Assembly: GCA_017465085.1 (NCBI GenBank)
Contig: JAFTWW010000026.1
Location: forward strand, 1 to 58,396
From: Clostridia bacterium
GTDB taxonomy: Bacteria > Bacillota > Clostridia > Oscillospirales > Acutalibacteraceae
DNA: 58,396 nucleotides
Direction of reading: 5' to 3'
Below, one piece after another: positions 1-58,396 of this stretch. The notes below the pieces were generated by a model. The model saw only the letters and a program-made list of their open reading frames with translations, had not been told where the DNA came from and made no database searches. The position numbers and the translations under genes are program-made. Position 1 is the stretch's first letter, and every line of letters begins with the position of its first letter.

Positions 1-60
1 AGTAATTCTCTCCCTCCGTCTTTTGCTTCGCAAAATCCACCTCCCTCATCAGATGGAGGC
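1..60. repeat. Intergenic hairpin-rich repeat, partial
   Basis: Two small inverted repeats lie close together: 21-26 with 30-35 (TTTTGC, TTC loop, GCAAAA) and 40-44 with 55-59 (CCTCC/GGAGG). No reading frame is supported. Short TTC- or GAA-looped hairpins of this kind recur elsewhere in the window (14.4 kb, 11.1 kb), so this is probably the edge of a dispersed intergenic repeat cut by the window start. Confidence 0.3.
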
Positions 61-106
61 ATAGGCTCATTTAACGTTTTTATTGTTCATCGGTTAACCT
101 CTTTTG

Positions 107-135
107 AACCACGCGACTATCGCGTGGTTTTCGTT
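107..135 (+). terminator. Rho-independent terminator of a gene left of the window
   Basis: A 9-bp perfect stem, 107-115 with 121-129 and a 5-nt loop, is followed by a T-rich tail. It would end a plus-strand transcript whose gene lies outside the window. Confidence 0.55.
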
Positions 136-144
136 ATACAATAA

Positions 145-172
145 AAAAGGACTCCTAGACGGAGTCCTTTTT
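145..172 (-). terminator. Terminator of spoIVB
   Basis: A perfect stem (AAAGGACTCC / GGAGTCCTTT) with a TAGAC loop lies directly after the spoIVB stop codon on the minus strand and has a run of T on that strand. The A/T tails on both sides suggest it works in both directions. Confidence 0.75.
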
Positions 173-173
173 G

Positions 174-1415
174 CTACGACGCTTCTTTTAATTGTTCGTT
201 TGCAACGGATTGCGCGGTTTCGAGCATATTTTCTGCGAAAATGCCGTAGCCTTTGGTGCTATCATCCACAAGTACGTGGGTAACGGCGCCGATAAGCTTG
301 CCGTTTTGGAGGATGGGACTGCCGCTCATCCCCTGCACTATGCCGCCTGTGGCGCTTAATAGTTCTTTATCGGTTACGGTTACTATAAAATTCTGAGTTT
401 TTGAGAGATAGTTAGCCGTGCGTTTTTTTATGGTGCAGGAATAAAGCTTTGCCGTATCGCCCGAGGTGGTGCATAGAATTTGCGCCTCGCCATCCTCCAC
501 CTCCTGCTTTAAGGCAATCTCCGTAAGGTTTGCGACCTGAAGGCTGCCCTTCAGGGTGCCGTAGATACCGCAATCGCTATTAAGCTCAATATCGGCAATA
601 CTATCGAAGGTAAACTTGCCCTTAAGCTCCCCGGGGGAGCCTGCGGCACCCTTTGTGACCGATACTATCTGGGCGTTTACCATCTCACCCCGTTCTACTG
701 TTAAGAGGGTTTCGGTATCATCATCACAAATACCGTGACCAAGTCCGCATACTATATTGGTTGAAGGGCTATAAAAGGTGAGTGTTCCGATACCCGCCGA
801 GCTATCACGCACCCAGATTCCAAGCCGCCACATATCGTCATCACTGCTTTTTTGCGGCTTTGCTTTTATATACACGGTTTTTCCATCCCGATTGATTTTG
901 AAATTAAGCGCCTGGCCGCCGCTTGCCTCAACAAGATAGGATAAATCCTCATTGCAGGTTACCTTTTCTCCGTTTACGCTCTCTATATAATCCCCCACCC
1001 TGATACCCGCCTGCTTTGCAGGATTTACGGTACCGTTTTTGGTGTTGATATCGCTAAGCTCTATTACAAGCACGCCCTCTGTATAAATTTTCATACCAAA
1101 TGGGGTGCCCAGCACCGCGGCATACATATCATCCACCACCTGCACATCGGCGGTGGAAAAGGGAATTACGCCGAAGATTTTAAGGTCAACGGTAAAAGTT
1201 TCGCCCACCTGATAGGTTTTTGAATCCACGGCAGAGGTGTTTTTATAAATCGCCTTAACGGGTACCGAGGTATTAAGGGTAAGGGTTTCGCCCTGATTTA
1301 TTTTATAGGTATCGGAAACCTGATTGCCCACCATATATATAAGGGTAAACACGGCGCAATCAAGCATTAAAAAAACAAAAAACAGAAATTTTACGGTTCC
1401 TCTCAAAAATTTCAT
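174..1415 (-). CDS. spoIVB: SpoIVB peptidase (S55 family), sporulation signalling protease
   Basis: 413 residues. An N-terminal membrane/signal segment (residues about 8-28) is followed by a PDZ domain (about 95-185) and an S55 serine peptidase domain. The peptidase shows a GLGHGI histidine motif near residue 225 and the nucleophile in GMSGSP near residue 365. In Bacillus, SpoIVB is secreted from the forespore and triggers processing of pro-SigK through SpoIVFA/SpoIVFB; that role is inferred here by homology. The start codon has a good ribosome binding site (AAGGGAAG). The gene is transcribed alone: a strong terminator separates it from htrA upstream and another follows its stop. It is the best marker in the window for a spore former. 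Confidence 0.93.
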   Translation of the reverse strand: MKFLRGTVKFLFFVFLMLDCAVFTLIYMVGNQVSDTYKINQGETLTLNTSVPVKAIYKNTSAVDSKTYQVGETFTVDLKIFGVIPFSTADVQVVDDMYAAVLGTPFGMKIYTEGVLVIELSDINTKNGTVNPAKQAGIRVGDYIESVNGEKVTCNEDLSYLVEASGGQALNFKINRDGKTVYIKAKPQKSSDDDMWRLGIWVRDSSAGIGTLTFYSPSTNIVCGLGHGICDDDTETLLTVERGEMVNAQIVSVTKGAAGSPGELKGKFTFDSIADIELNSDCGIYGTLKGSLQVANLTEIALKQEVEDGEAQILCTTSGDTAKLYSCTIKKRTANYLSKTQNFIVTVTDKELLSATGGIVQGMSGSPILQNGKLIGAVTHVLVDDSTKGYGIFAENMLETAQSVANEQLKEAS

Positions 1416-1446
1416 TTTTCTCTTCCCTTTCTTTTTTTCGCCTTAA

Positions 1447-1456
1447 TAATTTGCCC
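1447..1456 (-). promoter_or_regulatory. Possible forespore (SigF/SigG-like) -10 element for spoIVB
   Basis: Read on the minus strand this is GGGCAAATTA, which fits the GGnnAnAHTR pattern known for Bacillus SigF promoters; the inner CAAATTA is one mismatch from a SigG -10. No convincing -35 is visible at the right distance, so this is only suggestive. Confidence 0.22.
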
Positions 1457-1498
1457 ATTTTAAGAAATATTAAAATAGGAAAAAATTAAAAAACAAAA

Positions 1499-1533
1499 GA
1501 CACCTATTGGTTTTATGTAAACCAATAGGTGTC
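1499..1533 (-). terminator. Terminator of the regulator-kinase-htrA operon
   Basis: A perfect 15-bp stem (1499-1513 with 1519-1533) and 5-nt loop lies 28 bases past the htrA stop on the minus strand and is followed there by a T-rich run. Confidence 0.85.
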
Positions 1534-1560
1534 CCCTTTATTAAATTTGAAAATTAAAAA

Positions 1561-2943
1561 TTATTCGCCCTGCGGGAAATCAAAGGTGCCATCAAAGGAC
1601 TCCTCATCATCCGTTTCCTGCTCGGTTTCAACATAACTTGATTCGTTAACATTAGCGCCGAGCTTAACCTTAACCTCTTTTGCAGAGCCATTGAAGGGAA
1701 TAACGGTGAGGGTTAAGGTATCCCCTGCCTTGCTTTCCTCAATGATATCAAGAACAATATCATCACAGGTAATCTCAATACCGTTAATATGGGTTATAAG
1801 GTCATTTTTATTAAGCTTGCCGTAGGCATCGCTTGTTTCGCTCACGGTAACAACATAAATTCCCGTGGCATCGAAATCGTTAATCTCAGCATAAACCGAG
1901 GTGATTTCGGAATAGGTAATGCCGAGCTTTGCTCTATCCTTTACCTTGCCATCCTTGATAAGCTGATTTGCAACACGCTTTACAGTAACAGTAGGAATTG
2001 CAAAGCCGATGGCATCGTATTCATCCCCCGTCATCTTAGAAGAGGTTATACCCACAACCTGACCGTACATATTAAGGAGGGCGCCGCCCGAGCTTCCGGG
2101 ATTTATGGCGCTATCGGTTTGGATAAGGCTTGAAGAATAGTTGGATGTGCCCGTTACTCTGCGTTTGGTAAGCGAAATAATACCCTCTGTAATGCAGTTG
2201 GGCTCCATAGCGCCGTTAGGCCTACCGACAGCAACGGTTGGCTCACCGTAAACAAGCTCTCTCGAATCGCCGAAAACGGCAGGTTTGAGATTTGAGGTAT
2301 CCTTAAGCTTTAATATAGCTAAATCACTGATGGAATCGCCTGCAACATAGGTGGCTTCCCGCTCGCTTCCATCGTGCATATAAACCTTGAATTTGGCGGC
2401 GGTTATGCCATCATATATATGGTCGTTGGTTATGATATAACCATCCTTGGAATAGATAACGCCCGAAGCATCCTTAATGGTAGTAGCGTTATAAACCCTG
2501 ATACCAACAATGCTTTCGTTAACCTCGGCGTAAATCTGAGCGGCGGTCATACCCTCTTCATTCTTAGGCTTTGAGGCCAAATCCAGCTCAACGGTGCTAC
2601 TATAGGAATAACGGCTTACGCTGTTTTTACCTGCAAAATAGCCTGCGGCGCAGGTGCCCGAGAGAATAATTACGCAAACCATAATAAGAGCAAATATTTT
2701 AAGCCCTCTGTTCTCATTCTTAAGCTCGCCTGCGGGGGCAACCTCGGTATAATTGACTCTGTTAAAAGAAGGCTCATCATCAAAAGGAATCTCGCTAAAG
2801 GTAGGCTCATCCTTAACGGGAGCCTCTGCCTTGGGAGTGGGCTCCTCATTAAGCGCCGCCTCGGCTACGGGCTCCTCTACCTTTGGTTCGCTTACCTCTT
2901 CATTCCCGTTAAGATTAACATTTTCGTTTTCAAATTCGTTCAT
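1561..2943 (-). CDS. HtrA/DegP-like membrane-anchored serine protease
   Basis: 460 residues. A long acidic, proline-rich cytoplasmic tail (1-80) leads to one transmembrane helix (about 82-106), then a trypsin-like domain and a C-terminal PDZ domain. The catalytic triad is visible: His in TNDHIYDG, Asp in SDLAILKL and Ser in NPGSSGGALLN. Family members degrade or refold damaged proteins at the outer face of the membrane. Start codon is supported by GGAG eight bases upstream. It is the last gene of a three-gene operon after an OmpR-type regulator and histidine kinase (30-base gap). HtrA is often a target of envelope-stress two-component systems, so control by its neighbours is a reasonable inference. 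Confidence 0.9.
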   Translation of the reverse strand: MNEFENENVNLNGNEEVSEPKVEEPVAEAALNEEPTPKAEAPVKDEPTFSEIPFDDEPSFNRVNYTEVAPAGELKNENRGLKIFALIMVCVIILSGTCAAGYFAGKNSVSRYSYSSTVELDLASKPKNEEGMTAAQIYAEVNESIVGIRVYNATTIKDASGVIYSKDGYIITNDHIYDGITAAKFKVYMHDGSEREATYVAGDSISDLAILKLKDTSNLKPAVFGDSRELVYGEPTVAVGRPNGAMEPNCITEGIISLTKRRVTGTSNYSSSLIQTDSAINPGSSGGALLNMYGQVVGITSSKMTGDEYDAIGFAIPTVTVKRVANQLIKDGKVKDRAKLGITYSEITSVYAEINDFDATGIYVVTVSETSDAYGKLNKNDLITHINGIEITCDDIVLDIIEESKAGDTLTLTVIPFNGSAKEVKVKLGANVNESSYVETEQETDDEESFDGTFDFPQGE

Positions 2944-2973
2944 AATATCTCCTGAGTATGTTCTAAATATATT

Positions 2974-4392
2974 TTAACCTAACGGTAAAATAACCTCAAA
3001 TGAGGTGAACTCATTTTCCACGCTGGAAACGGAAATTTTACCGCCATGATTTTTAACTATTGTTTTAACTATAAACAGGCCGAGTCCCGTGCTCTTTTTA
3101 TTAGCAGAGCGGGATTTATCCACCTTATAGAATCTTTCAAACAGGTAGGGTAAATCATTTTCGGGAATACCCTTACCTGTATTGCGGATATTAAACACAA
3201 GCTTTCTGGCTTCCACCTTAACAGAAAAATCAATGCTTCCGCCATCATCAGTAAACTTAACTGCATTATCCACAAGATTATAAACTACCCTGTAAATCAA
3301 ATCCTTATCGGCATTAAGGGTAATGCTTTGAACTGTATCAAGGCCGCTTATTTTAAGGCCCCTTGAATCTATTCTCTGCTCCTGAGACAGCACAACGCTC
3401 AAGAGTAGCTCCTTGAAATCGAATTTTTCGGTTTTAAGGGTGAAGGTGCCCGATTCGAGCTGAGAGATGCTGAGCATTGACTGCACCATACGGGAAAGTC
3501 TTCCCACCTCTTCCGAAACAATTTCAAGATAATGCTTCTGCCGTTCGGGCTCTATGGTGCCATCTATAATACCATCTATGAAGCCGCCGATGGTGGTCAT
3601 AGGAGTTTTTAGCTCGTGGGAAATATCAGCAACAAAGCTCTTACGCATTTCTTCAAGGCGGGAGAGCGAATTTGTCATCTGATTAAATGAGACCGCAAGC
3701 CTGCCTATCTCATCATCGCTGGTTACGGGGATTCTTCTTGAGAAATCGCCTCTCGCCATCGCCTTTGCCGCATCGGACATTTGCTTTAGCGGCTTGGTCA
3801 TTCTATATGTTATAACATAGATTGCTATGAACATTATGGATAGCGGAACAATGGCGGCGATTAAATACAGCCTTGACATTCTTGACATAAGCACATCAAC
3901 ATCAGCGATAGAAGACGCCGAAACAACATAGCCTATAAATCGATCCGCTGTATCACCCAGAATTCTTACGGCATAGTAATGGTCCTCGCCGTAAATATTA
4001 AGATTACCGAAACCCGTTTGTGTTCCATCGGCAGTATTAAGCAAGAAGTTCTCGGGAACCTCTATGCCTATATGCTCACAGTTCCGCTCCACTCCCGAAT
4101 CACTGCAAATTCGAACAACGCCGTTTTCATCAAGGAAGAAAACATCAACATCAGAAACATCGGATATGTTTTTAGCTATAAAATACGGAATTTCTTCCTC
4201 AATTTCACCGCTATCAAGGCCGTTATAAGTAAAGTTGGCAACCGAATCACAGCTCTTTTTAAGTGTTTCGTATTTCATATCCGAAAGGTAATCATTAAAT
4301 ATAACGGTGAGGATTACCATCATCACACTAAGGCTGAAAAGAATTGCAGATGCGGTTATTAAAAAATATTTGTTAAATATACGTTGCCGCAT
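2974..4392 (-). CDS. Sensor histidine kinase with HAMP domain
   Basis: 472 residues. TM1 (about 10-32), an extracytoplasmic sensor of about 135 residues, TM2 (about 172-192), a HAMP linker, a HisKA dimerisation domain with the phospho-acceptor His in DISHELKTPM, and a HATPase domain with N box (NLVDNAVKFT) and G1 box (GKGIPENDLPYLFERF). It autophosphorylates and passes phosphate to the response regulator encoded 12 bases upstream. The signal is unknown; because htrA follows, envelope stress is likely. Ribosome binding site GAGG precedes the ATG. Confidence 0.93.
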   Translation of the reverse strand: MRQRIFNKYFLITASAILFSLSVMMVILTVIFNDYLSDMKYETLKKSCDSVANFTYNGLDSGEIEEEIPYFIAKNISDVSDVDVFFLDENGVVRICSDSGVERNCEHIGIEVPENFLLNTADGTQTGFGNLNIYGEDHYYAVRILGDTADRFIGYVVSASSIADVDVLMSRMSRLYLIAAIVPLSIMFIAIYVITYRMTKPLKQMSDAAKAMARGDFSRRIPVTSDDEIGRLAVSFNQMTNSLSRLEEMRKSFVADISHELKTPMTTIGGFIDGIIDGTIEPERQKHYLEIVSEEVGRLSRMVQSMLSISQLESGTFTLKTEKFDFKELLLSVVLSQEQRIDSRGLKISGLDTVQSITLNADKDLIYRVVYNLVDNAVKFTDDGGSIDFSVKVEARKLVFNIRNTGKGIPENDLPYLFERFYKVDKSRSANKKSTGLGLFIVKTIVKNHGGKISVSSVENEFTSFEVILPLG

Positions 4393-4404
4393 TATTAAAC
4401 CTCA

Positions 4405-5097
4405 TTAACCCTTAAGCTCGAACTTGTAGCCAACGCCCCAAACGGTTTTTAAGGACCATTCGCAAGATATATCCTCAAGCTTTTCGCGGATACGCTTTAT
4501 ATGAACATCAACTGTTCTTGAATCTCCGTAGTAATCAAAGCCCCATACCTCATCCAAAAGCTGATCACGGGTATAAACGCGGTTGGGGTTACTTGCAAGG
4601 TGATACAAAAGCTCAAGCTCCTTAGGGGGAGTATCCACCTGCTTACCATCAACTATAAGTTCATAATTGGTAAGGTTGATTATTAGCTTATCATACTTAA
4701 CCTGCTTAATATCGGAATCCTTTTCCCCTTCACCTGCTCTGCGAAGGACCGCCTTAATTCTTGCGATAACCTCCTTGGTATCAAAGGGCTTACTGATATA
4801 ATCATCGGCTCCAAGCTCAAGACCTAAGATTTTATCGAAGGTTTCGCCCTTGGCTGTAAGCATTATTATGGGGGTATTGGATTTTTTTCTTATTTCGCGA
4901 CAAACCTGCCAACCATCAAGCACGGGGAGCATAATATCAAGCAGAATAAGATCGGGTGAATACTGCTCACTCTTTTTTACCGCTTCTCCGCCATCGTTAA
5001 CAACACAGGTTTCAAAGCCATCCTTTTCAAGATAAAGGCGTAACAGCTCACAGATATTCACATCATCATCGACTATGAGAATTTTTTGACGACTCAT
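4405..5097 (-). CDS. OmpR/PhoB-family response regulator
   Basis: 230 residues. A receiver domain (about 4-115) has the acidic pocket near residues 10-11, the phospho-acceptor Asp in LILLDIMLP and the conserved Lys in ISKPFD; a winged-helix DNA-binding domain (about 130-228) follows. It is the first gene of the regulator-kinase-htrA operon, with a strong AAAGGAG site before the ATG. Upstream on the minus strand is a TATAAT-like -10 at about 5145-5152 without a clear -35, which would leave room for self-activation. Confidence 0.94.
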   Translation of the reverse strand: MSRQKILIVDDDVNICELLRLYLEKDGFETCVVNDGGEAVKKSEQYSPDLILLDIMLPVLDGWQVCREIRKKSNTPIIMLTAKGETFDKILGLELGADDYISKPFDTKEVIARIKAVLRRAGEGEKDSDIKQVKYDKLIINLTNYELIVDGKQVDTPPKELELLYHLASNPNRVYTRDQLLDEVWGFDYYGDSRTVDVHIKRIREKLEDISCEWSLKTVWGVGYKFELKG

Positions 5098-5231
5098 TTT
5101 TTCTACTCCTTTGCCACTCTATTATTCTATTTATCATAACAATACTATAATTATATTACAAAAATATGAATAATTGTAGCTAAAATGTGTTAATTTTGGA
5201 AAAAGGGGTCAGATTTTGTCACAACCTCTAA

Positions 5232-5257
5232 AAAAACCGCCCTGCAGGGCGGTTTTT
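5232..5257 (-). terminator. Terminator of the zinc-ribbon gene
   Basis: Perfect palindrome (AAACCGCCCTGCAGGGCGGTTT) just after the zinc-ribbon stop codon on the minus strand, with T runs on both strands. It also shields the two-component operon from read-through. Confidence 0.8.
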
Positions 5258-5266
5258 ATAGTTTAA

Positions 5267-5584
5267 TTATTCAGCTGCTTCTTCTTCGGCAGCAGGAGCT
5301 TCAGCAGCCTCTGCTTCCTTCATTTTAGCAAAGCACTCGCTGCAATAAACAGGACGATCATCACGGGGGATGAAGGGAACGCGAGCAACGCCACCGCAAG
5401 CATCGCATGTAGCCTCATGCATCTCTCTGGGAGCCTTTCCTGCGTTTTTACGCTTGTCACGGCAGGGTTTGCAGCGCAAGGGCTCGTTTACAAAGCCTTT
5501 GGACTCATAGAACTCCTGCTCTCTTGCAGAGAATACGAATTCTTCACCGCAATCTTTGCAAACTAAAGTCTTGTCTTCGAACAT
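5267..5584 (-). CDS. Small double zinc-ribbon protein
   Basis: 105 residues. Two Cys pairs in the first half (CKDCG, CKPC) match the probable zinc-ribbon domain of the zf-trcl type, including the conserved text around EQEFYESKGF. A second Cys set (CDACGG and YCSECF) forms another metal site. The C-terminus is an Ala/Glu-rich tail. Proteins of this type are widespread in Clostridia; their function is unknown and may involve nucleic-acid or ribosome binding. No membrane segment. The ATG has a GAGAG-type ribosome binding site. Confidence 0.8.
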   Translation of the reverse strand: MFEDKTLVCKDCGEEFVFSAREQEFYESKGFVNEPLRCKPCRDKRKNAGKAPREMHEATCDACGGVARVPFIPRDDRPVYCSECFAKMKEAEAAEAPAAEEEAAE

Positions 5585-5658
5585 TGTTTTTTACCTCTCT
5601 CTTGTTGGTTAAAATTATTCCGATTTCTTCGGATTATATCTGAATGCGAAACCGCATA

Positions 5659-6222
5659 TTACAGACCTTTAAGCTTACCACGGATTCTTTTTAGAGCGTT
5701 ATCATAGGATTTTTGCGATATTCCGAGCTTTTCGGCGGCCTGACGATAATTTGCCCCCGATAAAAACTCACGCAAAACTTTATATTCCAAAACAGAAAGA
5801 CGCTCTTTGAGTTTTTTGCTCAATAAATCGTAGCTTTCCTTATCTATAACCAACTTTTCGGGATTTTCATCAACACTGAGTTCCAAATCATCGATGGAGG
5901 TTATAAGCTTCTGGGGAATACGCTTCTTTACTGAGAAGGCTTTAACATAATCCCCTACCGCACGGTTAATACAAAGCTTTACAAATGTAGAAAATGATGC
6001 CTTTTCACCGTTATAACCCTCGGCGGCAGAAAACACCGCCATTCTGCCCTCCTGAATTAAATCCTCACTTTCAAACTGACCAAACCTTACCGCAACCGAA
6101 TTTATATATGGCATATAGCGGTTAATCAGTGTTTGCAAATGCTGATACTCACCCTCGCGGATAAGCTTTACAAGCTCATCATCGGGTAATCCATCGGCCT
6201 TTTTAGTGAAGAAACTATCCAT
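5659..6222 (-). CDS. Sigma-70 family factor, SigH-like
   Basis: 187 residues from the ATG at 6222. Region 2 (FESEDLIQEGRMAVFSAAEGY and the FSTFVKLCINRAV stretch) and region 4 helix-turn-helix (YRQAAEKLGISQKSYDNALKRIRGKL) are intact. The region 4 text is closest to SigH, the early-sporulation/competence sigma, but a Clostridium paralogue is possible. An ATG 33 bases further upstream is in frame, but it coincides with the expected transcription start, whereas 6222 has AGGAG five bases before it. A strong SigA-type promoter lies directly upstream. Confidence 0.85.
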   Translation of the reverse strand: MDSFFTKKADGLPDDELVKLIREGEYQHLQTLINRYMPYINSVAVRFGQFESEDLIQEGRMAVFSAAEGYNGEKASFSTFVKLCINRAVGDYVKAFSVKKRIPQKLITSIDDLELSVDENPEKLVIDKESYDLLSKKLKERLSVLEYKVLREFLSGANYRQAAEKLGISQKSYDNALKRIRGKLKGL

Positions 6223-6262
6223 CGGCTCTCCTAAAAGGTTATAATTGACAATCATTGTTCAT

Positions 6263-6291
6263 ATAATACAATATTTAATTACAAATGTCAA
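6263..6291 (-). promoter_or_regulatory. SigA promoter of the SigH-like gene
   Basis: Minus strand TTGACA (6286-6291), 17-base spacer, TATTAT (6263-6268). Predicted transcription start near 6256, which fixes the translation start at 6222. Confidence 0.8.
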
Positions 6292-6373
6292 GAAAAATTA
6301 TTAATATTATAAGAATTTACAAATTTTGATAAAATTTACACTTTTTTAATATTCTTCGACAGCAGTGTGATTA

Positions 6374-6402
6374 TTGACATTTGCGTCAAAAAGTTATAAA
6401 AT
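6374..6402 (+). promoter_or_regulatory. SigA promoter of the phosphoglucomutase gene
   Basis: TTGACA (6374-6379), 17-base spacer and TAAAAT (6397-6402); TATAAA two bases earlier is an alternative -10. Confidence 0.7.
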
Positions 6403-6433
6403 CAATATATAGATATCTTTGGGAGGTTACATA

Positions 6434-8143
6434 ATGTATAAAGAAGTTTATGAACTCTGGTGTAAAAAAGCTGTGGAAGATCCTTCGCTTATAAAAGAGC
6501 TTGAAAGCATCAAGGATAACAGCGAAGCTATATCCGATGCCTTTTACTGCGACCTTGAATTCGGCACAGCAGGTCTTCGCGGCGTAATAGGCGCAGGTAC
6601 CAACAGAATGAATATCTACACCGTTGGCAAAGCCTCTCAGGGCCTCGCCGCATATGTTAATTCGAGAACAGATAAAGGCAGTATTGCCATTGCATACGAT
6701 AGCCGTATTAAATCCGAGGATTTTGCAAAGACTGCGGCAGAAATATTTGCGGCAAACGGCATTAAGGTATATATTTACAGCGAGCTTATGCCTACCCCTA
6801 TGCTCTCCTATGCAGTAAGGAAGCTTAAATGCGATGCAGGCGTAGTTGTAACTGCCAGCCACAACCCTGCTAAATATAACGGCTATAAGGCCTATGATGA
6901 AACAGGCTGTCAGTTAGGCCCCGAAGCCGCAGATTATGTTCTTTCGATTATGAACGGCATTGATATTTTCGACGGCGTTAAAAAGATGGATTTTGAAGAG
7001 GGACTTAAAAGCGGTATCATCGAGTTTATCGGTGAGGATTTAATACAGAGCTATCTTGATGAGGTGCAGAAAACCCGCGTTTCCACCGATATTGATTTAT
7101 CGGGACTTAAGGTTATCTTCACACCCCTTCACGGCGCAGGCAATCGCCCTGTAAGAAGCATTTTAGACCGTATCGGCATTACAGATGTTACGGTTGTTCC
7201 CTCTCAGGAGATGCCCGATGGTAATTTCCCCACTGTCCCCTTCCCCAACCCTGAATTCAGGCAGGCTTTTGAGGAATCCCTTAAAATAGCAAAGGATTCA
7301 AACCCTGACCTTTTACTTGCAACCGACCCTGACTGTGATCGCGTTGGTATTGCGGTTAATATCAAGGGTGAATATAAGCTGCTCACGGGCAACGATGTGG
7401 GAGTATTGCTTCTTGATTATATGCTCTCCCGCAAAAAAGAAATGGGCACCTTAGCTAAGGATCCCATCGCCGTTAAATCTATTGTTACTACCGACCTTTG
7501 CAAAAAGGTGGCAAAGGAATACGGCTGTGAGCTTATCGATGTTCTTACGGGCTTTAAGTTTATAGGCGAGCAGATTACCGCTTTAGCTGAAAAAGGCGAA
7601 GAGGATAGATATATTTTAGGCTTTGAAGAAAGCTACGGTTATCTTGCAGGAAGCTTTGCAAGGGATAAGGATGCAGTTGTGGCATCTATGCTTATCTGTG
7701 AAATGACCGCCTACTACAAAACCAAAAACCTTACCCTTATAGATGTGCTTGACGGTATTTATAAAAAGCACGGTTACTTCTACTGTATGCAAAAGAGCTT
7801 CACCTGTGAGGGCCAGACGGGTATGGAAAAAATCAAGAATATAATGACCACTCTTCGCGAGAATCCCCCCAAGGAAATTGCAAACAGCAAGGTGGTTCTC
7901 ATTAAGGACTTTGGCTCACAAAAGAGCATCGATTGCGCAAGCGGTAAGGAAGATACAATAGACCTGCCTAAATCAAATGTTATCGGCTTCTATCTTGAGG
8001 ATGAGAGCTATCTTATAGTTCGCCCCTCAGGCACAGAGCCTAAGATTAAGATTTATGTAAGCGCAGTCGGCAAGGATAGTGACTCCGCCGATAAGCGCAG
8101 AACGGATATTGAAAAAGCAGGCACACAGCTTTTAGGATTTTAA
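6434..8143 (+). CDS. pgcA: Phosphoglucomutase/phosphomannomutase (alpha-D-phosphohexomutase)
   Basis: 569 residues, close to the usual 575-580 for PgcA-type enzymes. All four family signatures are present: the phosphoserine loop TASHNPAKYNG, the metal-binding DPDCDRVG loop, the sugar-binding GFEESYGY loop and the phosphate-binding RPSGTEPKIKIY loop. It interconverts hexose 1- and 6-phosphates to supply UDP-glucose and other wall precursors in the cytoplasm. A TTG five codons upstream is in frame, but GGGAGG lies between it and the ATG at 6434, which is therefore the start. Single-gene transcript with its own promoter and a terminator shared with the convergent gene. Confidence 0.93.
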   Translation: MYKEVYELWCKKAVEDPSLIKELESIKDNSEAISDAFYCDLEFGTAGLRGVIGAGTNRMNIYTVGKASQGLAAYVNSRTDKGSIAIAYDSRIKSEDFAKTAAEIFAANGIKVYIYSELMPTPMLSYAVRKLKCDAGVVVTASHNPAKYNGYKAYDETGCQLGPEAADYVLSIMNGIDIFDGVKKMDFEEGLKSGIIEFIGEDLIQSYLDEVQKTRVSTDIDLSGLKVIFTPLHGAGNRPVRSILDRIGITDVTVVPSQEMPDGNFPTVPFPNPEFRQAFEESLKIAKDSNPDLLLATDPDCDRVGIAVNIKGEYKLLTGNDVGVLLLDYMLSRKKEMGTLAKDPIAVKSIVTTDLCKKVAKEYGCELIDVLTGFKFIGEQITALAEKGEEDRYILGFEESYGYLAGSFARDKDAVVASMLICEMTAYYKTKNLTLIDVLDGIYKKHGYFYCMQKSFTCEGQTGMEKIKNIMTTLRENPPKEIANSKVVLIKDFGSQKSIDCASGKEDTIDLPKSNVIGFYLEDESYLIVRPSGTEPKIKIYVSAVGKDSDSADKRRTDIEKAGTQLLGF

Positions 8144-8160
8144 TTAAAAAACTACAAACA

Positions 8161-8190
8161 AAAACGGGCAGTCGCTGACTGCCCGTTTTT
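8161..8190. terminator. Bidirectional terminator between pgcA and the ttcA-like gene
   Basis: AAAACGGGCAGTC / GACTGCCCGTTTT stem with a short loop between the two convergent stop codons; A and T tracts on either side suit both directions. Confidence 0.85.
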
Positions 8191-8194
8191 TATT

Positions 8195-9028
8195 TTAATA
8201 TCTTTCCAAAAAAGTATGGGTTTCGCCGCTATCCTCATCACGCCAGGCAGGTATGGTTGCCATATTTACATTATGAAGACTGCGGAATATATTATCATCA
8301 ACATTTGGATTGGTCTTTTTAATCTCCTTAATAAGAGCCTTGATTTCCTTGCGTTTTGAAAGCTCTTCCATTTGTTCGCTATCGGCGGTAAATTTACAGG
8401 CGCACTGCAAAAATTTAAGCTCGTTGTAATTAGACCAATTTATAATATCCTTTTCTTTAACCTTATAAAGAGGGCGGATAAGCTCCATTCCCTCAAAGTT
8501 AGTGCTGTGAAGCTTTGGAAGCATAGTTTTTATTTCCGACGAGTACATCATACTCATAAGAAGTGTTTCAATAACATCATCAAAGTGATGGCCGAGGGCA
8601 ATTTTATTGCACCCTAAGGACTTCGCCTTAGCATAAAGCGCTCCCCTTCTCATTCGGGCGCAAAGGTAGCAGGGTGAGCCGCCTGCGTTATATGCCACAT
8701 CGAATATATCGCTTTCGAAAATTTCGGCATCTATGCCCATAGTTTTTAAGTTTTCTTCTATAAGCTGTCTGTTAGGCTCGGCATAGCCTGGGTCCATAAC
8801 GATAAACTTAAGGGTAAAGGGCACCTCGCTGTGTTTCTGTAGTTGTTGCATACACTTAGCAAGGAGCATTGAATCCTTGCCGCCCGATATACAAACCGCA
8901 ATACAATCATTTTCCTTTATAAGCTCATATTCCTTAACGGCGCCCACAAAATTATTCCAGATGGCCTTGCGGTATCTTTTAATAATACTGCGCTCTATTT
9001 CTATTGCTTTTGAAAGTTCTCGTTTCAT
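8195..9028 (-). CDS. TtcA-like tRNA 2-thiocytidine synthetase (PP-loop ATPase)
   Basis: 277 residues from the ATG at 9028 (AGAGAG before it; a longer frame upstream lacks a ribosome binding site). The PP-loop motif CISGGKDSM binds ATP, and a CxxC pair in GSPCYLCARMRRG plus later cysteines (QCAC) suit an iron-sulfur site as in TtcA. GHHFDDVIETLLMSMMY is the conserved helix of the family. TtcA thiolates C32 of some tRNAs. TilS-like function is less likely because the CxxC is present. It sits 72 bases downstream of the nhaC stop codon and could share its transcript. Confidence 0.82.
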   Translation of the reverse strand: MKRELSKAIEIERSIIKRYRKAIWNNFVGAVKEYELIKENDCIAVCISGGKDSMLLAKCMQQLQKHSEVPFTLKFIVMDPGYAEPNRQLIEENLKTMGIDAEIFESDIFDVAYNAGGSPCYLCARMRRGALYAKAKSLGCNKIALGHHFDDVIETLLMSMMYSSEIKTMLPKLHSTNFEGMELIRPLYKVKEKDIINWSNYNELKFLQCACKFTADSEQMEELSKRKEIKALIKEIKKTNPNVDDNIFRSLHNVNMATIPAWRDEDSGETHTFLERY

Positions 9029-9100
9029 TATTCTCTCTTCTTTATAAAAAATCACTGCACCTATTATTATAGATGCAGTGATGATATTTTGCAATGTTTT

Positions 9101-10702
9101 TTATGCTTTTCCTTTGTAAGCGGCTTTGATTACAAAGAGGGTTGCAACGGTTAAAACAACACCGATGGGAAGAACGATCATCCAGTTATTTACGAAGCCT
9201 GCAAGGATATAGGTTACGAATGAAAGGCCTGCTACGGTCATAGCATAGGGCAACTGGGTTGAAACGTGATTGATGTGGTTGCACTGAGCTCCTGCCGAGG
9301 ACATAATGGTTGTATCGGAGATGGGTGAGCAGTGGTCACCGCAAACCGCGCCTGCAAGGCAAGCCGACATACCGATAGTACCAAGAGCGCTGCCTACGGG
9401 GAAAATTGCAAGAACTATGGGTATAAGAATACCGAAGGTTCCCCAGGAGGTGCCTGTTGCAAAGGAAATACCGCAAGCTACCAAGAATATAATTGCGGGG
9501 AGGAAATTCTGTAGTCCTCCTGCATTTGCAAGGGCGGTTTCAACGAAGGTATCGGATTCTAAAAGACCTGTCATATTCTTAAGAGAGGTTGCCATTGTTA
9601 AGATAAGAATGGCGGGTACCATTGCATTAAAGCCCTTGGGGATACAAGCCATAGCCTGCTTGAAGGTAACAAGTTTTCTTGCCATAAAGTAGATCATAAC
9701 TACTATGAGAGCGATAAGACCGCCCCAGGGAAGAGCCACGGTGGCATCGGTATTGCCGAAGGCATCGGCAAAGCTTAAGGTGCCATCCTGACCTATGTAA
9801 TAAAGGGCGTATACGCATACCGCTATAAGAACGAGTATGGGGAATACAAGGTCGATAACCTTAGCGTGAGATTTATCGAGGACCTCTTCCTCATCATACT
9901 CAACCTCATCCTCATCCTTAACCTCACCGCCAAAGGTGAAGAGGTCACCCTTTAAGGCATTGGCTTCATGCAAACGCATTGGACCGTAATCGAATTTCAT
10001 AAGGGTGATAGCAATAATGAATACGAAGGTTAAAAGCGAATAGAAATTATAAGGAATTGCCTGAATAAAGAGTGAAAGACCATCCTGACCCTCAGGAACA
10101 TACTCGGAAACAGCTGCTGCCCAGGATGAGATAGGAGCTATCATACAAATGGGGGCTGCGGTAGCATCAATAAGATAGGATAGCTTTGCGCGGGAAACCT
10201 TTGCGCTATCTGTTACGGGGCGCATAACTGCGCCAACGGTTAAGCAGTTAAAATAATCATCAATAAAGATAAGCACACCGAAAAGGAAGGTTGCAAGCGC
10301 GGCGCCTACCCTGCCCTTAACATGCTTGGCTGCCCAGTTACCGAAGGCCTGAGAGCCGCCTGCATTATTAAGAAGCGCTACGATAATACCGAGAACTACT
10401 AAGAATACAAAAATACCTGCTGTATCTGAAACCGAAGAGATAAGACCATCGCTTATAACCTTATCAACGGTATCAAGGGGCTTAAAGCCCGATGCTAAAA
10501 GACCGCCTGCCAAAACACCTATAAAGAGGGATGAATAAACCTCTTTAGTGATAAGAGCAAGGCCGATTGCCACTACGGGCGGAAAAAGCGACCATAAGGT
10601 TCCAACGGGATCGGTAATGGGGCCTGTAAAGGCGCAGAGAATACCGAAAATCACGATGAAAGCAAATATGAGCACCTTGGGGATGATTTTCTTTGCTGTC
10701 AT
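9101..10702 (-). CDS. NhaC-family Na+/H+ antiporter
   Basis: 533 residues with about 12 membrane segments. The text GDHCSPISDTTIMSSAGAQC is the family signature, and LIFIDDYFNCLTVG is the other conserved polar membrane segment. An acidic cytoplasmic loop (DEDEVEYDEEEVLDKS) separates the two halves. The predicted job is proton-driven sodium export or, in some family members, transport of organic solutes. The frame continues 68 codons upstream, but AGGAGG lies seven bases before the ATG at 10702 and a near-consensus promoter follows further up, so the short form is real. Confidence 0.88.
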   Translation of the reverse strand: MTAKKIIPKVLIFAFIVIFGILCAFTGPITDPVGTLWSLFPPVVAIGLALITKEVYSSLFIGVLAGGLLASGFKPLDTVDKVISDGLISSVSDTAGIFVFLVVLGIIVALLNNAGGSQAFGNWAAKHVKGRVGAALATFLFGVLIFIDDYFNCLTVGAVMRPVTDSAKVSRAKLSYLIDATAAPICMIAPISSWAAAVSEYVPEGQDGLSLFIQAIPYNFYSLLTFVFIIAITLMKFDYGPMRLHEANALKGDLFTFGGEVKDEDEVEYDEEEVLDKSHAKVIDLVFPILVLIAVCVYALYYIGQDGTLSFADAFGNTDATVALPWGGLIALIVVMIYFMARKLVTFKQAMACIPKGFNAMVPAILILTMATSLKNMTGLLESDTFVETALANAGGLQNFLPAIIFLVACGISFATGTSWGTFGILIPIVLAIFPVGSALGTIGMSACLAGAVCGDHCSPISDTTIMSSAGAQCNHINHVSTQLPYAMTVAGLSFVTYILAGFVNNWMIVLPIGVVLTVATLFVIKAAYKGKA

Positions 10703-10754
10703 TTTTTCTCCTCCTAAGAACAAGCTTTTGCTTCGTTCATAAAATGTTAAAAAA

Positions 10755-10783
10755 ATAATATCATAAGATATTATATATGTCAA
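10755..10783 (-). promoter_or_regulatory. SigA promoter of nhaC
   Basis: Minus strand TTGACA (10778-10783), 17-base spacer, TATTAT (10755-10760). Confidence 0.82.
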
Positions 10784-10867
10784 CTTTTTTTGATAAAAAT
10801 AAAACCCCGACTGAAAGGCAACATTTCGTAAAGAAGTTGTCCCTGTTACATTTTTCCAAAAGAAAAA

Positions 10868-11165
10868 TGACACTTTCGAAACTGAAAGTGTCATAGTGGG
10901 TGACATACTTTAAGAAACATATTACTTACCGAAAAACAAAAAGTTTTTTCGAAAGTTTGAGTTATATTGCAAACTATCGTTTGCAGTTATATTTGACCTA
11001 TGGTCAAGTTATATGAAAGCCATACGGCTTTCGTTATATTATATTCGCTCTAAAACTGTCCGCAGGACAACATAACGATGCGAAGCATCATATAACTGCT
11101 TTAGCAATATCACTCGCTGCAAAGCGAATATAACTGAGGCGTACTTCCTTACGGAGTACGCCTCA
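10868..11165. repeat. Array of short hairpins separated by GTTATAT/ATATAAC linkers
   Basis: This fills the 480-base gap between nhaC and rpsR. After a stand-alone 10-bp hairpin (10868-10877 with 10884-10893), a run of small perfect hairpins follows: 10968-10985, 10993-11007, 11015-11032, 11058-11068, 11077-11089, 11097-11106, 11114-11127 and 11135-11165. The first three are separated by exactly GTTATAT, and several later ones by ATATAAC or close variants. TATATTCGC at 11040-11048 can also pair with GCGAATATA at 11124-11132, closing the middle hairpins into a larger fold. The last stem (11 bp) lies right after the rpsR stop and may act as a transcript end. No protein is encoded. Confidence 0.7.
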
Positions 11166-11183
11166 AGTCAGGGTTTTAATCAA

Positions 11184-11423
11184 TTAATCGTTAGCGTAAG
11201 GAAGTAAAGCTACCTGACGTGCGCGCTTGATAGCGGTGGTAAGTGCGCGCTGATGCTTAGCGCAGGTACCTGTTGCGCGGCGGGGTAAAATCTTTGCGCG
11301 TTCAGAAACGAACTTGCGAAGACGAGCAACATCCTTGTAATCGATTTCTTCTATACGATCGGCACAGAAATGGCAAACCTTCTTACGAGCCTTTCTGAAA
11401 GCGGGCTTATCGTTCTTTTCCAT
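11184..11423 (-). CDS. rpsR: Small-subunit ribosomal protein bS18
   Basis: 79 residues, standard length. Typical bS18 text: [27 protein letters not shown], ending in the conserved [26 protein letters not shown]. Binds 16S rRNA next to bS6. Last gene of the rpsF-ssb-rpsR operon, 53 bases after ssb, with AGGAGG upstream. The two cysteines of CHFC make this a zinc-type bS18. Confidence 0.97.
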
Positions 11424-11476
11424 TTGAAAGTTCCTCCTTTTCAGTAATTATCCTTTTTCGGATTAAAAGAAGAGTA

Positions 11477-11899
11477 TTAGAAGGGAAGGTCATCATCCAT
11501 ACCGCCGATTTCGGTGAAATCACCTGCATCAGCATTGGAATAGGATGCGGCGCTATCATCTGCGCCTGCAGATGCGGAATCCCTCTTAGACTCTACAAAC
11601 TGGGCATTGTTAACAACAACCTCAAATGCTGTGCGGTTGTTGCCGTTCTTATCGGTATAACGGCGGGTCTGAATAGAGCCCTCAATACCTATCATATTGC
11701 CCTTCTTAAAATACTTAGTAATGAACTCAGCATTCTGACGCCAAGCAACAATGTTGATGAAATCAGCCTGAGTTTCTTCGCCTGAACGGTAGCGGCGACT
11801 TACGGCGATGGAGAATGAAGTCACTGAGATACCGTTGGGAGTAGTTTTAAGCTCCGGATCGGCAGTAAGGCGACCAGTTAAAACAACAAGATTAAACAT
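11477..11899 (-). CDS. ssb: Single-stranded DNA-binding protein
   Basis: 140 residues: an OB fold (1-107) with the conserved start MFNLVVLTGRLTADPELK and the WRQNAEFITKYFKKGN helix, then a Ser/Ala/Asp linker and the acidic tip DDDLPF that docks replication and repair partners. Its GGAGG site overlaps the end of rpsF, so the two are translationally coupled. Essential for replication, recombination and repair. Confidence 0.97.
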   Translation of the reverse strand: MFNLVVLTGRLTADPELKTTPNGISVTSFSIAVSRRYRSGEETQADFINIVAWRQNAEFITKYFKKGNMIGIEGSIQTRRYTDKNGNNRTAFEVVVNNAQFVESKRDSASAGADDSAASYSNADAGDFTEIGGMDDDLPF

Positions 11900-11916
11900 A
11901 ATTTAGAAATCCTCCA

Positions 11917-12198
11917 TTACTTTTTGATTACCATAACGCGAAGAACGCCTTCGGTAATACCGGCTACACGCTCAAGCTCTGCGGGGAACTCGGGAGCGCT
12001 GGTAAATGTGGTAAACACATAGTAGCCCTCAGCCTCATCGTTGATAAGGTATGCAAGACGGCGCTTGCCCCACTCGTCAACGTTTTCAACTGTACCGTTT
12101 TTAGCGATAAGGTCGTTAAACTTATCCTTAAGAGCGTTAACGGCATCATCACCGTTTGCTACAGAGTAGATAAGAGCAGCCTCATACTTATTGGTCAT
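11917..12198 (-). CDS. rpsF: Small-subunit ribosomal protein bS6
   Basis: 93 residues, the normal length, starting at the ATG at 12198 with AGGAGG nine bases upstream. The in-frame extension to 12315 crosses the promoter and is not coding. Typical features are the YEAALIYS start, the DEWGKRRLAYLINDEAEGYYV core and the final VLRVMVIKK. First gene of rpsF-ssb-rpsR; forms a complex with bS18 on the 30S platform. Confidence 0.96.
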   Translation of the reverse strand: MTNKYEAALIYSVANGDDAVNALKDKFNDLIAKNGTVENVDEWGKRRLAYLINDEAEGYYVFTTFTSAPEFPAELERVAGITEGVLRVMVIKK

Positions 12199-12212
12199 TT
12201 CGTTGCACCTCC

Positions 12213-12276
12213 TTCTGGACTTTTGGCCGCGCGCGGTTACGCGCAGCAAGGACTGAAACGGCATATTTCTCCGTTT
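12213..12276 (-). promoter_or_regulatory. Structured rpsF leader, possible bS6:bS18 autoregulatory element
   Basis: The predicted transcript starts near 12280 and immediately forms a stem (12271-12276 with 12256-12261, AAACGG/CCGTTT, 9-nt loop) and then a GC-rich hairpin (about 12228-12244). bS6:bS18 complexes are known to bind hairpins in their own leaders in many bacteria. The position fits, but I cannot verify the conserved bulge, so this is a candidate only. Confidence 0.35.
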
Positions 12277-12286
12277 AGCACAGACC

Positions 12287-12315
12287 ATTATAACAACTAA
12301 AATTGAAATAGTCAA
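12287..12315 (-). promoter_or_regulatory. SigA promoter of rpsF-ssb-rpsR
   Basis: Minus strand TTGACT (12310-12315), 17-base spacer, TATAAT (12287-12292). Confidence 0.85.
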
Positions 12316-12336
12316 CTGTTTTTTATTTTTACTGTG

Positions 12337-12365
12337 TTGATTTTTTTATATATAGATGTTAAAAT
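12337..12365 (+). promoter_or_regulatory. SigA promoter of the FAD oxidoreductase-coaX operon
   Basis: TTGATT (12337-12342), 17-base spacer, TAAAAT (12360-12365). Divergent from the rpsF promoter, with 21 bases between the two -35 boxes. Confidence 0.65.
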
Positions 12366-12400
12366 ATAGTAAATTCTGAATTCGGTTTGGAGCGATGAGA

Positions 12401-13588
12401 ATGTTTATCTCCGAAAAAGAAAAGCGCACTCCTGTAACAAGTGAGTATGATACCGTTGTTGTAGGCGGTGGTATTGCAGGTGTTTCTGCGGCGCTGGCAG
12501 CGGCCAGAAACGGTGCTAAAACTCTGCTTATTGAAAGAGAATATATGTTGGGCGGTCTTGCAACTGCAGGGCTTATTATAATATACCTTCCTATATGCGA
12601 TGGCAAAGGCAAACAGGTTTGCTTCGGCATTGCCGAAGAGCTTATAAAGCTTTCAGTAGCAGATGGAAGCGAATACCCATACAAAGCAGAGGATTGGATT
12701 AACGGCGAGGAAATCAAAAAGAATAGATTTCTCACCTACTATAATCCCAATGTTTTTGCAATCCGCCTGGAGCAGTTGCTTATAGAAAACGGTGTTGATA
12801 TTCTTTACGGCACCTGTGTTTGCGACACAATTTGTGAAAATGGATTTGTAACCCACCTTATAACCGAAAATAAATCGGGCCGTGAGGCTATCGCTCTTAA
12901 AACCGTGGTTGATTGCACGGGGGATGCAGATATCTGCCTCCTTGCAGGTGAGGATACTGCTTTATCCGAAAGAAACGGCAATATTCTTGCCGCCTGGTGT
13001 GTTGAAGCCCTTGATGGTAAAACCATCCTCCGCCCCATAGGAGCCTGCGATTCACAGCAGGAAGAGGATGAGCTGCAAATTGTTAAAGTTACAAAATCCA
13101 TCTCGGGTGTTAACGCTAAGGAAATTTCCGAAAGGACTATTCTCTCCCACAAACTGATGCTTGATGAGTTTCTCAAAAACGGGCCCGTTTCCGAAAGTCA
13201 TTCACTTGCAACTATGCCATCTATCCCCCAGCTTCGTATGACAAGGAGGCTTGTTGGCATTTATACTCAGGGTGAAGACGAAATGCACAAGGAATTTGCT
13301 GATAGCGTAGGTCTTTATCCCGATTGGAAAAAGTGCGGTCCTATTTACGAGCTTCCCTACTCCTGCCTTAAGGGTAACAAGATTAAAAATCTGTTAGCGG
13401 CAGGTAGATGTATCTCGGCTGATGATGAACTATGGGATATAACAAGGGTTATACCCGTTTGCGCTGTATCGGGCGAAGCGGCAGGAACTGCGGCGGCTAT
13501 GGGAAGAAATCTTGATGAAATAGATATTTCCGCTCTACAGGAACGATTAAGAGCGCAAAATGTTAAAATTCACGAAAAGGAGTTATAA
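12401..13588 (+). CDS. FAD-dependent oxidoreductase
   Basis: 395 residues. The N-terminus has the dinucleotide-binding signature VVVGGGIAGVSAALAAARNG followed by the Glu ending the second strand (LLIERE) and the MLGGLATAG stretch typical of FAD_oxidored (PF12831) proteins. The C-terminal segment AAGRCISADDELWDITRVIPVCAVSGEAAGTAA closes the FAD site. Substrate unknown. TTGGAG lies eight bases before the ATG at 12401; an ATG two codons earlier is too close to it. coaX follows after two bases, so the two are co-translated, although no functional link is known. Confidence 0.85.
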   Translation: MFISEKEKRTPVTSEYDTVVVGGGIAGVSAALAAARNGAKTLLIEREYMLGGLATAGLIIIYLPICDGKGKQVCFGIAEELIKLSVADGSEYPYKAEDWINGEEIKKNRFLTYYNPNVFAIRLEQLLIENGVDILYGTCVCDTICENGFVTHLITENKSGREAIALKTVVDCTGDADICLLAGEDTALSERNGNILAAWCVEALDGKTILRPIGACDSQQEEDELQIVKVTKSISGVNAKEISERTILSHKLMLDEFLKNGPVSESHSLATMPSIPQLRMTRRLVGIYTQGEDEMHKEFADSVGLYPDWKKCGPIYELPYSCLKGNKIKNLLAAGRCISADDELWDITRVIPVCAVSGEAAGTAAAMGRNLDEIDISALQERLRAQNVKIHEKEL

Positions 13589-13590
13589 CT

Positions 13591-14355
13591 ATGCTACTCG
13601 CTATAGATATCGGCAACACCAATTTAACCTTGGGCGTTTATGATGAAAGCGTTCTGCTTTTTACCGCAAGGCTTGCTACTGATACCCGACTTACAAGCGA
13701 CCAATACGCCATTGAAATCAAGGATATTCTTGCTCTCCACGATACCGATTACAACTCTATTGAGGATTGCATTATATCCTCGGTTGTGCCTACTGTGGCA
13801 TCGGCTGTGGCGCGGGCTATTTCCCTTTTGTGCCACATAGTTCCCTTGGAGCTTGGACCCGGTCTTAAAACAGGGCTCAACATAAAGATAGACAACCCCG
13901 CCCAGCTTGGCGCAGATTTGGTTGCAGGAGCTGTTGGAGCCATTTCCGAATATACCCTGCCCTGCATCGTTATCGATATGGGCACGGCCACTACCGTTAG
14001 CGTTATAAACAGCGAAGGTCAGTTTTTAGGCGGCTCTATTGCGGCAGGCGTTATGCTAACCCTTAAAGCCCTTAGTGAAAACACCTCTCAGCTACCCTCA
14101 ATAAATGTTTCTGCGCCCAATTCGGTTATAGGCAGAAACACGGTAGACTGTATGCGTTCGGGCCTTATTTTCGGCACCGCTTCTATGATTGACGGACTTA
14201 TTGAACGAATATCCGAGGAGCTTGATGAAATCCCTACAGTTGTTGCTACGGGTGGACTTTCCAAGGAAATCATCGCCCATTGTAAAAGCGATATAATCTA
14301 TAACGAAAATCTGCTCCTTGACGGACTGAGGGAAATTTATGAAAAGAATAAATAA
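13591..14355 (+). CDS. coaX: Type III pantothenate kinase
   Basis: 254 residues, standard length. ASKHA-fold enzyme: MLLAIDIGNTNLTLGVYD phosphate-1 motif, PAQLGADLVAGAVGA and the VIDMGTATTVSVI phosphate-2 motif, and GGSIAAGVMLTLKAL. It phosphorylates pantothenate, the first committed step of CoA synthesis, without feedback inhibition by CoA. AAGGAG lies nine bases before the start. The downstream ECF S component could supply its substrate. Confidence 0.95.
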   Translation: MLLAIDIGNTNLTLGVYDESVLLFTARLATDTRLTSDQYAIEIKDILALHDTDYNSIEDCIISSVVPTVASAVARAISLLCHIVPLELGPGLKTGLNIKIDNPAQLGADLVAGAVGAISEYTLPCIVIDMGTATTVSVINSEGQFLGGSIAAGVMLTLKALSENTSQLPSINVSAPNSVIGRNTVDCMRSGLIFGTASMIDGLIERISEELDEIPTVVATGGLSKEIIAHCKSDIIYNENLLLDGLREIYEKNK

Positions 14356-14360
14356 ACCGT

Positions 14361-14387
14361 ATGTTTATGCCTAAAAGGCAATAACAT
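14361..14387 (+). other. Hairpin after coaX
   Basis: ATGTTTATGCC (14361-14371) pairs with GGCAATAACAT (14377-14387) with two central mismatches. There is no T run, so it may stabilise the 3' end of the coaX message or be a protein site rather than a terminator. Confidence 0.35.
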
Positions 14388-14397
14388 AAATTTATGA

Positions 14398-14519
14398 ACT
14401 GTACCAAAAAGGATAATTCGTCTAAGTGAGGTAAGATATAGTCGTTTGCAAAGCAAACGCCGAAGCTTTTCACTATTCACTCTTACCTCTTCACTGATGC
14501 GAAGCATCCTACGGACAGT
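14398..14519. repeat. Imperfect palindromic element in the coaX-ECF gap
   Basis: Nested pairings: outer ACTGT(14398-14402)/ACAGT(14515-14519); AGTGA-GGTAAGA (14425-14436) with TCTTACC-TCACT (14481-14495); inner hairpins CGTTTGC/GCAAACG (14443-14459) and GATGC-GAA-GCATC (14496-14508). The last is identical to a hairpin in the array at 11077-11089. It ends directly before the GGAGG site of the ECF gene. Repeat element or structured 5' leader. Confidence 0.5.
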
Positions 14520-14534
14520 ATCGGAGGTAATTTT

Positions 14535-15143
14535 ATGACAAAAACAAGCAATCGCAACGGCATCTATAAAATGGTGCTTATTGCAATGTTCATCGCTTTA
14601 ATGCTGGTGATGAACTTCACACCTATCGGTTATATAACCGTAACCGGCGCGTTTTCAATCACGCTGATGACCATCCCTGTGGCGCTCGGAGCCGCCTGCA
14701 CCGGTGTATCCGGCGGAACAATCCTCGGCTTTGTATTTGGCCTTACAAGCTTTCTGCAGGCATTTGGTATCGGATTTATGATAGATCCCAGCGCCGCTCC
14801 CCTTTTCAGTGAAAATCCCTTCGGCTATATTGTCACCTGCTTTGTTCCCCGAATCTTAACAGGTTTAGTTGCCGGTTTGGTTTTCTCACTCTTTAAGAAA
14901 AAAGGCCATACGGGCATCTGGGCGTTTGGTGTTTCTTCGGCAATTGTACCGATTTTAAACACCGTTTTGTTTATGTCCTCTTACATCGCTTTCTATTCAA
15001 ACACATCCTTCGGCGGTGCGGTTATGTCTGTATTGCTGACAATATTAACCATAAATTTCTTGGTTGAATTGTTGGTTACAACAATTGCAGGAACCACCAT
15101 CAGCAAGGTTGTTTACAGCCAAGTAATGAAACAAAGCAGATAA
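14535..15143 (+). CDS. ECF transporter S component (substrate-binding membrane subunit)
   Basis: 202 residues, six predicted membrane helices, mostly small hydrophobic residues, with the GAFSITLMTIPVALGAACTG stretch and GGTILGFVFGLTSF loop typical of ECF S components. Such proteins bind one vitamin or cofactor precursor and share a common EcfAAT motor coded elsewhere. Nearness to coaX suggests pantothenate (PanT-like), but the intervening element and lack of a diagnostic motif leave the substrate open. GGAGG site before the ATG; strong terminator behind. Confidence 0.75.
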   Translation: MTKTSNRNGIYKMVLIAMFIALMLVMNFTPIGYITVTGAFSITLMTIPVALGAACTGVSGGTILGFVFGLTSFLQAFGIGFMIDPSAAPLFSENPFGYIVTCFVPRILTGLVAGLVFSLFKKKGHTGIWAFGVSSAIVPILNTVLFMSSYIAFYSNTSFGGAVMSVLLTILTINFLVELLVTTIAGTTISKVVYSQVMKQSR

Positions 15144-15150
15144 TTTTATG

Positions 15151-15178
15151 CGCCGTTTTTTGTAAAACGGCGTTTTTT
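15151..15178 (+). terminator. Terminator after the ECF S component
   Basis: CGCCGTTTT (15151-15159) pairs with AAAACGGCG (15164-15172), followed by six T. Confidence 0.85.
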
Positions 15179-15278
15179 CTGTGAAAAAATCATAGATTTT
15201 AACTCGCTTTAGGGTTTAACTTTGGTTTTTTATCATATAAATCCAATTTTTTGCAAAAAAGACTTTATTTTTGAAAAT

Positions 15279-15292
15279 AAATTTGTTATAAT
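15279..15292 (+). promoter_or_regulatory. Probable ppdK promoter (-10)
   Basis: TTGTTATAAT gives a consensus -10 (15287-15292) about 90 bases before the ppdK start; the -35 region is only T-rich. The leader of roughly 85 nt has no obvious structure. Confidence 0.4.
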
Positions 15293-15384
15293 GACATAGA
15301 TACCACGCATATTTATATATGTTATGGTCTAATCAGTTAAAAATGGATTCAGTTCCACAAATTTTTTAGGAGGTTGATTCGTAA

Positions 15385-18009
15385 ATGAGTCACAAGTTTG
15401 TTTACCTTTTTAGCGAGGGCGACGCATCCATGCGTGAACTCCTCGGCGGTAAGGGCGCTAACCTTGCTGAGATGACCAAGATTGGTCTTCCCGTTCCCCA
15501 GGGCTTCACCGTTACTACTGAGGCTTGTACACAGTACTACGAGGATGGCAGAAAGATCAACGATGATATCCAGGCGCAGATCATGGAATACATCGACAAA
15601 ATGGAAGGCATCACCGGCAAGAAGTTCGGCGATAAGGAAAATCCCCTTCTCGTTTCTGTTCGTTCAGGTGCTCGCGCATCCATGCCCGGTATGATGGATA
15701 CTATCCTCAACCTTGGTCTTAATGAAGATGTTGTTGAAACTATGGCTGCAAAGAGCGGCAACGCTCGTTGGGCTTATGACTGCTACAGAAGATTCATCCA
15801 GATGTATTCCGATGTAGTTATGGAAGTTGGTAAGAAGTATTTTGAAGAACTCATCGATAAGATGAAGGAAGAAAAGGGCGTTACTCAGGACGTTGATCTT
15901 ACCGCTGATGACCTTAAAACTCTTGCAGAGCAGTTTAAGGCTGAATACAAGAACAAAATCGGTAAGGACTTCCCCACCGATCCTAAGGAGCAGTTAATGG
16001 GCGCAGTTGAGGCTGTTTTCCGTTCATGGGACAACCCCCGCGCTAACGTTTACCGCCGTGACAACGATATCCCTTATTCCTGGGGTACCGCTGTTAACGT
16101 ACAGATGATGGCTTTCGGTAATATGGGTGATAACTGCGGTACAGGCGTTGCCTTTACCCGTGACCCCGCTACCGGTGAGCCCGGCCTCATGGGCGAGTTC
16201 CTCACCAACGCTCAGGGTGAAGACGTTGTTGCAGGCGTTCGTACTCCTATGCCCATCGCTGAGATGGCTCAGAAGTTCCCCGCAGCGTTTGAAGAGTTCA
16301 ATAAGGTTTGCGCTATTCTTGAAGATCACTACCGCGATATGCAGGATATGGAATTCACCGTTGAGGATGGCAAGCTTTATATGCTCCAGACCCGTAACGG
16401 TAAGCGTACCGCTAAGGCTGCTCTTAAGATTGCTTGTGACCTCGTTGATGAGGGCATGATCGATAAGAAGCAGGCTGTTGCTATGATCGATCCCCGTAAC
16501 CTCGATACCCTTCTCCATCCCCAGTTTGACGTTAAGGCTCTTAAGGCTGCTACTCCTGCAGGCCGTGGTCTTGGCGCTTCTCCCGGAGCTGCTTGCGGTA
16601 AGGTTGTATTCACTGCTGAGGATGCAGAGGCTTGGAACAACCGCGGCGAAAAGGTTATCCTTGTTCGTCTTGAAACCTCTCCCGAGGATATTACCGGTAT
16701 GAAGGCTTCTCAGGGTATCCTCACCGTTCGTGGCGGTATGACCTCTCACGCAGCTGTTGTTGCTCGTGGTATGGGTACCTGCTGCGTATCCGGTTGCGGC
16801 GATATCATTATGGATGAAGAAAACAAGAAGTTCACTCTTGCAGGCAAGACCTACAATGAGGGCGACTATATTTCTATTGATGGCTCCACAGGTAACATTT
16901 ATGATGGCATCATCCCCACCGTTGATGCTGAAATCGCTGGTGAGTTCGGCAGAATTATGGCTTGGGCTGATGAGTTCAGAACCCTTAAGGTTCGTACCAA
17001 TGCTGATACTCCTGCCGATGCTAAGAAGGCAAGAGAGCTTGGCGCTGAGGGTATCGGCCTTTGCCGTACCGAGCACATGTTCTTCGAGGCTGAGAGAATT
17101 GCTGCTTTCCGTGAGATGATCTGCTCTGATACCGTTGAAGGCAGAGAGGCAGCTCTCGCTAAGATTCTTCCCTATCAGCAGGGCGACTTTGAAAAGCTTT
17201 ACGAGGCTCTCGAAGGCAACCCCGTTTGCATCCGTTTCCTTGATCCTCCTCTCCATGAGTTCGTTCCCACCGAAGAGGCTGACATTAAGGCTTTAGCTGA
17301 TGCTCAGGGCAAGACCGTTCAGGATATTAAGAACGTTATCACCTCTCTCCACGAGTTCAACCCCATGATGGGTCACCGTGGCTGCCGTCTTGCAGTTACC
17401 TATCCCGAAATTGCTAAGATGCAGACAACTGCCGTTATCCGCGCAGCTATCAATGTTAAGAAGGCTCATCCCGATTGGAACCTTGTTCCCGAGATTATGA
17501 TTCCTCTTACCGGTGAAGTTAAGGAAATGAAGTTCGTTAAGGATGTTGTTGTAGCTACTGCTGATGCTGAGATCGCCGCCGCAGGCGTTGAGCTTAAGTA
17601 TGAAGTTGGTACTATGATGGAAATCCCCAGAGCTTGCCTTACCGCTGATGAGGTAGCTCGCGAAGCTGAGTTCTTCTGCTTCGGTACTAACGACCTTACT
17701 CAGATGACCTTCGGCTTCAGCCGCGACGATGCAGGTAAGTTCCTCGATGCTTACTATGATAACAAGATCTATGAGAACGATCCCTTCGCTAAGCTTGACC
17801 AGACAGGCGTTGGTAAGTTAATGGATATGGCTGTAACTCTTGGTAAGAAGACCCGTCCCGAAATTCACTGCGGTATCTGCGGTGAGCACGGCGGCGACCC
17901 CGTTTCCGTTGAGTTCTGCCACAAGATTGGTCTTGACTATGTATCCTGCTCACCCTTCCGTGTGCCGATAGCAAGACTCGCCGCCGCTCAGGCTGCAATC
18001 AAGGGCTAA
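15385..18009 (+). CDS. ppdK: Pyruvate, phosphate dikinase
   Basis: 874 residues, standard length. Order: N-terminal nucleotide-binding domain (GGKGANLAEM, then SVRSGARASMPGMMDTILNLG), central phosphohistidine domain (GGMTSHAAVVARGMG, catalytic His in TSHAAV), C-terminal PEP/pyruvate barrel (GIGLCRTEHMFF, Cys in HCGICGEHGGDP). It interconverts PEP, AMP, PPi and pyruvate, ATP, Pi; many anaerobes use it glycolytically to gain ATP from PPi. Codon use is strongly biased (GTT, GCT, AAG, CGT), unlike the neighbours, which indicates very high expression and gives long but false frames on the other strand. AGGAGG site before the ATG; own terminator. Confidence 0.97.
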   Translation: MSHKFVYLFSEGDASMRELLGGKGANLAEMTKIGLPVPQGFTVTTEACTQYYEDGRKINDDIQAQIMEYIDKMEGITGKKFGDKENPLLVSVRSGARASMPGMMDTILNLGLNEDVVETMAAKSGNARWAYDCYRRFIQMYSDVVMEVGKKYFEELIDKMKEEKGVTQDVDLTADDLKTLAEQFKAEYKNKIGKDFPTDPKEQLMGAVEAVFRSWDNPRANVYRRDNDIPYSWGTAVNVQMMAFGNMGDNCGTGVAFTRDPATGEPGLMGEFLTNAQGEDVVAGVRTPMPIAEMAQKFPAAFEEFNKVCAILEDHYRDMQDMEFTVEDGKLYMLQTRNGKRTAKAALKIACDLVDEGMIDKKQAVAMIDPRNLDTLLHPQFDVKALKAATPAGRGLGASPGAACGKVVFTAEDAEAWNNRGEKVILVRLETSPEDITGMKASQGILTVRGGMTSHAAVVARGMGTCCVSGCGDIIMDEENKKFTLAGKTYNEGDYISIDGSTGNIYDGIIPTVDAEIAGEFGRIMAWADEFRTLKVRTNADTPADAKKARELGAEGIGLCRTEHMFFEAERIAAFREMICSDTVEGREAALAKILPYQQGDFEKLYEALEGNPVCIRFLDPPLHEFVPTEEADIKALADAQGKTVQDIKNVITSLHEFNPMMGHRGCRLAVTYPEIAKMQTTAVIRAAINVKKAHPDWNLVPEIMIPLTGEVKEMKFVKDVVVATADAEIAAAGVELKYEVGTMMEIPRACLTADEVAREAEFFCFGTNDLTQMTFGFSRDDAGKFLDAYYDNKIYENDPFAKLDQTGVGKLMDMAVTLGKKTRPEIHCGICGEHGGDPVSVEFCHKIGLDYVSCSPFRVPIARLAAAQAAIKG

Positions 18010-18027
18010 TACCCTTATATGAAATTA

Positions 18028-18061
18028 AAAATCCGCTCATCGAAAGATGGGCGGATTTTTT
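18028..18061 (+). terminator. Terminator of ppdK
   Basis: AAATCCGCTCATC / GATGGGCGGATTT stem with GAAA-type loop and a T run right after the ppdK stop. Confidence 0.85.
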
Positions 18062-18066
18062 GATTG

Positions 18067-18150
18067 AATCAGGCCTTGATAACTATGATTGCCCACGGCA
18101 AACTATGAGTTATAAGCGGCTACACCGCGTTATGAGTTGCCTTACGGCAA
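18067..18150. repeat. Second short-hairpin array
   Basis: Small hairpins 18068-18080 (ATCA...TGAT), 18089-18101 (TTGCC-CAC-GGCAA), 18116-18128 (GCGG/CCGC) and 18137-18150 (TTGCC-TTAC-GGCAA), joined by AACTATGA, AACTATGAGTTATAA and GTTATGAG linkers. Same design as the array at 10.96 kb with a different linker. Confidence 0.5.
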
Positions 18151-18173
18151 CGCTGACTGTGTCTGGCAACAAA

Positions 18174-18205
18174 AAACTGTTTCCCGATTGGGAAACAGTT
18201 TTTTT
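18174..18205 (-). terminator. Bidirectional terminator after the HAD gene
   Basis: AAACTGTTTCCC (18174-18185) pairs perfectly with GGGAAACAGTTT (18190-18201); A and T tracts flank both sides. It ends the minus-strand GH3-HAD operon. Confidence 0.8.
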
Positions 18206-18242
18206 AATTGCATCATAACTCTAAACTTAAAACTAATATTTT

Positions 18243-19094
18243 TTATCCGCCTAAGTTTTTGAGAAATTCGTTTTTCTTTTTCTCGCCGTAGGGGGTGTAG
18301 TTCCCTGCTTTAAGCCTATCAAAGCCTACGGTGATAAGCTCATCCCAGCTTGCCTTTTCGTGATTTACAAGGATTGGATAATAATGAACTCCGTTTTTTT
18401 CTGCCGCCTGACTATCGCCCAAGGCATCGCCTACCATAAGCACCTTGTTTGCATCGTAGCCCTGCTTTAGCATCTCTGCTATGCAGGCCGCCTTTGCGCC
18501 CACATCCTGAGCTAAAACAATATCGGTATATTCAAGAAGACCGAATTTGCCCCACTCCTCCTCAACGGCATCTCGGTTAGCGGAGGACACCATCGCCACA
18601 TCGGCAAAGGCGTGAGCGGCGGCAAGGCCCTCCTTAGCGCTTTCAAAGGGCACCTTAAGGCTCTCATCAAGCTTTACTATTGCCTCATTAACCGCCTTCG
18701 ACCAACTAAGAGCCTTTTCTAAGATAAGCTTTGCATCCGAATCGGTTGCTTGCGCGGCGGCTTTTTCAACGCCATCGTTACTAAGCGCAGGAGCGGTATC
18801 TGCCCAATAAACAAGGGCATCAACTCCGATGATTTTGGTATATTTACCATCTATCTCCTTCAGCGCTTTGGCAAGACCTTTGAAGCGGTTTATTCCGCGG
18901 GTAAGGGTAAAAAGATTTACCTCGTTCCAACGCTCTAAAATCTCTTTTTGCCACTTTTCAAGGCCCCATTCTTTTATCATACAAGGACCGAAGCAATTAA
19001 AATGCTTGCAGTTCATTGTATCCATAACGCAACCATCGGAATCCACACAAATAAGATAATCGTGTTTCTTTTGGAAGGAATCAAAAACAGACAT
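18243..19094 (-). CDS. HAD-superfamily phosphatase
   Basis: 283 residues. HAD motif I is CVDSDGCVMDTM near residue 17 (nucleophile Asp and the +2 Asp both present), motif II the Ser in MVSSANRD, motif IV VLMVGDALGDSQAA. A long helical cap lies between motifs I and II, including a Cys-rich start (NCKHFNCFGPCM). Acts on a small phosphorylated compound in the cytoplasm; the substrate is not apparent. It follows the GH3 gene by 16 bases, so a role in handling a sugar phosphate released by that pathway is possible. Confidence 0.8.
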   Translation of the reverse strand: MSVFDSFQKKHDYLICVDSDGCVMDTMNCKHFNCFGPCMIKEWGLEKWQKEILERWNEVNLFTLTRGINRFKGLAKALKEIDGKYTKIIGVDALVYWADTAPALSNDGVEKAAAQATDSDAKLILEKALSWSKAVNEAIVKLDESLKVPFESAKEGLAAAHAFADVAMVSSANRDAVEEEWGKFGLLEYTDIVLAQDVGAKAACIAEMLKQGYDANKVLMVGDALGDSQAAEKNGVHYYPILVNHEKASWDELITVGFDRLKAGNYTPYGEKKKNEFLKNLGG

Positions 19095-19110
19095 AATTCA
19101 CCTCGAGGGC

Positions 19111-20886
19111 TTACATATGGGTATCAAACATACCGCAATAGGAATCGATGGGATCGCTACCCTTAAAGGCATCGGTGCCCGAAACGAGAGCCTCAACCAA
19201 GGCATCCATAGTATCATCATTGGCATCATAGGTATTGATATAGGTGCGAAGCATAGGCGCATCGGCAAGCATTGTGGGTTTATTTACGGAAATACCCACA
19301 ACGGGTAGCTCGTGAACATACCACGGAATCTCTCCGCCGCCCTTACTAAGACCAAAGGATGGGTGACCGTTTGCAACATCAAACAGCGAGATTACCAGAT
19401 CGTTTTCGGCGGTGAAATCGGCAATGGCGTGTTTACCTGCAAAATACATATTAAGGCTGGGCTTCTCCCCTGCCGCCATCATCTGTTGAATCTTTTCAAG
19501 GGGGCTTACATAGATATGAGCATCAAAGCCCTTTTCGATAAGGCGGTCACGAAGCTTTTCGGCAGGAGTCTTCTGCCCTGCTCCGCCGCCCATAGCCATA
19601 GCGGCTAAGGCCATCAATGGATTAGGCGCGCCCTTAATATGAACTATCATAATACGCTTTGTTTTATCGGGGCTAAGGGGCAGAACGCCCTCATCTTTAT
19701 ACTTAACCAAGGTTAAGCAATCCTTAGAAATGCAAGAAGCAATCGACTTGAATTCGGTATTCTGAAGGGCCTCAGTTAACTCCTCATCAGTACCGCAAAG
19801 CTCATCAACATTCTTTTTATGCATACCCTTAGCAGCCTTGAGGCCTAATATACGGGTAAGGGCCTCAACCATACGCTCTTCACTTATAATTCCGTTCTTA
19901 TAGGCATCGAGCATAAAGCCGTAATCTTCATCGGGATCGTTGAAGAACAGGAACATATCGCAACCTGCATTGATGGCGGCAGGAAGCATATCCTTACGCT
20001 TCATTCTATTGGTCATACCCACCATATGAGAGGCATCGGTAACAACCATACCGTTAAAGCCCAGCTCTTCTCTAAGAAGGTCTGTCATAATTTCTTTGCA
20101 GAGGGTGGCGGGCATAATGGTATCTGCGGTAATATCGGAATTTTTCTCTGCCATATATTCGGGCATAATGATATGACCGCCCATAATAGCATCAAGGCCG
20201 TTATCTATAAGGGTTTTATAAACATGGCCGTAGGTAGCCATCCAATCATCGTGACCGAAATGATTAACATTATTTGAAACATGTGCATCGCGATAATCCT
20301 GACCGTTGCCTGGGAAATGCTTAGCGCAGCAATAAACACCCTCGGTTTCGTGAAGGCCATCCATAAAGGCCTTGCCCATATCGGCAACTAAATTATGGTC
20401 ATTACCGTAGGCGCGGGAGAGGACCTCCTCACACTCCCAATTATATGTTATATCCACAACGGGAGCGAAGGCCATATTACAGCCCGTGGCCTTAATCTGA
20501 GCGCCCGAAACCCTGCCCATAGCATTGGCATATTCGGTTTTGCCTGTGGCGCCGATTTTTACCTGACTTGAAACAAAGGTGCCATCGGTGCAAACGCCGT
20601 TGCCGCCCTGCTCGGGATTGCAGGCGATGAAAACGGGAATTTTAGCATGCTTTTGCAAAATGCGATTCTGATTGAGCACCATCTGACCTGGCATACCGTT
20701 ATAACGGCATCCGCCAAGATGATACTTCTCCATAAGCTCTTTGAGATATTCTTCGGAGTTACCTGCAGTAAGCTGCCAGAAAAGCTGACCTACTTTTTCT
20801 TCGGCTGTCATACCTGCAATTGTGTTTTCTACCCATGCAATATCTGCATCGTTAAGGCAATAGGGCTTCGCTTTTAAGTTAACCAT
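19111..20886 (-). CDS. Glycoside hydrolase family 3 protein (NagZ-like N-terminal domain)
   Basis: 591 residues without a signal peptide, so probably cytoplasmic. The N-terminal barrel carries CAKHFPGNGQDYRDAH, a variant of the NagZ signature KHFPGHGxxxxDSH that keeps the Asp-His dyad, and the nucleophile region GMVVTDASHMVG. A GH3 C-terminal-like domain (from about residue 390) follows. Predicted to remove beta-linked N-acetylglucosamine or a related sugar. The change of the second His of the signature to Asn is unusual. AAGGAG before the ATG; first gene of a two-gene operon with the HAD phosphatase. Confidence 0.83.
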   Translation of the reverse strand: MVNLKAKPYCLNDADIAWVENTIAGMTAEEKVGQLFWQLTAGNSEEYLKELMEKYHLGGCRYNGMPGQMVLNQNRILQKHAKIPVFIACNPEQGGNGVCTDGTFVSSQVKIGATGKTEYANAMGRVSGAQIKATGCNMAFAPVVDITYNWECEEVLSRAYGNDHNLVADMGKAFMDGLHETEGVYCCAKHFPGNGQDYRDAHVSNNVNHFGHDDWMATYGHVYKTLIDNGLDAIMGGHIIMPEYMAEKNSDITADTIMPATLCKEIMTDLLREELGFNGMVVTDASHMVGMTNRMKRKDMLPAAINAGCDMFLFFNDPDEDYGFMLDAYKNGIISEERMVEALTRILGLKAAKGMHKKNVDELCGTDEELTEALQNTEFKSIASCISKDCLTLVKYKDEGVLPLSPDKTKRIMIVHIKGAPNPLMALAAMAMGGGAGQKTPAEKLRDRLIEKGFDAHIYVSPLEKIQQMMAAGEKPSLNMYFAGKHAIADFTAENDLVISLFDVANGHPSFGLSKGGGEIPWYVHELPVVGISVNKPTMLADAPMLRTYINTYDANDDTMDALVEALVSGTDAFKGSDPIDSYCGMFDTHM

Positions 20887-20940
20887 AAAATTACTCCTTC
20901 CTGCTTTTAAGCAGTTATTTATTTCACCGTGTATCTAAAT

Positions 20941-20969
20941 ATTATATGCTTATGTCAAATTAGAGACAA
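20941..20969 (-). promoter_or_regulatory. Promoter of the GH3-HAD operon
   Basis: Minus strand TTGTCT (20964-20969), 17-base spacer, TATAAT (20941-20946). A TTGACA inside the spacer could serve a second, shifted promoter. Confidence 0.6.
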
Positions 20970-21074
20970 ATTTATATTACTTATAATTATAGCATTCCTT
21001 GATATAATTAGCAAGATGAAAACATAAATAGGTTCTTTTATATCTCTAATGTATTAATCTGTTTGCCAAAATGT

Positions 21075-21108
21075 AAAAAAACCGCCTGCATTATTAAAAT
21101 GCAGACGG
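21075..21108 (-). terminator. Terminator of the lipase islet operon
   Basis: CCGCCTGCAT (21082-21091) pairs with ATGCAGACGG (21099-21108) with one mismatch and is followed on the minus strand by a T run (21081 to 21075). Confidence 0.75.
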
Positions 21109-21131
21109 AATGGGTTTTCAAATTCAAATTG

Positions 21132-21542
21132 CTATTTTTCTATTAATTTCTTCATTCTTAAAATAAATGCTGTTACTATTGTACCAAATAGCGAAAAAAC
21201 TAACGGATATATACATAGTATAAAAATTCCTCCTGTTTTTTTAAAACTGCCATTTAATGAAAAAGTTAATAATAAATACCCTAAAATCAATATAATAAAA
21301 AATATAAGTTGGGGAATCCATATTTTTCTTACTTTGATATAAGTAACGATACCGTAAAAAATTGAACATATTGGAATAATAAATAGTAAATATATATCTC
21401 TAAAGTTAAAAGTCAGTATATTATCACCGATCTCAAACAATTCTGAAAAGTAAGTAGATAAAAATATGCCTGCCACTATAGCAACACTCGTAATATAGCA
21501 AATTTTATATTTACTATAATGATTTGAAAACCTATTTTTCAT
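21132..21542 (-). CDS. Four-helix membrane protein of unknown function
   Basis: 136 residues, four predicted membrane helices (about 13-33, 48-68, 76-95, 106-128), with basic ends. I do not recognise a family. It is AT-rich like the lipase gene before it. Its GGAGG ribosome binding site overlaps the last codons of the lipase gene and only two bases separate the frames, so translation is coupled. It could protect the host membrane from the lipase or help its export; both are guesses. Confidence 0.65.
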   Translation of the reverse strand: MKNRFSNHYSKYKICYITSVAIVAGIFLSTYFSELFEIGDNILTFNFRDIYLLFIIPICSIFYGIVTYIKVRKIWIPQLIFFIILILGYLLLTFSLNGSFKKTGGIFILCIYPLVFSLFGTIVTAFILRMKKLIEK

Positions 21543-21544
21543 AA

Positions 21545-23341
21545 TTAATCCTCCAAATATTCATGTGTCTTTTGCAATATTGGCATTCTATGAGGTGCCT
21601 TATTATGCAGTAAGAATAGGGCCTCTATAATGGGTATGTTATCACCATTACCTCCGTTGGTATCAGCGTCAATGAAAATCTTTTCCATTTGAATTTCAGG
21701 TTGAGGTGTAGCAATATTTGGATTGTCACCTATCCAACCTATTTGACTTAAAAATCCAACCATATTATCGCCAAGTCCTTTAGGATCGACTTTAATTATT
21801 TCTCCATTTACGGAATTTTCTACACATATGCCTTTTTGAGCTAAAAAATTGGAAATTTGGGTAATGTTATTATAATTGGTTGGCATTTCAAAAGCGACAT
21901 CGTTTTCATTTTTATTACTTGCAGGATAATCAATAGCAGCAATCGCATAATATTTTGTTGAGCGATTATTTTGATGATTTAGTGTTTCGGTAACGACATA
22001 TTCATAATCCGGACAGTCACCTAAAATTAAATTACAATCAATAGTTGTAGATGAATTTCCACCATACATTGCACTATCAAAATCTAAATCATGATCACAA
22101 AGCTTATGTTTTATACCCGTCTCATTGGATACATCTGCATATCCGCTTCCCCAATGAGGTGTGCAAATAGTTATAAGTTTATCAACATGTTTGTCATAAC
22201 CTATCTTCTCTTCACAAGGGTTAGTATAATACATATTTTCAATGAAATACCTAGCAACTAGACCACCCATGCTGTGACCAACAATATTAATCTTATAATT
22301 ATTATTGTTATAATCATTTTTTGATGCATAAAAGCAAGCTTTCATTTCATTGCTGCCAGATGTTCTAACATACGAAATTAAATTGTTTATATATGCCTCA
22401 AACTTTTGAGCGGAATATTTTACTGCATCTTCATTTGGATAGTTGAATACAAACAAATTTACGTTTTCCTTATACCCATTTGATTTTAGATAATATGCGA
22501 GATTTCCGCCTTCAGGATGTTCTGAAGTATACTTTCCATCATCAAATTGACCATTAAAAACACCGGGCATTGTAAAGTTTGCAACATTCGTGCCATCAAC
22601 TTTAATAGTTTGACCTGTTTGATACCCGAAAATATCTTGAACGTTTTTATTTGTATATAAATACTGAACGTTCCCTTGACTTAAGGCGTTGATTGATGAA
22701 TTATAATGGTTATTATCTGCTTCGCTAGTGTCCATAGGATTAACAAATATTCTATTACTTGCGCCCCACACATAAAACGAATTACTCGTTCTACCATGAA
22801 TCAAGAATACCGGTGTTTTACCATGTACCCAAACTTCACAGCTATCAGAATAACCACCATCAGCAGTAGTTGCAGTAATTGTTACAATACCTGCTTTTTT
22901 AGCAGTTACTTTACCGCTATAAGTATTAACCGTTGCAACGCTCTCATCACTACTACACCAAGTAACTGTTTGGTTTGTAGCGTTTGACGGATAAACAGTT
23001 TCATAAAGATAATCGTTATCCCCTACATTCATAGTAAGGCTTGTAGGACAAACACTTATCCCTGTTACAGAAACAGGTGCAGTTACGGTTACGGTAATAT
23101 AATCCTTCTTACCGCTACCGTCAGTCGCCTCGGCATAAACTCTTGTTGTGCCCGTGCTTACACCGTAAATATATCCTGTAGTTTTATTTACGCTTGCAAT
23201 CGACGGACTATTACTATACCATTCTACTTCCGCGCATTCAGGACAGTCTGAAGCGATACTAGCGTATGCTCCATAATACCATTTCCCTTTTGTAATTGTT
23301 GCACTGCTTGGATATACAGTAACTGAATTTACATATGACAT
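21545..23341 (-). CDS. Lipase/esterase with two bacterial Ig-like (BIG2) domains
   Basis: 598 residues. Two Ig-like repeats (about 4-88 and 90-170) with the usual BIG2 pattern (VTVYPSSATITKG, SIASVNKTTGYIYGVSTG; SVATVNTYSGKVTAKKAG) precede an alpha/beta-hydrolase: oxyanion text PVFLIHGRTSN and nucleophile elbow VGHSMGG, with TPHWGSGYADVS beyond. Closest to triacylglycerol lipases/esterases. BIG2 domains are normally outside the cell, yet there is no signal peptide: the protein starts MSYVNSVTVYPSS after a clear AGGAGG site. A non-classical export route, loss of a 5' part, or action inside a lysed cell are possible. GC is lower than in the flanking core genes. Confidence 0.82.
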   Translation of the reverse strand: MSYVNSVTVYPSSATITKGKWYYGAYASIASDCPECAEVEWYSNSPSIASVNKTTGYIYGVSTGTTRVYAEATDGSGKKDYITVTVTAPVSVTGISVCPTSLTMNVGDNDYLYETVYPSNATNQTVTWCSSDESVATVNTYSGKVTAKKAGIVTITATTADGGYSDSCEVWVHGKTPVFLIHGRTSNSFYVWGASNRIFVNPMDTSEADNNHYNSSINALSQGNVQYLYTNKNVQDIFGYQTGQTIKVDGTNVANFTMPGVFNGQFDDGKYTSEHPEGGNLAYYLKSNGYKENVNLFVFNYPNEDAVKYSAQKFEAYINNLISYVRTSGSNEMKACFYASKNDYNNNNYKINIVGHSMGGLVARYFIENMYYTNPCEEKIGYDKHVDKLITICTPHWGSGYADVSNETGIKHKLCDHDLDFDSAMYGGNSSTTIDCNLILGDCPDYEYVVTETLNHQNNRSTKYYAIAAIDYPASNKNENDVAFEMPTNYNNITQISNFLAQKGICVENSVNGEIIKVDPKGLGDNMVGFLSQIGWIGDNPNIATPQPEIQMEKIFIDADTNGGNGDNIPIIEALFLLHNKAPHRMPILQKTHEYLED

Positions 23342-23426
23342 TCTTTTTTCCTCCTTATTATACCAAATTTAAAACATTTTTCAATTATAACCTTTTCATT
23401 TCTTACAAGGTTAATGTTGAATGCGG

Positions 23427-23870
23427 TTACTGTTCCGTTATCATCTTCAATGGGATGACAGTCTTTACCGTACTGCTTTGAGGGATTTCTAAATCAATGG
23501 CTAATGCTACTGCAATTTCTCCGGCAGACTTGCCTTGCTCCTCGGTCTGTTTATCGCCTGAATCGTTATAAATAGCAGCGATTTTACAACCCTTAGAATG
23601 AATAAATTCAATCCCATCCTTTGTTGTTAATGCATTTTCACCTAAAAGGTTTCTTCCCCAAAAGTTAGGATGAATCTTATTGCGAACTACCCATTCAAAC
23701 ATTGAAATATTGTTTTGAAGAATGTCATTCGCTTGGATTTCGGAATCCACACAGAACAACAGTCTTTCTACGGGAACTGCCTCCTCGGCTGTTTTTGTTT
23801 TGGGCCCAACAGCGGCAACCCTTGAAGCCTCGGCCAATGCCTTGGCGTGTGCAGCACCTTTACATGCCAT
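23427..23870 (-). pseudogene. Truncated glycoside-hydrolase-like (DUF1906-type) protein
   Basis: 147 residues. After an odd Ala/Lys-rich start, the segment from about residue 38 (LLFCVDSE...FEWVVRNKIHPNFWGRNLLGENALTTKDGIEFIHSKGCKIAAIYND) resembles the first half of DUF1906/Rv2525c-like barrel domains. The frame stops after IPQSSTVK, where the family would continue with an acidic strand, so about half of the domain is missing. The +1 frame continues open past the stop up to the lipase start (KQYGKDCHPIEDDNGTVTAF and on), which suggests a frameshift or fusion scar. Confidence 0.5.
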
Positions 23871-23874
23871 AATT

Positions 23875-24024
23875 TCATTTTTGTTTCAATAATGAATTTT
23901 TAATATTTTTCTTTGATTGGCGTCCCAACCTTTTTACAGCTGCAACGTCATTATATAAATCAACCCTGACAACTAGTGTCAGGGTTGAAAAATATTTTAG
24001 AATTTTTTCAATTTGATAAATCAT
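23875..24024 (-). CDS. Possible 49-residue basic protein
   Basis: Begins MIYQIEKILKYFSTLTLVV and ends in a Lys-rich tail (KKNIKNSLLKQK). Codon content looks plausible, but it overlaps a perfect 12-bp inverted repeat (TCAACCCTGACA ... TGTCAGGGTTGA, about 23960-23988) and has only a weak ribosome binding site. Could be the tail of a decayed gene. Confidence 0.2.
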   Translation of the reverse strand: MIYQIEKILKYFSTLTLVVRVDLYNDVAAVKRLGRQSKKNIKNSLLKQK

Positions 24025-24026
24025 AA

Positions 24027-24208
24027 CCATCCGTCAAACGGGTGGTTTGAACAAGGGCTAAAAGCCCATAATATCGACCCGCGTCTCAAGGCGCGGGCTT
24101 TCTCTTTGTTCTAGCCTTAGAGTATTTTCCTCTTTGGCTACTCCTAAAGGGGTCTGCGTATTCTTTTGCGCTTAATTTATCTAATGCAATATCTACTTTC
24201 TCTTGGTC
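24027..24208 (-). mobile_element. Possible relic right end of an IS200/IS605-type element
   Basis: Read on the minus strand, an open frame of 40 codons without a start (24208-24086) ends in KYSKARTKRKPAP. Its stop codon lies inside a GC-rich hairpin (CCCGCG...CGCGGG, 24078-24098), followed by GGGCTTTTAGCCC and by AACCACCCGTTTGACGGATGGTT (24027-24049). A gene 3' end merging into three successive hairpins is how tnpB genes run into their right end and omega-RNA. I cannot confirm TnpB from 40 residues. No transposase gene or left end is seen in the window. Confidence 0.3.
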
Positions 24209-24347
24209 TTATATGTATATCTTTATTGTACTATCGTTTAAGCCCACCGAAAAATCGGCGGGGTTATTTTTAAGTTACATATTGTGTTTTCATTTTCTTT
24301 GTGATAAAATTAAGGTGACAAAATACGACATTTTATGGGGTAATGTT

Positions 24348-25736
24348 ATGAAAAGAGCGGTTTGTTTAATTTTATCCGTAGTTATGCTGCTTTGTTGCGG
24401 CGGCTGTGGAAAATCGGGAGAGGTTATCGAGGCAGTTGCAATGCTCGATGGCTATCTGGAGCACATAGATGACTATGAAGGCCATGTTCAAGAGGTTGGC
24501 GCGCCTTCAAGCTATGTTGATGCTTATGAAGATTTGGTTATAGGTATTGTTTATCCCGAAACCGAGATTGAAGCGCTTAATACCGCCATAACCGAGTGGG
24601 TGGATGATACGGTAGGCGTTTATAAGGAGATGGCTTCTACAGAGAATGGACAAGCCGAACTTGCCGAGCTATCGGTTTTATATGATAGCTATAATGTTAA
24701 TGAATCCACCGTAGCAGTTAAGCTTAGCGGAACATTCACAACGCCCTCTAAGGCCGAGCCTGTATATATTCTAAAGACATTTAATTATGATGTGACCAAT
24801 CAGAAAATGATGTCCCTTAATGATATTATCACGGAAGAAACGGTAGAAACCCTTAAGAAAGCGGTTGTTACCAAGGCAGAGATTACCGAGGAAAAAATTG
24901 ATGAAAACATTCTTCAGAATATCATTGTTACGAAGGAAAGCATCGATGTTATATTAAACTGCGGTGAATATCTCCCCACCTCTGAGGGAGTTAAAACCGT
25001 TTCTGTTCCCTATTCAGAGCTTGGTCAGGGATTTACCGAAACATTTTTCTATAAGCCCCCTGCCCCCGCGCCCCAAGCGCCTGCAGGCTCACCTGTTGCC
25101 CCCGTAACCCCCGTTGGACCCTTAACCTCAACGGGCGGTATGATTGCTCTTACCTTTGATGATGGTCCAAGCGCCCACACAGAGCGTTTGCTTGATATCT
25201 TTAAAACACACGGCGGCAAGGGCACCTTCTTTGTTGTGGGCAATCTTATTGATAACCGCGCGGATACGGTAAGAAGAATTGTGAATGAAGGCCATCAGAT
25301 AGGAAGCCACAGCTGGAGCCATAAGCAGCTTACCGCCATAAACGATCAGGAGCTTACCGACCAGCTTGCTCTGACAAGGCAAAAGATTTTAGAGGTTACG
25401 GGTGTGGATTGCACCCTTGTACGCCCGCCCTACGGAGCCTATAACAGCAATGTTAAGGCTAAGGGTGAGCAGCTTGGCGTTCACTTTGTTAACTGGTCCA
25501 TAGATACTCTTGACTGGAAATACAGAAACGCCACTACGGTTCACAACGCTATAATGCAACGGGCAAACGATGGAGCCATCGTGCTCTGCCATGACCTACA
25601 TAAGACCACGGTTGATGCCATGGAAACCGCTATTCCTCAGCTGATTGCAAGCGGATATCAGCTGGTTACCGTGGAAGAGCTTCTCACCTCAACGGGACAG
25701 GCTATTGTTCCCGGCGCATTATATAACAGAAGATAA
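24348..25736 (+). CDS. Lipoprotein polysaccharide deacetylase (PdaC-like, CE4)
   Basis: 462 residues from the ATG at 24348, which starts a lipoprotein signal peptide (MKRAVCLILSVVMLLCCGGC; the lipobox Cys is near residue 17-20) and has GGGG upstream. Then comes a DUF3298-like region (about 30-235), a Pro-rich linker (PPAPAPQAPAGSPVAP) and a NodB/CE4 domain. CE4 motifs: TFDDGPS, HSWSH metal site, RPPYG, DTLDW and LCHDLH. The order resembles PdaC, which removes acetyl groups from peptidoglycan and gives lysozyme resistance. A 44-codon in-frame extension upstream runs through AT-rich promoter-like DNA and is not coding. Confidence 0.88.
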   Translation: MKRAVCLILSVVMLLCCGGCGKSGEVIEAVAMLDGYLEHIDDYEGHVQEVGAPSSYVDAYEDLVIGIVYPETEIEALNTAITEWVDDTVGVYKEMASTENGQAELAELSVLYDSYNVNESTVAVKLSGTFTTPSKAEPVYILKTFNYDVTNQKMMSLNDIITEETVETLKKAVVTKAEITEEKIDENILQNIIVTKESIDVILNCGEYLPTSEGVKTVSVPYSELGQGFTETFFYKPPAPAPQAPAGSPVAPVTPVGPLTSTGGMIALTFDDGPSAHTERLLDIFKTHGGKGTFFVVGNLIDNRADTVRRIVNEGHQIGSHSWSHKQLTAINDQELTDQLALTRQKILEVTGVDCTLVRPPYGAYNSNVKAKGEQLGVHFVNWSIDTLDWKYRNATTVHNAIMQRANDGAIVLCHDLHKTTVDAMETAIPQLIASGYQLVTVEELLTSTGQAIVPGALYNRR

Positions 25737-25748
25737 AGGAGATAAAAG

Positions 25749-25985
25749 ATGGATACCTTAAAGAAATTCTTCCCCCACGCTTTTAAGGCGGTGGATGTTA
25801 CAAAATTCATAACCTCGCTTATTATCTACGCTCTTATTGACATTGTTTGCGGTGTGGTAATCGGCATTTTAGCCAAGATTCCCCTTATTGGATTTATTTT
25901 TGGTCTTTTAGGCTCGATTATCGGCTTATACGCGCTGGTTGGCGCTATACTCACCATATTAGTTTTTGTAAAGGTTATTGAATAA
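25749..25985 (+). CDS. Small two-helix membrane protein
   Basis: 78 residues with two hydrophobic helices joined by a short glycine-rich turn (KIPLIGFIFGLLGSIIG). AAGGAG before the ATG, 12 bases after the deacetylase. Its stop codon overlaps the next start by one base, so it is co-translated with the MFS transporter. Resembles the small DUF4282/YtxH-sized proteins in general shape only; family not recognised. Confidence 0.7.
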   Translation: MDTLKKFFPHAFKAVDVTKFITSLIIYALIDIVCGVVIGILAKIPLIGFIFGLLGSIIGLYALVGAILTILVFVKVIE

Positions 25986-27271
25986 TGAGTGAATTTAAGA
26001 CTAAGCTATCCCCTCGCTTTTGGTTAAGCGTTACTATTTTCAGCCTTATGGGACAGGTTGCCTGGGTTGTTGAAAATATGTATTTCAATGTCTTCATTTA
26101 TAAGATGTTCAACGCCTCTGCGGCGGATATATCGGCAATGGTTGCGGCCTCTGCTGTTACCGCCACCCTCACCACCGTTTTTATGGGCGCGCTCTCCGAT
26201 AAAGTAGGAAAAAGGAAGCTGTTTATCTGCGCGGGATATATTCTTTGGGGCATATCGATTTTTAGTTTCATTTTACTTAAAGAGGATATTATAAGCGGTT
26301 TATTCGGTATGACCGTTTCTGCCGCCACCGTAGGCGTTAGCCTTACTATTATACTTGACTGTGTAATGACCTTCTTTGGCTCAACCGCCAACGATGCCGC
26401 GTTCAACGCCTGGCTTACCGATTCCACCGATTCCTCCAACCGAGGCTCTGCAGAGGGCATCAACGCTATGATGCCGCTTGTAAGTATCTTAGTGGTTTTC
26501 GGCGGATTTATGTTCTTTGATTTAGAAAAGGCATCAAGCTGGAGCCTTATATTCACCATCATAGGTATTGCGGTAACCGCCATAGGCATACTCGGTATTT
26601 TTATTATTAAGGAGCCCGATGTAAGTCCCGTTAAGGAATCCTACTTAGGCGGAATTGTTTACGGCTTCAGGCCTAAAACCGTAAAGGAAAACCCAAGGCT
26701 TTATATCTGCCTTGCCGCATTTATAATCTTTAATATTTCTATTCAGATTTTTATGCCCTATCTCATTATTTACTATGAGGTAACCCTAGGGATGAGCAAC
26801 TATGTGCTCATTATGGCGCCCGCTATTATTATAGCCTCCGTGGTAACGGCTCTCTGGGGCAAGGTTTATGATAAAAAGGGCTTTACCTTCTCGGGAATTA
26901 TTGCGATTATAATGCTTATTTCGGGCTATGCTTTGCTTTATCTCACCAAAACAACCCTTCCCGTATTTATAGGCTCACTTCTGATGATGAGCGGGTATCT
27001 ATCGGGTATGGCGGTTTTCGGTGCCGTTATAAGAGATAATACACCTGTTGGTAAATCGGGAAGATTGCAGGGTGTGAGAATTTTCTCACAGGTGCTCCTG
27101 CCAGGAGTTATCGGCCCCTATATAGGCGGGAAGGTGCTTGAGAACGCCGAAACTATTATTAACAGCGATGGCACAACCTCCTTCGTTCCAAACAGAAATA
27201 TCTTTTTAGCCGCCGCTGTTGCTATAATCCTTATTCTGCCGTTCTTTATTAAAAAGAAAAGAGAAAATTAA
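25985..27271 (+). CDS. Major facilitator superfamily transporter
   Basis: 428 residues, 12 predicted membrane helices. The loop between helices 2 and 3 is GALSDKVGKRKLF, the MFS signature, and a second copy in the C-terminal half is GKVYDKKGF. The N-terminal helix with QVAWVVENMYFNVFIY is reminiscent of the sugar-type (SLC45/GPH-like) branch, so a sugar or wall-fragment substrate is plausible next to a polysaccharide deacetylase. Starts on the last base of the preceding stop codon. Confidence 0.85.
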   Translation: MSEFKTKLSPRFWLSVTIFSLMGQVAWVVENMYFNVFIYKMFNASAADISAMVAASAVTATLTTVFMGALSDKVGKRKLFICAGYILWGISIFSFILLKEDIISGLFGMTVSAATVGVSLTIILDCVMTFFGSTANDAAFNAWLTDSTDSSNRGSAEGINAMMPLVSILVVFGGFMFFDLEKASSWSLIFTIIGIAVTAIGILGIFIIKEPDVSPVKESYLGGIVYGFRPKTVKENPRLYICLAAFIIFNISIQIFMPYLIIYYEVTLGMSNYVLIMAPAIIIASVVTALWGKVYDKKGFTFSGIIAIIMLISGYALLYLTKTTLPVFIGSLLMMSGYLSGMAVFGAVIRDNTPVGKSGRLQGVRIFSQVLLPGVIGPYIGGKVLENAETIINSDGTTSFVPNRNIFLAAAVAIILILPFFIKKKREN

Positions 27272-27277
27272 AGCTTT

Positions 27278-27305
27278 ACCGCCAACTTTGAGTTGGCGGT
27301 TTTTG
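27278..27305 (+). terminator. Terminator of the deacetylase-MFS operon
   Basis: ACCGCCAACT (27278-27287) pairs with AGTTGGCGGT (27291-27300) and is followed by a T run. Confidence 0.85.
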
Positions 27306-27373
27306 TTTATCCTTGTAAATTTGGAGGATTTATGGTAAAATATAGGATAAGCTAAGAAATACGGGGGTTATTT

Positions 27374-28285
27374 ATGCTAAAAATTTCAGTAGCTATTACC
27401 ACCTATAACGGTGAAAAGTATATTTCAGAACAGCTTTCTTCCATTATGAATCAGATAAGAAAACCCGATGAGGTTGTTATAGTTGATGATGCTTCCACCG
27501 ATAACACACCTTCGATGATTAAAGCCTTTATTGAGGAAAACGGTCTTGAGGGTTGGAGGCTCATCGAAAACAAAGAGAATTTAGGGTTTATAAAGAACTA
27601 CCGCAAGGTTTTACTTGAATGTAGCGGCGATGTTATCCTCCTTTGCGATCAGGATGATGTTTGGTATGAGGATAAGGTGGAGAGTGTTTCAAGCGTTATG
27701 GCGCAAAATCCGCAGATAATCGCCCTTAACACATCCTTTGCTATTATAGATAACTTTGGCGCCGTAACGGGCCGCTCTGCCAAGAGAAATAACTACGGCC
27801 TTATTGATAAAATTCTAAAAAGAAGGCTTGAGAAAATAAGCCTTACCTCCGAATTTCACAGCAATATCTCCCCCGGTTGCACCATGGCAATAAAGAAGGA
27901 GCTTGCAGAGGATTATGTTCGCCTTTCAAAATGCGAGCTGCCTCACGATTATGAGCTTAACGTTATGGCGGCGGCAAGAGGCGGTCTTTATTTCTACGAT
28001 GCCGTTCTTATGAAATACCGTTTGCACGATAACAATCTTATAGGTCTTACTCCAAAGCGCGCGTCAAGAATAGATATTGCAAAGGAGCGACTTGCTCTGG
28101 CTGGCGTAGTATTAAATGTTACGGGCAAGGATGGGCTATATAAGGTCTGTGAAGAACGGCTATCCGCCCTCAGCGGAATATCCTTCGGCAGAATATTAAA
28201 GCTATGGCTTAACAAGGATTATAACAAGTATTTCCCCTTAAGAGAACGCATAGGCGATATTCTCTATATTTTAGGAAGAAGATAA
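27374..28285 (+). CDS. Family 2 glycosyltransferase (rhamnosyltransferase-like)
   Basis: 303 residues. GT-A fold: SVAITTYNGEKYISEQLSSIMNQ, VVIVDDASTDNT, and DQDDVW carrying the metal-binding Asp residues; the HDYELNVMAAARGG stretch is typical of rhamnosyl- and related sugar transferases of cell-surface polysaccharides. Cytoplasmic or membrane-associated; the C-terminus is basic. Single-gene unit with a GGGGG ribosome binding site and a strong terminator. Confidence 0.88.
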   Translation: MLKISVAITTYNGEKYISEQLSSIMNQIRKPDEVVIVDDASTDNTPSMIKAFIEENGLEGWRLIENKENLGFIKNYRKVLLECSGDVILLCDQDDVWYEDKVESVSSVMAQNPQIIALNTSFAIIDNFGAVTGRSAKRNNYGLIDKILKRRLEKISLTSEFHSNISPGCTMAIKKELAEDYVRLSKCELPHDYELNVMAAARGGLYFYDAVLMKYRLHDNNLIGLTPKRASRIDIAKERLALAGVVLNVTGKDGLYKVCEERLSALSGISFGRILKLWLNKDYNKYFPLRERIGDILYILGRR

Positions 28286-28289
28286 AATT

Positions 28290-28321
28290 AACCACCGAAG
28301 AAATTTCTTCGGTGGTTTTTG
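28290..28321. terminator. Bidirectional terminator between GT2 and SIS genes
   Basis: Perfect 28-base palindrome (AACCACCGAAGAAA / TTTCTTCGGTGGTT) between convergent stop codons, with a T run on the plus strand. Confidence 0.85.
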
Positions 28322-28322
28322 T

Positions 28323-28919
28323 TTACTTTTCATTTTCACGCAATTTGCCGAGAGAACCGCCTGGATGTCTTTTAATATAACTTTCAGGGGTTATATCTGA
28401 TTTTTCCTGTAAAAGCACAGATAGGCACTGAAGTATAAGTATCTCCGCCAGGATTGAGGCGCGCGGTGCTCTATTCAAAACGCCGCCTTCATGATTAACG
28501 CCTGCCACCAGACAAATATCCGAGTATTTACCCAGCCACGAATTTGAATCCCTTGTAACAGCAATTATCTTACAACCGTTATTTTTAATGGCAAGGGCGG
28601 TAGCTTTAAGTTCTGCGGTTTCTCCGCTGTTGGATATGCAGATTACCACATCACCCTCCACAAGCTGTCCGCAAGAACCGTGAACAGCTTCGGTTCCGTG
28701 CAGATAATAGGTTGGTGTTCCTGTTGAGGAAAATAAGGAGGCCGCATAATTTGAAACGTGTGCGGGTTTTCCGATACCTGTAATATGTAAGCGGTTACCG
28801 TTATTCTTTGCGCTCAAAATAAGCTCGGCCGCCTTTTCAAGAGATGATTTATCTATGCTGTTTACATAGTTATTAAATTCTTTGGTGCTGATTTCTATAA
28901 AATTATTTAATACATTCAT
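28323..28919 (-). CDS. SIS-domain sugar-phosphate isomerase
   Basis: 198 residues forming one SIS domain. ITGIGKPAHVSNYAASLFSSTG, HGSCGQLVEGDVVICISNSGET and SPESYIKRHPGGSLGK-like end match the KdsD/GutQ/6-phospho-3-hexuloisomerase group; the final HPGGSLGK is the KdsD-type catalytic end. It isomerises an aldose or ketose phosphate. The ATG directly follows the ribokinase stop codon, so the two form a pair in an operon with the DUF2961 gene. Confidence 0.83.
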   Translation of the reverse strand: MNVLNNFIEISTKEFNNYVNSIDKSSLEKAAELILSAKNNGNRLHITGIGKPAHVSNYAASLFSSTGTPTYYLHGTEAVHGSCGQLVEGDVVICISNSGETAELKATALAIKNNGCKIIAVTRDSNSWLGKYSDICLVAGVNHEGGVLNRAPRASILAEILILQCLSVLLQEKSDITPESYIKRHPGGSLGKLRENEK

Positions 28920-29861
28920 TTAATTTTCTCTGCTTTCCATTATTTTAGTAACCTCTTGAAGCGTTGGGAGACTGGTTTGCGCTCCCATTCGAGATACCGT
29001 AATACCGGCAGTGCAATTAGCAAAATACAATGCCTGTTCTATGGGGCTATTTGAAGCAACAGCGGTACAAAATGCGGCAATAAAACTATCGCCTGCGGCG
29101 GTGGGGTCAATAACATTGCCGCAATCAACACTATCGCTCTTAAAAAGATTTTTACCGTCACCGAAAATACAACCGTGTTTTCCTAAGGTAATAAGAACCC
29201 TATCGACACCCATCTTCACGAATTTTTCTATTGCCTCGTTTTGCTTATCCTCACCTGTGGGATTTATTCCGATTATATCCTTGGTTTCGTGCTCATTAGG
29301 AGAAATATAGGTAAGGCACGAAATCAATTCATCGGGAATAGCGGCGGATGGCGCAGGGTTGAGCAGAACGGGAACACCCTTGGCCTTAGCGTAACCTGCC
29401 ACCAACATATTGATTTCCATAGGAATTTCGTTCTGAAGAATTACCATATCATATTCACTGATTTTTTCCTTCAAAAAAGCAACCTCGCAGGGATTGATAT
29501 CCATATTTGCGCCTGGTACGACAATTATGCGATTTTCGGTTCCGCTCTCATTACTCTGAACTTGAACGTTACCTACTGCAGAGGGAAATTTTTCGGATTT
29601 TAAGACATAATCCGTATTTACACCGCTTGTCTTAGCAGATTCAATAAGTTTTTCACCGAAATCATCGTTTCCCACCTTGCCTACCATTGTAACATCGGCG
29701 CCGAGGCGCGCGGCCTGAATGGCCTGATTGGCACCCTTTCCGCCGGGGGCTGTGCTAAAACCGTTACCCAAAACGGTTTGACCGGCGCTTGGAAATTGCT
29801 CCGTTGTTACTATAAGGTCCATTACAAAGCTACCTACAACCAATATTTTAGGTCTTTTCAT
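28920..29861 (-). CDS. PfkB-family sugar kinase, ribokinase-like
   Basis: 313 residues. N-terminal signature GGKGANQAIQAARLGADVTMVGKVG and the C-terminal DPTAAGDSF motif with the catalytic Asp; ribokinases usually have DTTGAGD, so Ala replaces the first Gly. Phosphorylates ribose or a similar pentose/hexose. In the DUF2961-kinase-SIS operon it would phosphorylate the sugar freed by the hydrolase; that order of work is inferred. Confidence 0.87.
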   Translation of the reverse strand: MKRPKILVVGSFVMDLIVTTEQFPSAGQTVLGNGFSTAPGGKGANQAIQAARLGADVTMVGKVGNDDFGEKLIESAKTSGVNTDYVLKSEKFPSAVGNVQVQSNESGTENRIIVVPGANMDINPCEVAFLKEKISEYDMVILQNEIPMEINMLVAGYAKAKGVPVLLNPAPSAAIPDELISCLTYISPNEHETKDIIGINPTGEDKQNEAIEKFVKMGVDRVLITLGKHGCIFGDGKNLFKSDSVDCGNVIDPTAAGDSFIAAFCTAVASNSPIEQALYFANCTAGITVSRMGAQTSLPTLQEVTKIMESREN

Positions 29862-29873
29862 ATTTTACCTCTA

Positions 29874-30929
29874 TTAAATAATTTCAAGTTCATTCTTACT
29901 TGGGAGTTTAGGATACTCATCATCAAGATTATCGGAATACCAGTAGGCAACGGAGGAGATATCATCACGAAGAGGATGGTATCTACCCTCGCTCATCCAA
30001 CCGAGAGCCTGAATAGTAACCTTTAAATCCTCCTTAAAATAAATGGGGTCGGTAATATGCCAACGGTACATATTAAAGTATCTGTTTGCTTTATAAATCT
30101 CGTTTGTTCCACGAACCTTTGAAAGACCTGAATAGGAGGTGCAGAATTCCACATATTTGCCGCCCACGTCAAAGTTATAAGCGCCGCAAAAATAATCCTC
30201 TGTACCCGTGCCGCAGATGGAGGGAAACTGCGTATCGCCATCGATAAAGAACTTAATTTCCCCTTCGCCCCACCAGCCGTTATCTTTAACGCCCCAGTGC
30301 ATATATGTGCCAACATAGTGACCGTTACCCTTGATATTATCAAGGATAACATAATCCTCCTTGTATGGCAGTGGGTTAACGCGGCGGAACTGAGCGTGGA
30401 AATAAAGAGAATCCTCAGGGATTTCTTTTTCCTCGCAATCTATCTGATAATACACATTGCAGGCCGCCGAGCAGGTATTTTCTATCTCAATGCGAAAGCC
30501 TTTAAAGTAGGGCATCTCAAAATAGCAGTTAAGACCGCGGCCTGGGTTATTGCATATAGGAAGGCTTGTAAGCTGCCTGAATTCAGTATATTCGGCATTG
30601 GCAAAGAAATCGGATAAAGGCGCTTCAACGGCGGGATTCTTGTGTCCATCAAAATAGATGCGAAGAATAAGCAGACGGCCCCTTACCGAGTTATCGGTTA
30701 TCCAGATATGCTTAATGGCGCCCTGCCCCTTAACATCGGCAAGAACTATTGTTTCTCCCGCACCTGCTACCAGATACGGATTTACCTTCCAGCCCTGACC
30801 GAGCTCACGGGCATTCCAAGCGGCCGAGCCCTCAATGGCCATGCCTCCCTTGCCCTTTTCACCCGTTAAATTTTCGGGGCTTACGGAAAATGTACGGATA
30901 TTCTTCTTAGTGGTAAGATTATTTAACAT
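29874..30929 (-). CDS. DUF2961 protein, GH172-type glycoside hydrolase
   Basis: 351 residues, no signal peptide. Family text includes AIKHIWITDN, RIYFDGHKNPAVEAPLSDFF, NCYFEMPYFKGFRIEIEN and GTGTEDYFCGAYNF, in which the Glu in GTEDYF is conserved in DUF2961/GH172. Known GH172 members act on fructofuranosides or arabinofuranosides. Start at 30929 is chosen because GGAAGG lies ten bases upstream; an ATG 14 codons earlier lacks a site. Divergent from an AraC regulator across about 100 bases, which almost certainly controls it. Confidence 0.85.
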   Translation of the reverse strand: MLNNLTTKKNIRTFSVSPENLTGEKGKGGMAIEGSAAWNARELGQGWKVNPYLVAGAGETIVLADVKGQGAIKHIWITDNSVRGRLLILRIYFDGHKNPAVEAPLSDFFANAEYTEFRQLTSLPICNNPGRGLNCYFEMPYFKGFRIEIENTCSAACNVYYQIDCEEKEIPEDSLYFHAQFRRVNPLPYKEDYVILDNIKGNGHYVGTYMHWGVKDNGWWGEGEIKFFIDGDTQFPSICGTGTEDYFCGAYNFDVGGKYVEFCTSYSGLSKVRGTNEIYKANRYFNMYRWHITDPIYFKEDLKVTIQALGWMSEGRYHPLRDDISSVAYWYSDNLDDEYPKLPSKNELEII

Positions 30930-31037
30930 TTCTTTCACAGCCTTCCTAAATTTATATTGAAATTTAACCATACAACTGCTAAAATGTAAATAACTATTAT
31001 TGCATTATATTTAACATTTCTTGATGTGGTGATGAAA

Positions 31038-31883
31038 ATGAGCTTTAATATTAACAAGGTAAACCCATATATCAGAACGGCTATACACTCGGTTATTTCT
31101 GCCGATGCGCCAATAAAGAGAAGAATTATTTTCGATTATGAGCTTATCTATCTTAATGAAGGTCAGTTCACCTTTACATATAACGATATCCCATACAAAT
31201 GCAAAAAGGGATGCTTTATATTTATAAGACCTGCCATACCACATAGTTTTACAAATATTAAGGGATATATTTCTCAGCCCCATATTCACTTTGATATTGC
31301 TTACAGTTGGCTCAGCCCTAAAATACCCATTTCTTTTAAGGATTACTGTGACCTTACAGATGAGGAGAAGGGCTACATCGCCGATGATATTTTTGAAGGC
31401 TACCCCCTATCCCCTTTTATTGAGTTTTCCGATAAATCCGCTGCCCTTGAATTATTCTATAATATAATTGATGCGCCTGCCGATACCCTTAAGCGCAAGG
31501 CGATGCTTATAGAGCTTATAGAGATGTTAATTGCGGATAATTTTCCCGATTGCCTTCACACAAAGGAAAACACATCTAATGCTATTAAGCAGATTAAGGA
31601 TTATATTGATGCGGGACAGGGCCTATCCGTTAAGCTTGATGACCTTGAAAAGCAGTTTTCTTACAGCAAATTTCATCTTGAAAGGCAGTTCAAGAATCAA
31701 TATGGCATCAGCCTTATGGCATACAGAAATAATAAACGGATGGATTTTGCCCGTAAGCTTTTGGAGGAGAAGAATGTATCATCTGTTTCGCAAGAGCTTG
31801 GCTTTACCTCGATTTATGTTTTCAGCCGCGCATTCAAGCAGCACTTTGGTTTTTCACCAAAAGAGTATAAAAATAAGAGGTAG
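31038..31883 (+). CDS. AraC-family transcriptional regulator
   Basis: 281 residues. N-terminal cupin-like ligand domain (HFDIAYSW, FIRPAIPHSF) and a C-terminal double helix-turn-helix (about 180-280) ending in SVSQELGFTSIYVFSRAFKQHFGFSPKEYK. Likely senses the sugar handled by the divergent DUF2961-kinase-isomerase operon. The exact start is unsure: GTG and ATG codons at 31026 and 31032 are in frame; 31038 was chosen because GGTGAT precedes it. Confidence 0.87.
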   Translation: MSFNINKVNPYIRTAIHSVISADAPIKRRIIFDYELIYLNEGQFTFTYNDIPYKCKKGCFIFIRPAIPHSFTNIKGYISQPHIHFDIAYSWLSPKIPISFKDYCDLTDEEKGYIADDIFEGYPLSPFIEFSDKSAALELFYNIIDAPADTLKRKAMLIELIEMLIADNFPDCLHTKENTSNAIKQIKDYIDAGQGLSVKLDDLEKQFSYSKFHLERQFKNQYGISLMAYRNNKRMDFARKLLEEKNVSSVSQELGFTSIYVFSRAFKQHFGFSPKEYKNKR

Positions 31884-31903
31884 GAATTCCGACCTCTTAT
31901 TTT
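31871..31903. terminator. Terminator shared by the AraC gene and the zinc-finger gene
   Basis: AATAAGAGGT and ACCTCTTATT pair across the araC-type stop codon, followed by a T-rich tail; it overlaps the 3' ends of both convergent genes. Confidence 0.6.
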
Positions 31904-32310
31904 ATTTCTCTGAAAACTCTTACGCTGAATTTTTTATTGCATCTGGGACATACGGTGCTGTGCTTACCTTTTGTTCTCGGCAGTCGCAAGGTTGCTCTGC
32001 AATGGGGGCATTTTTTATAAATATGGGTGGTATCCGCTTTGCGTTGGCGGGCGGTATCCATCCTCTTTTTTGCCCTATTTATTATCTCATTTACCCTGCG
32101 GTTTTCCCTTGCTCTTGCCTCGGTATTACGCGATAAAACGCGGAAGAAGGCGTATACGCCGAGAGCGTAGACTATCATCTGCAAAACGAAGCTTCTTATA
32201 AAGCAGTTTATAAACGCAAGAGCGGCGGCAACGGCGAAGATAACGTAAAACATATTATCAAGCCCGTAACGGCCCCGCATAAACTCCATTAGTTTATATC
32301 TGAAATTCAT
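31897..32310 (-). CDS. Membrane protein with C-terminal zinc finger
   Basis: 137 residues: one or two membrane helices (about 20-60), a basic, Arg-rich cytoplasmic stretch, and a zinc-ribbon (CPHCRATLRLPRTKGKHSTVCPRCNKKF). This layout is common in Clostridia; function unknown. Confidence 0.72.
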   Translation of the reverse strand: MNFRYKLMEFMRGRYGLDNMFYVIFAVAAALAFINCFIRSFVLQMIVYALGVYAFFRVLSRNTEARARENRRVNEIINRAKKRMDTARQRKADTTHIYKKCPHCRATLRLPRTKGKHSTVCPRCNKKFSVRVFREIK

Positions 32311-32398
32311 CTGATTACCTCTTTTCCCTTTTATTATAACTCCAAGTTAACAAAAAGTGTTAATAAAAAATTAAATTAAAGTTATAATACTGTAACGA

Positions 32399-32427
32399 TT
32401 GCAAATAGGTAAAAATTGGTATATAAT
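32399..32427 (+). promoter_or_regulatory. SigA promoter of comM
   Basis: TTGCAA (32399-32404), 17-base spacer, TATAAT (32422-32427). Confidence 0.72.
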
Positions 32428-32455
32428 TATTTTATAAATCTTTTCGGGGTGCAAT

Positions 32456-33982
32456 ATGTTTTCAAAGATTAAAAGCGTTGGTATTTTCGGAATTGAATCC
32501 TATATGATAGAAATTGAGGCGGATGTTTCGGGAGGTCTTCCCTGCTTTGATATAGTAGGTCTTCCCGATGCGGCGGTTAAGGAATCGCGGGATAGAGTTC
32601 GCGCCGCTATAAAGAACTGCGGCTTTAAGTTCCCTACGGGCAGAATCACCGTTAACTTAGCGCCCGCCGATAAGAAAAAAGAAGGCGCTGTATATGACCT
32701 CCCCGTGCTGCTTGCCATACTTTCCGCCTCGGCTCAGCTTAAATTTGATGCCTCGAACTCCGTGTTTTTAGGCGAGGTTTCCCTTGACGGAAGAATAAGG
32801 CGTGTTAACGGAATTCTTGCTATGGCAATAACCGCCAAGCAGAACGGTATCGACCACATATTCGTGCCCGAAGAAAACGGTACCGAAGCTGCGGCAGTTG
32901 AAGGGTTAAATGTTTATCCCGTAAGCAATATTAAGGAGCTTATCGGTCATTTAACAGGCGGCGAGCCCATACCCCCTGCCGAGTTTAATGTATCCGAAAC
33001 TGAGAGCTTTATAAATATGCCCGATTTTAGTGAGGTTAAGGGGCAGATTACTGCTAAAAAAGCGTTGGAGGTTGCGGCGGCAGGCGGACATAACATTTTG
33101 CTTATCGGCCCTCCGGGAGCTGGTAAAAGTATGCTTGCAAAGCGCCTTCCCACCATTCTCCCCGAAATGACCTTTGAGGAATCTATTGAAACTACTAAAA
33201 TACATTCGGTTGCGGGTATCCTTAACAGCAAGAATCCTATTGTAACAAGCCGTCCCTTCCGTTCTCCGCATCACACCATATCCTCTGTGGGACTTACGGG
33301 AGGAGGCACCGTGCCAAAGCCGGGTGAAGTTTCTCTTGCGCATAACGGAGTTTTATTCCTTGATGAGCTTCCCGAGTTTAAGAGAGATGCTATGGAAGCC
33401 CTTCGTCAGCCCCTTGAGGATACGAAAATCACCGTTTCCCGCGCGGCAGGCTCGGTTACATATCCAAGCTCTATAACCCTTGTTGCCGCTATGAATCCCT
33501 GCCCCTGCGGATTTTACGGACATCCCACCAAGGAGTGTAGTTGCTCATCCAATATGGTTAAAAAGTATCTTAACCGCATTTCAGGACCTATGCTGGACCG
33601 ACTTGATCTGCACGTTGAGGTGCCGCCCGTTGATTACATGGCGCTTAGTGATACTGCCCCCGCCGAAAGCTCTGCCGAGATACGAGAAAGGGTTAACGCC
33701 GCCCGCAAGCTTCAGATTGAGCGTTACAAGGGTACGGGTGTTACCTGCAACGCAAGGCTAACTCCTAAAATGCTGAGGGAGTTCTGCGTTATGACCGATG
33801 ATGCCTCCGCATATCTTAGCCAGTGCTTTGATAAATTAGGACTTTCTGCCCGCGCTTATGACCGAATATTAAAGGTTGCAAGAACGGTTGCCGACCTTGC
33901 CGCTCACGAAAAAATAGAAAAGACCGATATTCTTTCTGCAATAAGATTTAGAAGTCTTGACAGAAAATATTGGGGAGAATAA
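32456..33982 (+). CDS. comM: YifB/ComM-family AAA+ ATPase (Mg-chelatase-like)
   Basis: 508 residues, full length. N-terminal Lon-protease-like fold (GLPCFDIVGLPDAAVKESRDRVRAAI), AAA+ core with Walker A GPPGAGKSM, Walker B VLFLDELPEF, and the C-terminal domain with the Cys cluster MNPCPCGFYG...CSC. In naturally competent bacteria ComM is a helicase that drives branch migration of incoming DNA; it is also common in non-competent species. GGGG ribosome binding site, own promoter and terminator. Confidence 0.92.
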   Translation: MFSKIKSVGIFGIESYMIEIEADVSGGLPCFDIVGLPDAAVKESRDRVRAAIKNCGFKFPTGRITVNLAPADKKKEGAVYDLPVLLAILSASAQLKFDASNSVFLGEVSLDGRIRRVNGILAMAITAKQNGIDHIFVPEENGTEAAAVEGLNVYPVSNIKELIGHLTGGEPIPPAEFNVSETESFINMPDFSEVKGQITAKKALEVAAAGGHNILLIGPPGAGKSMLAKRLPTILPEMTFEESIETTKIHSVAGILNSKNPIVTSRPFRSPHHTISSVGLTGGGTVPKPGEVSLAHNGVLFLDELPEFKRDAMEALRQPLEDTKITVSRAAGSVTYPSSITLVAAMNPCPCGFYGHPTKECSCSSNMVKKYLNRISGPMLDRLDLHVEVPPVDYMALSDTAPAESSAEIRERVNAARKLQIERYKGTGVTCNARLTPKMLREFCVMTDDASAYLSQCFDKLGLSARAYDRILKVARTVADLAAHEKIEKTDILSAIRFRSLDRKYWGE

Positions 33983-33986
33983 ATGG

Positions 33987-34015
33987 AAAACCCGCAGTTA
34001 AACTGCGGGTTTTTT
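33987..34015. terminator. Bidirectional terminator after comM
   Basis: AAAACCCGCAGTT pairs with AACTGCGGGTTTT; T run on the plus strand, A run on the other side, between convergent stop codons. Confidence 0.85.
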
Positions 34016-34018
34016 AAT

Positions 34019-36013
34019 TTAATATTCAAGCGTTAAAAGAACTTCAAAGCTATTTATATCAAGTACCTTTAGCTGTGTATCGGTGATTATATAAAAGCCA
34101 TCTTTTACGAAAAGGCCTCGCACGGAGCCTTCGTAGTAGGCCTCAATATCAATGGAGGCCAAATTCTCAAAGCCCTCGCCCGTATAATTATAGAGCATAT
34201 ATTTAATATTATCATAATCGGTGGCGGCAAAGCCTATCAGGTTTCTGCCTATATTAACCATCATAGCCTTATGGCTATTAAGGGCGGGAGAATAGTAATA
34301 GCCGTTTATAACTGTTTTATCCTCTTCGGTAACATTGGCGGGGTCTAAAATATTAAACATAGAAAGCTTAAGGAAGCTTGTTCTGCCTGTTTTTTCATCC
34401 GCCTCCATACCGAAGCCTAAAAGTTTGCCATCATTATAAGGATACATATACTCTGAAAATCCCGGGATTTTCAGCTCGCCTAAAATCTTAGGATTTTTGG
34501 GGTCTGCAAGGTCGGCGGAAAATAGGGGGTCTGTTTGGCGGAAGGTTACGAAATAGGCGGTATCGCCCATAAACCTTACGGAATATACCCGCTCGCCCTT
34601 GGCTAAATCCTTTATCTCACCTATCTTTTTGAGCTCTCCGTCAAGCACGGTGAGTCTTGCAGAGGTATCGTTGGTTGCCGATACAAACTCGTTATCGCTG
34701 TTCTCAAACTTCTGTGTAACATACTTAGTTTCGGTAACGGTGGTAACGAATCTGAAATAGCCCTTATGCTCATCAATAAAGAACTGATTTTCAAGGGTGC
34801 CATCAACCTGACCTGTGGTTTTATATTCAAGCTTACCATCCTTTATGGCAAGTCTTGAAACTACGGTATAGCTTTCTATATGATCTTCGTATTCATCATA
34901 TTCCTTCGAATTATAGCGGGTATTTGCAAGGATGATATTCTCGGTACTGCAATAAAGCTGATCGGTGCCGCCAAGCAGGCTTGCCGTGCCGCTAAGCGTG
35001 CCATCCTTATAATTATAGGCGGCTATAACTGTATAGCGGTTGGTGGTTATCTCATCATCATAGCGGTAAATGCTATCGGCGGGAACGGTGGTTTCCTCAT
35101 CCTTGCACTCTATGGTGGGAACGAAGGTGGAGGGGTCCTTTTTATCGATATTCTTTATATTTATGGGGCAGTTTGAGATAAGGTAAATATAATCCCCTAT
35201 CATACGGGAGGAGGTGTAATATCCTTCCTGACAGCTTTCTGCCACCTTTACGGGATTCTTCGGGTTTGAAATATCATATATAACAACACTTGTTTTATTG
35301 CCTGAGGTTTCATACACATCGGTTTTAAGAATTATGATATGATTGCCCTTTAGGAACATTTCGTTGCACATTACATCGTATTCCCCCGTTATAACGGTTT
35401 TGCTAAGGAGGGAGGAAGCCTTACCCTCGGCCGAAAGAATATTCAATACATTGTTTTCAATATAATAGATATTCTTGCCATCGGTTTTTACGATATCGGC
35501 TTCACTTACGCCTGCCACCTGCTCGGTGGTTTCGCTATACTCGTTTTGGGCATCCTCGGATTCTTCCATATTAACGCTACCCTCGGGCTGTGAGCCCTTA
35601 AGGCCTGATGTGTTGCTCGATTCGGTTATGGTGCCCGTAGCGGTATCTCCTGCATCTTCGGTATCGCTATACTCGTAATAGTATTCATACACCTCATCCT
35701 TACCCAAGCCGCCTAACAGATTATCAAAGAAAGAGGATTTATTCTGCGCTTCAAATATCTTATAGATTTCATTGTAGGAATCGGCGGCGGTGAGGCTCTC
35801 GGCGTTTACCTTAACGCTGTTATTAGGAATGAATATTACGCCTAAAACAATGGCAACACAAGCCGCCAGGGCGGTGCCAACACGCCAGATAACTGCAGGA
35901 TTGCGGCGCTCCGCCTTTTCCTCGGCGGCCTCTAATTTACTTAAAACAGATTCCTTAACAAAGGCATCTGCCTTAATATTATCCATTGCATTCTTATAAT
36001 TCTTCTCAAACAT
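34019..36013 (-). CDS. Membrane-anchored beta-propeller domain protein, possible anti-sigma partner
   Basis: 664 residues from the ATG at 36013 (AAGGAG nine bases upstream; a TTG six codons earlier overlaps that site). A short charged cytoplasmic segment (about 1-42) precedes one membrane helix (about 43-63), an acidic Ser/Thr-rich linker and a large extracellular beta-propeller domain (PF09826 type, EADIVKTDGKNIYYIENNVLNILS). The gene overlaps the end of an ECF sigma gene by eight bases. A sigma-coupled protein with a cytoplasmic tail, one helix and an outside sensor matches anti-sigma architecture, although no ZAS-type zinc motif is visible in the tail. Confidence 0.8.
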   Translation of the reverse strand: MFEKNYKNAMDNIKADAFVKESVLSKLEAAEEKAERRNPAVIWRVGTALAACVAIVLGVIFIPNNSVKVNAESLTAADSYNEIYKIFEAQNKSSFFDNLLGGLGKDEVYEYYYEYSDTEDAGDTATGTITESSNTSGLKGSQPEGSVNMEESEDAQNEYSETTEQVAGVSEADIVKTDGKNIYYIENNVLNILSAEGKASSLLSKTVITGEYDVMCNEMFLKGNHIIILKTDVYETSGNKTSVVIYDISNPKNPVKVAESCQEGYYTSSRMIGDYIYLISNCPINIKNIDKKDPSTFVPTIECKDEETTVPADSIYRYDDEITTNRYTVIAAYNYKDGTLSGTASLLGGTDQLYCSTENIILANTRYNSKEYDEYEDHIESYTVVSRLAIKDGKLEYKTTGQVDGTLENQFFIDEHKGYFRFVTTVTETKYVTQKFENSDNEFVSATNDTSARLTVLDGELKKIGEIKDLAKGERVYSVRFMGDTAYFVTFRQTDPLFSADLADPKNPKILGELKIPGFSEYMYPYNDGKLLGFGMEADEKTGRTSFLKLSMFNILDPANVTEEDKTVINGYYYSPALNSHKAMMVNIGRNLIGFAATDYDNIKYMLYNYTGEGFENLASIDIEAYYEGSVRGLFVKDGFYIITDTQLKVLDINSFEVLLTLEY

Positions 36014-36479
36014 CAAATTCAACTCCTTCAAGGCTTAATTTAAGTAGTTTTCTTGCGCGGTGAAGCTGTGATTTCACCGTGGAGGGTTTGGTTTGCAAAA
36101 TCTCTGCAATCTCCTCAGACTTATAGCCGCAATAATAATGAAGATGTATAACAGTTCGGTATTTTATAGGTAGCCTCAGCACAGCATCAAGGGTATCACG
36201 TTCGGGCATAGTAACGCTCAAGGTTTCATCAAGAGCCTGAGTTTTCTTATAATGACCGCTTGTGAACATACTCTTGGTACAGTTTATAGTAATTCTTATA
36301 AGCAGCGCCTTGGTGTGTTCCTCATTATTAAGCTTGTTCTTTTGCTTTATAAACCTTAGAAAAACCTCCTGCAATATGTCATCCGCATCATATTTATTTT
36401 TCACTCTTGCAAAGGCAAGGCGGTATACCATATCGGAGTACTTATTAAAGGCTTCTGTTGCAGAAATCTTGTATTCCAT
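36006..36479 (-). CDS. ECF-type RNA polymerase sigma factor
   Basis: 157 residues. Region 2 (YRLAFARVKNKYDADDILQEVFLRFIKQ) and region 4 (YKSEEIAEILQTKPSTVKSQLHRARKLL) are complete with little between them, as in extracytoplasmic-function sigmas. AAAGGAGG before the ATG. The stop codon lies inside the next gene, which codes for a membrane-anchored outside sensor, so the pair is probably a sigma/anti-sigma switch. Confidence 0.9.
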   Translation of the reverse strand: MEYKISATEAFNKYSDMVYRLAFARVKNKYDADDILQEVFLRFIKQKNKLNNEEHTKALLIRITINCTKSMFTSGHYKKTQALDETLSVTMPERDTLDAVLRLPIKYRTVIHLHYYCGYKSEEIAEILQTKPSTVKSQLHRARKLLKLSLEGVEFDV

Positions 36480-36540
36480 AATTTCCCTCCTTTACTAATA
36501 AAACTCTTAAACTACCCAAAAGGTTGCAAATTTTTTTGAA

Positions 36541-36581
36541 AAAATTAAAAAACAGATTTGCAGAAAACCTGCAAATCTGTT
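36541..36581 (-). terminator. Terminator of rny
   Basis: AACAGATTTGCAG (36551-36563) pairs perfectly with CTGCAAATCTGTT (36569-36581); followed by a T-rich tail on the minus strand. Confidence 0.85.
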
Positions 36582-36586
36582 TAGGT

Positions 36587-38137
36587 TTATTTTGCGTAAT
36601 CAACAGCGCGGTTTTCGCGGATGAGATTAACTTTAATCTGGCCGGGGTATTCAAGCTCATTTTCAATTTTTTCGGCAATCTCGCGGGCGATTATTACCAT
36701 CTGGTCATCGCTGATAACCTCAGGCTTAACAATAATTCTAACCTCGCGGCCTGCCTGAATTGCAAAGGAGCCTTCAACACCGTTAAAGGAGCTTGCGATT
36801 TCTTCAAGCTTCTCAAGACGCTTGATATAGCTCTCAATGTTCTCTCTGCGGGCGCCCGGTCTGGCAGCAGAAATAGCATCGGCGGCCTGAACTATGCAGG
36901 CAATAACGGTTTTGGCCTCTACATCGCCGTGGTGAGCGTGGATAGCGTGGATAACTGCTTCGTTTTCCTTATACTTCTTCGCAGCATCAACACCGAGCTG
37001 AATGTGGGAGCCTTCCTGCTCGTGATCTATTGCCTTACCGATATCGTGAAGAAGACCTGCGCGCTTAGCAAGGGTAACATCCTCACCCATCTCAGCGGCG
37101 ATAAGACCTGCAAGGTGGCAAACCTCTAATGAATGGTTAAGAACATTCTGGCCATAGCTTGTTCTGAAATGCAGACGGCCAAGCAGCTTGATAAGCTCGG
37201 GATGCAGACTATGTACACCCGACTCTATCATAGCGCTTTCACCCTCCTGCTTGATGATGGAATCAACCTCAGCGGTAGCCTTGGCAACAGATTCTTCAAT
37301 TCTTGCAGGATGGATTCTTCCATCAACAATAAGCTTTTCAAGTGTCCTTCTTGCTATCTCTCTGCGGATAGGCTCAAAGCTTGAAACGGTAATTGCCTCG
37401 GGAGTATCATCAATGATAAGATCAACACCCGTAGCATTTTCAATAGCGCGGATATTTCTACCCTCTCTACCGATTATTCGGCCCTTCATTTCATCATTGG
37501 GAAGAGCAACTGTGGATACGGTAATCTCGGAGGAGTGGTCTGCGGCGCAACGCTGAATAGCGTGTCCAATAACCTCACGGGCTAGCTTCTCGGATTCCTC
37601 CTTAGTCTGCTGTTCGTATTCCATAATCTTAACAGCTTTTTCGTGAGCTAACTCACCATCAAGCATACTAAGCAATTCTGCTTTAGCCTGCTCTTTTGAA
37701 AGACCTGAAATTTTTTCAAGCATTTCAAGCTGACTTTTCTTGATGCGGTCACACTCTTCAATACGCTCTTCGATTTCTTTAGCGCGTTCTGCAAGCTTTT
37801 CTTCCTTGGTTTCAAGGTTATCTAACTTACGGTCAAGGGTTTCTTCCTTTTGCTGAAGCCTATGCTCCTGACGCTGAACCTCGCTTCTGCGTTCGCGAAG
37901 GTCGCGCTCAGTATCCTGACGGAGCTGATGGATTTCCTCTTTAGCTTCAATAAGGGTTTCTTTTCTTTTGGTTTCGGCAGTTTTCATAGCGTCATTCAAA
38001 ATGCGCTTTGCCTCTTCCTCAGCAGAGCCAATAGTTTTTTCAGCAGATTTGCGGCGATAGGCAGAGCCTACGAAAAATCCAATAACTGCAAGAACCACGG
38101 CAACACCGCCAAGGATTAAATCTAACAAATCGGGCAT
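36587..38137 (-). CDS. rny: Ribonuclease Y
   Basis: 516 residues, standard length. One N-terminal membrane helix (4-26), a long coiled coil rich in Glu, Lys and Arg (30-200), a KH domain with the loop [13 protein letters not shown], and an HD domain with the metal site [10 protein letters not shown] and HHGD. RNase Y is the membrane-bound endonuclease that starts mRNA decay in many Firmicutes. AGGAGG before the ATG. A structured leader lies directly upstream. Confidence 0.97.
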
Positions 38138-38160
38138 AAATGCACCTCCTATATAATAAA

Positions 38161-38213
38161 TCGGGTTTTACCTACTGTGAAATGGCAGGTCGGGGACCCG
38201 AACTTTAGCCCCG
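38161..38213 (-). promoter_or_regulatory. Structured rny leader with two exclusive pairings
   Basis: Two helices compete: TCGGGT (38161-38166) with ACCCGA (38196-38201), and CGGGG (38191-38195) with CCCCG (38209-38213). Also ACCT (38170-38173) can pair with AGGT (38187-38190) inside the first. The element ends about ten bases before the AGGAGG site of rny. I do not recognise a known riboswitch class. Confidence 0.4.
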
Positions 38214-38277
38214 CGATATTATTTACCATGCCTATATCAATTAAAAACTAATATAACCATTATAATTTATCTATATA

Positions 38278-38306
38278 ATTTTAACATTTTATAGGCCTTA
38301 TGTCAA
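38278..38306 (-). promoter_or_regulatory. SigA promoter of rny
   Basis: Minus strand TTGACA (38301-38306), 17-base spacer, TAAAAT (38278-38283). It predicts a 5' leader of about 130 nt. Confidence 0.75.
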
Positions 38307-38315
38307 GAAAAAACG

Positions 38316-39347
38316 CTATATAAAGTAGTAACAGGTATCCCAAGCGGGAAGGCTTCTGAAATGCCGCATATATATTTTGTAATCATCGCGGATTTCACCT
38401 ACCTTTAAGGGAAGGTCAAAAACATCTTCACTACGGTGATAGCAGGATATAAGCATCTTAGGCCTATACCTTAAAATCACCTCTTTACTTCCCTTAATGG
38501 CCGCCGCCTCATTACCCTCAATATCCATTTTAATATAGGTAACGCCCTCGCTTAACAGGCTATCCGCGGTTATAAGAGGAATATCAGCGCCTTCATCCGA
38601 AACCGAAGAGCCGCGGGAGCTATTCATATTAAAGCTGCCCATACCGCAAATATCCGAAACTCCCGCATTTACGGTAATAATATTCTCCTTACCCTCGATA
38701 TTTCGGCAAAGCTTATTATAGGTCTTAACATCGGGCTCAACGGCAAAGATTTTATCATAGCTTTCTACACGCGAAATAAATTCCTCTACCGTATCTCCCC
38801 TATAGGCGCCGAAATCCGCGAATATCTCGTTATCTGAAAGGCTCAGGAAGGAATTATAAGGCTCATCCTCATCTACCTGACACCCGAAAAGATATTTAAC
38901 ATCACCCGTTAGCTTAAACAAAACCGTGTTCTCAAAGGTTTTCCGTGATAGATCATCGGCAAGGCGGTTATACACAGCCCTTAATTTATCCGCGTTTTCA
39001 CGGGCGAACTCTATATTAAAGAGATTATGGCCATAAACAGGCACATCGGGAGCGTAAAACTCTTGCTCTGACATAATTTTCTGCACATTGGAAAAGACCT
39101 CTTCCCTTGTGGAGCCAAAGGCAAGAAGCACTATCATATCACCGAATTTTGATTTAAGCTCTTTATAAGTAGTAAGGTTAAAGCCGTGAAATATTTTATC
39201 TCTTACGAAACCATCGGTGGCGAAAACGCCGCTGATATTAACCCCATAATCCTCCAAAACCTTTATTATTTTATCGGCTCCGTTGCCCATACCGTAAAGA
39301 ACTATCTTTTTTTCTGTTGTTTTCAAATAATTCCATAGATCAATCAT
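38316..39347 (-). CDS. FkbM-family methyltransferase-like protein
   Basis: 343 residues. The N-terminal third (KIVLYGMGNGADKIIKVLEDYG) resembles nucleotide-binding domains found before FkbM domains in surface-glycan enzymes. The C-terminal part has the SAM-binding strand FADFGAYRGDTVEEF, the acidic AVEPD end of the second strand and YIKMDIEGNEAAAIKG, the FkbM signature. Probable O-methylation of a sugar or peptidic compound. The ATG coincides with the expected +1 of its promoter, so the message is probably leaderless. Confidence 0.8.
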   Translation of the reverse strand: MIDLWNYLKTTEKKIVLYGMGNGADKIIKVLEDYGVNISGVFATDGFVRDKIFHGFNLTTYKELKSKFGDMIVLLAFGSTREEVFSNVQKIMSEQEFYAPDVPVYGHNLFNIEFARENADKLRAVYNRLADDLSRKTFENTVLFKLTGDVKYLFGCQVDEDEPYNSFLSLSDNEIFADFGAYRGDTVEEFISRVESYDKIFAVEPDVKTYNKLCRNIEGKENIITVNAGVSDICGMGSFNMNSSRGSSVSDEGADIPLITADSLLSEGVTYIKMDIEGNEAAAIKGSKEVILRYRPKMLISCYHRSEDVFDLPLKVGEIRDDYKIYMRHFRSLPAWDTCYYFI

Positions 39348-39353
39348 AGGTTA

Positions 39354-39382
39354 ATTATACCTTTTTGCGCTAAAAATTACAA
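39354..39382 (-). promoter_or_regulatory. Promoter of the FkbM-like gene giving a leaderless mRNA
   Basis: Minus strand TTGTAA (39377-39382), 17-base spacer, TATAAT (39354-39359). The A of the ATG (39347) is the seventh base after the -10, the usual +1. Confidence 0.65.
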
Positions 39383-39460
39383 GTAAACTTCAAAATAATA
39401 TGGACTTTTAGATTAAAATTTGATATATTAAATATAATAGTAATTCTTGGAGGAATTTTA

Positions 39461-40930
39461 ATGAAAAAAATACTCTCTTTTGACTTCGGTGCTTCCAGCG
39501 GAAGAGCCATGCTTGCCGTTCTTAATGATGGCAAAATAGAAATGAAGGAAATTCACCGTTTCTCTAACGACCCCGTTATTGTAAGAGGAACAATGTATTG
39601 GGATGTTCTCCGCCTCTTCTTCGAGATTAAAACAGGTATAACCAAAGCCCTCAATGATGGCGGATTTGATGCTATCGGCATTGATACCTGGGGCGTTGAC
39701 TTAGGTCTTATCGATAAAAAGGGTAATCTTATCGGCAACCCCGTTCATTACCGTGATTTGAGAACAGAGCCCATCCCCGATAGAGTGTTCAGTGAATATA
39801 TCTCTAAAAAGGAGCTTTATGAGAGAACGGGTATGCAGTTTATCCGTTTCAACACCATTTATCAGCTTATGTACTTAAAATATAACGAGCCCGATCTGCT
39901 CGAAAAGGCTGATAAGTTTTTACTTATGCCCGACCTTTTTGCGTATATGCTCACAGGCGTTATGAAGGCCGAGGCAAGTATTGCTTCTACCACCAATATG
40001 CTTAATCCTCACACTAAGGATTGGGATTTTGAGCTTATTGACCGTTTAGGTCTTGACCGCAGTCTCTTTGCCCCCATCGTTAAGCCCGGCGATGTTTACG
40101 GCGAGCTTTCGGATGAAATCTGCGAAGAGCTTGGCTGCCCCAAGGTGCCCGTTATTGCAGTTTGCGGCCACGATACCGCATCTGCCGTTGCGGCAACACC
40201 CAGTATGTCTGATGACTTTGTATATATAAGCTGTGGCACCTGGAGCCTTTTCGGCATAGAAAACCCCACCCCTATTCTCACAGATGAGGCCGCCGAGGCA
40301 GATTTCACCAACGAAGGCGGATTTGACGGCACCATCAGATTCCTTAAAAACATTATGGGCCTTTGGCTTATTCAGGAATCCCGCCGTCAATGGCGCAGAG
40401 AGGGCACCGAGGTTGGCTTTGATACCCTCGAAAAAGAGGCTCTTGCAAGCGAGCCCTTTAAGTGCTTTATTGATGTTGACCACGCTTCCTTTGAAACCGC
40501 AGGAAATCTTCCCAAGCGTGTTTGCGAATTCTGTGAGCGCACAGGTCAGTATGTACCTAAAACCCGTGGCGAGATTATGAGATGTATTTATCAGAGCCTT
40601 GCTATGAAGTATAAATATACCTTTGAAACTCTGGGCAAGCTTTCGGGCAGAGATTATCACAGTATTAACATTTTAGGCGGCGGCATTAAGGATAAGCTCC
40701 TTTGCCAGATGACCGCAGATGCTTGTAATGTAGATGTTCTTGCAGGTCCTACCGAAGCTACCGTTATGGGCAATATAGCTGTAGCCTATAATGCTCTCGG
40801 CGAACTTAAAGATTTCAAAGCAATCAGAAAGGCTGTTTCGGATTCCACCGAGATTAAACGCTATAGCCCTGCCAGCAACGAGGCTTGGGAAAACGCTTAC
40901 AAGGATTATCTTAAGATTTTAGGCAAATAA
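39461..40930 (+). CDS. rhaB: Rhamnulokinase
   Basis: 489 residues, standard length for FGGY kinases. KILSFDFGASSGRAMLAVL phosphate-1 motif, GIDTWGVDLGLID, and the VIAVCGHDTASAVAATP and NILGGGIKDKLLCQMTADA motifs are those of RhaB. It phosphorylates L-rhamnulose. No isomerase or aldolase gene lies next to it here. GGAGG before the ATG; strong terminator behind. Confidence 0.92.
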   Translation: MKKILSFDFGASSGRAMLAVLNDGKIEMKEIHRFSNDPVIVRGTMYWDVLRLFFEIKTGITKALNDGGFDAIGIDTWGVDLGLIDKKGNLIGNPVHYRDLRTEPIPDRVFSEYISKKELYERTGMQFIRFNTIYQLMYLKYNEPDLLEKADKFLLMPDLFAYMLTGVMKAEASIASTTNMLNPHTKDWDFELIDRLGLDRSLFAPIVKPGDVYGELSDEICEELGCPKVPVIAVCGHDTASAVAATPSMSDDFVYISCGTWSLFGIENPTPILTDEAAEADFTNEGGFDGTIRFLKNIMGLWLIQESRRQWRREGTEVGFDTLEKEALASEPFKCFIDVDHASFETAGNLPKRVCEFCERTGQYVPKTRGEIMRCIYQSLAMKYKYTFETLGKLSGRDYHSINILGGGIKDKLLCQMTADACNVDVLAGPTEATVMGNIAVAYNALGELKDFKAIRKAVSDSTEIKRYSPASNEAWENAYKDYLKILGK

Positions 40931-40935
40931 ATCTC

Positions 40936-40972
40936 TTCGGGCAGAGTTTAATTACTCTGCCCGAATTATTTT
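40936..40972 (+). terminator. Terminator of rhaB
   Basis: TTCGGGCAGAGT (40936-40947) pairs with ACTCTGCCCGAA (40954-40965), followed by T-rich sequence. Confidence 0.85.
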
Positions 40973-40993
40973 TTATGTTTTTTAATTTTAGTG

Positions 40994-41022
40994 TTGACAA
41001 CAGCCCTTCTTGGTGATATAAT
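40994..41022 (+). promoter_or_regulatory. Promoter of tRNA-Leu
   Basis: TTGACA (40994-40999), 17-base spacer, TATAAT (41017-41022): both boxes match consensus exactly. Confidence 0.85.
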
Positions 41023-41054
41023 AATTGGGCGCCCGAAAAAGAGGGCATATATAT

Positions 41055-41138
41055 GCGAGTGTGCTGGAATAGGCAGACAGGCACGTTTGAGGGGCGTGTG
41101 TCAACGACGTACGGGTTCAAGTCCCGTCACTCGCACCA
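41055..41138 (+). tRNA. tRNA-Leu (anticodon GAG)
   Basis: Seven-bp acceptor stem (GCGAGTG/CACTCGC), anticodon arm CACGT-TTGAGGG-GCGTG giving anticodon GAG, long variable arm as required for a class II tRNA, T arm CGGGTTCAAGTCCCG, and an encoded CCA end. It marks the boundary between core genes and the AT-rich island, so its 3' end is a candidate attachment site. Confidence 0.95.
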
Positions 41139-41145
41139 AAGCATT

Positions 41146-41190
41146 CAAACCCGAACCTTTTACCAATCGGTGAAACGTTCGGGTTTGTTG
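41146..41190 (+). terminator. Terminator of tRNA-Leu
   Basis: CAAACCCGAAC (41146-41156) pairs with GTTCGGGTTTG (41177-41187), followed by TTG-rich sequence. Confidence 0.7.
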
Positions 41191-41222
41191 TTTTCTTAAA
41201 AGATGTTAAATAGCCTTTGTTT

Positions 41223-41257
41223 GTGGCAGTACAGAGTTAGTCGCTCGGTACTGCCAC
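41223..41257. other. Isolated 10-bp inverted repeat
   Basis: GTGGCAGTAC (41223-41232) and GTACTGCCAC (41248-41257) enclose a 15-nt loop. No T run follows. It lies between the tRNA terminator and a small gene and could be a leader hairpin or an integration-related site. Confidence 0.35.
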
Positions 41258-41299
41258 TTCTTCGTTTCAATGACTTTCGTACATAAAGGAGATTTTGAA

Positions 41300-41458
41300 A
41301 TGAAGATTTTTAAAACGATTGTATTAACATTAATGATAGCAATAAATTTACAGACTGGATATTACGCTTTATTGTATAAGGTTCAGATAGCTACAGGTGT
41401 TTTTCTTATATGTTTAAGATTAACTTTGTTTGTGATTTGTGATGGCAGCATAAAATAA
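41300..41458 (+). CDS. Small membrane protein, 52 residues
   Basis: One or two hydrophobic helices (KTIVLTLMIAINL; GVFLICLRLTLFVICDG) and no recognisable family. The ATG at 41300 has AAGGAG eight bases upstream, which supports translation. It points toward the defence operon and shares its bidirectional terminator. It could be a small toxin-like or accessory peptide of the island, but nothing shows this. Confidence 0.45.
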   Translation: MKIFKTIVLTLMIAINLQTGYYALLYKVQIATGVFLICLRLTLFVICDGSIK

Positions 41459-41461
41459 AAT

Positions 41462-41500
41462 AGAAGCATGAGACAAAATAAATGCCTCATGCTTCTATTG
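41462..41500. terminator. Bidirectional terminator of the Fic-OLD-UvrD operon
   Basis: AGAAGCATGAG (41462-41472) pairs with CTCATGCTTCT (41486-41496), between the stop codons of the small membrane gene and the helicase gene. Confidence 0.75.
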
Positions 41501-41508
41501 TTATAAAT

Positions 41509-43464
41509 CTAAAGTGTATCTCCTACAGAAAAACCTATCGCTTCGACTTTCTCTATAAATTCTTTTTTGAAGTTACTAATTTTTGTTTCATCAACATAGA
41601 TAAGTAAGTTTTTCCTTGCACGAGAACAACCTACATAAAATAGTTTATATGCAGTTAATATTCCTTCAACTTTTGAAACCTTAAACACTTTTCTAGCATT
41701 AGTAACATTAGGTTTACTATTAAATGCTAGAAAGTCCTTTTGGTAAATTGATTCAAAGATTTTGTTATCTTTATACTTTTCTAAAATAAATTCGCAGTAT
41801 TGTTTTAAAGTGTCCGAGCATCCTGCGTATGTATCTTTTGTTAAATCATTAATTTTTAATCCTATTTTGCTTTCAAGTTCAGTTATTATGTGAACAAATG
41901 AATAATAAAAATCTTCAAATTCAGGAAGTGAAAAATCAAGTTTAGACCACAGTTCAAAAAAAGAATACATCCTTACATTAGGGTTATTGTTGCTATCGTT
42001 TGAGACAAAAATTACTGATGTGTGACTTTCACCTTTAACTCCGTGCTGTGTAGATATGTAAGGATTGTTTAAATATGCCGATAAATTTTTAACTTCAACA
42101 AAAGAAATATCAAACACATTGGTATATTCTGAGTTTTCATATAGCTTATTTGTAAAATCTTCTTTCAATATACCTAATTGTTCAAAACCATCTATAAGAT
42201 TTTTAACAGAACTTTCTTCATTATCATAGATTGCTTTCAAAAAATCAAATTTTTCCTTTAATGATTTCTTGTCGTTATGATGTTGTAAGTTAAGCGAAGA
42301 AGCATTAAAGTATTTTATTTGCCGTTTGCATGTTGAAATAACAGAGCCATAGTTCCCGTTGGAGTATAGCGTAAAAATCTTATCAACGAATAATAAAAAC
42401 TTCATAAGTATATCTGGATTGTCATCGGATAAGTCTGACAAAACATCAGATGGAGTATATTTTTTCCCAAATGAATACATCTCCATATTATTGTAGCACT
42501 CATAAAGATTGAGTGCACCAATCTCACCATACTTCTCCTTATTCATCAAGTACAAAGTCAGAATTTGGGGGAACTTATTTTGTGCTAGTGCGATAATATC
42601 TTTGGAATTTGAGTTTATTATGACCTTAGGTGAAATATCGGGTTCAACATTCTTGTTGTCTTCTGATGGTTTTTGAATAAACTCGTCAGAATTATATATG
42701 TTGTTTAATATTGTTATAATCTTCCCAATAGATCGGTGGTTAGTTTCCAACCTTTGAGAAACATCAAATTCCTTAAAACTCTCTTCAAAAGATCCATCAT
42801 AATTGTGATATATTTGTTGCATTCTATCACCCAACAAATATAGCTTTACATCGGTTTTGTTTTTTACAGCGTTATAGAACATTTTTAATACATATGCAGA
42901 TGTATCTTGATATTCATCGATAAAGATATAATTATATTTGTCTCTTATTTTTCTCAGTATCACGGGGTATTTTTCCGTTAATAAATATGCAAACATTAAT
43001 AAATCATCGTGTGATAATCTTCCGGAGTAAAGGGATGTAAAAGGAGTTTCACCGTACGATAGTTCAATTAAATTTACCTTAATAATGTCAACAGATAAAC
43101 TTCCAAACTTCTCAATGTAATATTGGTTGCCCTCGGCGATTTTTTCATCGTTTTCAGCATTGTTAATTCTATTGCTTATTTTTTCTCCATACAACGTCCA
43201 ATATAGATCAAGTGCTTCTTTTTGAGCAAAAAACGGTTTGATCAATTCATGAATATATGAGTGTATCGTGCTAACAAAAATATTGGAGCTATCTAAATCT
43301 TTTTTCAATTCTTCTGCCGCTCTGTTGGTATAAGTAATACACAACACTTTACTTTCCGGATGTTTCAAATAAATATTTTTTAAATAATTCCTAATGCTGG
43401 TAGTTTTGCCACTACCAGCAGGTGCATTTATAAGAAATTTATTATTTATTGTTGCATTAACCAT
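41509..43464 (-). CDS. UvrD/Rep-like superfamily 1 helicase (GajB-like)
   Basis: 651 residues. SF1 motifs in order: Walker A NAPAGSGKTT (about 13-22), Ia CITYTNRAAEEL, II FIDEYQDTS (about 181), III LGDRMQQIY, IV TNHRS, V STQHGVKGESH and VI YVGCSRARKNLLIY. The frame overlaps the upstream OLD-family gene by 19 bases. OLD-ATPase/TOPRIM followed by a UvrD-like helicase is the Gabija (GajA-GajB)/class 2 OLD arrangement, in which the helicase is thought to relay signals from phage DNA processing. It is longer than the described GajB of about 500 residues. GAAGGG ribosome binding site. Confidence 0.85.
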   Translation of the reverse strand: MVNATINNKFLINAPAGSGKTTSIRNYLKNIYLKHPESKVLCITYTNRAAEELKKDLDSSNIFVSTIHSYIHELIKPFFAQKEALDLYWTLYGEKISNRINNAENDEKIAEGNQYYIEKFGSLSVDIIKVNLIELSYGETPFTSLYSGRLSHDDLLMFAYLLTEKYPVILRKIRDKYNYIFIDEYQDTSAYVLKMFYNAVKNKTDVKLYLLGDRMQQIYHNYDGSFEESFKEFDVSQRLETNHRSIGKIITILNNIYNSDEFIQKPSEDNKNVEPDISPKVIINSNSKDIIALAQNKFPQILTLYLMNKEKYGEIGALNLYECYNNMEMYSFGKKYTPSDVLSDLSDDNPDILMKFLLFVDKIFTLYSNGNYGSVISTCKRQIKYFNASSLNLQHHNDKKSLKEKFDFLKAIYDNEESSVKNLIDGFEQLGILKEDFTNKLYENSEYTNVFDISFVEVKNLSAYLNNPYISTQHGVKGESHTSVIFVSNDSNNNPNVRMYSFFELWSKLDFSLPEFEDFYYSFVHIITELESKIGLKINDLTKDTYAGCSDTLKQYCEFILEKYKDNKIFESIYQKDFLAFNSKPNVTNARKVFKVSKVEGILTAYKLFYVGCSRARKNLLIYVDETKISNFKKEFIEKVEAIGFSVGDTL

Positions 43465-45587
43465 AATAATCCCTTCTTAATATATTGGGGTAACATCTTT
43501 TCTTCTTGTCCACTTAAAATAACGGAGTACATAAAATCAGTTTTGTTTCCTTTGGTTGATTTTACAATATCCCTAATGGAAAATTCGCTGTCGTCTTCAT
43601 CAACTCTGTTATTTGGTATAGAAAAACTCAATTTGTTGTCCTTTCTGATTGTTTTCCAATCGCTACGCTTTAGAGTGTGAAAAACATCTTTATTTAGTAG
43701 CTTAGCAAGCATAGCCTCTTCCAACGTACGTGCAGTACTCTCTTCATCCTGATATGTAATGCATATTAAATCGTCCATAACAATATTATCCATCGCAGAT
43801 TGTAATGCATACAATTCTTTTATAGTAGGCGTCTGATATGCCTCTGGTTTAGATTCTCGACTAAGCGCTTTGTGAAATGCATTTATTGTTGCATTTGTGC
43901 TTTTGGATTCTTTTGCCACTTCAAAAGTGATTGCACTTATATCATAATCCAAATCAGTGATTATTAAGGATTTTATTTTGAGTTTTTCTAATATTTTCAG
44001 ATAGTTAAAGGCGTATGCCCCACCAACTTGAATAAACGCAATATAATTGTTATTAAGTGAGGAAAATGTAGGTAAATTTATAAGTTTACGAATATAAAGT
44101 CTCTCTGTATCCCCCTCATATAGAACCACTTTATCCGCAAATATTAGTTCTGAATAACCTATTTCAAAAAACCAATCAAAGAAATTTTCAAGGAGATAGT
44201 CAGTTTCATTTTCCGCACAGATTGTTTTTTGCCCTTCGATTTTTCTTTTAAATTCGCTCAAATCGAAAAGTTCACTTTTTGATTTTTCAGTTTGTCTAAT
44301 AACTCTTAAGCTATTTAAACCTACCGATCTAGCAATTTCGTTAGAATGAGTTGTAATGAGCCCTTGTAAACCTTTGTCTGTATAATATTTATTAAGAAAG
44401 CGGATAAATACGTTCTGCATTTGTGGATGCATATGTGCCTCAGGCTCTTCAATAAAGAAAACATTAACTTTCTTTTTATCTATTGAACTTATAAATTCTT
44501 CTAACCTTATGTGCAAATATATCAAATTACTAAATCCAAGTCCTTGTGAATTTTCGTTCAACAATAAACCATCTATATCATATTTGGCACGAGTTATTTT
44601 CTTGATAAAATCATTTACATCATCCTCGTCGACATCCATTTCAAGCAATAATTTGCCTATGTGTCCGCCGCTTGTCTTTGCGACATCTTGTATTGTTGTA
44701 TCAAGAGATTTTATAGATGAATTTTGCATTTTTGCTTTTGCATCCGATTTATCTATTTGCTCTAATAACATATCGGGAAGCTTTTTTGTAGTAGCAATCC
44801 AAGATTCATCATTCTTAAGCAGTGATATTACCCGTTTGCTAATACCTTTTGATACATCTTTTTCATTATCATCAAGATCTCTTCTTACAGCATCGATGTT
44901 TTCGAGATTAAATAACTTTTTGAAGTTAGGCAACTCAATTGAATTAAGATTTTTATATTCTTCGTTACAGTAATAACATTTCTCTATCAAACAACCGCAA
45001 TATAATTTCAAAAGTTCTTCTTTGATAAAATAAGTTTTTGTATCTTTTTCTTTGCAGTCAGGATTTTCAATATCTTCTATTCTGGATTTAATTTTATCAT
45101 AGCGGTCATTAAGCATTCTTTCAAAAGCACTTAAGCTTGGCTCGTAAGTATATACAAAATAGAAAGAATGTTTTGTTTCATCCAAATCCATAAGGTAATC
45201 TACAAAATCTTGGATATCATCATTTTCCGGAGTATAATCCACTTCAATTTTTGCATTAAAAGTATCAATAATGTAATCGCTTGAAAATTCGTTATCTGCA
45301 GAAATAGCATTGATTATTTGAGAAACGCCTTCTTCTTTTGCATGTTCTAACATCACATCACTGAAGATCGGCAAAATTTTATTTACCCAAAGCACAGAAA
45401 GACCAGTAGGGATATCACTGTATTTAAAGACAAATTTGCTTTCGTTAAATATTCCCTTCAAAACAGATATTAACGTGGTTTTTCCGCTATTGTTAGGACC
45501 TGCTAAAACCGTCAAACCATTTTGGAAATTCAATTCAATATGAGACAGTTGCCTATAGTTTGAAACTTCAATTCTTTTTAAAAACAT
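43446..45587 (-). CDS. OLD-family ATPase with TOPRIM nuclease domain (GajA-like)
   Basis: 713 residues from the ATG at 45587 (GAGG nine bases upstream; a TTG three codons earlier overlaps that site). ABC-type ATPase: Walker A GPNNSGKTT (about 30-38), signature NSQGLGFSN, Walker B FFIEEPEAH (about 376), His switch TTHSNE. A TOPRIM domain follows with EGDTE (about 491) and DLDYD (about 545). A Cys cluster (C-x-C-x4-C-x2-C, about 197-207) inside the ATPase insertion may bind zinc. Class 2 OLD/GajA proteins nick or degrade DNA when nucleotide levels drop during phage attack. Here the TOPRIM Asp motif reads DLDYD. Confidence 0.86.
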   Translation of the reverse strand: MFLKRIEVSNYRQLSHIELNFQNGLTVLAGPNNSGKTTLISVLKGIFNESKFVFKYSDIPTGLSVLWVNKILPIFSDVMLEHAKEEGVSQIINAISADNEFSSDYIIDTFNAKIEVDYTPENDDIQDFVDYLMDLDETKHSFYFVYTYEPSLSAFERMLNDRYDKIKSRIEDIENPDCKEKDTKTYFIKEELLKLYCGCLIEKCYYCNEEYKNLNSIELPNFKKLFNLENIDAVRRDLDDNEKDVSKGISKRVISLLKNDESWIATTKKLPDMLLEQIDKSDAKAKMQNSSIKSLDTTIQDVAKTSGGHIGKLLLEMDVDEDDVNDFIKKITRAKYDIDGLLLNENSQGLGFSNLIYLHIRLEEFISSIDKKKVNVFFIEEPEAHMHPQMQNVFIRFLNKYYTDKGLQGLITTHSNEIARSVGLNSLRVIRQTEKSKSELFDLSEFKRKIEGQKTICAENETDYLLENFFDWFFEIGYSELIFADKVVLYEGDTERLYIRKLINLPTFSSLNNNYIAFIQVGGAYAFNYLKILEKLKIKSLIITDLDYDISAITFEVAKESKSTNATINAFHKALSRESKPEAYQTPTIKELYALQSAMDNIVMDDLICITYQDEESTARTLEEAMLAKLLNKDVFHTLKRSDWKTIRKDNKLSFSIPNNRVDEDDSEFSIRDIVKSTKGNKTDFMYSVILSGQEEKMLPQYIKKGLLWLMQQ

Positions 45588-45604
45588 ATAATTCAACCTC
45601 TAAT

Positions 45605-47146
45605 CTATTTGCTAATAGACATAACAAAATTTTCGAACTTTTCCATCAATAATGTAGCAGCTGTGCCGCCACTCTTTTTAAATTCCAACATTTCAATTAA
45701 ATCATTGTCAGTAACATTGAGTATTAATTTCCCATGTTCTTTTAAACAACCAGCAGATGCAAACTTTGCTGAATCGGAAAAACCTTTTCTGGATATTATA
45801 ATCGCAACATTACGCAATGCAGGATCAAATAAATATTTCTCGGTTATATAAATTAAGTTTTGATCTATTGTAGTACTGTAATTTTTAAACTCAAACACAA
45901 CAAATCGAGTGTTGTAATGTTGAGCCAACAGTTGCCAAAAAGCATGGGTCTTCTCGTTTATTCCTTTAAATGAACAAATTAAATCCATTCTAAAATGATT
46001 GTCTTCGGTTCTGTGTTGAGAAGACATATAATGAAATGCATCACTGAACAAATACCGTACAATATCTTCACATATTTCTTCATATTCTCTTGAATTAGCT
46101 TGGCCAGTCTTGCACCCCTTCAGCTTATTGACATACTCATCTGCAATAACAGATAAATCTTCAACCATATCAGGACTAGATATAGTTGTGAAATTCCAAG
46201 CTTCGGCCGGTTCTCCGGCAATCTCTTCAATTGGGAAATATGTTAATTGGGATAATTCTCTTGCTAAAGATTCATCATTTTGGGTATAGAAAACCAAATT
46301 TGAAATATCCCATACTATTATTCTGAATTTTTCATATAACACTTTTCTATCTATTCCAAAGGCATTGCCAAAAAGAATCAATAGTGTAATATCTTCTTGG
46401 GGAATTTTATGCTGTGACCTGTGCCATAGAATGTTTTTTAACACGGTATTAATCTCATTGGGAGAAATATCTTCACTTTTAAAATTTTTGTGTTGAACAT
46501 AAATGGTTTTGCCTTCATTGGAAAAACGAAAATCCCAAAAATCTTCCTTAACTCTTGCAATATCCTTAATCAGTTTACAATTAAATTTTTCTAACAATCT
46601 TTTGCAAAAACTTTCAGCGGCAATATCATATAATTTTGGATCTATTGCAGGTGAAAATATACCATCTTTAATTGCATCTTGACGGCTATATGTAAAAACA
46701 ATGTCATTTGTTGGAAATAACTTTTTCTTATACTTTTGAAAATTAATGATTGTTTTTTGACTCTTATATAGAATCTCGTGGCATCGATTTGATTGAGGAA
46801 TATCATATGTAATAATAAAATGATATGTGTCATTAATTACGTTTGCGTTTTTATAGACATATTGTATATTCCTAACATCAACCAAGTGTTTATCAATATT
46901 TATTAAGTCTTTATAATGTTCGAAAAGCCAATTGTTTAGTTGTTCTTTAATGCTAACAGAACCAGTAATAATTAAAACCTTTTTCTCTCCGATTTCCAAT
47001 AAATGCTCAACCGTTTTTGCCAAAATCAAACTTGCCCCAGTTCCAGTTGCCATTTCAATAGTTATCAATTGTTGTTTATTATAAATTGCATTTTTAATGG
47101 CTTCTATTGCCTTGGTTTGATGCTCTCTTATTTGAATCGCTTTCAT
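45605..47146 (-). CDS. Helicase-like N-domain fused to PD-(D/E)xK nuclease-like domains
   Basis: 513 residues from the ATG at 47146 (AAGGAG upstream, just after the Fic stop). Residues 1-175 resemble the first RecA domain of type I/III restriction helicases (REHQTKAIEAI, MATGTGAS, FTYSRQDAIKDGIFSP), but Walker A has lost its Lys (GTGAS for GTGKT) and motif II reads ITYDIP instead of a DEAH-type box; no second RecA domain follows. A middle segment (DFRF...TIYVQHKNF, about 205-222) and a C-terminal one (MDLICSF...FVVFEFKNY, about 387-422) look like nuclease folds. Probably a DNA-binding nuclease with a dead motor. Eight-base spacing to the ATPase start codon links it to the OLD-UvrD pair. Confidence 0.65.
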   Translation of the reverse strand: MKAIQIREHQTKAIEAIKNAIYNKQQLITIEMATGTGASLILAKTVEHLLEIGEKKVLIITGSVSIKEQLNNWLFEHYKDLINIDKHLVDVRNIQYVYKNANVINDTYHFIITYDIPQSNRCHEILYKSQKTIINFQKYKKKLFPTNDIVFTYSRQDAIKDGIFSPAIDPKLYDIAAESFCKRLLEKFNCKLIKDIARVKEDFWDFRFSNEGKTIYVQHKNFKSEDISPNEINTVLKNILWHRSQHKIPQEDITLLILFGNAFGIDRKVLYEKFRIIVWDISNLVFYTQNDESLARELSQLTYFPIEEIAGEPAEAWNFTTISSPDMVEDLSVIADEYVNKLKGCKTGQANSREYEEICEDIVRYLFSDAFHYMSSQHRTEDNHFRMDLICSFKGINEKTHAFWQLLAQHYNTRFVVFEFKNYSTTIDQNLIYITEKYLFDPALRNVAIIISRKGFSDSAKFASAGCLKEHGKLILNVTDNDLIEMLEFKKSGGTAATLLMEKFENFVMSISK

Positions 47147-47162
47147 ATAAATACGCTTCTCC

Positions 47163-48209
47163 TTAAGCCTTAATATATCTCGTCGTTCTTGCTTGTCCAA
47201 TCTTTTTAACTTGACCGTTTTTTACCATAACACTTAGTACTGCCTCAACGGTAGTGGGACTCACATCAGGCAAGATATCGCAGATTTCAGATTTGGAAAT
47301 AGGAACCAAACTATTGAGCACGGTTGCCTCAATTCGAGCCTTTTTAGTAATCTTTCTTCCATTTACAACTGCAAAGCGTTTGTCAAGCTCTTTATAGCAC
47401 ATATACAAGGTGGACAAGAAGTTCTCTATAAACGGAATATAGGTGTTCTCATTTTCATGCCAACCTATAGAAGATTCACGAAGCGCTTCATAATAAAACG
47501 CCTTATAATTGTTAATCTGCTCTTCAAAAGATACATATTTACCAGCATCATAACCATTTTTATAGAGCAAAAGCAAAGATATGAGTCTAGACATTCTTCC
47601 ATTGCCATCCCTAAATGGGTGAATACACAAGAAATCAAGCACAACACAAGGAATCAATAAAAGTTGATTGATATTAGCATCATTGCGTGCTTCCATATAT
47701 GCAAGTTCTAATTGTTCCATTGCTTCTTTTACCTCAGAAGCAGGAGTTGGTCTAAATCTTATTTTTCTATTACCATTTTTATCTTCTTCTATAATATAAT
47801 TATCGCCAGTTTTATATTGACCGCCATATTCATAACCCGCTATCTGCATCATTGTTTCGTGAAGTCTTAAAATATCAGACTCTCTTAAATCAAGATTGTC
47901 ATGATTTAAATGAATTGCATTAAGAGCATCACGATAACCTGCAATCTCACCTTCAGTATGATTTAAAGGTGCACTATCTTGGTTTACAATTGCGGCAATA
48001 CGTTCATCACTTGTAACAATGCCCTCAATAGCATTTGAACTCTTAACAGACTACACCTTTGCTACTGCTTCAAGTTCTGTAAAAACTTTTGCGTATTCTT
48101 CTTTGCGTACACCTGCCATAGTTTTCAAAGATGCAATGCTTGAAGTTAAATTAATAAGATTTGCGGGTAATAACCCATTATTTAAAAATGAATAGTCAAA
48201 CTTTCTCAT
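47163..48209 (-). pseudogene. Fic-domain protein gene interrupted by an in-frame amber codon
   Basis: The frame from ATG 48209 (AAAGGAG six bases upstream) to stop 47163 is 348 codons and open except for TAG at codon 53 (48051-48053). Just after it comes SSNAIEG, the SxxxE(G/N) inhibitory motif of Fic proteins, then the Fic core HPFRDGNGR (codons 197-205) and a C-terminal winged-helix-like part (SPTTVEAVLSVMVKNGQVKKIG). Intact proteins transfer AMP or a similar group to targets. If translation restarts at the MetMet pair near codon 120 (47852), the product keeps the active site but loses the inhibitory helix. TAG is a normal stop elsewhere in the window. Confidence 0.75.
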
Positions 48210-48234
48210 ATTATGCACTCCTTTACTGCATATA

Positions 48235-48263
48235 ATTATACCCTATTATGTGCAGTTAGTCAA
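48235..48263 (-). promoter_or_regulatory. SigA promoter of the Fic-OLD-UvrD operon
   Basis: Minus strand TTGACT (48258-48263), 17-base spacer, TATAAT (48235-48240). TGCA-containing short repeats surround it (48227-48230, 48251-48254, 48273-48276) and could be operators. Confidence 0.78.
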
Positions 48264-48362
48264 TATATTATCTGCATATTAAAACTAATTCTATATGCAT
48301 ATCTACGAATTACATAAACATATAACCTTTTGATCAATATCGTTTAACTAATAGTTAAACAG

Positions 48363-48391
48363 TTGTATTTAAGAGGATAGTATGATATAAT
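48363..48391 (+). promoter_or_regulatory. Promoter of the ATPase-TOPRIM operon
   Basis: TTGTAT (48363-48368), 17-base spacer, TATAAT (48386-48391). Divergent from the Fic operon promoter. Confidence 0.6.
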
Positions 48392-48429
48392 GTTTTCTAC
48401 AAAAATTGACAAATCATGGGAGAACATAC

Positions 48430-49905
48430 ATGTCGAAAACTATTACTATACGCAACACAAAAGGCATAAAGAAATTGCATTTCACTTTTCCAGAACGTAG
48501 AGGTGTATATCTTTTGGTTGGACCTAACGGAACTGGAAAGACCACCCTACTAATTTGTATGGATAGAATTTGCAACTCTTACGCTTTTGCACGCGGCTTT
48601 TCTCATCCAAAAAACATTACTGGATATGACGAATATCAAAATGCAACCATTCAGTATGATGTTGATAACGTTTGCGTATTGTTTAGAAAAAAACAATATA
48701 AGTGGGCTCCCTCTCCGTGGAAAGGAAATGGAGAACTTTTAGATGCTTTTGGTTATACTGGTTCTATTTTTATAAAAGCTGATTCGAAGAGAATTGATGC
48801 AACCGCAGATGAAATTGAGCGTGGAACCACTCAAGCTGCAGATCCTGTTCTTGTGCGAACATTAAATCAAATTTTTGAAACATCCAAATATGATAATTTG
48901 AAAAAGCTTAAAGTGACTCATGGAAGAGGTAAGCCTTCATCATATTTTAATGTGATTAAGGACGGAAGATTTTATTATACCGAAAAAAGATTTAGCACAG
49001 GAGAAATTGCAATTCTTAGATTGATTGAAAATGTGGAATTAGCCTGTAATGGTTCGTTAGTCTTATTAGACGAAGCCGAAATGGCATTGCATCCACGTGT
49101 TCAAGTTAATTTGTTGAACTATCTAAAAGAGAAAGCACAAGAAAAGAATTTGACAATTTTTATATCAACTCATTCACCTACACTCATCAAATCCACCAAC
49201 GAAAAAGATATAATGTTGTTGGAATCAGATTCTCGAGGAAATATTGAAGTCTGCACACCATGTTATCCTGCAAGAGCTTTGGGTGGTATCGACTATGAAG
49301 AATCCAAGATTTTTGATTATGTATTTTTTGTTGAAGACGATATGGCCAGATTATTCTTAAAGAGGATGGTATATAGATATGGAACAATAGCGCCTTGCCA
49401 TTCAACAGCATTAACTTCTATTATTCCTGTTGGAGGTTTTTGTCAAACCGCTAATCTAGCTGTTGTGACAAACAATCAGTTGTTCGGACATTCTAAAGTT
49501 TTTGCGTTAGTTGACTCGGATGCATTTGATGATTTGGATCAAAAACCAGATTTTACTGAACTGTTAAATAGACATAGAGAAATTATTAAAGATCTTTCAG
49601 TTACTCCTGAAGTGAAATTTATAGAAATTTTATCTTCTGCAGACGAAAGCCTAAAATTAAACTTTAGAAATCGAATGCACTGCGAAATACCAACAATACT
49701 TAATAGTGTCGAATACAGAAATTGTTCTTCAACCAACAACAGAAAACTAGCTAAAAGAAGATTTGAAGTGTTTATTAATAAGTGTATTAGTTTCTCAGGT
49801 GATAGCGAAGAAACTGTTAAGACCGATTTAATAAATATGCTTGTTGATACATTACCAGATGGGGATGTTCAACATTTATTAGGTCCAATATTTAACTGTC
49901 ACTAA
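48430..49905 (+). CDS. AAA ATPase with TOPRIM domain (OLD-like)
   Basis: 491 residues from the ATG at 48430 (GGGAGA eight bases upstream). Walker A GPNGTGKTT (about 31), ABC signature-like RFSTGE (about 187), Walker B LVLLDEAE (about 210), His switch STHSP (about 246), then a TOPRIM-like region FFVEDDMA (about 300) and ALVDSDAFDD (about 359). Shorter than the OLD protein of the divergent operon and not closely alike in sequence. Such proteins are frequent effectors in phage defence. Cotranscribed with a small Cys-His-Asp protein; a terminator after that gene closes the unit. Confidence 0.8.
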   Translation: MSKTITIRNTKGIKKLHFTFPERRGVYLLVGPNGTGKTTLLICMDRICNSYAFARGFSHPKNITGYDEYQNATIQYDVDNVCVLFRKKQYKWAPSPWKGNGELLDAFGYTGSIFIKADSKRIDATADEIERGTTQAADPVLVRTLNQIFETSKYDNLKKLKVTHGRGKPSSYFNVIKDGRFYYTEKRFSTGEIAILRLIENVELACNGSLVLLDEAEMALHPRVQVNLLNYLKEKAQEKNLTIFISTHSPTLIKSTNEKDIMLLESDSRGNIEVCTPCYPARALGGIDYEESKIFDYVFFVEDDMARLFLKRMVYRYGTIAPCHSTALTSIIPVGGFCQTANLAVVTNNQLFGHSKVFALVDSDAFDDLDQKPDFTELLNRHREIIKDLSVTPEVKFIEILSSADESLKLNFRNRMHCEIPTILNSVEYRNCSSTNNRKLAKRRFEVFINKCISFSGDSEETVKTDLINMLVDTLPDGDVQHLLGPIFNCH

Positions 49906-49953
49906 TTGTTTTGATAATCCATAAACACAGTGCTTTAAATAGGAGATATTAAG

Positions 49954-50424
49954 GTGCAAAATAAAAAAATTAATAGACTTGATATTTATAAAATAGCATG
50001 TAAATTACGAACAGCAATGAATTCTGCATATAAAAATGGAGAGTTCGACAATGAAGTTGAACTGCAACGATTCCCAAAAGGTAGTTGCGGCATATCCAGT
50101 TATTTCTTAGGAGAATATCTTATGGAGCATGGTATAACAACTAAGTATGTCAATAGAACTTATTATTACGGTGAAACGTCTTATGAAAGTCAGGCGCACA
50201 CTTGGTTGGAAATAAACCCACGTTTAATTGTTGATATTACTGGTGATCAATTTAAGAATAACTCTATATTAATGAATTACGACATTCCTGTTTATGTTGG
50301 AGATTATAATGAATTTTATAATCTTTTTGAAAGCACCCCTAATGGTGAACATAAATTGACGAAGGGCCATATTCTTTCAAACGAGGAACGTATCATATAT
50401 AATAAAATAAAAGAACATTTGTAA
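49954..50424 (+). CDS. Small transglutaminase/papain-like Cys-His-Asp protein
   Basis: 156 residues with a GTG start (AGGAG nine bases upstream). A candidate catalytic triad is spaced as in the transglutaminase-like fold: Cys45 in KGSCGISSYFLGEYL, His82 in QAHTWLEI, Asp94 in LIVDITGDQF. No signal peptide. It may be a protease, amidase or cross-linker acting with the preceding ATPase; the pairing is seen, the role is inferred. Also found as stand-alone domains of unknown function. Confidence 0.6.
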   Translation: MQNKKINRLDIYKIACKLRTAMNSAYKNGEFDNEVELQRFPKGSCGISSYFLGEYLMEHGITTKYVNRTYYYGETSYESQAHTWLEINPRLIVDITGDQFKNNSILMNYDIPVYVGDYNEFYNLFESTPNGEHKLTKGHILSNEERIIYNKIKEHL

Positions 50425-50442
50425 TGATAAAATTAGTCTTTC

Positions 50443-50478
50443 AAAAGTGCCGCCTAATATATAGGTGGCACTTTTTAT
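50443..50478 (+). terminator. Terminator of the ATPase-TOPRIM operon
   Basis: AAAAGTGCCGCCTA (50443-50456) pairs with TAGGTGGCACTTTT (50462-50475) with one mismatch, followed by T-rich sequence. Confidence 0.85.
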
Positions 50479-50499
50479 ATACAATTAATGTTTTCTTGA

Positions 50500-51192
<693 letters not shown>

Positions 51193-51197
51193 AGAAA

Positions 51198-51225
51198 GCA
51201 GTCAAAAGGTGTACCTTTTGACTGC
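51198..51225. repeat. Palindrome copy 1 downstream of the recombinase
   Basis: Perfect 13-bp arms (GCAGTCAAAAGGT / ACCTTTTGACTGC) around GT. Could end the recombinase transcript, but shares its core with copy 2 at 51337-51358. Confidence 0.7.
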
Positions 51226-51336
51226 TAATTTTATGCATTTTATTTTATCATAAACCCCACATAAAAGCAACTATTTGTGAATAAAAACTCAAAATTTGTC
51301 GATATGGATAATTTAATAATGAGAAATTTTAGATTT

Positions 51337-51358
51337 GTCAAAAGGTACACCTTTTGAC
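51337..51358. repeat. Palindrome copy 2 downstream of the recombinase
   Basis: GTCAAAAGGT / ACCTTTTGAC around AC, the same 10-bp arms as copy 1 with the two central bases changed from GT to AC. It lies upstream of a new gene, so it is not a terminator; candidate recombination or operator site. Confidence 0.65.
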
Positions 51359-51383
51359 TATAGTTCGATTGGAGGATATCGTT

Positions 51384-51479
51384 ATGGCAATTTACAAGCG
51401 TAAAATGTGTAGCGGTGAATTAGATGTTCAGGAAGGCGTTTCTGTTGTTAAATGCGATTTTTGTTTAATAAGAGATTGA
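51384..51479 (+). pseudogene. 31-residue zinc-ribbon remnant
   Basis: Translates to MAIYKRKMCSGELDVQEGVS and continues to CDFC before a stop. It matches the first 30 residues of a common clostridial zinc-ribbon protein start (MAIYKCKMCGGALEVEEG...) with the first Cys changed to Arg and the rest missing. GGAGG before the ATG, so it may still be translated as a leader peptide for the next gene. Confidence 0.45.
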
Positions 51480-51492
51480 AAGGATAATCAAC

Positions 51493-52083
51493 ATGAGAGA
51501 TTGGTTTGAATTAGGAATGAAAATAGGTTGCATTGAATTAACGGCAAAACTATGCAATTTACCACAAATGCTAATATCTCCGCATGATATTGAAGATGTC
51601 CATTATGAAATTCTTAATTACATTAACGAAATGGGCTTAGATAGCACGGAAATCGCAGATGCAAAAATCGAAGATTATTCAAATCTTGCCTTAAATTTAA
51701 TCGAATCTCCTTCCAAGAGCATTAAACGACGGTTGTTTCTTCTGGGGTATTATATGGTTAAACTCAAAATATTGTTAGTTAATGAGTTGGACGATGTTTT
51801 TAATGAACGGCGAGAAAAACTTCACGGCTATGTAAGTAAAAAAATTAATGAATTAAAGTTATCTGGATCGTTGAAGAAAATTTCTATAGAAGAATTCAGA
51901 GAAGAGAATTTCGATGATATCGAGGAAGCCATAAATAACAATTCACGATTTGATGCAAGTGAAGAAAAAGTCCTTCCTCAAGTGAAAGATAAAAAATTCA
52001 AAATTGAAATGATTATAGTAATCGTTGTAGCTTTAATAGGTGCGTTGGCAACTATTGTTGCGGCAATAATTTCTAAGTTATAA
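51493..52083 (+). CDS. C-tail-anchored membrane protein of unknown function
   Basis: 196 residues, helical and acidic, with one membrane helix at the very end (about 171-193, IEMIIVIVVALIGALATIVAAII). The bulk would face the cytoplasm. No family recognised. AAAGGA before the ATG; 14 bases before the adenylate-forming enzyme, so they are cotranscribed. Confidence 0.6.
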   Translation: MRDWFELGMKIGCIELTAKLCNLPQMLISPHDIEDVHYEILNYINEMGLDSTEIADAKIEDYSNLALNLIESPSKSIKRRLFLLGYYMVKLKILLVNELDDVFNERREKLHGYVSKKINELKLSGSLKKISIEEFREENFDDIEEAINNNSRFDASEEKVLPQVKDKKFKIEMIIVIVVALIGALATIVAAIISKL

Positions 52084-52097
52084 AGGAGATAACAACA

Positions 52098-53855
52098 ATG
52101 CAAATAGAAAATCCGAAGAGAAGAATAGTTGAAGACCTAAAAATCCGCAACAAACGCAATATGAAAGGTATTGCCGGAGAATATTTTGGCAGTAAGTTTA
52201 CATATGCTCAAACTTTCAAAATGTTTGAAGACTATAAAAAGGCTTTCATCGCAATTGATGGATTAAATGAAGATACTATTACAATATCTGCTCCTTCAAC
52301 AATTGCTTCAGTCAATGCGTTTTATGGTGCGTTGGATGCCAACAAGGTAGTTAATATGACCGGTCCAGGTTTCCTTCATGCTTATACCGAACAGTACACC
52401 AAACGTCTTAACAGTAAAACAGTTGTGATGTTTGACAGTTTCTTGAATGATGATTTGGTTGCAAAATTTCAAGCTGCAGGCGTTAAGAATTTAATTGTGA
52501 CAAGCGTTACCGATTATATGAATCCTATTGTTAAACTGATTGCAACCAAAAAGGGTTTAATCGGTGGCAAGGACTATTTGGATGAGTATGCAAAATCTCA
52601 TAATGGTTTGCCGCAAGGTATGGAAATGATGCGACTAAAGGAGTTTGCTAAGCTCGGTTCAAAGATAAAAGAAACCTATGATTTCCCGTATGAAGAAAAT
52701 AAGCTTGCCGCTTATTTCTTAACCGGAGCTACAACAAGTCAATTTCCTAAATGCGTAAAAATTTCTGCCGATGGTTTCACCAAAATGGCTCGTATTTATG
52801 ATGAACTATGGTTCGATTTCAACCCCGGTGACAGACAAACTGTATTTATCCCGTTGTTTTATGCAACGGGTGCGGTGCACGGCGTACACGCAGGTCTTAT
52901 GGATGGTATGACCTTGATTTACAAACCTAAATATGACCGTTTTGCCTTTGCCAAGGATTTGCTTGAAACCAATGCTAAAATTGCCCTTGTTGCACCGAGC
53001 CACGTTGCAACTCTTGAAGAATCCGGATTAGAAGATAATGCACTTAGTCACTTGAAGTATATATTTATTGGTGGCGAAGCCATTATGCCTGCTGCTATGG
53101 AAAAATTTAGAAAAACCGGCGACCGTTTGGGTGTTCAGTATATTCTTAATGGTTATGGCATGACAGAAACTGGTAGTATGTCAGGCATCTCAGATAAAGA
53201 GTCTAAAGGAGAAGATGTTACTGTTACACCCGTACCCGGTGTGGAATATCGCATTGTCGATCCTGTTACAAGAGAAATTCTGCTCGATAATGTTCGTGGT
53301 ATCCTTGAAAAGAAATCTCCTTGTGCGACACTTGGTTATTTTGAAGAAGAAAAGAACAAAATTTTGTTTACCGAAGATGGTTGGATAAATACGGGTGATG
53401 TAGCAGTTCGTTATAGCAATGGTAAATATCGTATTTTTGGTAGAGAAACGGATTGTTTTACTAATAGTGGAATTACCTATGCAATGTACGATATTGAGGA
53501 ACAAGCATTAAAGTATCCTGATGTTGCTGAAGCTGAGGTTATTAAGTTCAATATTGATGGCGAAGAATATCCTGCAATGGTGGTTGTGCTGAACAGCAAT
53601 GCTATTGGCAAAATTGCTGAGATCACAAAGGATCTTTGTGCGATTGATGTTGATGGTATGCAGCATTTTATTGGAATTCGTTTTGTTGATAAATTCAAGA
53701 CACATCCCGTTACTTCAAAGCGTGATTATCTTTCTTTACAGAATGACAAAGAAGGGTATTTCTTCGTAGATAAAGAAGGGAACGCTTTCGTAACAAATAT
53801 CGGCGAAGAAAAACAAGCGATTAGTTTAAATCAAATAGTTATTGATAAAATATAA
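52098..53855 (+). CDS. ANL-superfamily adenylate-forming enzyme
   Basis: 585 residues. Core motifs: a divergent P-loop FLTGATTSQFPKC (usual form TSGTTGxPK), NGYGMTETG (A5), TEDGWINTGDVA (A7), FGRETDCF (A8), and a C-terminal VTSKRDY with the Lys position of the A10 motif. Activates a carboxylic acid with ATP, then passes it to CoA or another acceptor. No carrier protein or partner enzyme lies beside it, only a tail-anchored protein in front. The GC content (near 40%) is a little higher than the surrounding genes. AAAGGAG before the ATG. Confidence 0.8.
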   Translation: MQIENPKRRIVEDLKIRNKRNMKGIAGEYFGSKFTYAQTFKMFEDYKKAFIAIDGLNEDTITISAPSTIASVNAFYGALDANKVVNMTGPGFLHAYTEQYTKRLNSKTVVMFDSFLNDDLVAKFQAAGVKNLIVTSVTDYMNPIVKLIATKKGLIGGKDYLDEYAKSHNGLPQGMEMMRLKEFAKLGSKIKETYDFPYEENKLAAYFLTGATTSQFPKCVKISADGFTKMARIYDELWFDFNPGDRQTVFIPLFYATGAVHGVHAGLMDGMTLIYKPKYDRFAFAKDLLETNAKIALVAPSHVATLEESGLEDNALSHLKYIFIGGEAIMPAAMEKFRKTGDRLGVQYILNGYGMTETGSMSGISDKESKGEDVTVTPVPGVEYRIVDPVTREILLDNVRGILEKKSPCATLGYFEEEKNKILFTEDGWINTGDVAVRYSNGKYRIFGRETDCFTNSGITYAMYDIEEQALKYPDVAEAEVIKFNIDGEEYPAMVVVLNSNAIGKIAEITKDLCAIDVDGMQHFIGIRFVDKFKTHPVTSKRDYLSLQNDKEGYFFVDKEGNAFVTNIGEEKQAISLNQIVIDKI

Positions 53856-53894
53856 GGTTTTTATAAAAAACAATATACTGAATTCAAAAATGAT

Positions 53895-53935
53895 ACCCTT
53901 CTCTATTTTTATCAAAAATGAAAATAGAGAAGGGT
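53895..53935. terminator. Long hairpin after the adenylate-forming enzyme
   Basis: Perfect 15-bp stem ACCCTTCTCTATTTT (53895-53909) / AAAATAGAGAAGGGT (53921-53935). No T run follows on the plus strand, so it may act more as an mRNA end stabiliser than a strong terminator. Confidence 0.5.
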
Positions 53936-54006
53936 CAGTCTAACACAGCCAAACAATATACTTAAAACTGTTTGTTTTGAATAGTTATATAAAAATACAA
54001 TACCTA

Positions 54007-54035
54007 TTGACAAAGTCTGCCAAAAATTGTATAAT
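54007..54035 (+). promoter_or_regulatory. SigA promoter of the P-loop ATPase-FRG operon
   Basis: TTGACA (54007-54012), 17-base spacer, TATAAT (54030-54035): exact consensus, so the unit should be made constitutively. Leader of about 110 nt. Confidence 0.85.
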
Positions 54036-54149
54036 AAAGAAAAAATATGACATCCATAATTTGTGATTTTACAAATTGGACATTTTTGTTCTGTCTATAT
54101 GTTTGTACATATAGACTTTTTTTATTTTACAGAAAGAGGTGAAAGGATT

Positions 54150-55694
54150 ATGTATAAACAAAATCCCTTTGGCAATCCAGATGGCGCTAGAGCAGATTTG
54201 AAAGAAATTGAATATTCTTTTATAACAGACTTTCCTTTTGGAATTCAAATAACAAAGAATCAAGACGAACTATTGAACAAACGTGTCATTGTAGGTTCTA
54301 AAGGTTCAGGGAAAACGGTGTATTTAAGAAAGATTCAATCAATTTTAAAGAAAGAATTAGAGAATAATTTTACGGGAATCTATGTGGATGAACGCATAGA
54401 TAAAAATTTGAATTGTACTGAATGGGTGGTAACATTTTGTGACTTTTTTGAAAAAAACGCCTTGAGCGAAAAATGGACTCGCTTGTGGAAAACATCAATA
54501 CTGCTTTCAATTTCCCATAAATTTCTGTATGATGAAAAATTGAAAATCTATGTTACTGAAGATACTGGTAAGCTTTTAAAAAGCATTATAGAAAAACATA
54601 AACTTCTTTTAAAGTGCTCGTGCAGTGTATATCAAATGTTTTCTACAATAATGAGTGTGCTTGATACAAAAAACAAAATCAACAATTTAATATATAGTGC
54701 AGATATTATTCAAATAGAGAACATATTGCAAAATATTTTAAGGAATTCGCCTACAATATACATTTTCTTAGATTCAATAGATATTGAGTATGAGCATGCA
54801 CCAATGCAGTGGTTATCATGTCAAAAAGGACTTTTTTATGCAATTATGACTTTTTTGGAAGAAGGCACTTTTGGCGAGAAAGTTCACCTTATAATAAGCT
54901 TAAGAGATAATGTTTTCACTAATATTTTGCGAAGTGAACATGCGAGCAAATTCATAAATGAAACACATATTTTTATACTAGATTGGAAAGAAAGCAACAT
55001 TCGAGCTTTTCTATCCCAGAAAATAGGTGGATTAAATAGTTGCTATTTCGTTGAAGACGCCCCGCAATCAAAAAATATTTACTCATGGCTTGGAATACGG
55101 GAGCTGCCTAACGAATTGGGACAGACTGAAGAGATTACCGATTTCATACTGAGGCATACTCGATTGACTCCGAGAGATGTAATTGTTGTATGCAACAAGT
55201 TAGCTGAATTAAAAAAAGAATACAGCAACAACAAAAACTTAGATATAAAAAAATGGGTAAAGGATGTTGTGATTGCAAACAGCAAACTTTTCGGAGCCGA
55301 AATGATAACGATATGTGCTAAAAATATTAATGCTAATTGTTTGCCATCTGGTGCAGGAAAAGATCAATATTCTGATTTTTATTTAATGGACAAATTTTTT
55401 AAGAAAAGCACCTATACTCAATTACTTAACCTATTAAAAACATTGAAATCCAGAAAAATTAATTGGGATGTTTTGTGTAAGTTTAACGAACTCGCTATAA
55501 AAGAGTTCAACACGGATGTGCACTTGATCGACTTATTGTGGAATAATGGTATAATTGGATGTTCAAATCATGATGGCGATATATCCTATTATGCTCAACA
55601 ATTCCAGGAGGATACATTAATCCCTGAAAACAAGGAGGCGTATCAAATTAGATCTTGTGTATGTGTGAAAATAGGTCTTAATGAATTGAATTAG
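54150..55694 (+). CDS. P-loop ATPase (Sll1717/STAND-like)
   Basis: 514 residues from the ATG at 54150 (GAAAGG upstream; the frame is open 29 codons further but runs back into the leader). Walker A VGSKGSGKTVY (about 48-57), Walker B TIYIFLDSID (about 202-211), a LIISLRDNVF sensor-like strand (about 248) and FILRHTRLTPRDVIVVCNKL (about 332-351), the type of motif seen in Sll1717-family P-loop ATPases. The C-terminal 150 residues have no known domain. Sixteen bases before an FRG-domain gene. Probably a sensor/switch for that partner. Confidence 0.72.
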   Translation: MYKQNPFGNPDGARADLKEIEYSFITDFPFGIQITKNQDELLNKRVIVGSKGSGKTVYLRKIQSILKKELENNFTGIYVDERIDKNLNCTEWVVTFCDFFEKNALSEKWTRLWKTSILLSISHKFLYDEKLKIYVTEDTGKLLKSIIEKHKLLLKCSCSVYQMFSTIMSVLDTKNKINNLIYSADIIQIENILQNILRNSPTIYIFLDSIDIEYEHAPMQWLSCQKGLFYAIMTFLEEGTFGEKVHLIISLRDNVFTNILRSEHASKFINETHIFILDWKESNIRAFLSQKIGGLNSCYFVEDAPQSKNIYSWLGIRELPNELGQTEEITDFILRHTRLTPRDVIVVCNKLAELKKEYSNNKNLDIKKWVKDVVIANSKLFGAEMITICAKNINANCLPSGAGKDQYSDFYLMDKFFKKSTYTQLLNLLKTLKSRKINWDVLCKFNELAIKEFNTDVHLIDLLWNNGIIGCSNHDGDISYYAQQFQEDTLIPENKEAYQIRSCVCVKIGLNELN

Positions 55695-55710
55695 AAAGGA
55701 TAATATAATT

Positions 55711-56451
55711 ATGAGTTACAAAACAATTTCTTATGATTCTTGGGATGAGTTTAAGAGGGACTATTGTAGGGACTTATTTAATAAGAACAATTTTGAACCG
55801 GACGTATTTATATTTAGAGGTCAAGGCAGTTCGGATTGGGATTTAATATCTAGTTTTGATAGAAATTACTCCATATTAAATTACGAGAACAGAAAAACGG
55901 CCGAAGAAGAGTTAATTACTCTTTTTGAAAATAATTGTAAGCGTAATATTCTAGGAACCAAAATTAGTGATATGTCTGCTATAGAAAAAAGAAGTATTGC
56001 TCAGCATTATGGGGTTCCTACACGATTGCTCGATTGGTCTAGTAGCCCTTTTGTAGCTGCTTACTTTGCGTTTTCAACGTGCGTCGCAACTGATGGTAAA
56101 GTTGCTATTTGGGCTTTGAAAAAGAATCATCGAGTCTTTAATGAATATCCTGGATTAACTATACAAGAGCAATTAGTTGGTGAAAATGAACATCAGAAAA
56201 AACAATTGGGGTGTTTTACTTTGTTAGACAGTCCCGCAAGATCTGTTAATAATTTTGTTGAATTGTGTGAAAATCATTGTTCAATAGAAGATGCCTTGTA
56301 CAAATTAACGCTTCCTGCTACTGATTTTAGGATTGCTTTATATGAATTAGAAGCTATGAATATTAACGCTTCCACCATATATGGTGGATATGAAGGATGT
56401 GCAAAAGCAGCACGTGATATGGTATCTTTTAAATATTTGTATACAGAATAA
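55711..56451 (+). CDS. FRG-domain protein
   Basis: 246 residues. Defining motifs are FRGQGSSDW (about 35-43) and IAQHYGVPTRLLDWSSSPFVAAYFAF (about 96-121), with KKQLGCFTLL and a conserved Glu-containing YELEAMNI region behind. FRG domains occur in mobile and defence contexts. The Arg of FRG, the polar TRLLDWSSSP stretch and a late Glu are reminiscent of ADP-ribosyltransferase folds, which is an inference. AAAGGA before the ATG. Second gene of a two-gene unit with a P-loop ATPase. Confidence 0.82.
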   Translation: MSYKTISYDSWDEFKRDYCRDLFNKNNFEPDVFIFRGQGSSDWDLISSFDRNYSILNYENRKTAEEELITLFENNCKRNILGTKISDMSAIEKRSIAQHYGVPTRLLDWSSSPFVAAYFAFSTCVATDGKVAIWALKKNHRVFNEYPGLTIQEQLVGENEHQKKQLGCFTLLDSPARSVNNFVELCENHCSIEDALYKLTLPATDFRIALYELEAMNINASTIYGGYEGCAKAARDMVSFKYLYTE

Positions 56452-56517
56452 CAATAACACTAATTTTGTTAATGTTTTCTTGAAACTCATATAAAACCTT
56501 TTTTTACATTTTTATCA

Positions 56518-56546
56518 AAGAGTCGCATTTCGCGACTCTTAATTTT
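56518..56546 (+). terminator. Terminator of the ATPase-FRG operon
   Basis: AAGAGTCGC (56518-56526) pairs with GCGACTCTT (56532-56540), followed by a T run. Confidence 0.85.
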
Positions 56547-56566
56547 TTGTAAAAGAGGTTAAAAAT

Positions 56567-56833
56567 ATGAAAAAACATGATGAAGAATCAATGAAGAGAA
56601 GAGAACAAAGGCATAAAGAAGTGCGTGAGGGTTTTATAAAAAATTTAAATGCACTTATGTATGAACGAAATTATTCGTGTCAGCAGCTAAGCATTAATAT
56701 TGGTAAGAACATCAGCTATATTAATCGCATTTTGAACAACAAAATTATGCCTAGTATAGAAGTGCTGGCCGATATAGCAGATGTGTTTGGAATAGAAGAA
56801 TCCGAGCTGCTTAAAAATTTGCACGACCTGTGA
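56567..56833 (+). CDS. Small XRE-type helix-turn-helix regulator
   Basis: 88 residues. A charged helix (1-22) precedes one HTH_3 domain (about 25-82: LMYERNYSCQQLSINIGKNISYINRILNNKIMPSIEVLADIADVFGI). AAAGAGG before the ATG. It lies directly before a long structured non-coding region and is the best candidate for its regulator or for control of the island. Confidence 0.82.
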   Translation: MKKHDEESMKRREQRHKEVREGFIKNLNALMYERNYSCQQLSINIGKNISYINRILNNKIMPSIEVLADIADVFGIEESELLKNLHDL

Positions 56834-56855
56834 GTCGTGGATTCTTCCAAACCCA

Positions 56856-56884
56856 TTGACACCCTAAAAACAAGATGTTAAACT
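56856..56884 (+). promoter_or_regulatory. Possible promoter of the structured RNA
   Basis: TTGACA (56856-56861), 17-base spacer, TAAACT (56879-56884). The -35 is perfect, the -10 has two mismatches. It would start a transcript near 56891. Confidence 0.45.
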
Positions 56885-56890
56885 GACTAT

Positions 56891-57062
56891 GTCACATTTG
56901 AAATAAAGCAGGAGTGTTTTAAAAGATAACGAAAATGCAATGTACCGAATGGGTGAATTGCGCTTGTTAGTTACGCTTTGCTCCTGCGTATAGGACTAAG
57001 GCAAAAGGACTGCAAGTGGGCACTTACCTTTCGGGGTAAGTGCTTTTTGTTATCTTTTGCCT
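56891..57062 (+). ncRNA. Candidate pseudoknotted RNA ending in a terminator hairpin
   Basis: No protein frame. GCAGGAG (56908-56914) can pair with CTCCTGC (56981-56987), and AAAAGATAAC (56921-56930) with GTTATCTTTT (57049-57058); these cross, forming a pseudoknot. Between them lies a hairpin GCAAT...ATTGC (about 56937-56961). GCACTTACC (57020-57028) pairs with GGTAAGTGC (57035-57043), followed by five T. GGCAAAAG (57000-57007) can compete for CTTTTGCC (57054-57061). Either a small RNA of about 170 nt or the 5' part of the larger RNA that follows. Confidence 0.45.
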
Positions 57063-58396
57063 TCTTTTTATGTTTTGTTCTCCGGTAAGTGACGGGTTCA
57101 AAATAAAACGCATAAAGGGAGGAGTTAGCAAAAGTCTTGTATTTGACATGGGAAGTTAGTTGCGCCAAAGGTTTGGTGCCAAGTACAGCAGCCTGAGTTC
57201 TGCGACAGGCTGTGAATCACTAGCAGAAAAGCCCTTGAAGTCGGGATTGACTTCATCAGTCGATGCTCTAAGGCTGATTATCCGTAGGACCGAAAAGTGG
57301 AAATACGGAATTAAAGAGCTATCACGGTTACGGCAGCGGACAGGGTGATATATGGTAGATAGGCTTGCAGGATGCAATGAACCTATTGCGTTGCTCGGTT
57401 TTATGGTTTCCGTAAAAAAATCAGAACCCACTTTCACGCAGTGGTCCGAAATATGATAGTACGAAAAGCTGTGATATACAAAGCCCTTCACAAAGGCGAT
57501 GCGAACTAAAATGTGCGGATATCAGAGCCGTTACGAAACAAGGATTATTTGACTGCGAACCTGCGCACACGGCAGACAGGATGGTACAGTGTGGAAAAAC
57601 CACTTGTGCACAGTGGGCGAAGATGCAAAGTGCAATATGCAGATCTGCCTTCACTTATGGCAATCTGTGAACGAAAATAAGTGCGTAACGGCGGCTTGGA
57701 TTCAGCCTTAAGTTATTGACGAAAATTATGGAATCCACGACGTTTGAGAGTTCCGTCGGTAAATAAAACTGCTCAAGCGGTGGTGCTGCCGTCCTTTAAG
57801 GGAAATCTCCGTCCCTTATGGGAATTGCATACGAAGTTTCCGGGATTTAATCGGTAATGAAAATCCCCGCCGAACGAGTTGTTTAGTCTCGGCTAGGCTG
57901 AAATGCCTTGCACTCGGCGTAGCGTCAGCAAGCAATACAAGGTTGCTTGCACTCTTGGATTTCAAGAGAACACGCACGGAAAATCTATTAATCTTGCGTT
58001 AAAGTGAGAATAGATTAAGCCAAGTACTAACCTTATTTTACAGCAGAATACCAGAACAGAACTTTCGCTTCGGGATGATTTATGACTGTCTCTTCGAGAG
58101 TGTATGATTTACCTTTCGAGAGTAAGTTGCACCTGCTAAACAAACCTTCGGCTCTTTGCAAGTTGTCATTCGTATTATGAATGACAAGCTGCAGGAAGCC
58201 GAAGAGAATAACGAACAAACTACAAAGCAGGTGCTATGACTATCATTTCTATGATGATAGATGATTGTCCTTTAGAAATGATTTATGACTCTCTTTTTGG
58301 GAGCCGAGCCGTTTCTATTGGACTTTAGTCAGATAGAAACGGCTCGGAGACGCAGTCGGAGAGCCGAGATTAGCAGGGCATAATACCCCGCGTCAA
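57063..58396 (+). ncRNA. Large structured non-coding RNA candidate, open at the window end
   Basis: About 1.33 kb without a credible gene but dense in perfect helices: 57189-57212, 57237-57254, 57282-57308, 57359-57387 (two nested), 57428-57444, 57640-57667 (two nested), 57843-57868, 57927-57950, and AATCTATT/AATAGATT at about 57981-58016. A three-level nest at 58128-58234 is closed by GCACCTGCT/AGCAGGTGC, and a 15-bp stem CCGAGCCGTTTCTAT/ATAGAAACGGCTCGG spans about 58303-58347. ATGATTTATGACT occurs twice (58074-58086, 58278-58290). Size, ornateness and placement in an integrated island recall GOLLD and ROOL RNAs; identity is not confirmed. Strand is inferred from the upstream promoter. Confidence 0.5.

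Follow-up and report, generated by a model that had tools for sequence, protein, structure and literature searches.

Introduction

The final 1.56 kb of this contig (positions 56834-58396), which begins just after a gene for an 88-aa XRE-type regulator, raises the question of what kind of element it represents, and whether its dense nesting of helices belongs to an RNA. The window, by which we mean the whole stretch of 58,396 nucleotides that was analysed, is a complete contig (C13) of a 1.66-Mb genome assembled in 52 contigs. The original prediction was of a very large structured non-coding RNA, belonging either to GOLLD or ROOL or to a new class. We conclude, with a probability of about 0.85, that the region is most of a gene whose product forms a new class of large structured RNA; in its fuller relatives this RNA measures about 1.2-1.8 kb. 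Sequence comparison supports this reading through conservation, covarying helices, linkage to a recombinase, terminators in divergent members and, in two clean loci, cargo bounded by the repeated sites. Few bacterial RNAs this large are known, and as the protein next to this one and the adjoining DNA site are both defined, its role is directly testable.

Extent, coding content and folding of the region

The location originally proposed is real, and the true feature is longer, as the contig end truncates a hairpin whose other arm is present in relatives. An inverted-repeat search of 56830-58396 returned 22 pairs, in keeping with the more than a dozen perfect, often nested helices that had been described; the three-level nest reported at 58128-58234 was recovered as one hairpin enclosing another (Table 1), the inner helix having 24 bp, 98% of them canonical, with six pairs changed on both sides in a structure chosen on the same alignment, and the stem noted near 58303-58347 has arms (58304-58324/58327-58347) of 21 nt that are 90% complementary. 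Minimum free energies lie well below those of dinucleotide shuffles, with z = -4.15 for 56900-57899 and z = -7.97 for 57400-58396, and in neither case did any of 20 shuffles fold as well. The longest complete open reading frame in 56834-58396 encodes 111 aa on the minus strand and no frame is convincing; no frame-conserving protein alignment emerged either, the indels relative to seven relatives being mostly not multiples of three. The reported lack of any frame with a ribosome binding site holds in the window, but not for the relatives, whose 5' leaders contain short ORFs preceded by Shine-Dalgarno (SD) sequences.

No Rfam family matched the window at the gathering threshold, matches to the structured region at E up to 5 were at chance level, and two fuller relatives (L027 and L028) gave no family match at E up to 3. 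These cmscan searches of the window, L027 and L028 returned no match to the GOLLD or ROOL covariance models, and on the same basis OLE, group I and II introns and rRNA were rejected; the weak matches seen (miRNAs, snoRNAs, Ysr49, RMST_4 and others) scored far under their gathering scores and were rejected. One structural proposal failed, namely a domain of about 900 nt closed by pairing of GTCGTGGATTC (56834-56844) with 57731-57741. This pairing is unsupported: the string falls after the XRE stop codon and before the -35 box of the best promoter-like site, and so probably lies outside the transcript, and it was found on the RNA sense strand in none of the six relatives inspected.

The XRE regulator and the defence genes said to precede the RNA are both present. 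The window has a Gabija pair 0.4 kb after a tRNA-Leu gene, at which point G+C drops from about 0.40 to 0.31, two further proteins recognised by PADLOC models in the island that contains the RNA, and a second exact copy of TTTTCTTGAAA just 5' of a resolvase-like gene.

Table 1. Features of the window, from the tRNA-Leu gene to the contig end
Feature	Position	Strand	Evidence or remark
tRNA-Leu gene	41055..41138		
GajB-like gene (Gabija)	41509..43464		Gabija pair spans 41509-45596
GajA-like gene (Gabija)	43446..45596		
ATPase-Toprim-like protein	48406..49905		PADLOC model
Second exact TTTTCTTGAAA	50491..50501		
Resolvase-like gene	50512..51192		
FRG-domain (PDC-S15-like) protein	55711..56451		PADLOC model
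Conserved block 5' of XRE gene	56470..56560	+	85-91% identity to L028, L030, L038; 82% to L076
TTTTCTTGAAA, -35-like string within conserved block	56475..56485	+	Motif search; recurs near several relatives' recombinases (by eye)
Small XRE-type helix-turn-helix gene, 88 aa	56567..56833	+	Pfam HTH_19, HTH_3, HTH_26
Promoter-like site TTGACA-17-TAAACT, extended -10	56856..56884	+	Promoter-pattern scan
5' leader	56885..57147	+	Different leader in L027-type relatives
Pairing competing with terminator-like leader hairpin	56921-56935/57044-57058	+	Inverted-repeat scan
Terminator-like hairpin in 5' leader	57018..57045	+	Inverted-repeat and terminator scans
Conserved core of RNA	57148..58059	+	15-sequence alignment; alifold helices changed on both sides
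Core stretch tested for covariation, 9 helices	57836..58034	+	96.6% of 528 cells paired; 17/48 pairs changed on both sides
24-nt sense-strand repeat, five copies	58082..58308	+	Starts 58082, 58104, 58236, 58261, 58285
Nested long hairpin	58129..58234	+	Arms 58129-58137/58226-58234 and 58146-58174/58176-58204
Hairpin A, near-invariant GUUUCUAU/AUAGAAAC core	58304..58347	+	12/18 pairs changed on both sides; 94.1% of cells paired; 19 sequences
Hairpin B, 5' arm, truncated by contig end	58373..58396	+	7/14 pairs changed on both sides in relatives; 3' arm visible only in relatives

Relatives and linkage to a tyrosine recombinase

Matches to the DNA of the region were found in 17 of 149 genomes (the window's own included, and some matches short), 16 of them from the same genus and one from another family of the order. 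The relatives' copies often lie at contig ends, or their contigs end inside the element, which fits the presence of several copies per genome; four genomes (G001, G034, G059 and G220) have several matches each to the recombinase described here. This tyrosine recombinase, the real neighbour of the RNA, is located beyond the window, whose contig stops before it: in L027 and L036 it starts 0.56-0.58 kb past the point that matches the contig end, on the same strand, with further hairpins and repeats in between. A search with its sequence (threshold E 1e-15) reached 28 of 296 genomes, which belong to several families of the order, and a scan of named genomes yielded 46 loci, all of them records of metagenome-assembled genomes or uncultured bins, mostly from Oscillospiraceae and other Clostridia; many bear isolate names that refer to herbivore guts. 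When 31 of these 46 loci were compared with an RNA profile, it matched upstream of the recombinase in 28 regions, some of the matches being short, weak or confined to the 3' part, and found nothing there in L099, L107 and L135. In L099 only the last part of the repeat array stands beside the recombinase, and what appears by eye to be a transglutaminase-like gene occupies the place of the RNA.

The linkage also appears when the search starts from the RNA. A covariance model of the 3' module (R1; its E-values are rough), which matches the window at 58284-58392, scored at least 90 bits at 18 places in 17 genomes of the samples of relatives (296 genomes) and of the order (394 genomes), nine of these places having been part of the model itself. 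The sequence extends past the RNA at 15 of the 18, where 14 carry the family recombinase and one (G367) another tyrosine recombinase. Among the nine places outside the model, the family recombinase is present in five (G026, G042, G251, G419 and G542) and the other enzyme in G367, while in G000, G414 and G479 the sequence ends too soon to reach a recombinase. Matches below 45 bits (L193-L198), with no family recombinase within the stretch listed, were treated as chance. At E 1e-6 the class (391 genomes) and phylum (299 genomes) samples yielded nothing outside the order, two genomes matching each time, namely G000 itself and a weak G108 of the same order.

Two further observations concern individual records. 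Near-identical recombinases occur in bins labelled Alphaproteobacteria and Opitutales (L101 and L104), which may reflect contamination or transfer, and the more distant recombinases of L090 and L091, of other families, are preceded by about 1.4 kb that the two share (88% DNA identity); this stretch contains internal repeats, though not the 24-nt repeat, has mildly low folding z-scores and is possibly another RNA of this kind.

Locus architecture, core sites and cargo

In the fullest relatives the order is an XRE gene (often), a promoter, a 5' leader, the core, 24-nt repeats with hairpins A and B, TTTTCGTACACA core sites and the recombinase. The RNA extends over about 1.8 kb in L097, 1.6 kb in L129 and 1.2 kb in L031, as judged from profile-match spans and from sites placed by eye. 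Just upstream of it, a plus-strand XRE-like ORF was found in 8 of the 24 regions tested and was absent from the other 16, some regions being too short; the gene is also upstream in the window, L031 and L188. The 5' leader is of at least two kinds: L027, L101 and L105 share the core with the window, L098 and L129 but have a different leader, whose promoter is a perfect TTGACA-17-TATAAT and for which no XRE gene was found; the leader of the window group usually stands behind an XRE gene. In the 3' part of the RNA, the tandem 24-nt repeat has the sense-strand consensus ATGACTNTCNTTTCGAAATGA.

Between RNA and recombinase, the TTTTCGTACACA sites are repeated 74 bp apart; in cargo-free loci their usual positions relative to the recombinase are about -157 and -83, and in L075 the 74-bp unit between the cores is tandemly doubled. 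The partner enzyme is a tyrosine recombinase by its match to PF00589 (Phage_integrase, 41 bits), and R157, K183, H268, R271, H300 and Y309, which we take to be its catalytic residues, are invariant in 15 relatives. Of 38 entries examined, which include a few mutual copies, nine distinct loci (L033, L101, L109, L110, L122, L124, L127, L128 and L134) have ORFs of at least 70 aa in the stretch from the last repeat to the recombinase. The main ORFs of these loci are antisense to the recombinase; L033 has one 121-aa sense ORF and two more plus-strand genes inside the repeat array, so the cargo is not always antisense. Pfam assigns the cargo to TIR, Schlafen/AlbA with HATPase, HTH, sigma-70 regions and Fic/Doc with a Phd/YefM antitoxin, and gave no match for 3 of the 10 cargo proteins scanned. 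With L098, which is empty, as reference, L101 has its cargo in place of the 74-bp unit that separates the two cores (breaks at -151 and -85). In L109 the cargo comes after the second core, and 20 nt of L098 are common to both flanks. These arrangements, clean in these two loci only, are what site-specific capture would leave.

Covariation of the helices

Two parts of the region were tested for covariation. In the 3' module (hairpins A and B, from 58284; 19 sequences), 90.2% of 600 cells pair and 19 of 32 pairs have changed on both sides; the observed value was reached by none of 500 shuffles on each of five measures, and slid-register controls paired at only 36.3-42.5%. The alignment used (A3), in which helix A is alignment-derived and helix B hand-drawn, is biased toward structure, and it omits the window itself and L098, both of which are without part of the module. 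For the core stretch 57836-58034 (11 sequences; Table 1), none of 500 shuffles reached the observed value on four measures, and the measure of further pair types did not exceed the shuffles (355 of 500). Here the structure was predicted from the same alignment (A4), which again biases it toward structure, and 4 of the 15 full-length sequences are omitted, L097 as too window-like and L125, L128 and L129 as too divergent there. Against strand-own column shuffles, the mean alifold z over eight windows of the RNA was -7.6 on the plus and -6.7 on the minus strand, compared with -2.1 and -1.4 over four recombinase-coding windows. Homologues with covarying helices exist, both modules showing compensatory changes, and the large structured non-coding RNA that had been predicted is well supported.

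RNA or DNA

The same helices could also serve in DNA. Under this explanation, which we consider unlikely, the hairpins and 24-nt repeats, at least in the 3' third, act as palindromic or extruded recombination sites or as accessory (arm-type) sites, and transcription is incidental. In many loci about 10 bp separate the last repeat copy from the first core site, and the repeats are all on one strand, both of which suit DNA sites, as does the lack of a G.T excess over A.C in the 3' module (24 to 18, no clear asymmetry; 11 to 23 in windows from 58240 on, ten sequences). Against it, G.T exceeds A.C by 27 to 4 in the core stretch (A4) and by 68 to 29 summed over windows up to 58239 (ten sequences), the structure reaches more than 1 kb from the core sites, and promoter-like starts and U-tailed terminators flank the region. 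A promoter-like 5' end with at least 9 of 12 consensus bases is present in 11 of 13 relatives, a count that has no shuffle control; three (L027, L101 and L105) have all 12, and among the 13 loci examined L097 yielded no such end. U-tailed terminator hairpins with a similar loop were recognised by eye in the divergent members L028, L031, L032, L081 and L086. Within the region itself, promoter-like sites are not above chance (5 compared with 3.3 expected in shuffles) and terminator-like sites are (7 compared with 1.8).

Other strand counts are mixed. For all 15 sequences G.T and A.C number 78 and 71, and in other windows 105 and 78. Plus-strand energy is lower in 15 of 15 single sequences and in 15 of 16 alignment windows, but this test loses force because recombinase coding DNA behaves likewise (12 of 13; other upstream DNA, 4 of 7), and in its single-sequence form it was dropped as evidence of a transcript. 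Weighing the promoter and terminator signals and the G.T asymmetry against these mixed counts, we infer that the region is transcribed and consider that the core probably acts as RNA, while the 3' module may work as RNA, DNA or both.

If an RNA is made, it might be no more than a very long cis-regulatory leader of the recombinase gene, acting by attenuation or in a riboswitch-like manner. The RNA is on the same strand as the recombinase and immediately 5' of it, its 5' leader contains a terminator-like hairpin with a competing pairing (Table 1), and short SD-preceded ORFs of 53-57 aa occur in the leaders of 4 of 15 relatives. A leader of this sort is nevertheless improbable, as the divergent members terminate the RNA before the core sites and the recombinase is in some loci up to 2.9 kb away, behind antisense cargo. 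The 53-57-aa ORF, which is not in the window, is conserved at the RNA start of L112, L115, L117 and L118 with a good ribosome binding site, and a terminator-like hairpin comes next.

A possible role in recombination

As a mechanism for the new RNA we tentatively put forward, at somewhat less than even odds, that it is a scaffold, or a regulator or decoy, of the recombinase; every functional step that follows is one we infer. The unit of the locus would be, often, an XRE regulator, then the RNA, recombination-like sites, optional and mostly antisense cargo, and the tyrosine recombinase. The RNA would be transcribed, under control of the XRE protein where one is present, and would be a dedicated part of the recombinase locus, acting as scaffold or decoy. 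Through its hairpins and tandem 24-nt repeats it would bind either the recombinase itself or an accessory protein beside the recombination sites, and this binding would determine the timing and manner of cassette capture, retention or excision. A bolder and rather doubtful version is that of a non-integron gene-capture platform of gut Clostridia, in which the 1.2-1.8-kb RNA would be part of the recombination machinery, binding the recombinase through its 24-nt elements and helping to choose, order or silence cassettes at TTTTCGTACACA. Were the RNA to take part in recombination, site-specific recombinases would be seen to work on a new principle, which would also bear on how defence and toxin-antitoxin genes spread among gut bacteria.

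The size and ornate folding of the RNA and its mobile-element setting, with recombinase and defence cargo, would also be compatible with an RNA that forms particles or acts in packaging for a satellite-like element, similar in action to GOLLD and to ROOL, which assembles as an RNA-only homo-oligomeric cage, and unrelated to either. This is improbable, since neither the DNA nor the partner recombinase has a match among phage records, scans of IMG/VR with the recombinase, the core site and hairpin A (exact patterns, which reach close relatives only) found nothing, and none of the 17 relative loci examined contains a tRNA. Among plasmids, 14 records have recombinases, whose identity does not exceed 36%. 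A decayed and functionless repeat or an assembly artefact, which contigs ending in the element and truncated copies such as L099 might suggest, is very improbable, being largely refuted by compensatory changes across diverged sequences and by the same order and the same partner in several families of the order.

Relation to known systems

Of the two options in the original prediction, a new class is the one supported; membership of GOLLD or ROOL is not, given the lack of an Rfam match, of a phage record and of a tRNA link, the window's only tRNA gene lying 15.7 kb from the RNA. The excerpt of PMC12286853 describes GOLLD and ROOL as very large, intricately folded bacterial RNAs of mobile elements with unknown function, gives a ROOL example of 659 nt and many GOLLD of more than 800 nt, and calls the functions of GOLLD, ROOL and OLE poorly understood. 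The new RNA resembles them in large size, intricate fold and mobile-element setting, but is longer, has no Rfam match and has a recombinase as partner instead of phage genes or tRNA islands. OLE, a large structured RNA of Gram-positive bacteria in the excerpt of PMC9723947, differs in its length of about 600 nt and in working with Oap proteins, and the new RNA does not match its model.

Integrons share with the locus a tyrosine recombinase, cargo read away from the recombinase and short repeated sites adjoining it; a cassette array like theirs may exist where core sites bound the cargo (L101 and L109) or where the 74-bp unit is doubled (L075). The recombinase is not of the IntI type, scoring 33.8 bits against the integron-integrase model TIGR02249, for which the cut-off is 265, and we know of no long covarying RNA among the parts of integrons. 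Tyrosine-recombinase islands with an XRE regulator are similar in their XRE gene, recombinase and defence cargo (Gabija in the window) and differ in lacking the large conserved RNA and the 74-bp core-site units.

Among open-licence papers, judged by title and the start of the abstract, we found nothing on a large structured RNA with a tyrosine recombinase and cargo sites, which is weak evidence as it comes from such papers only. PMC8040213 mentions 28 RNA candidates that neighbour integrase, sortase or phage domains, and one or another of them may be a fragment of this RNA. Taken by itself, the RNA would form a new class among the loosely grouped large ornate RNAs. We regard the system as a whole as categorically new, since we know of no other kind in which an RNA like this one is paired with a locus like this one.
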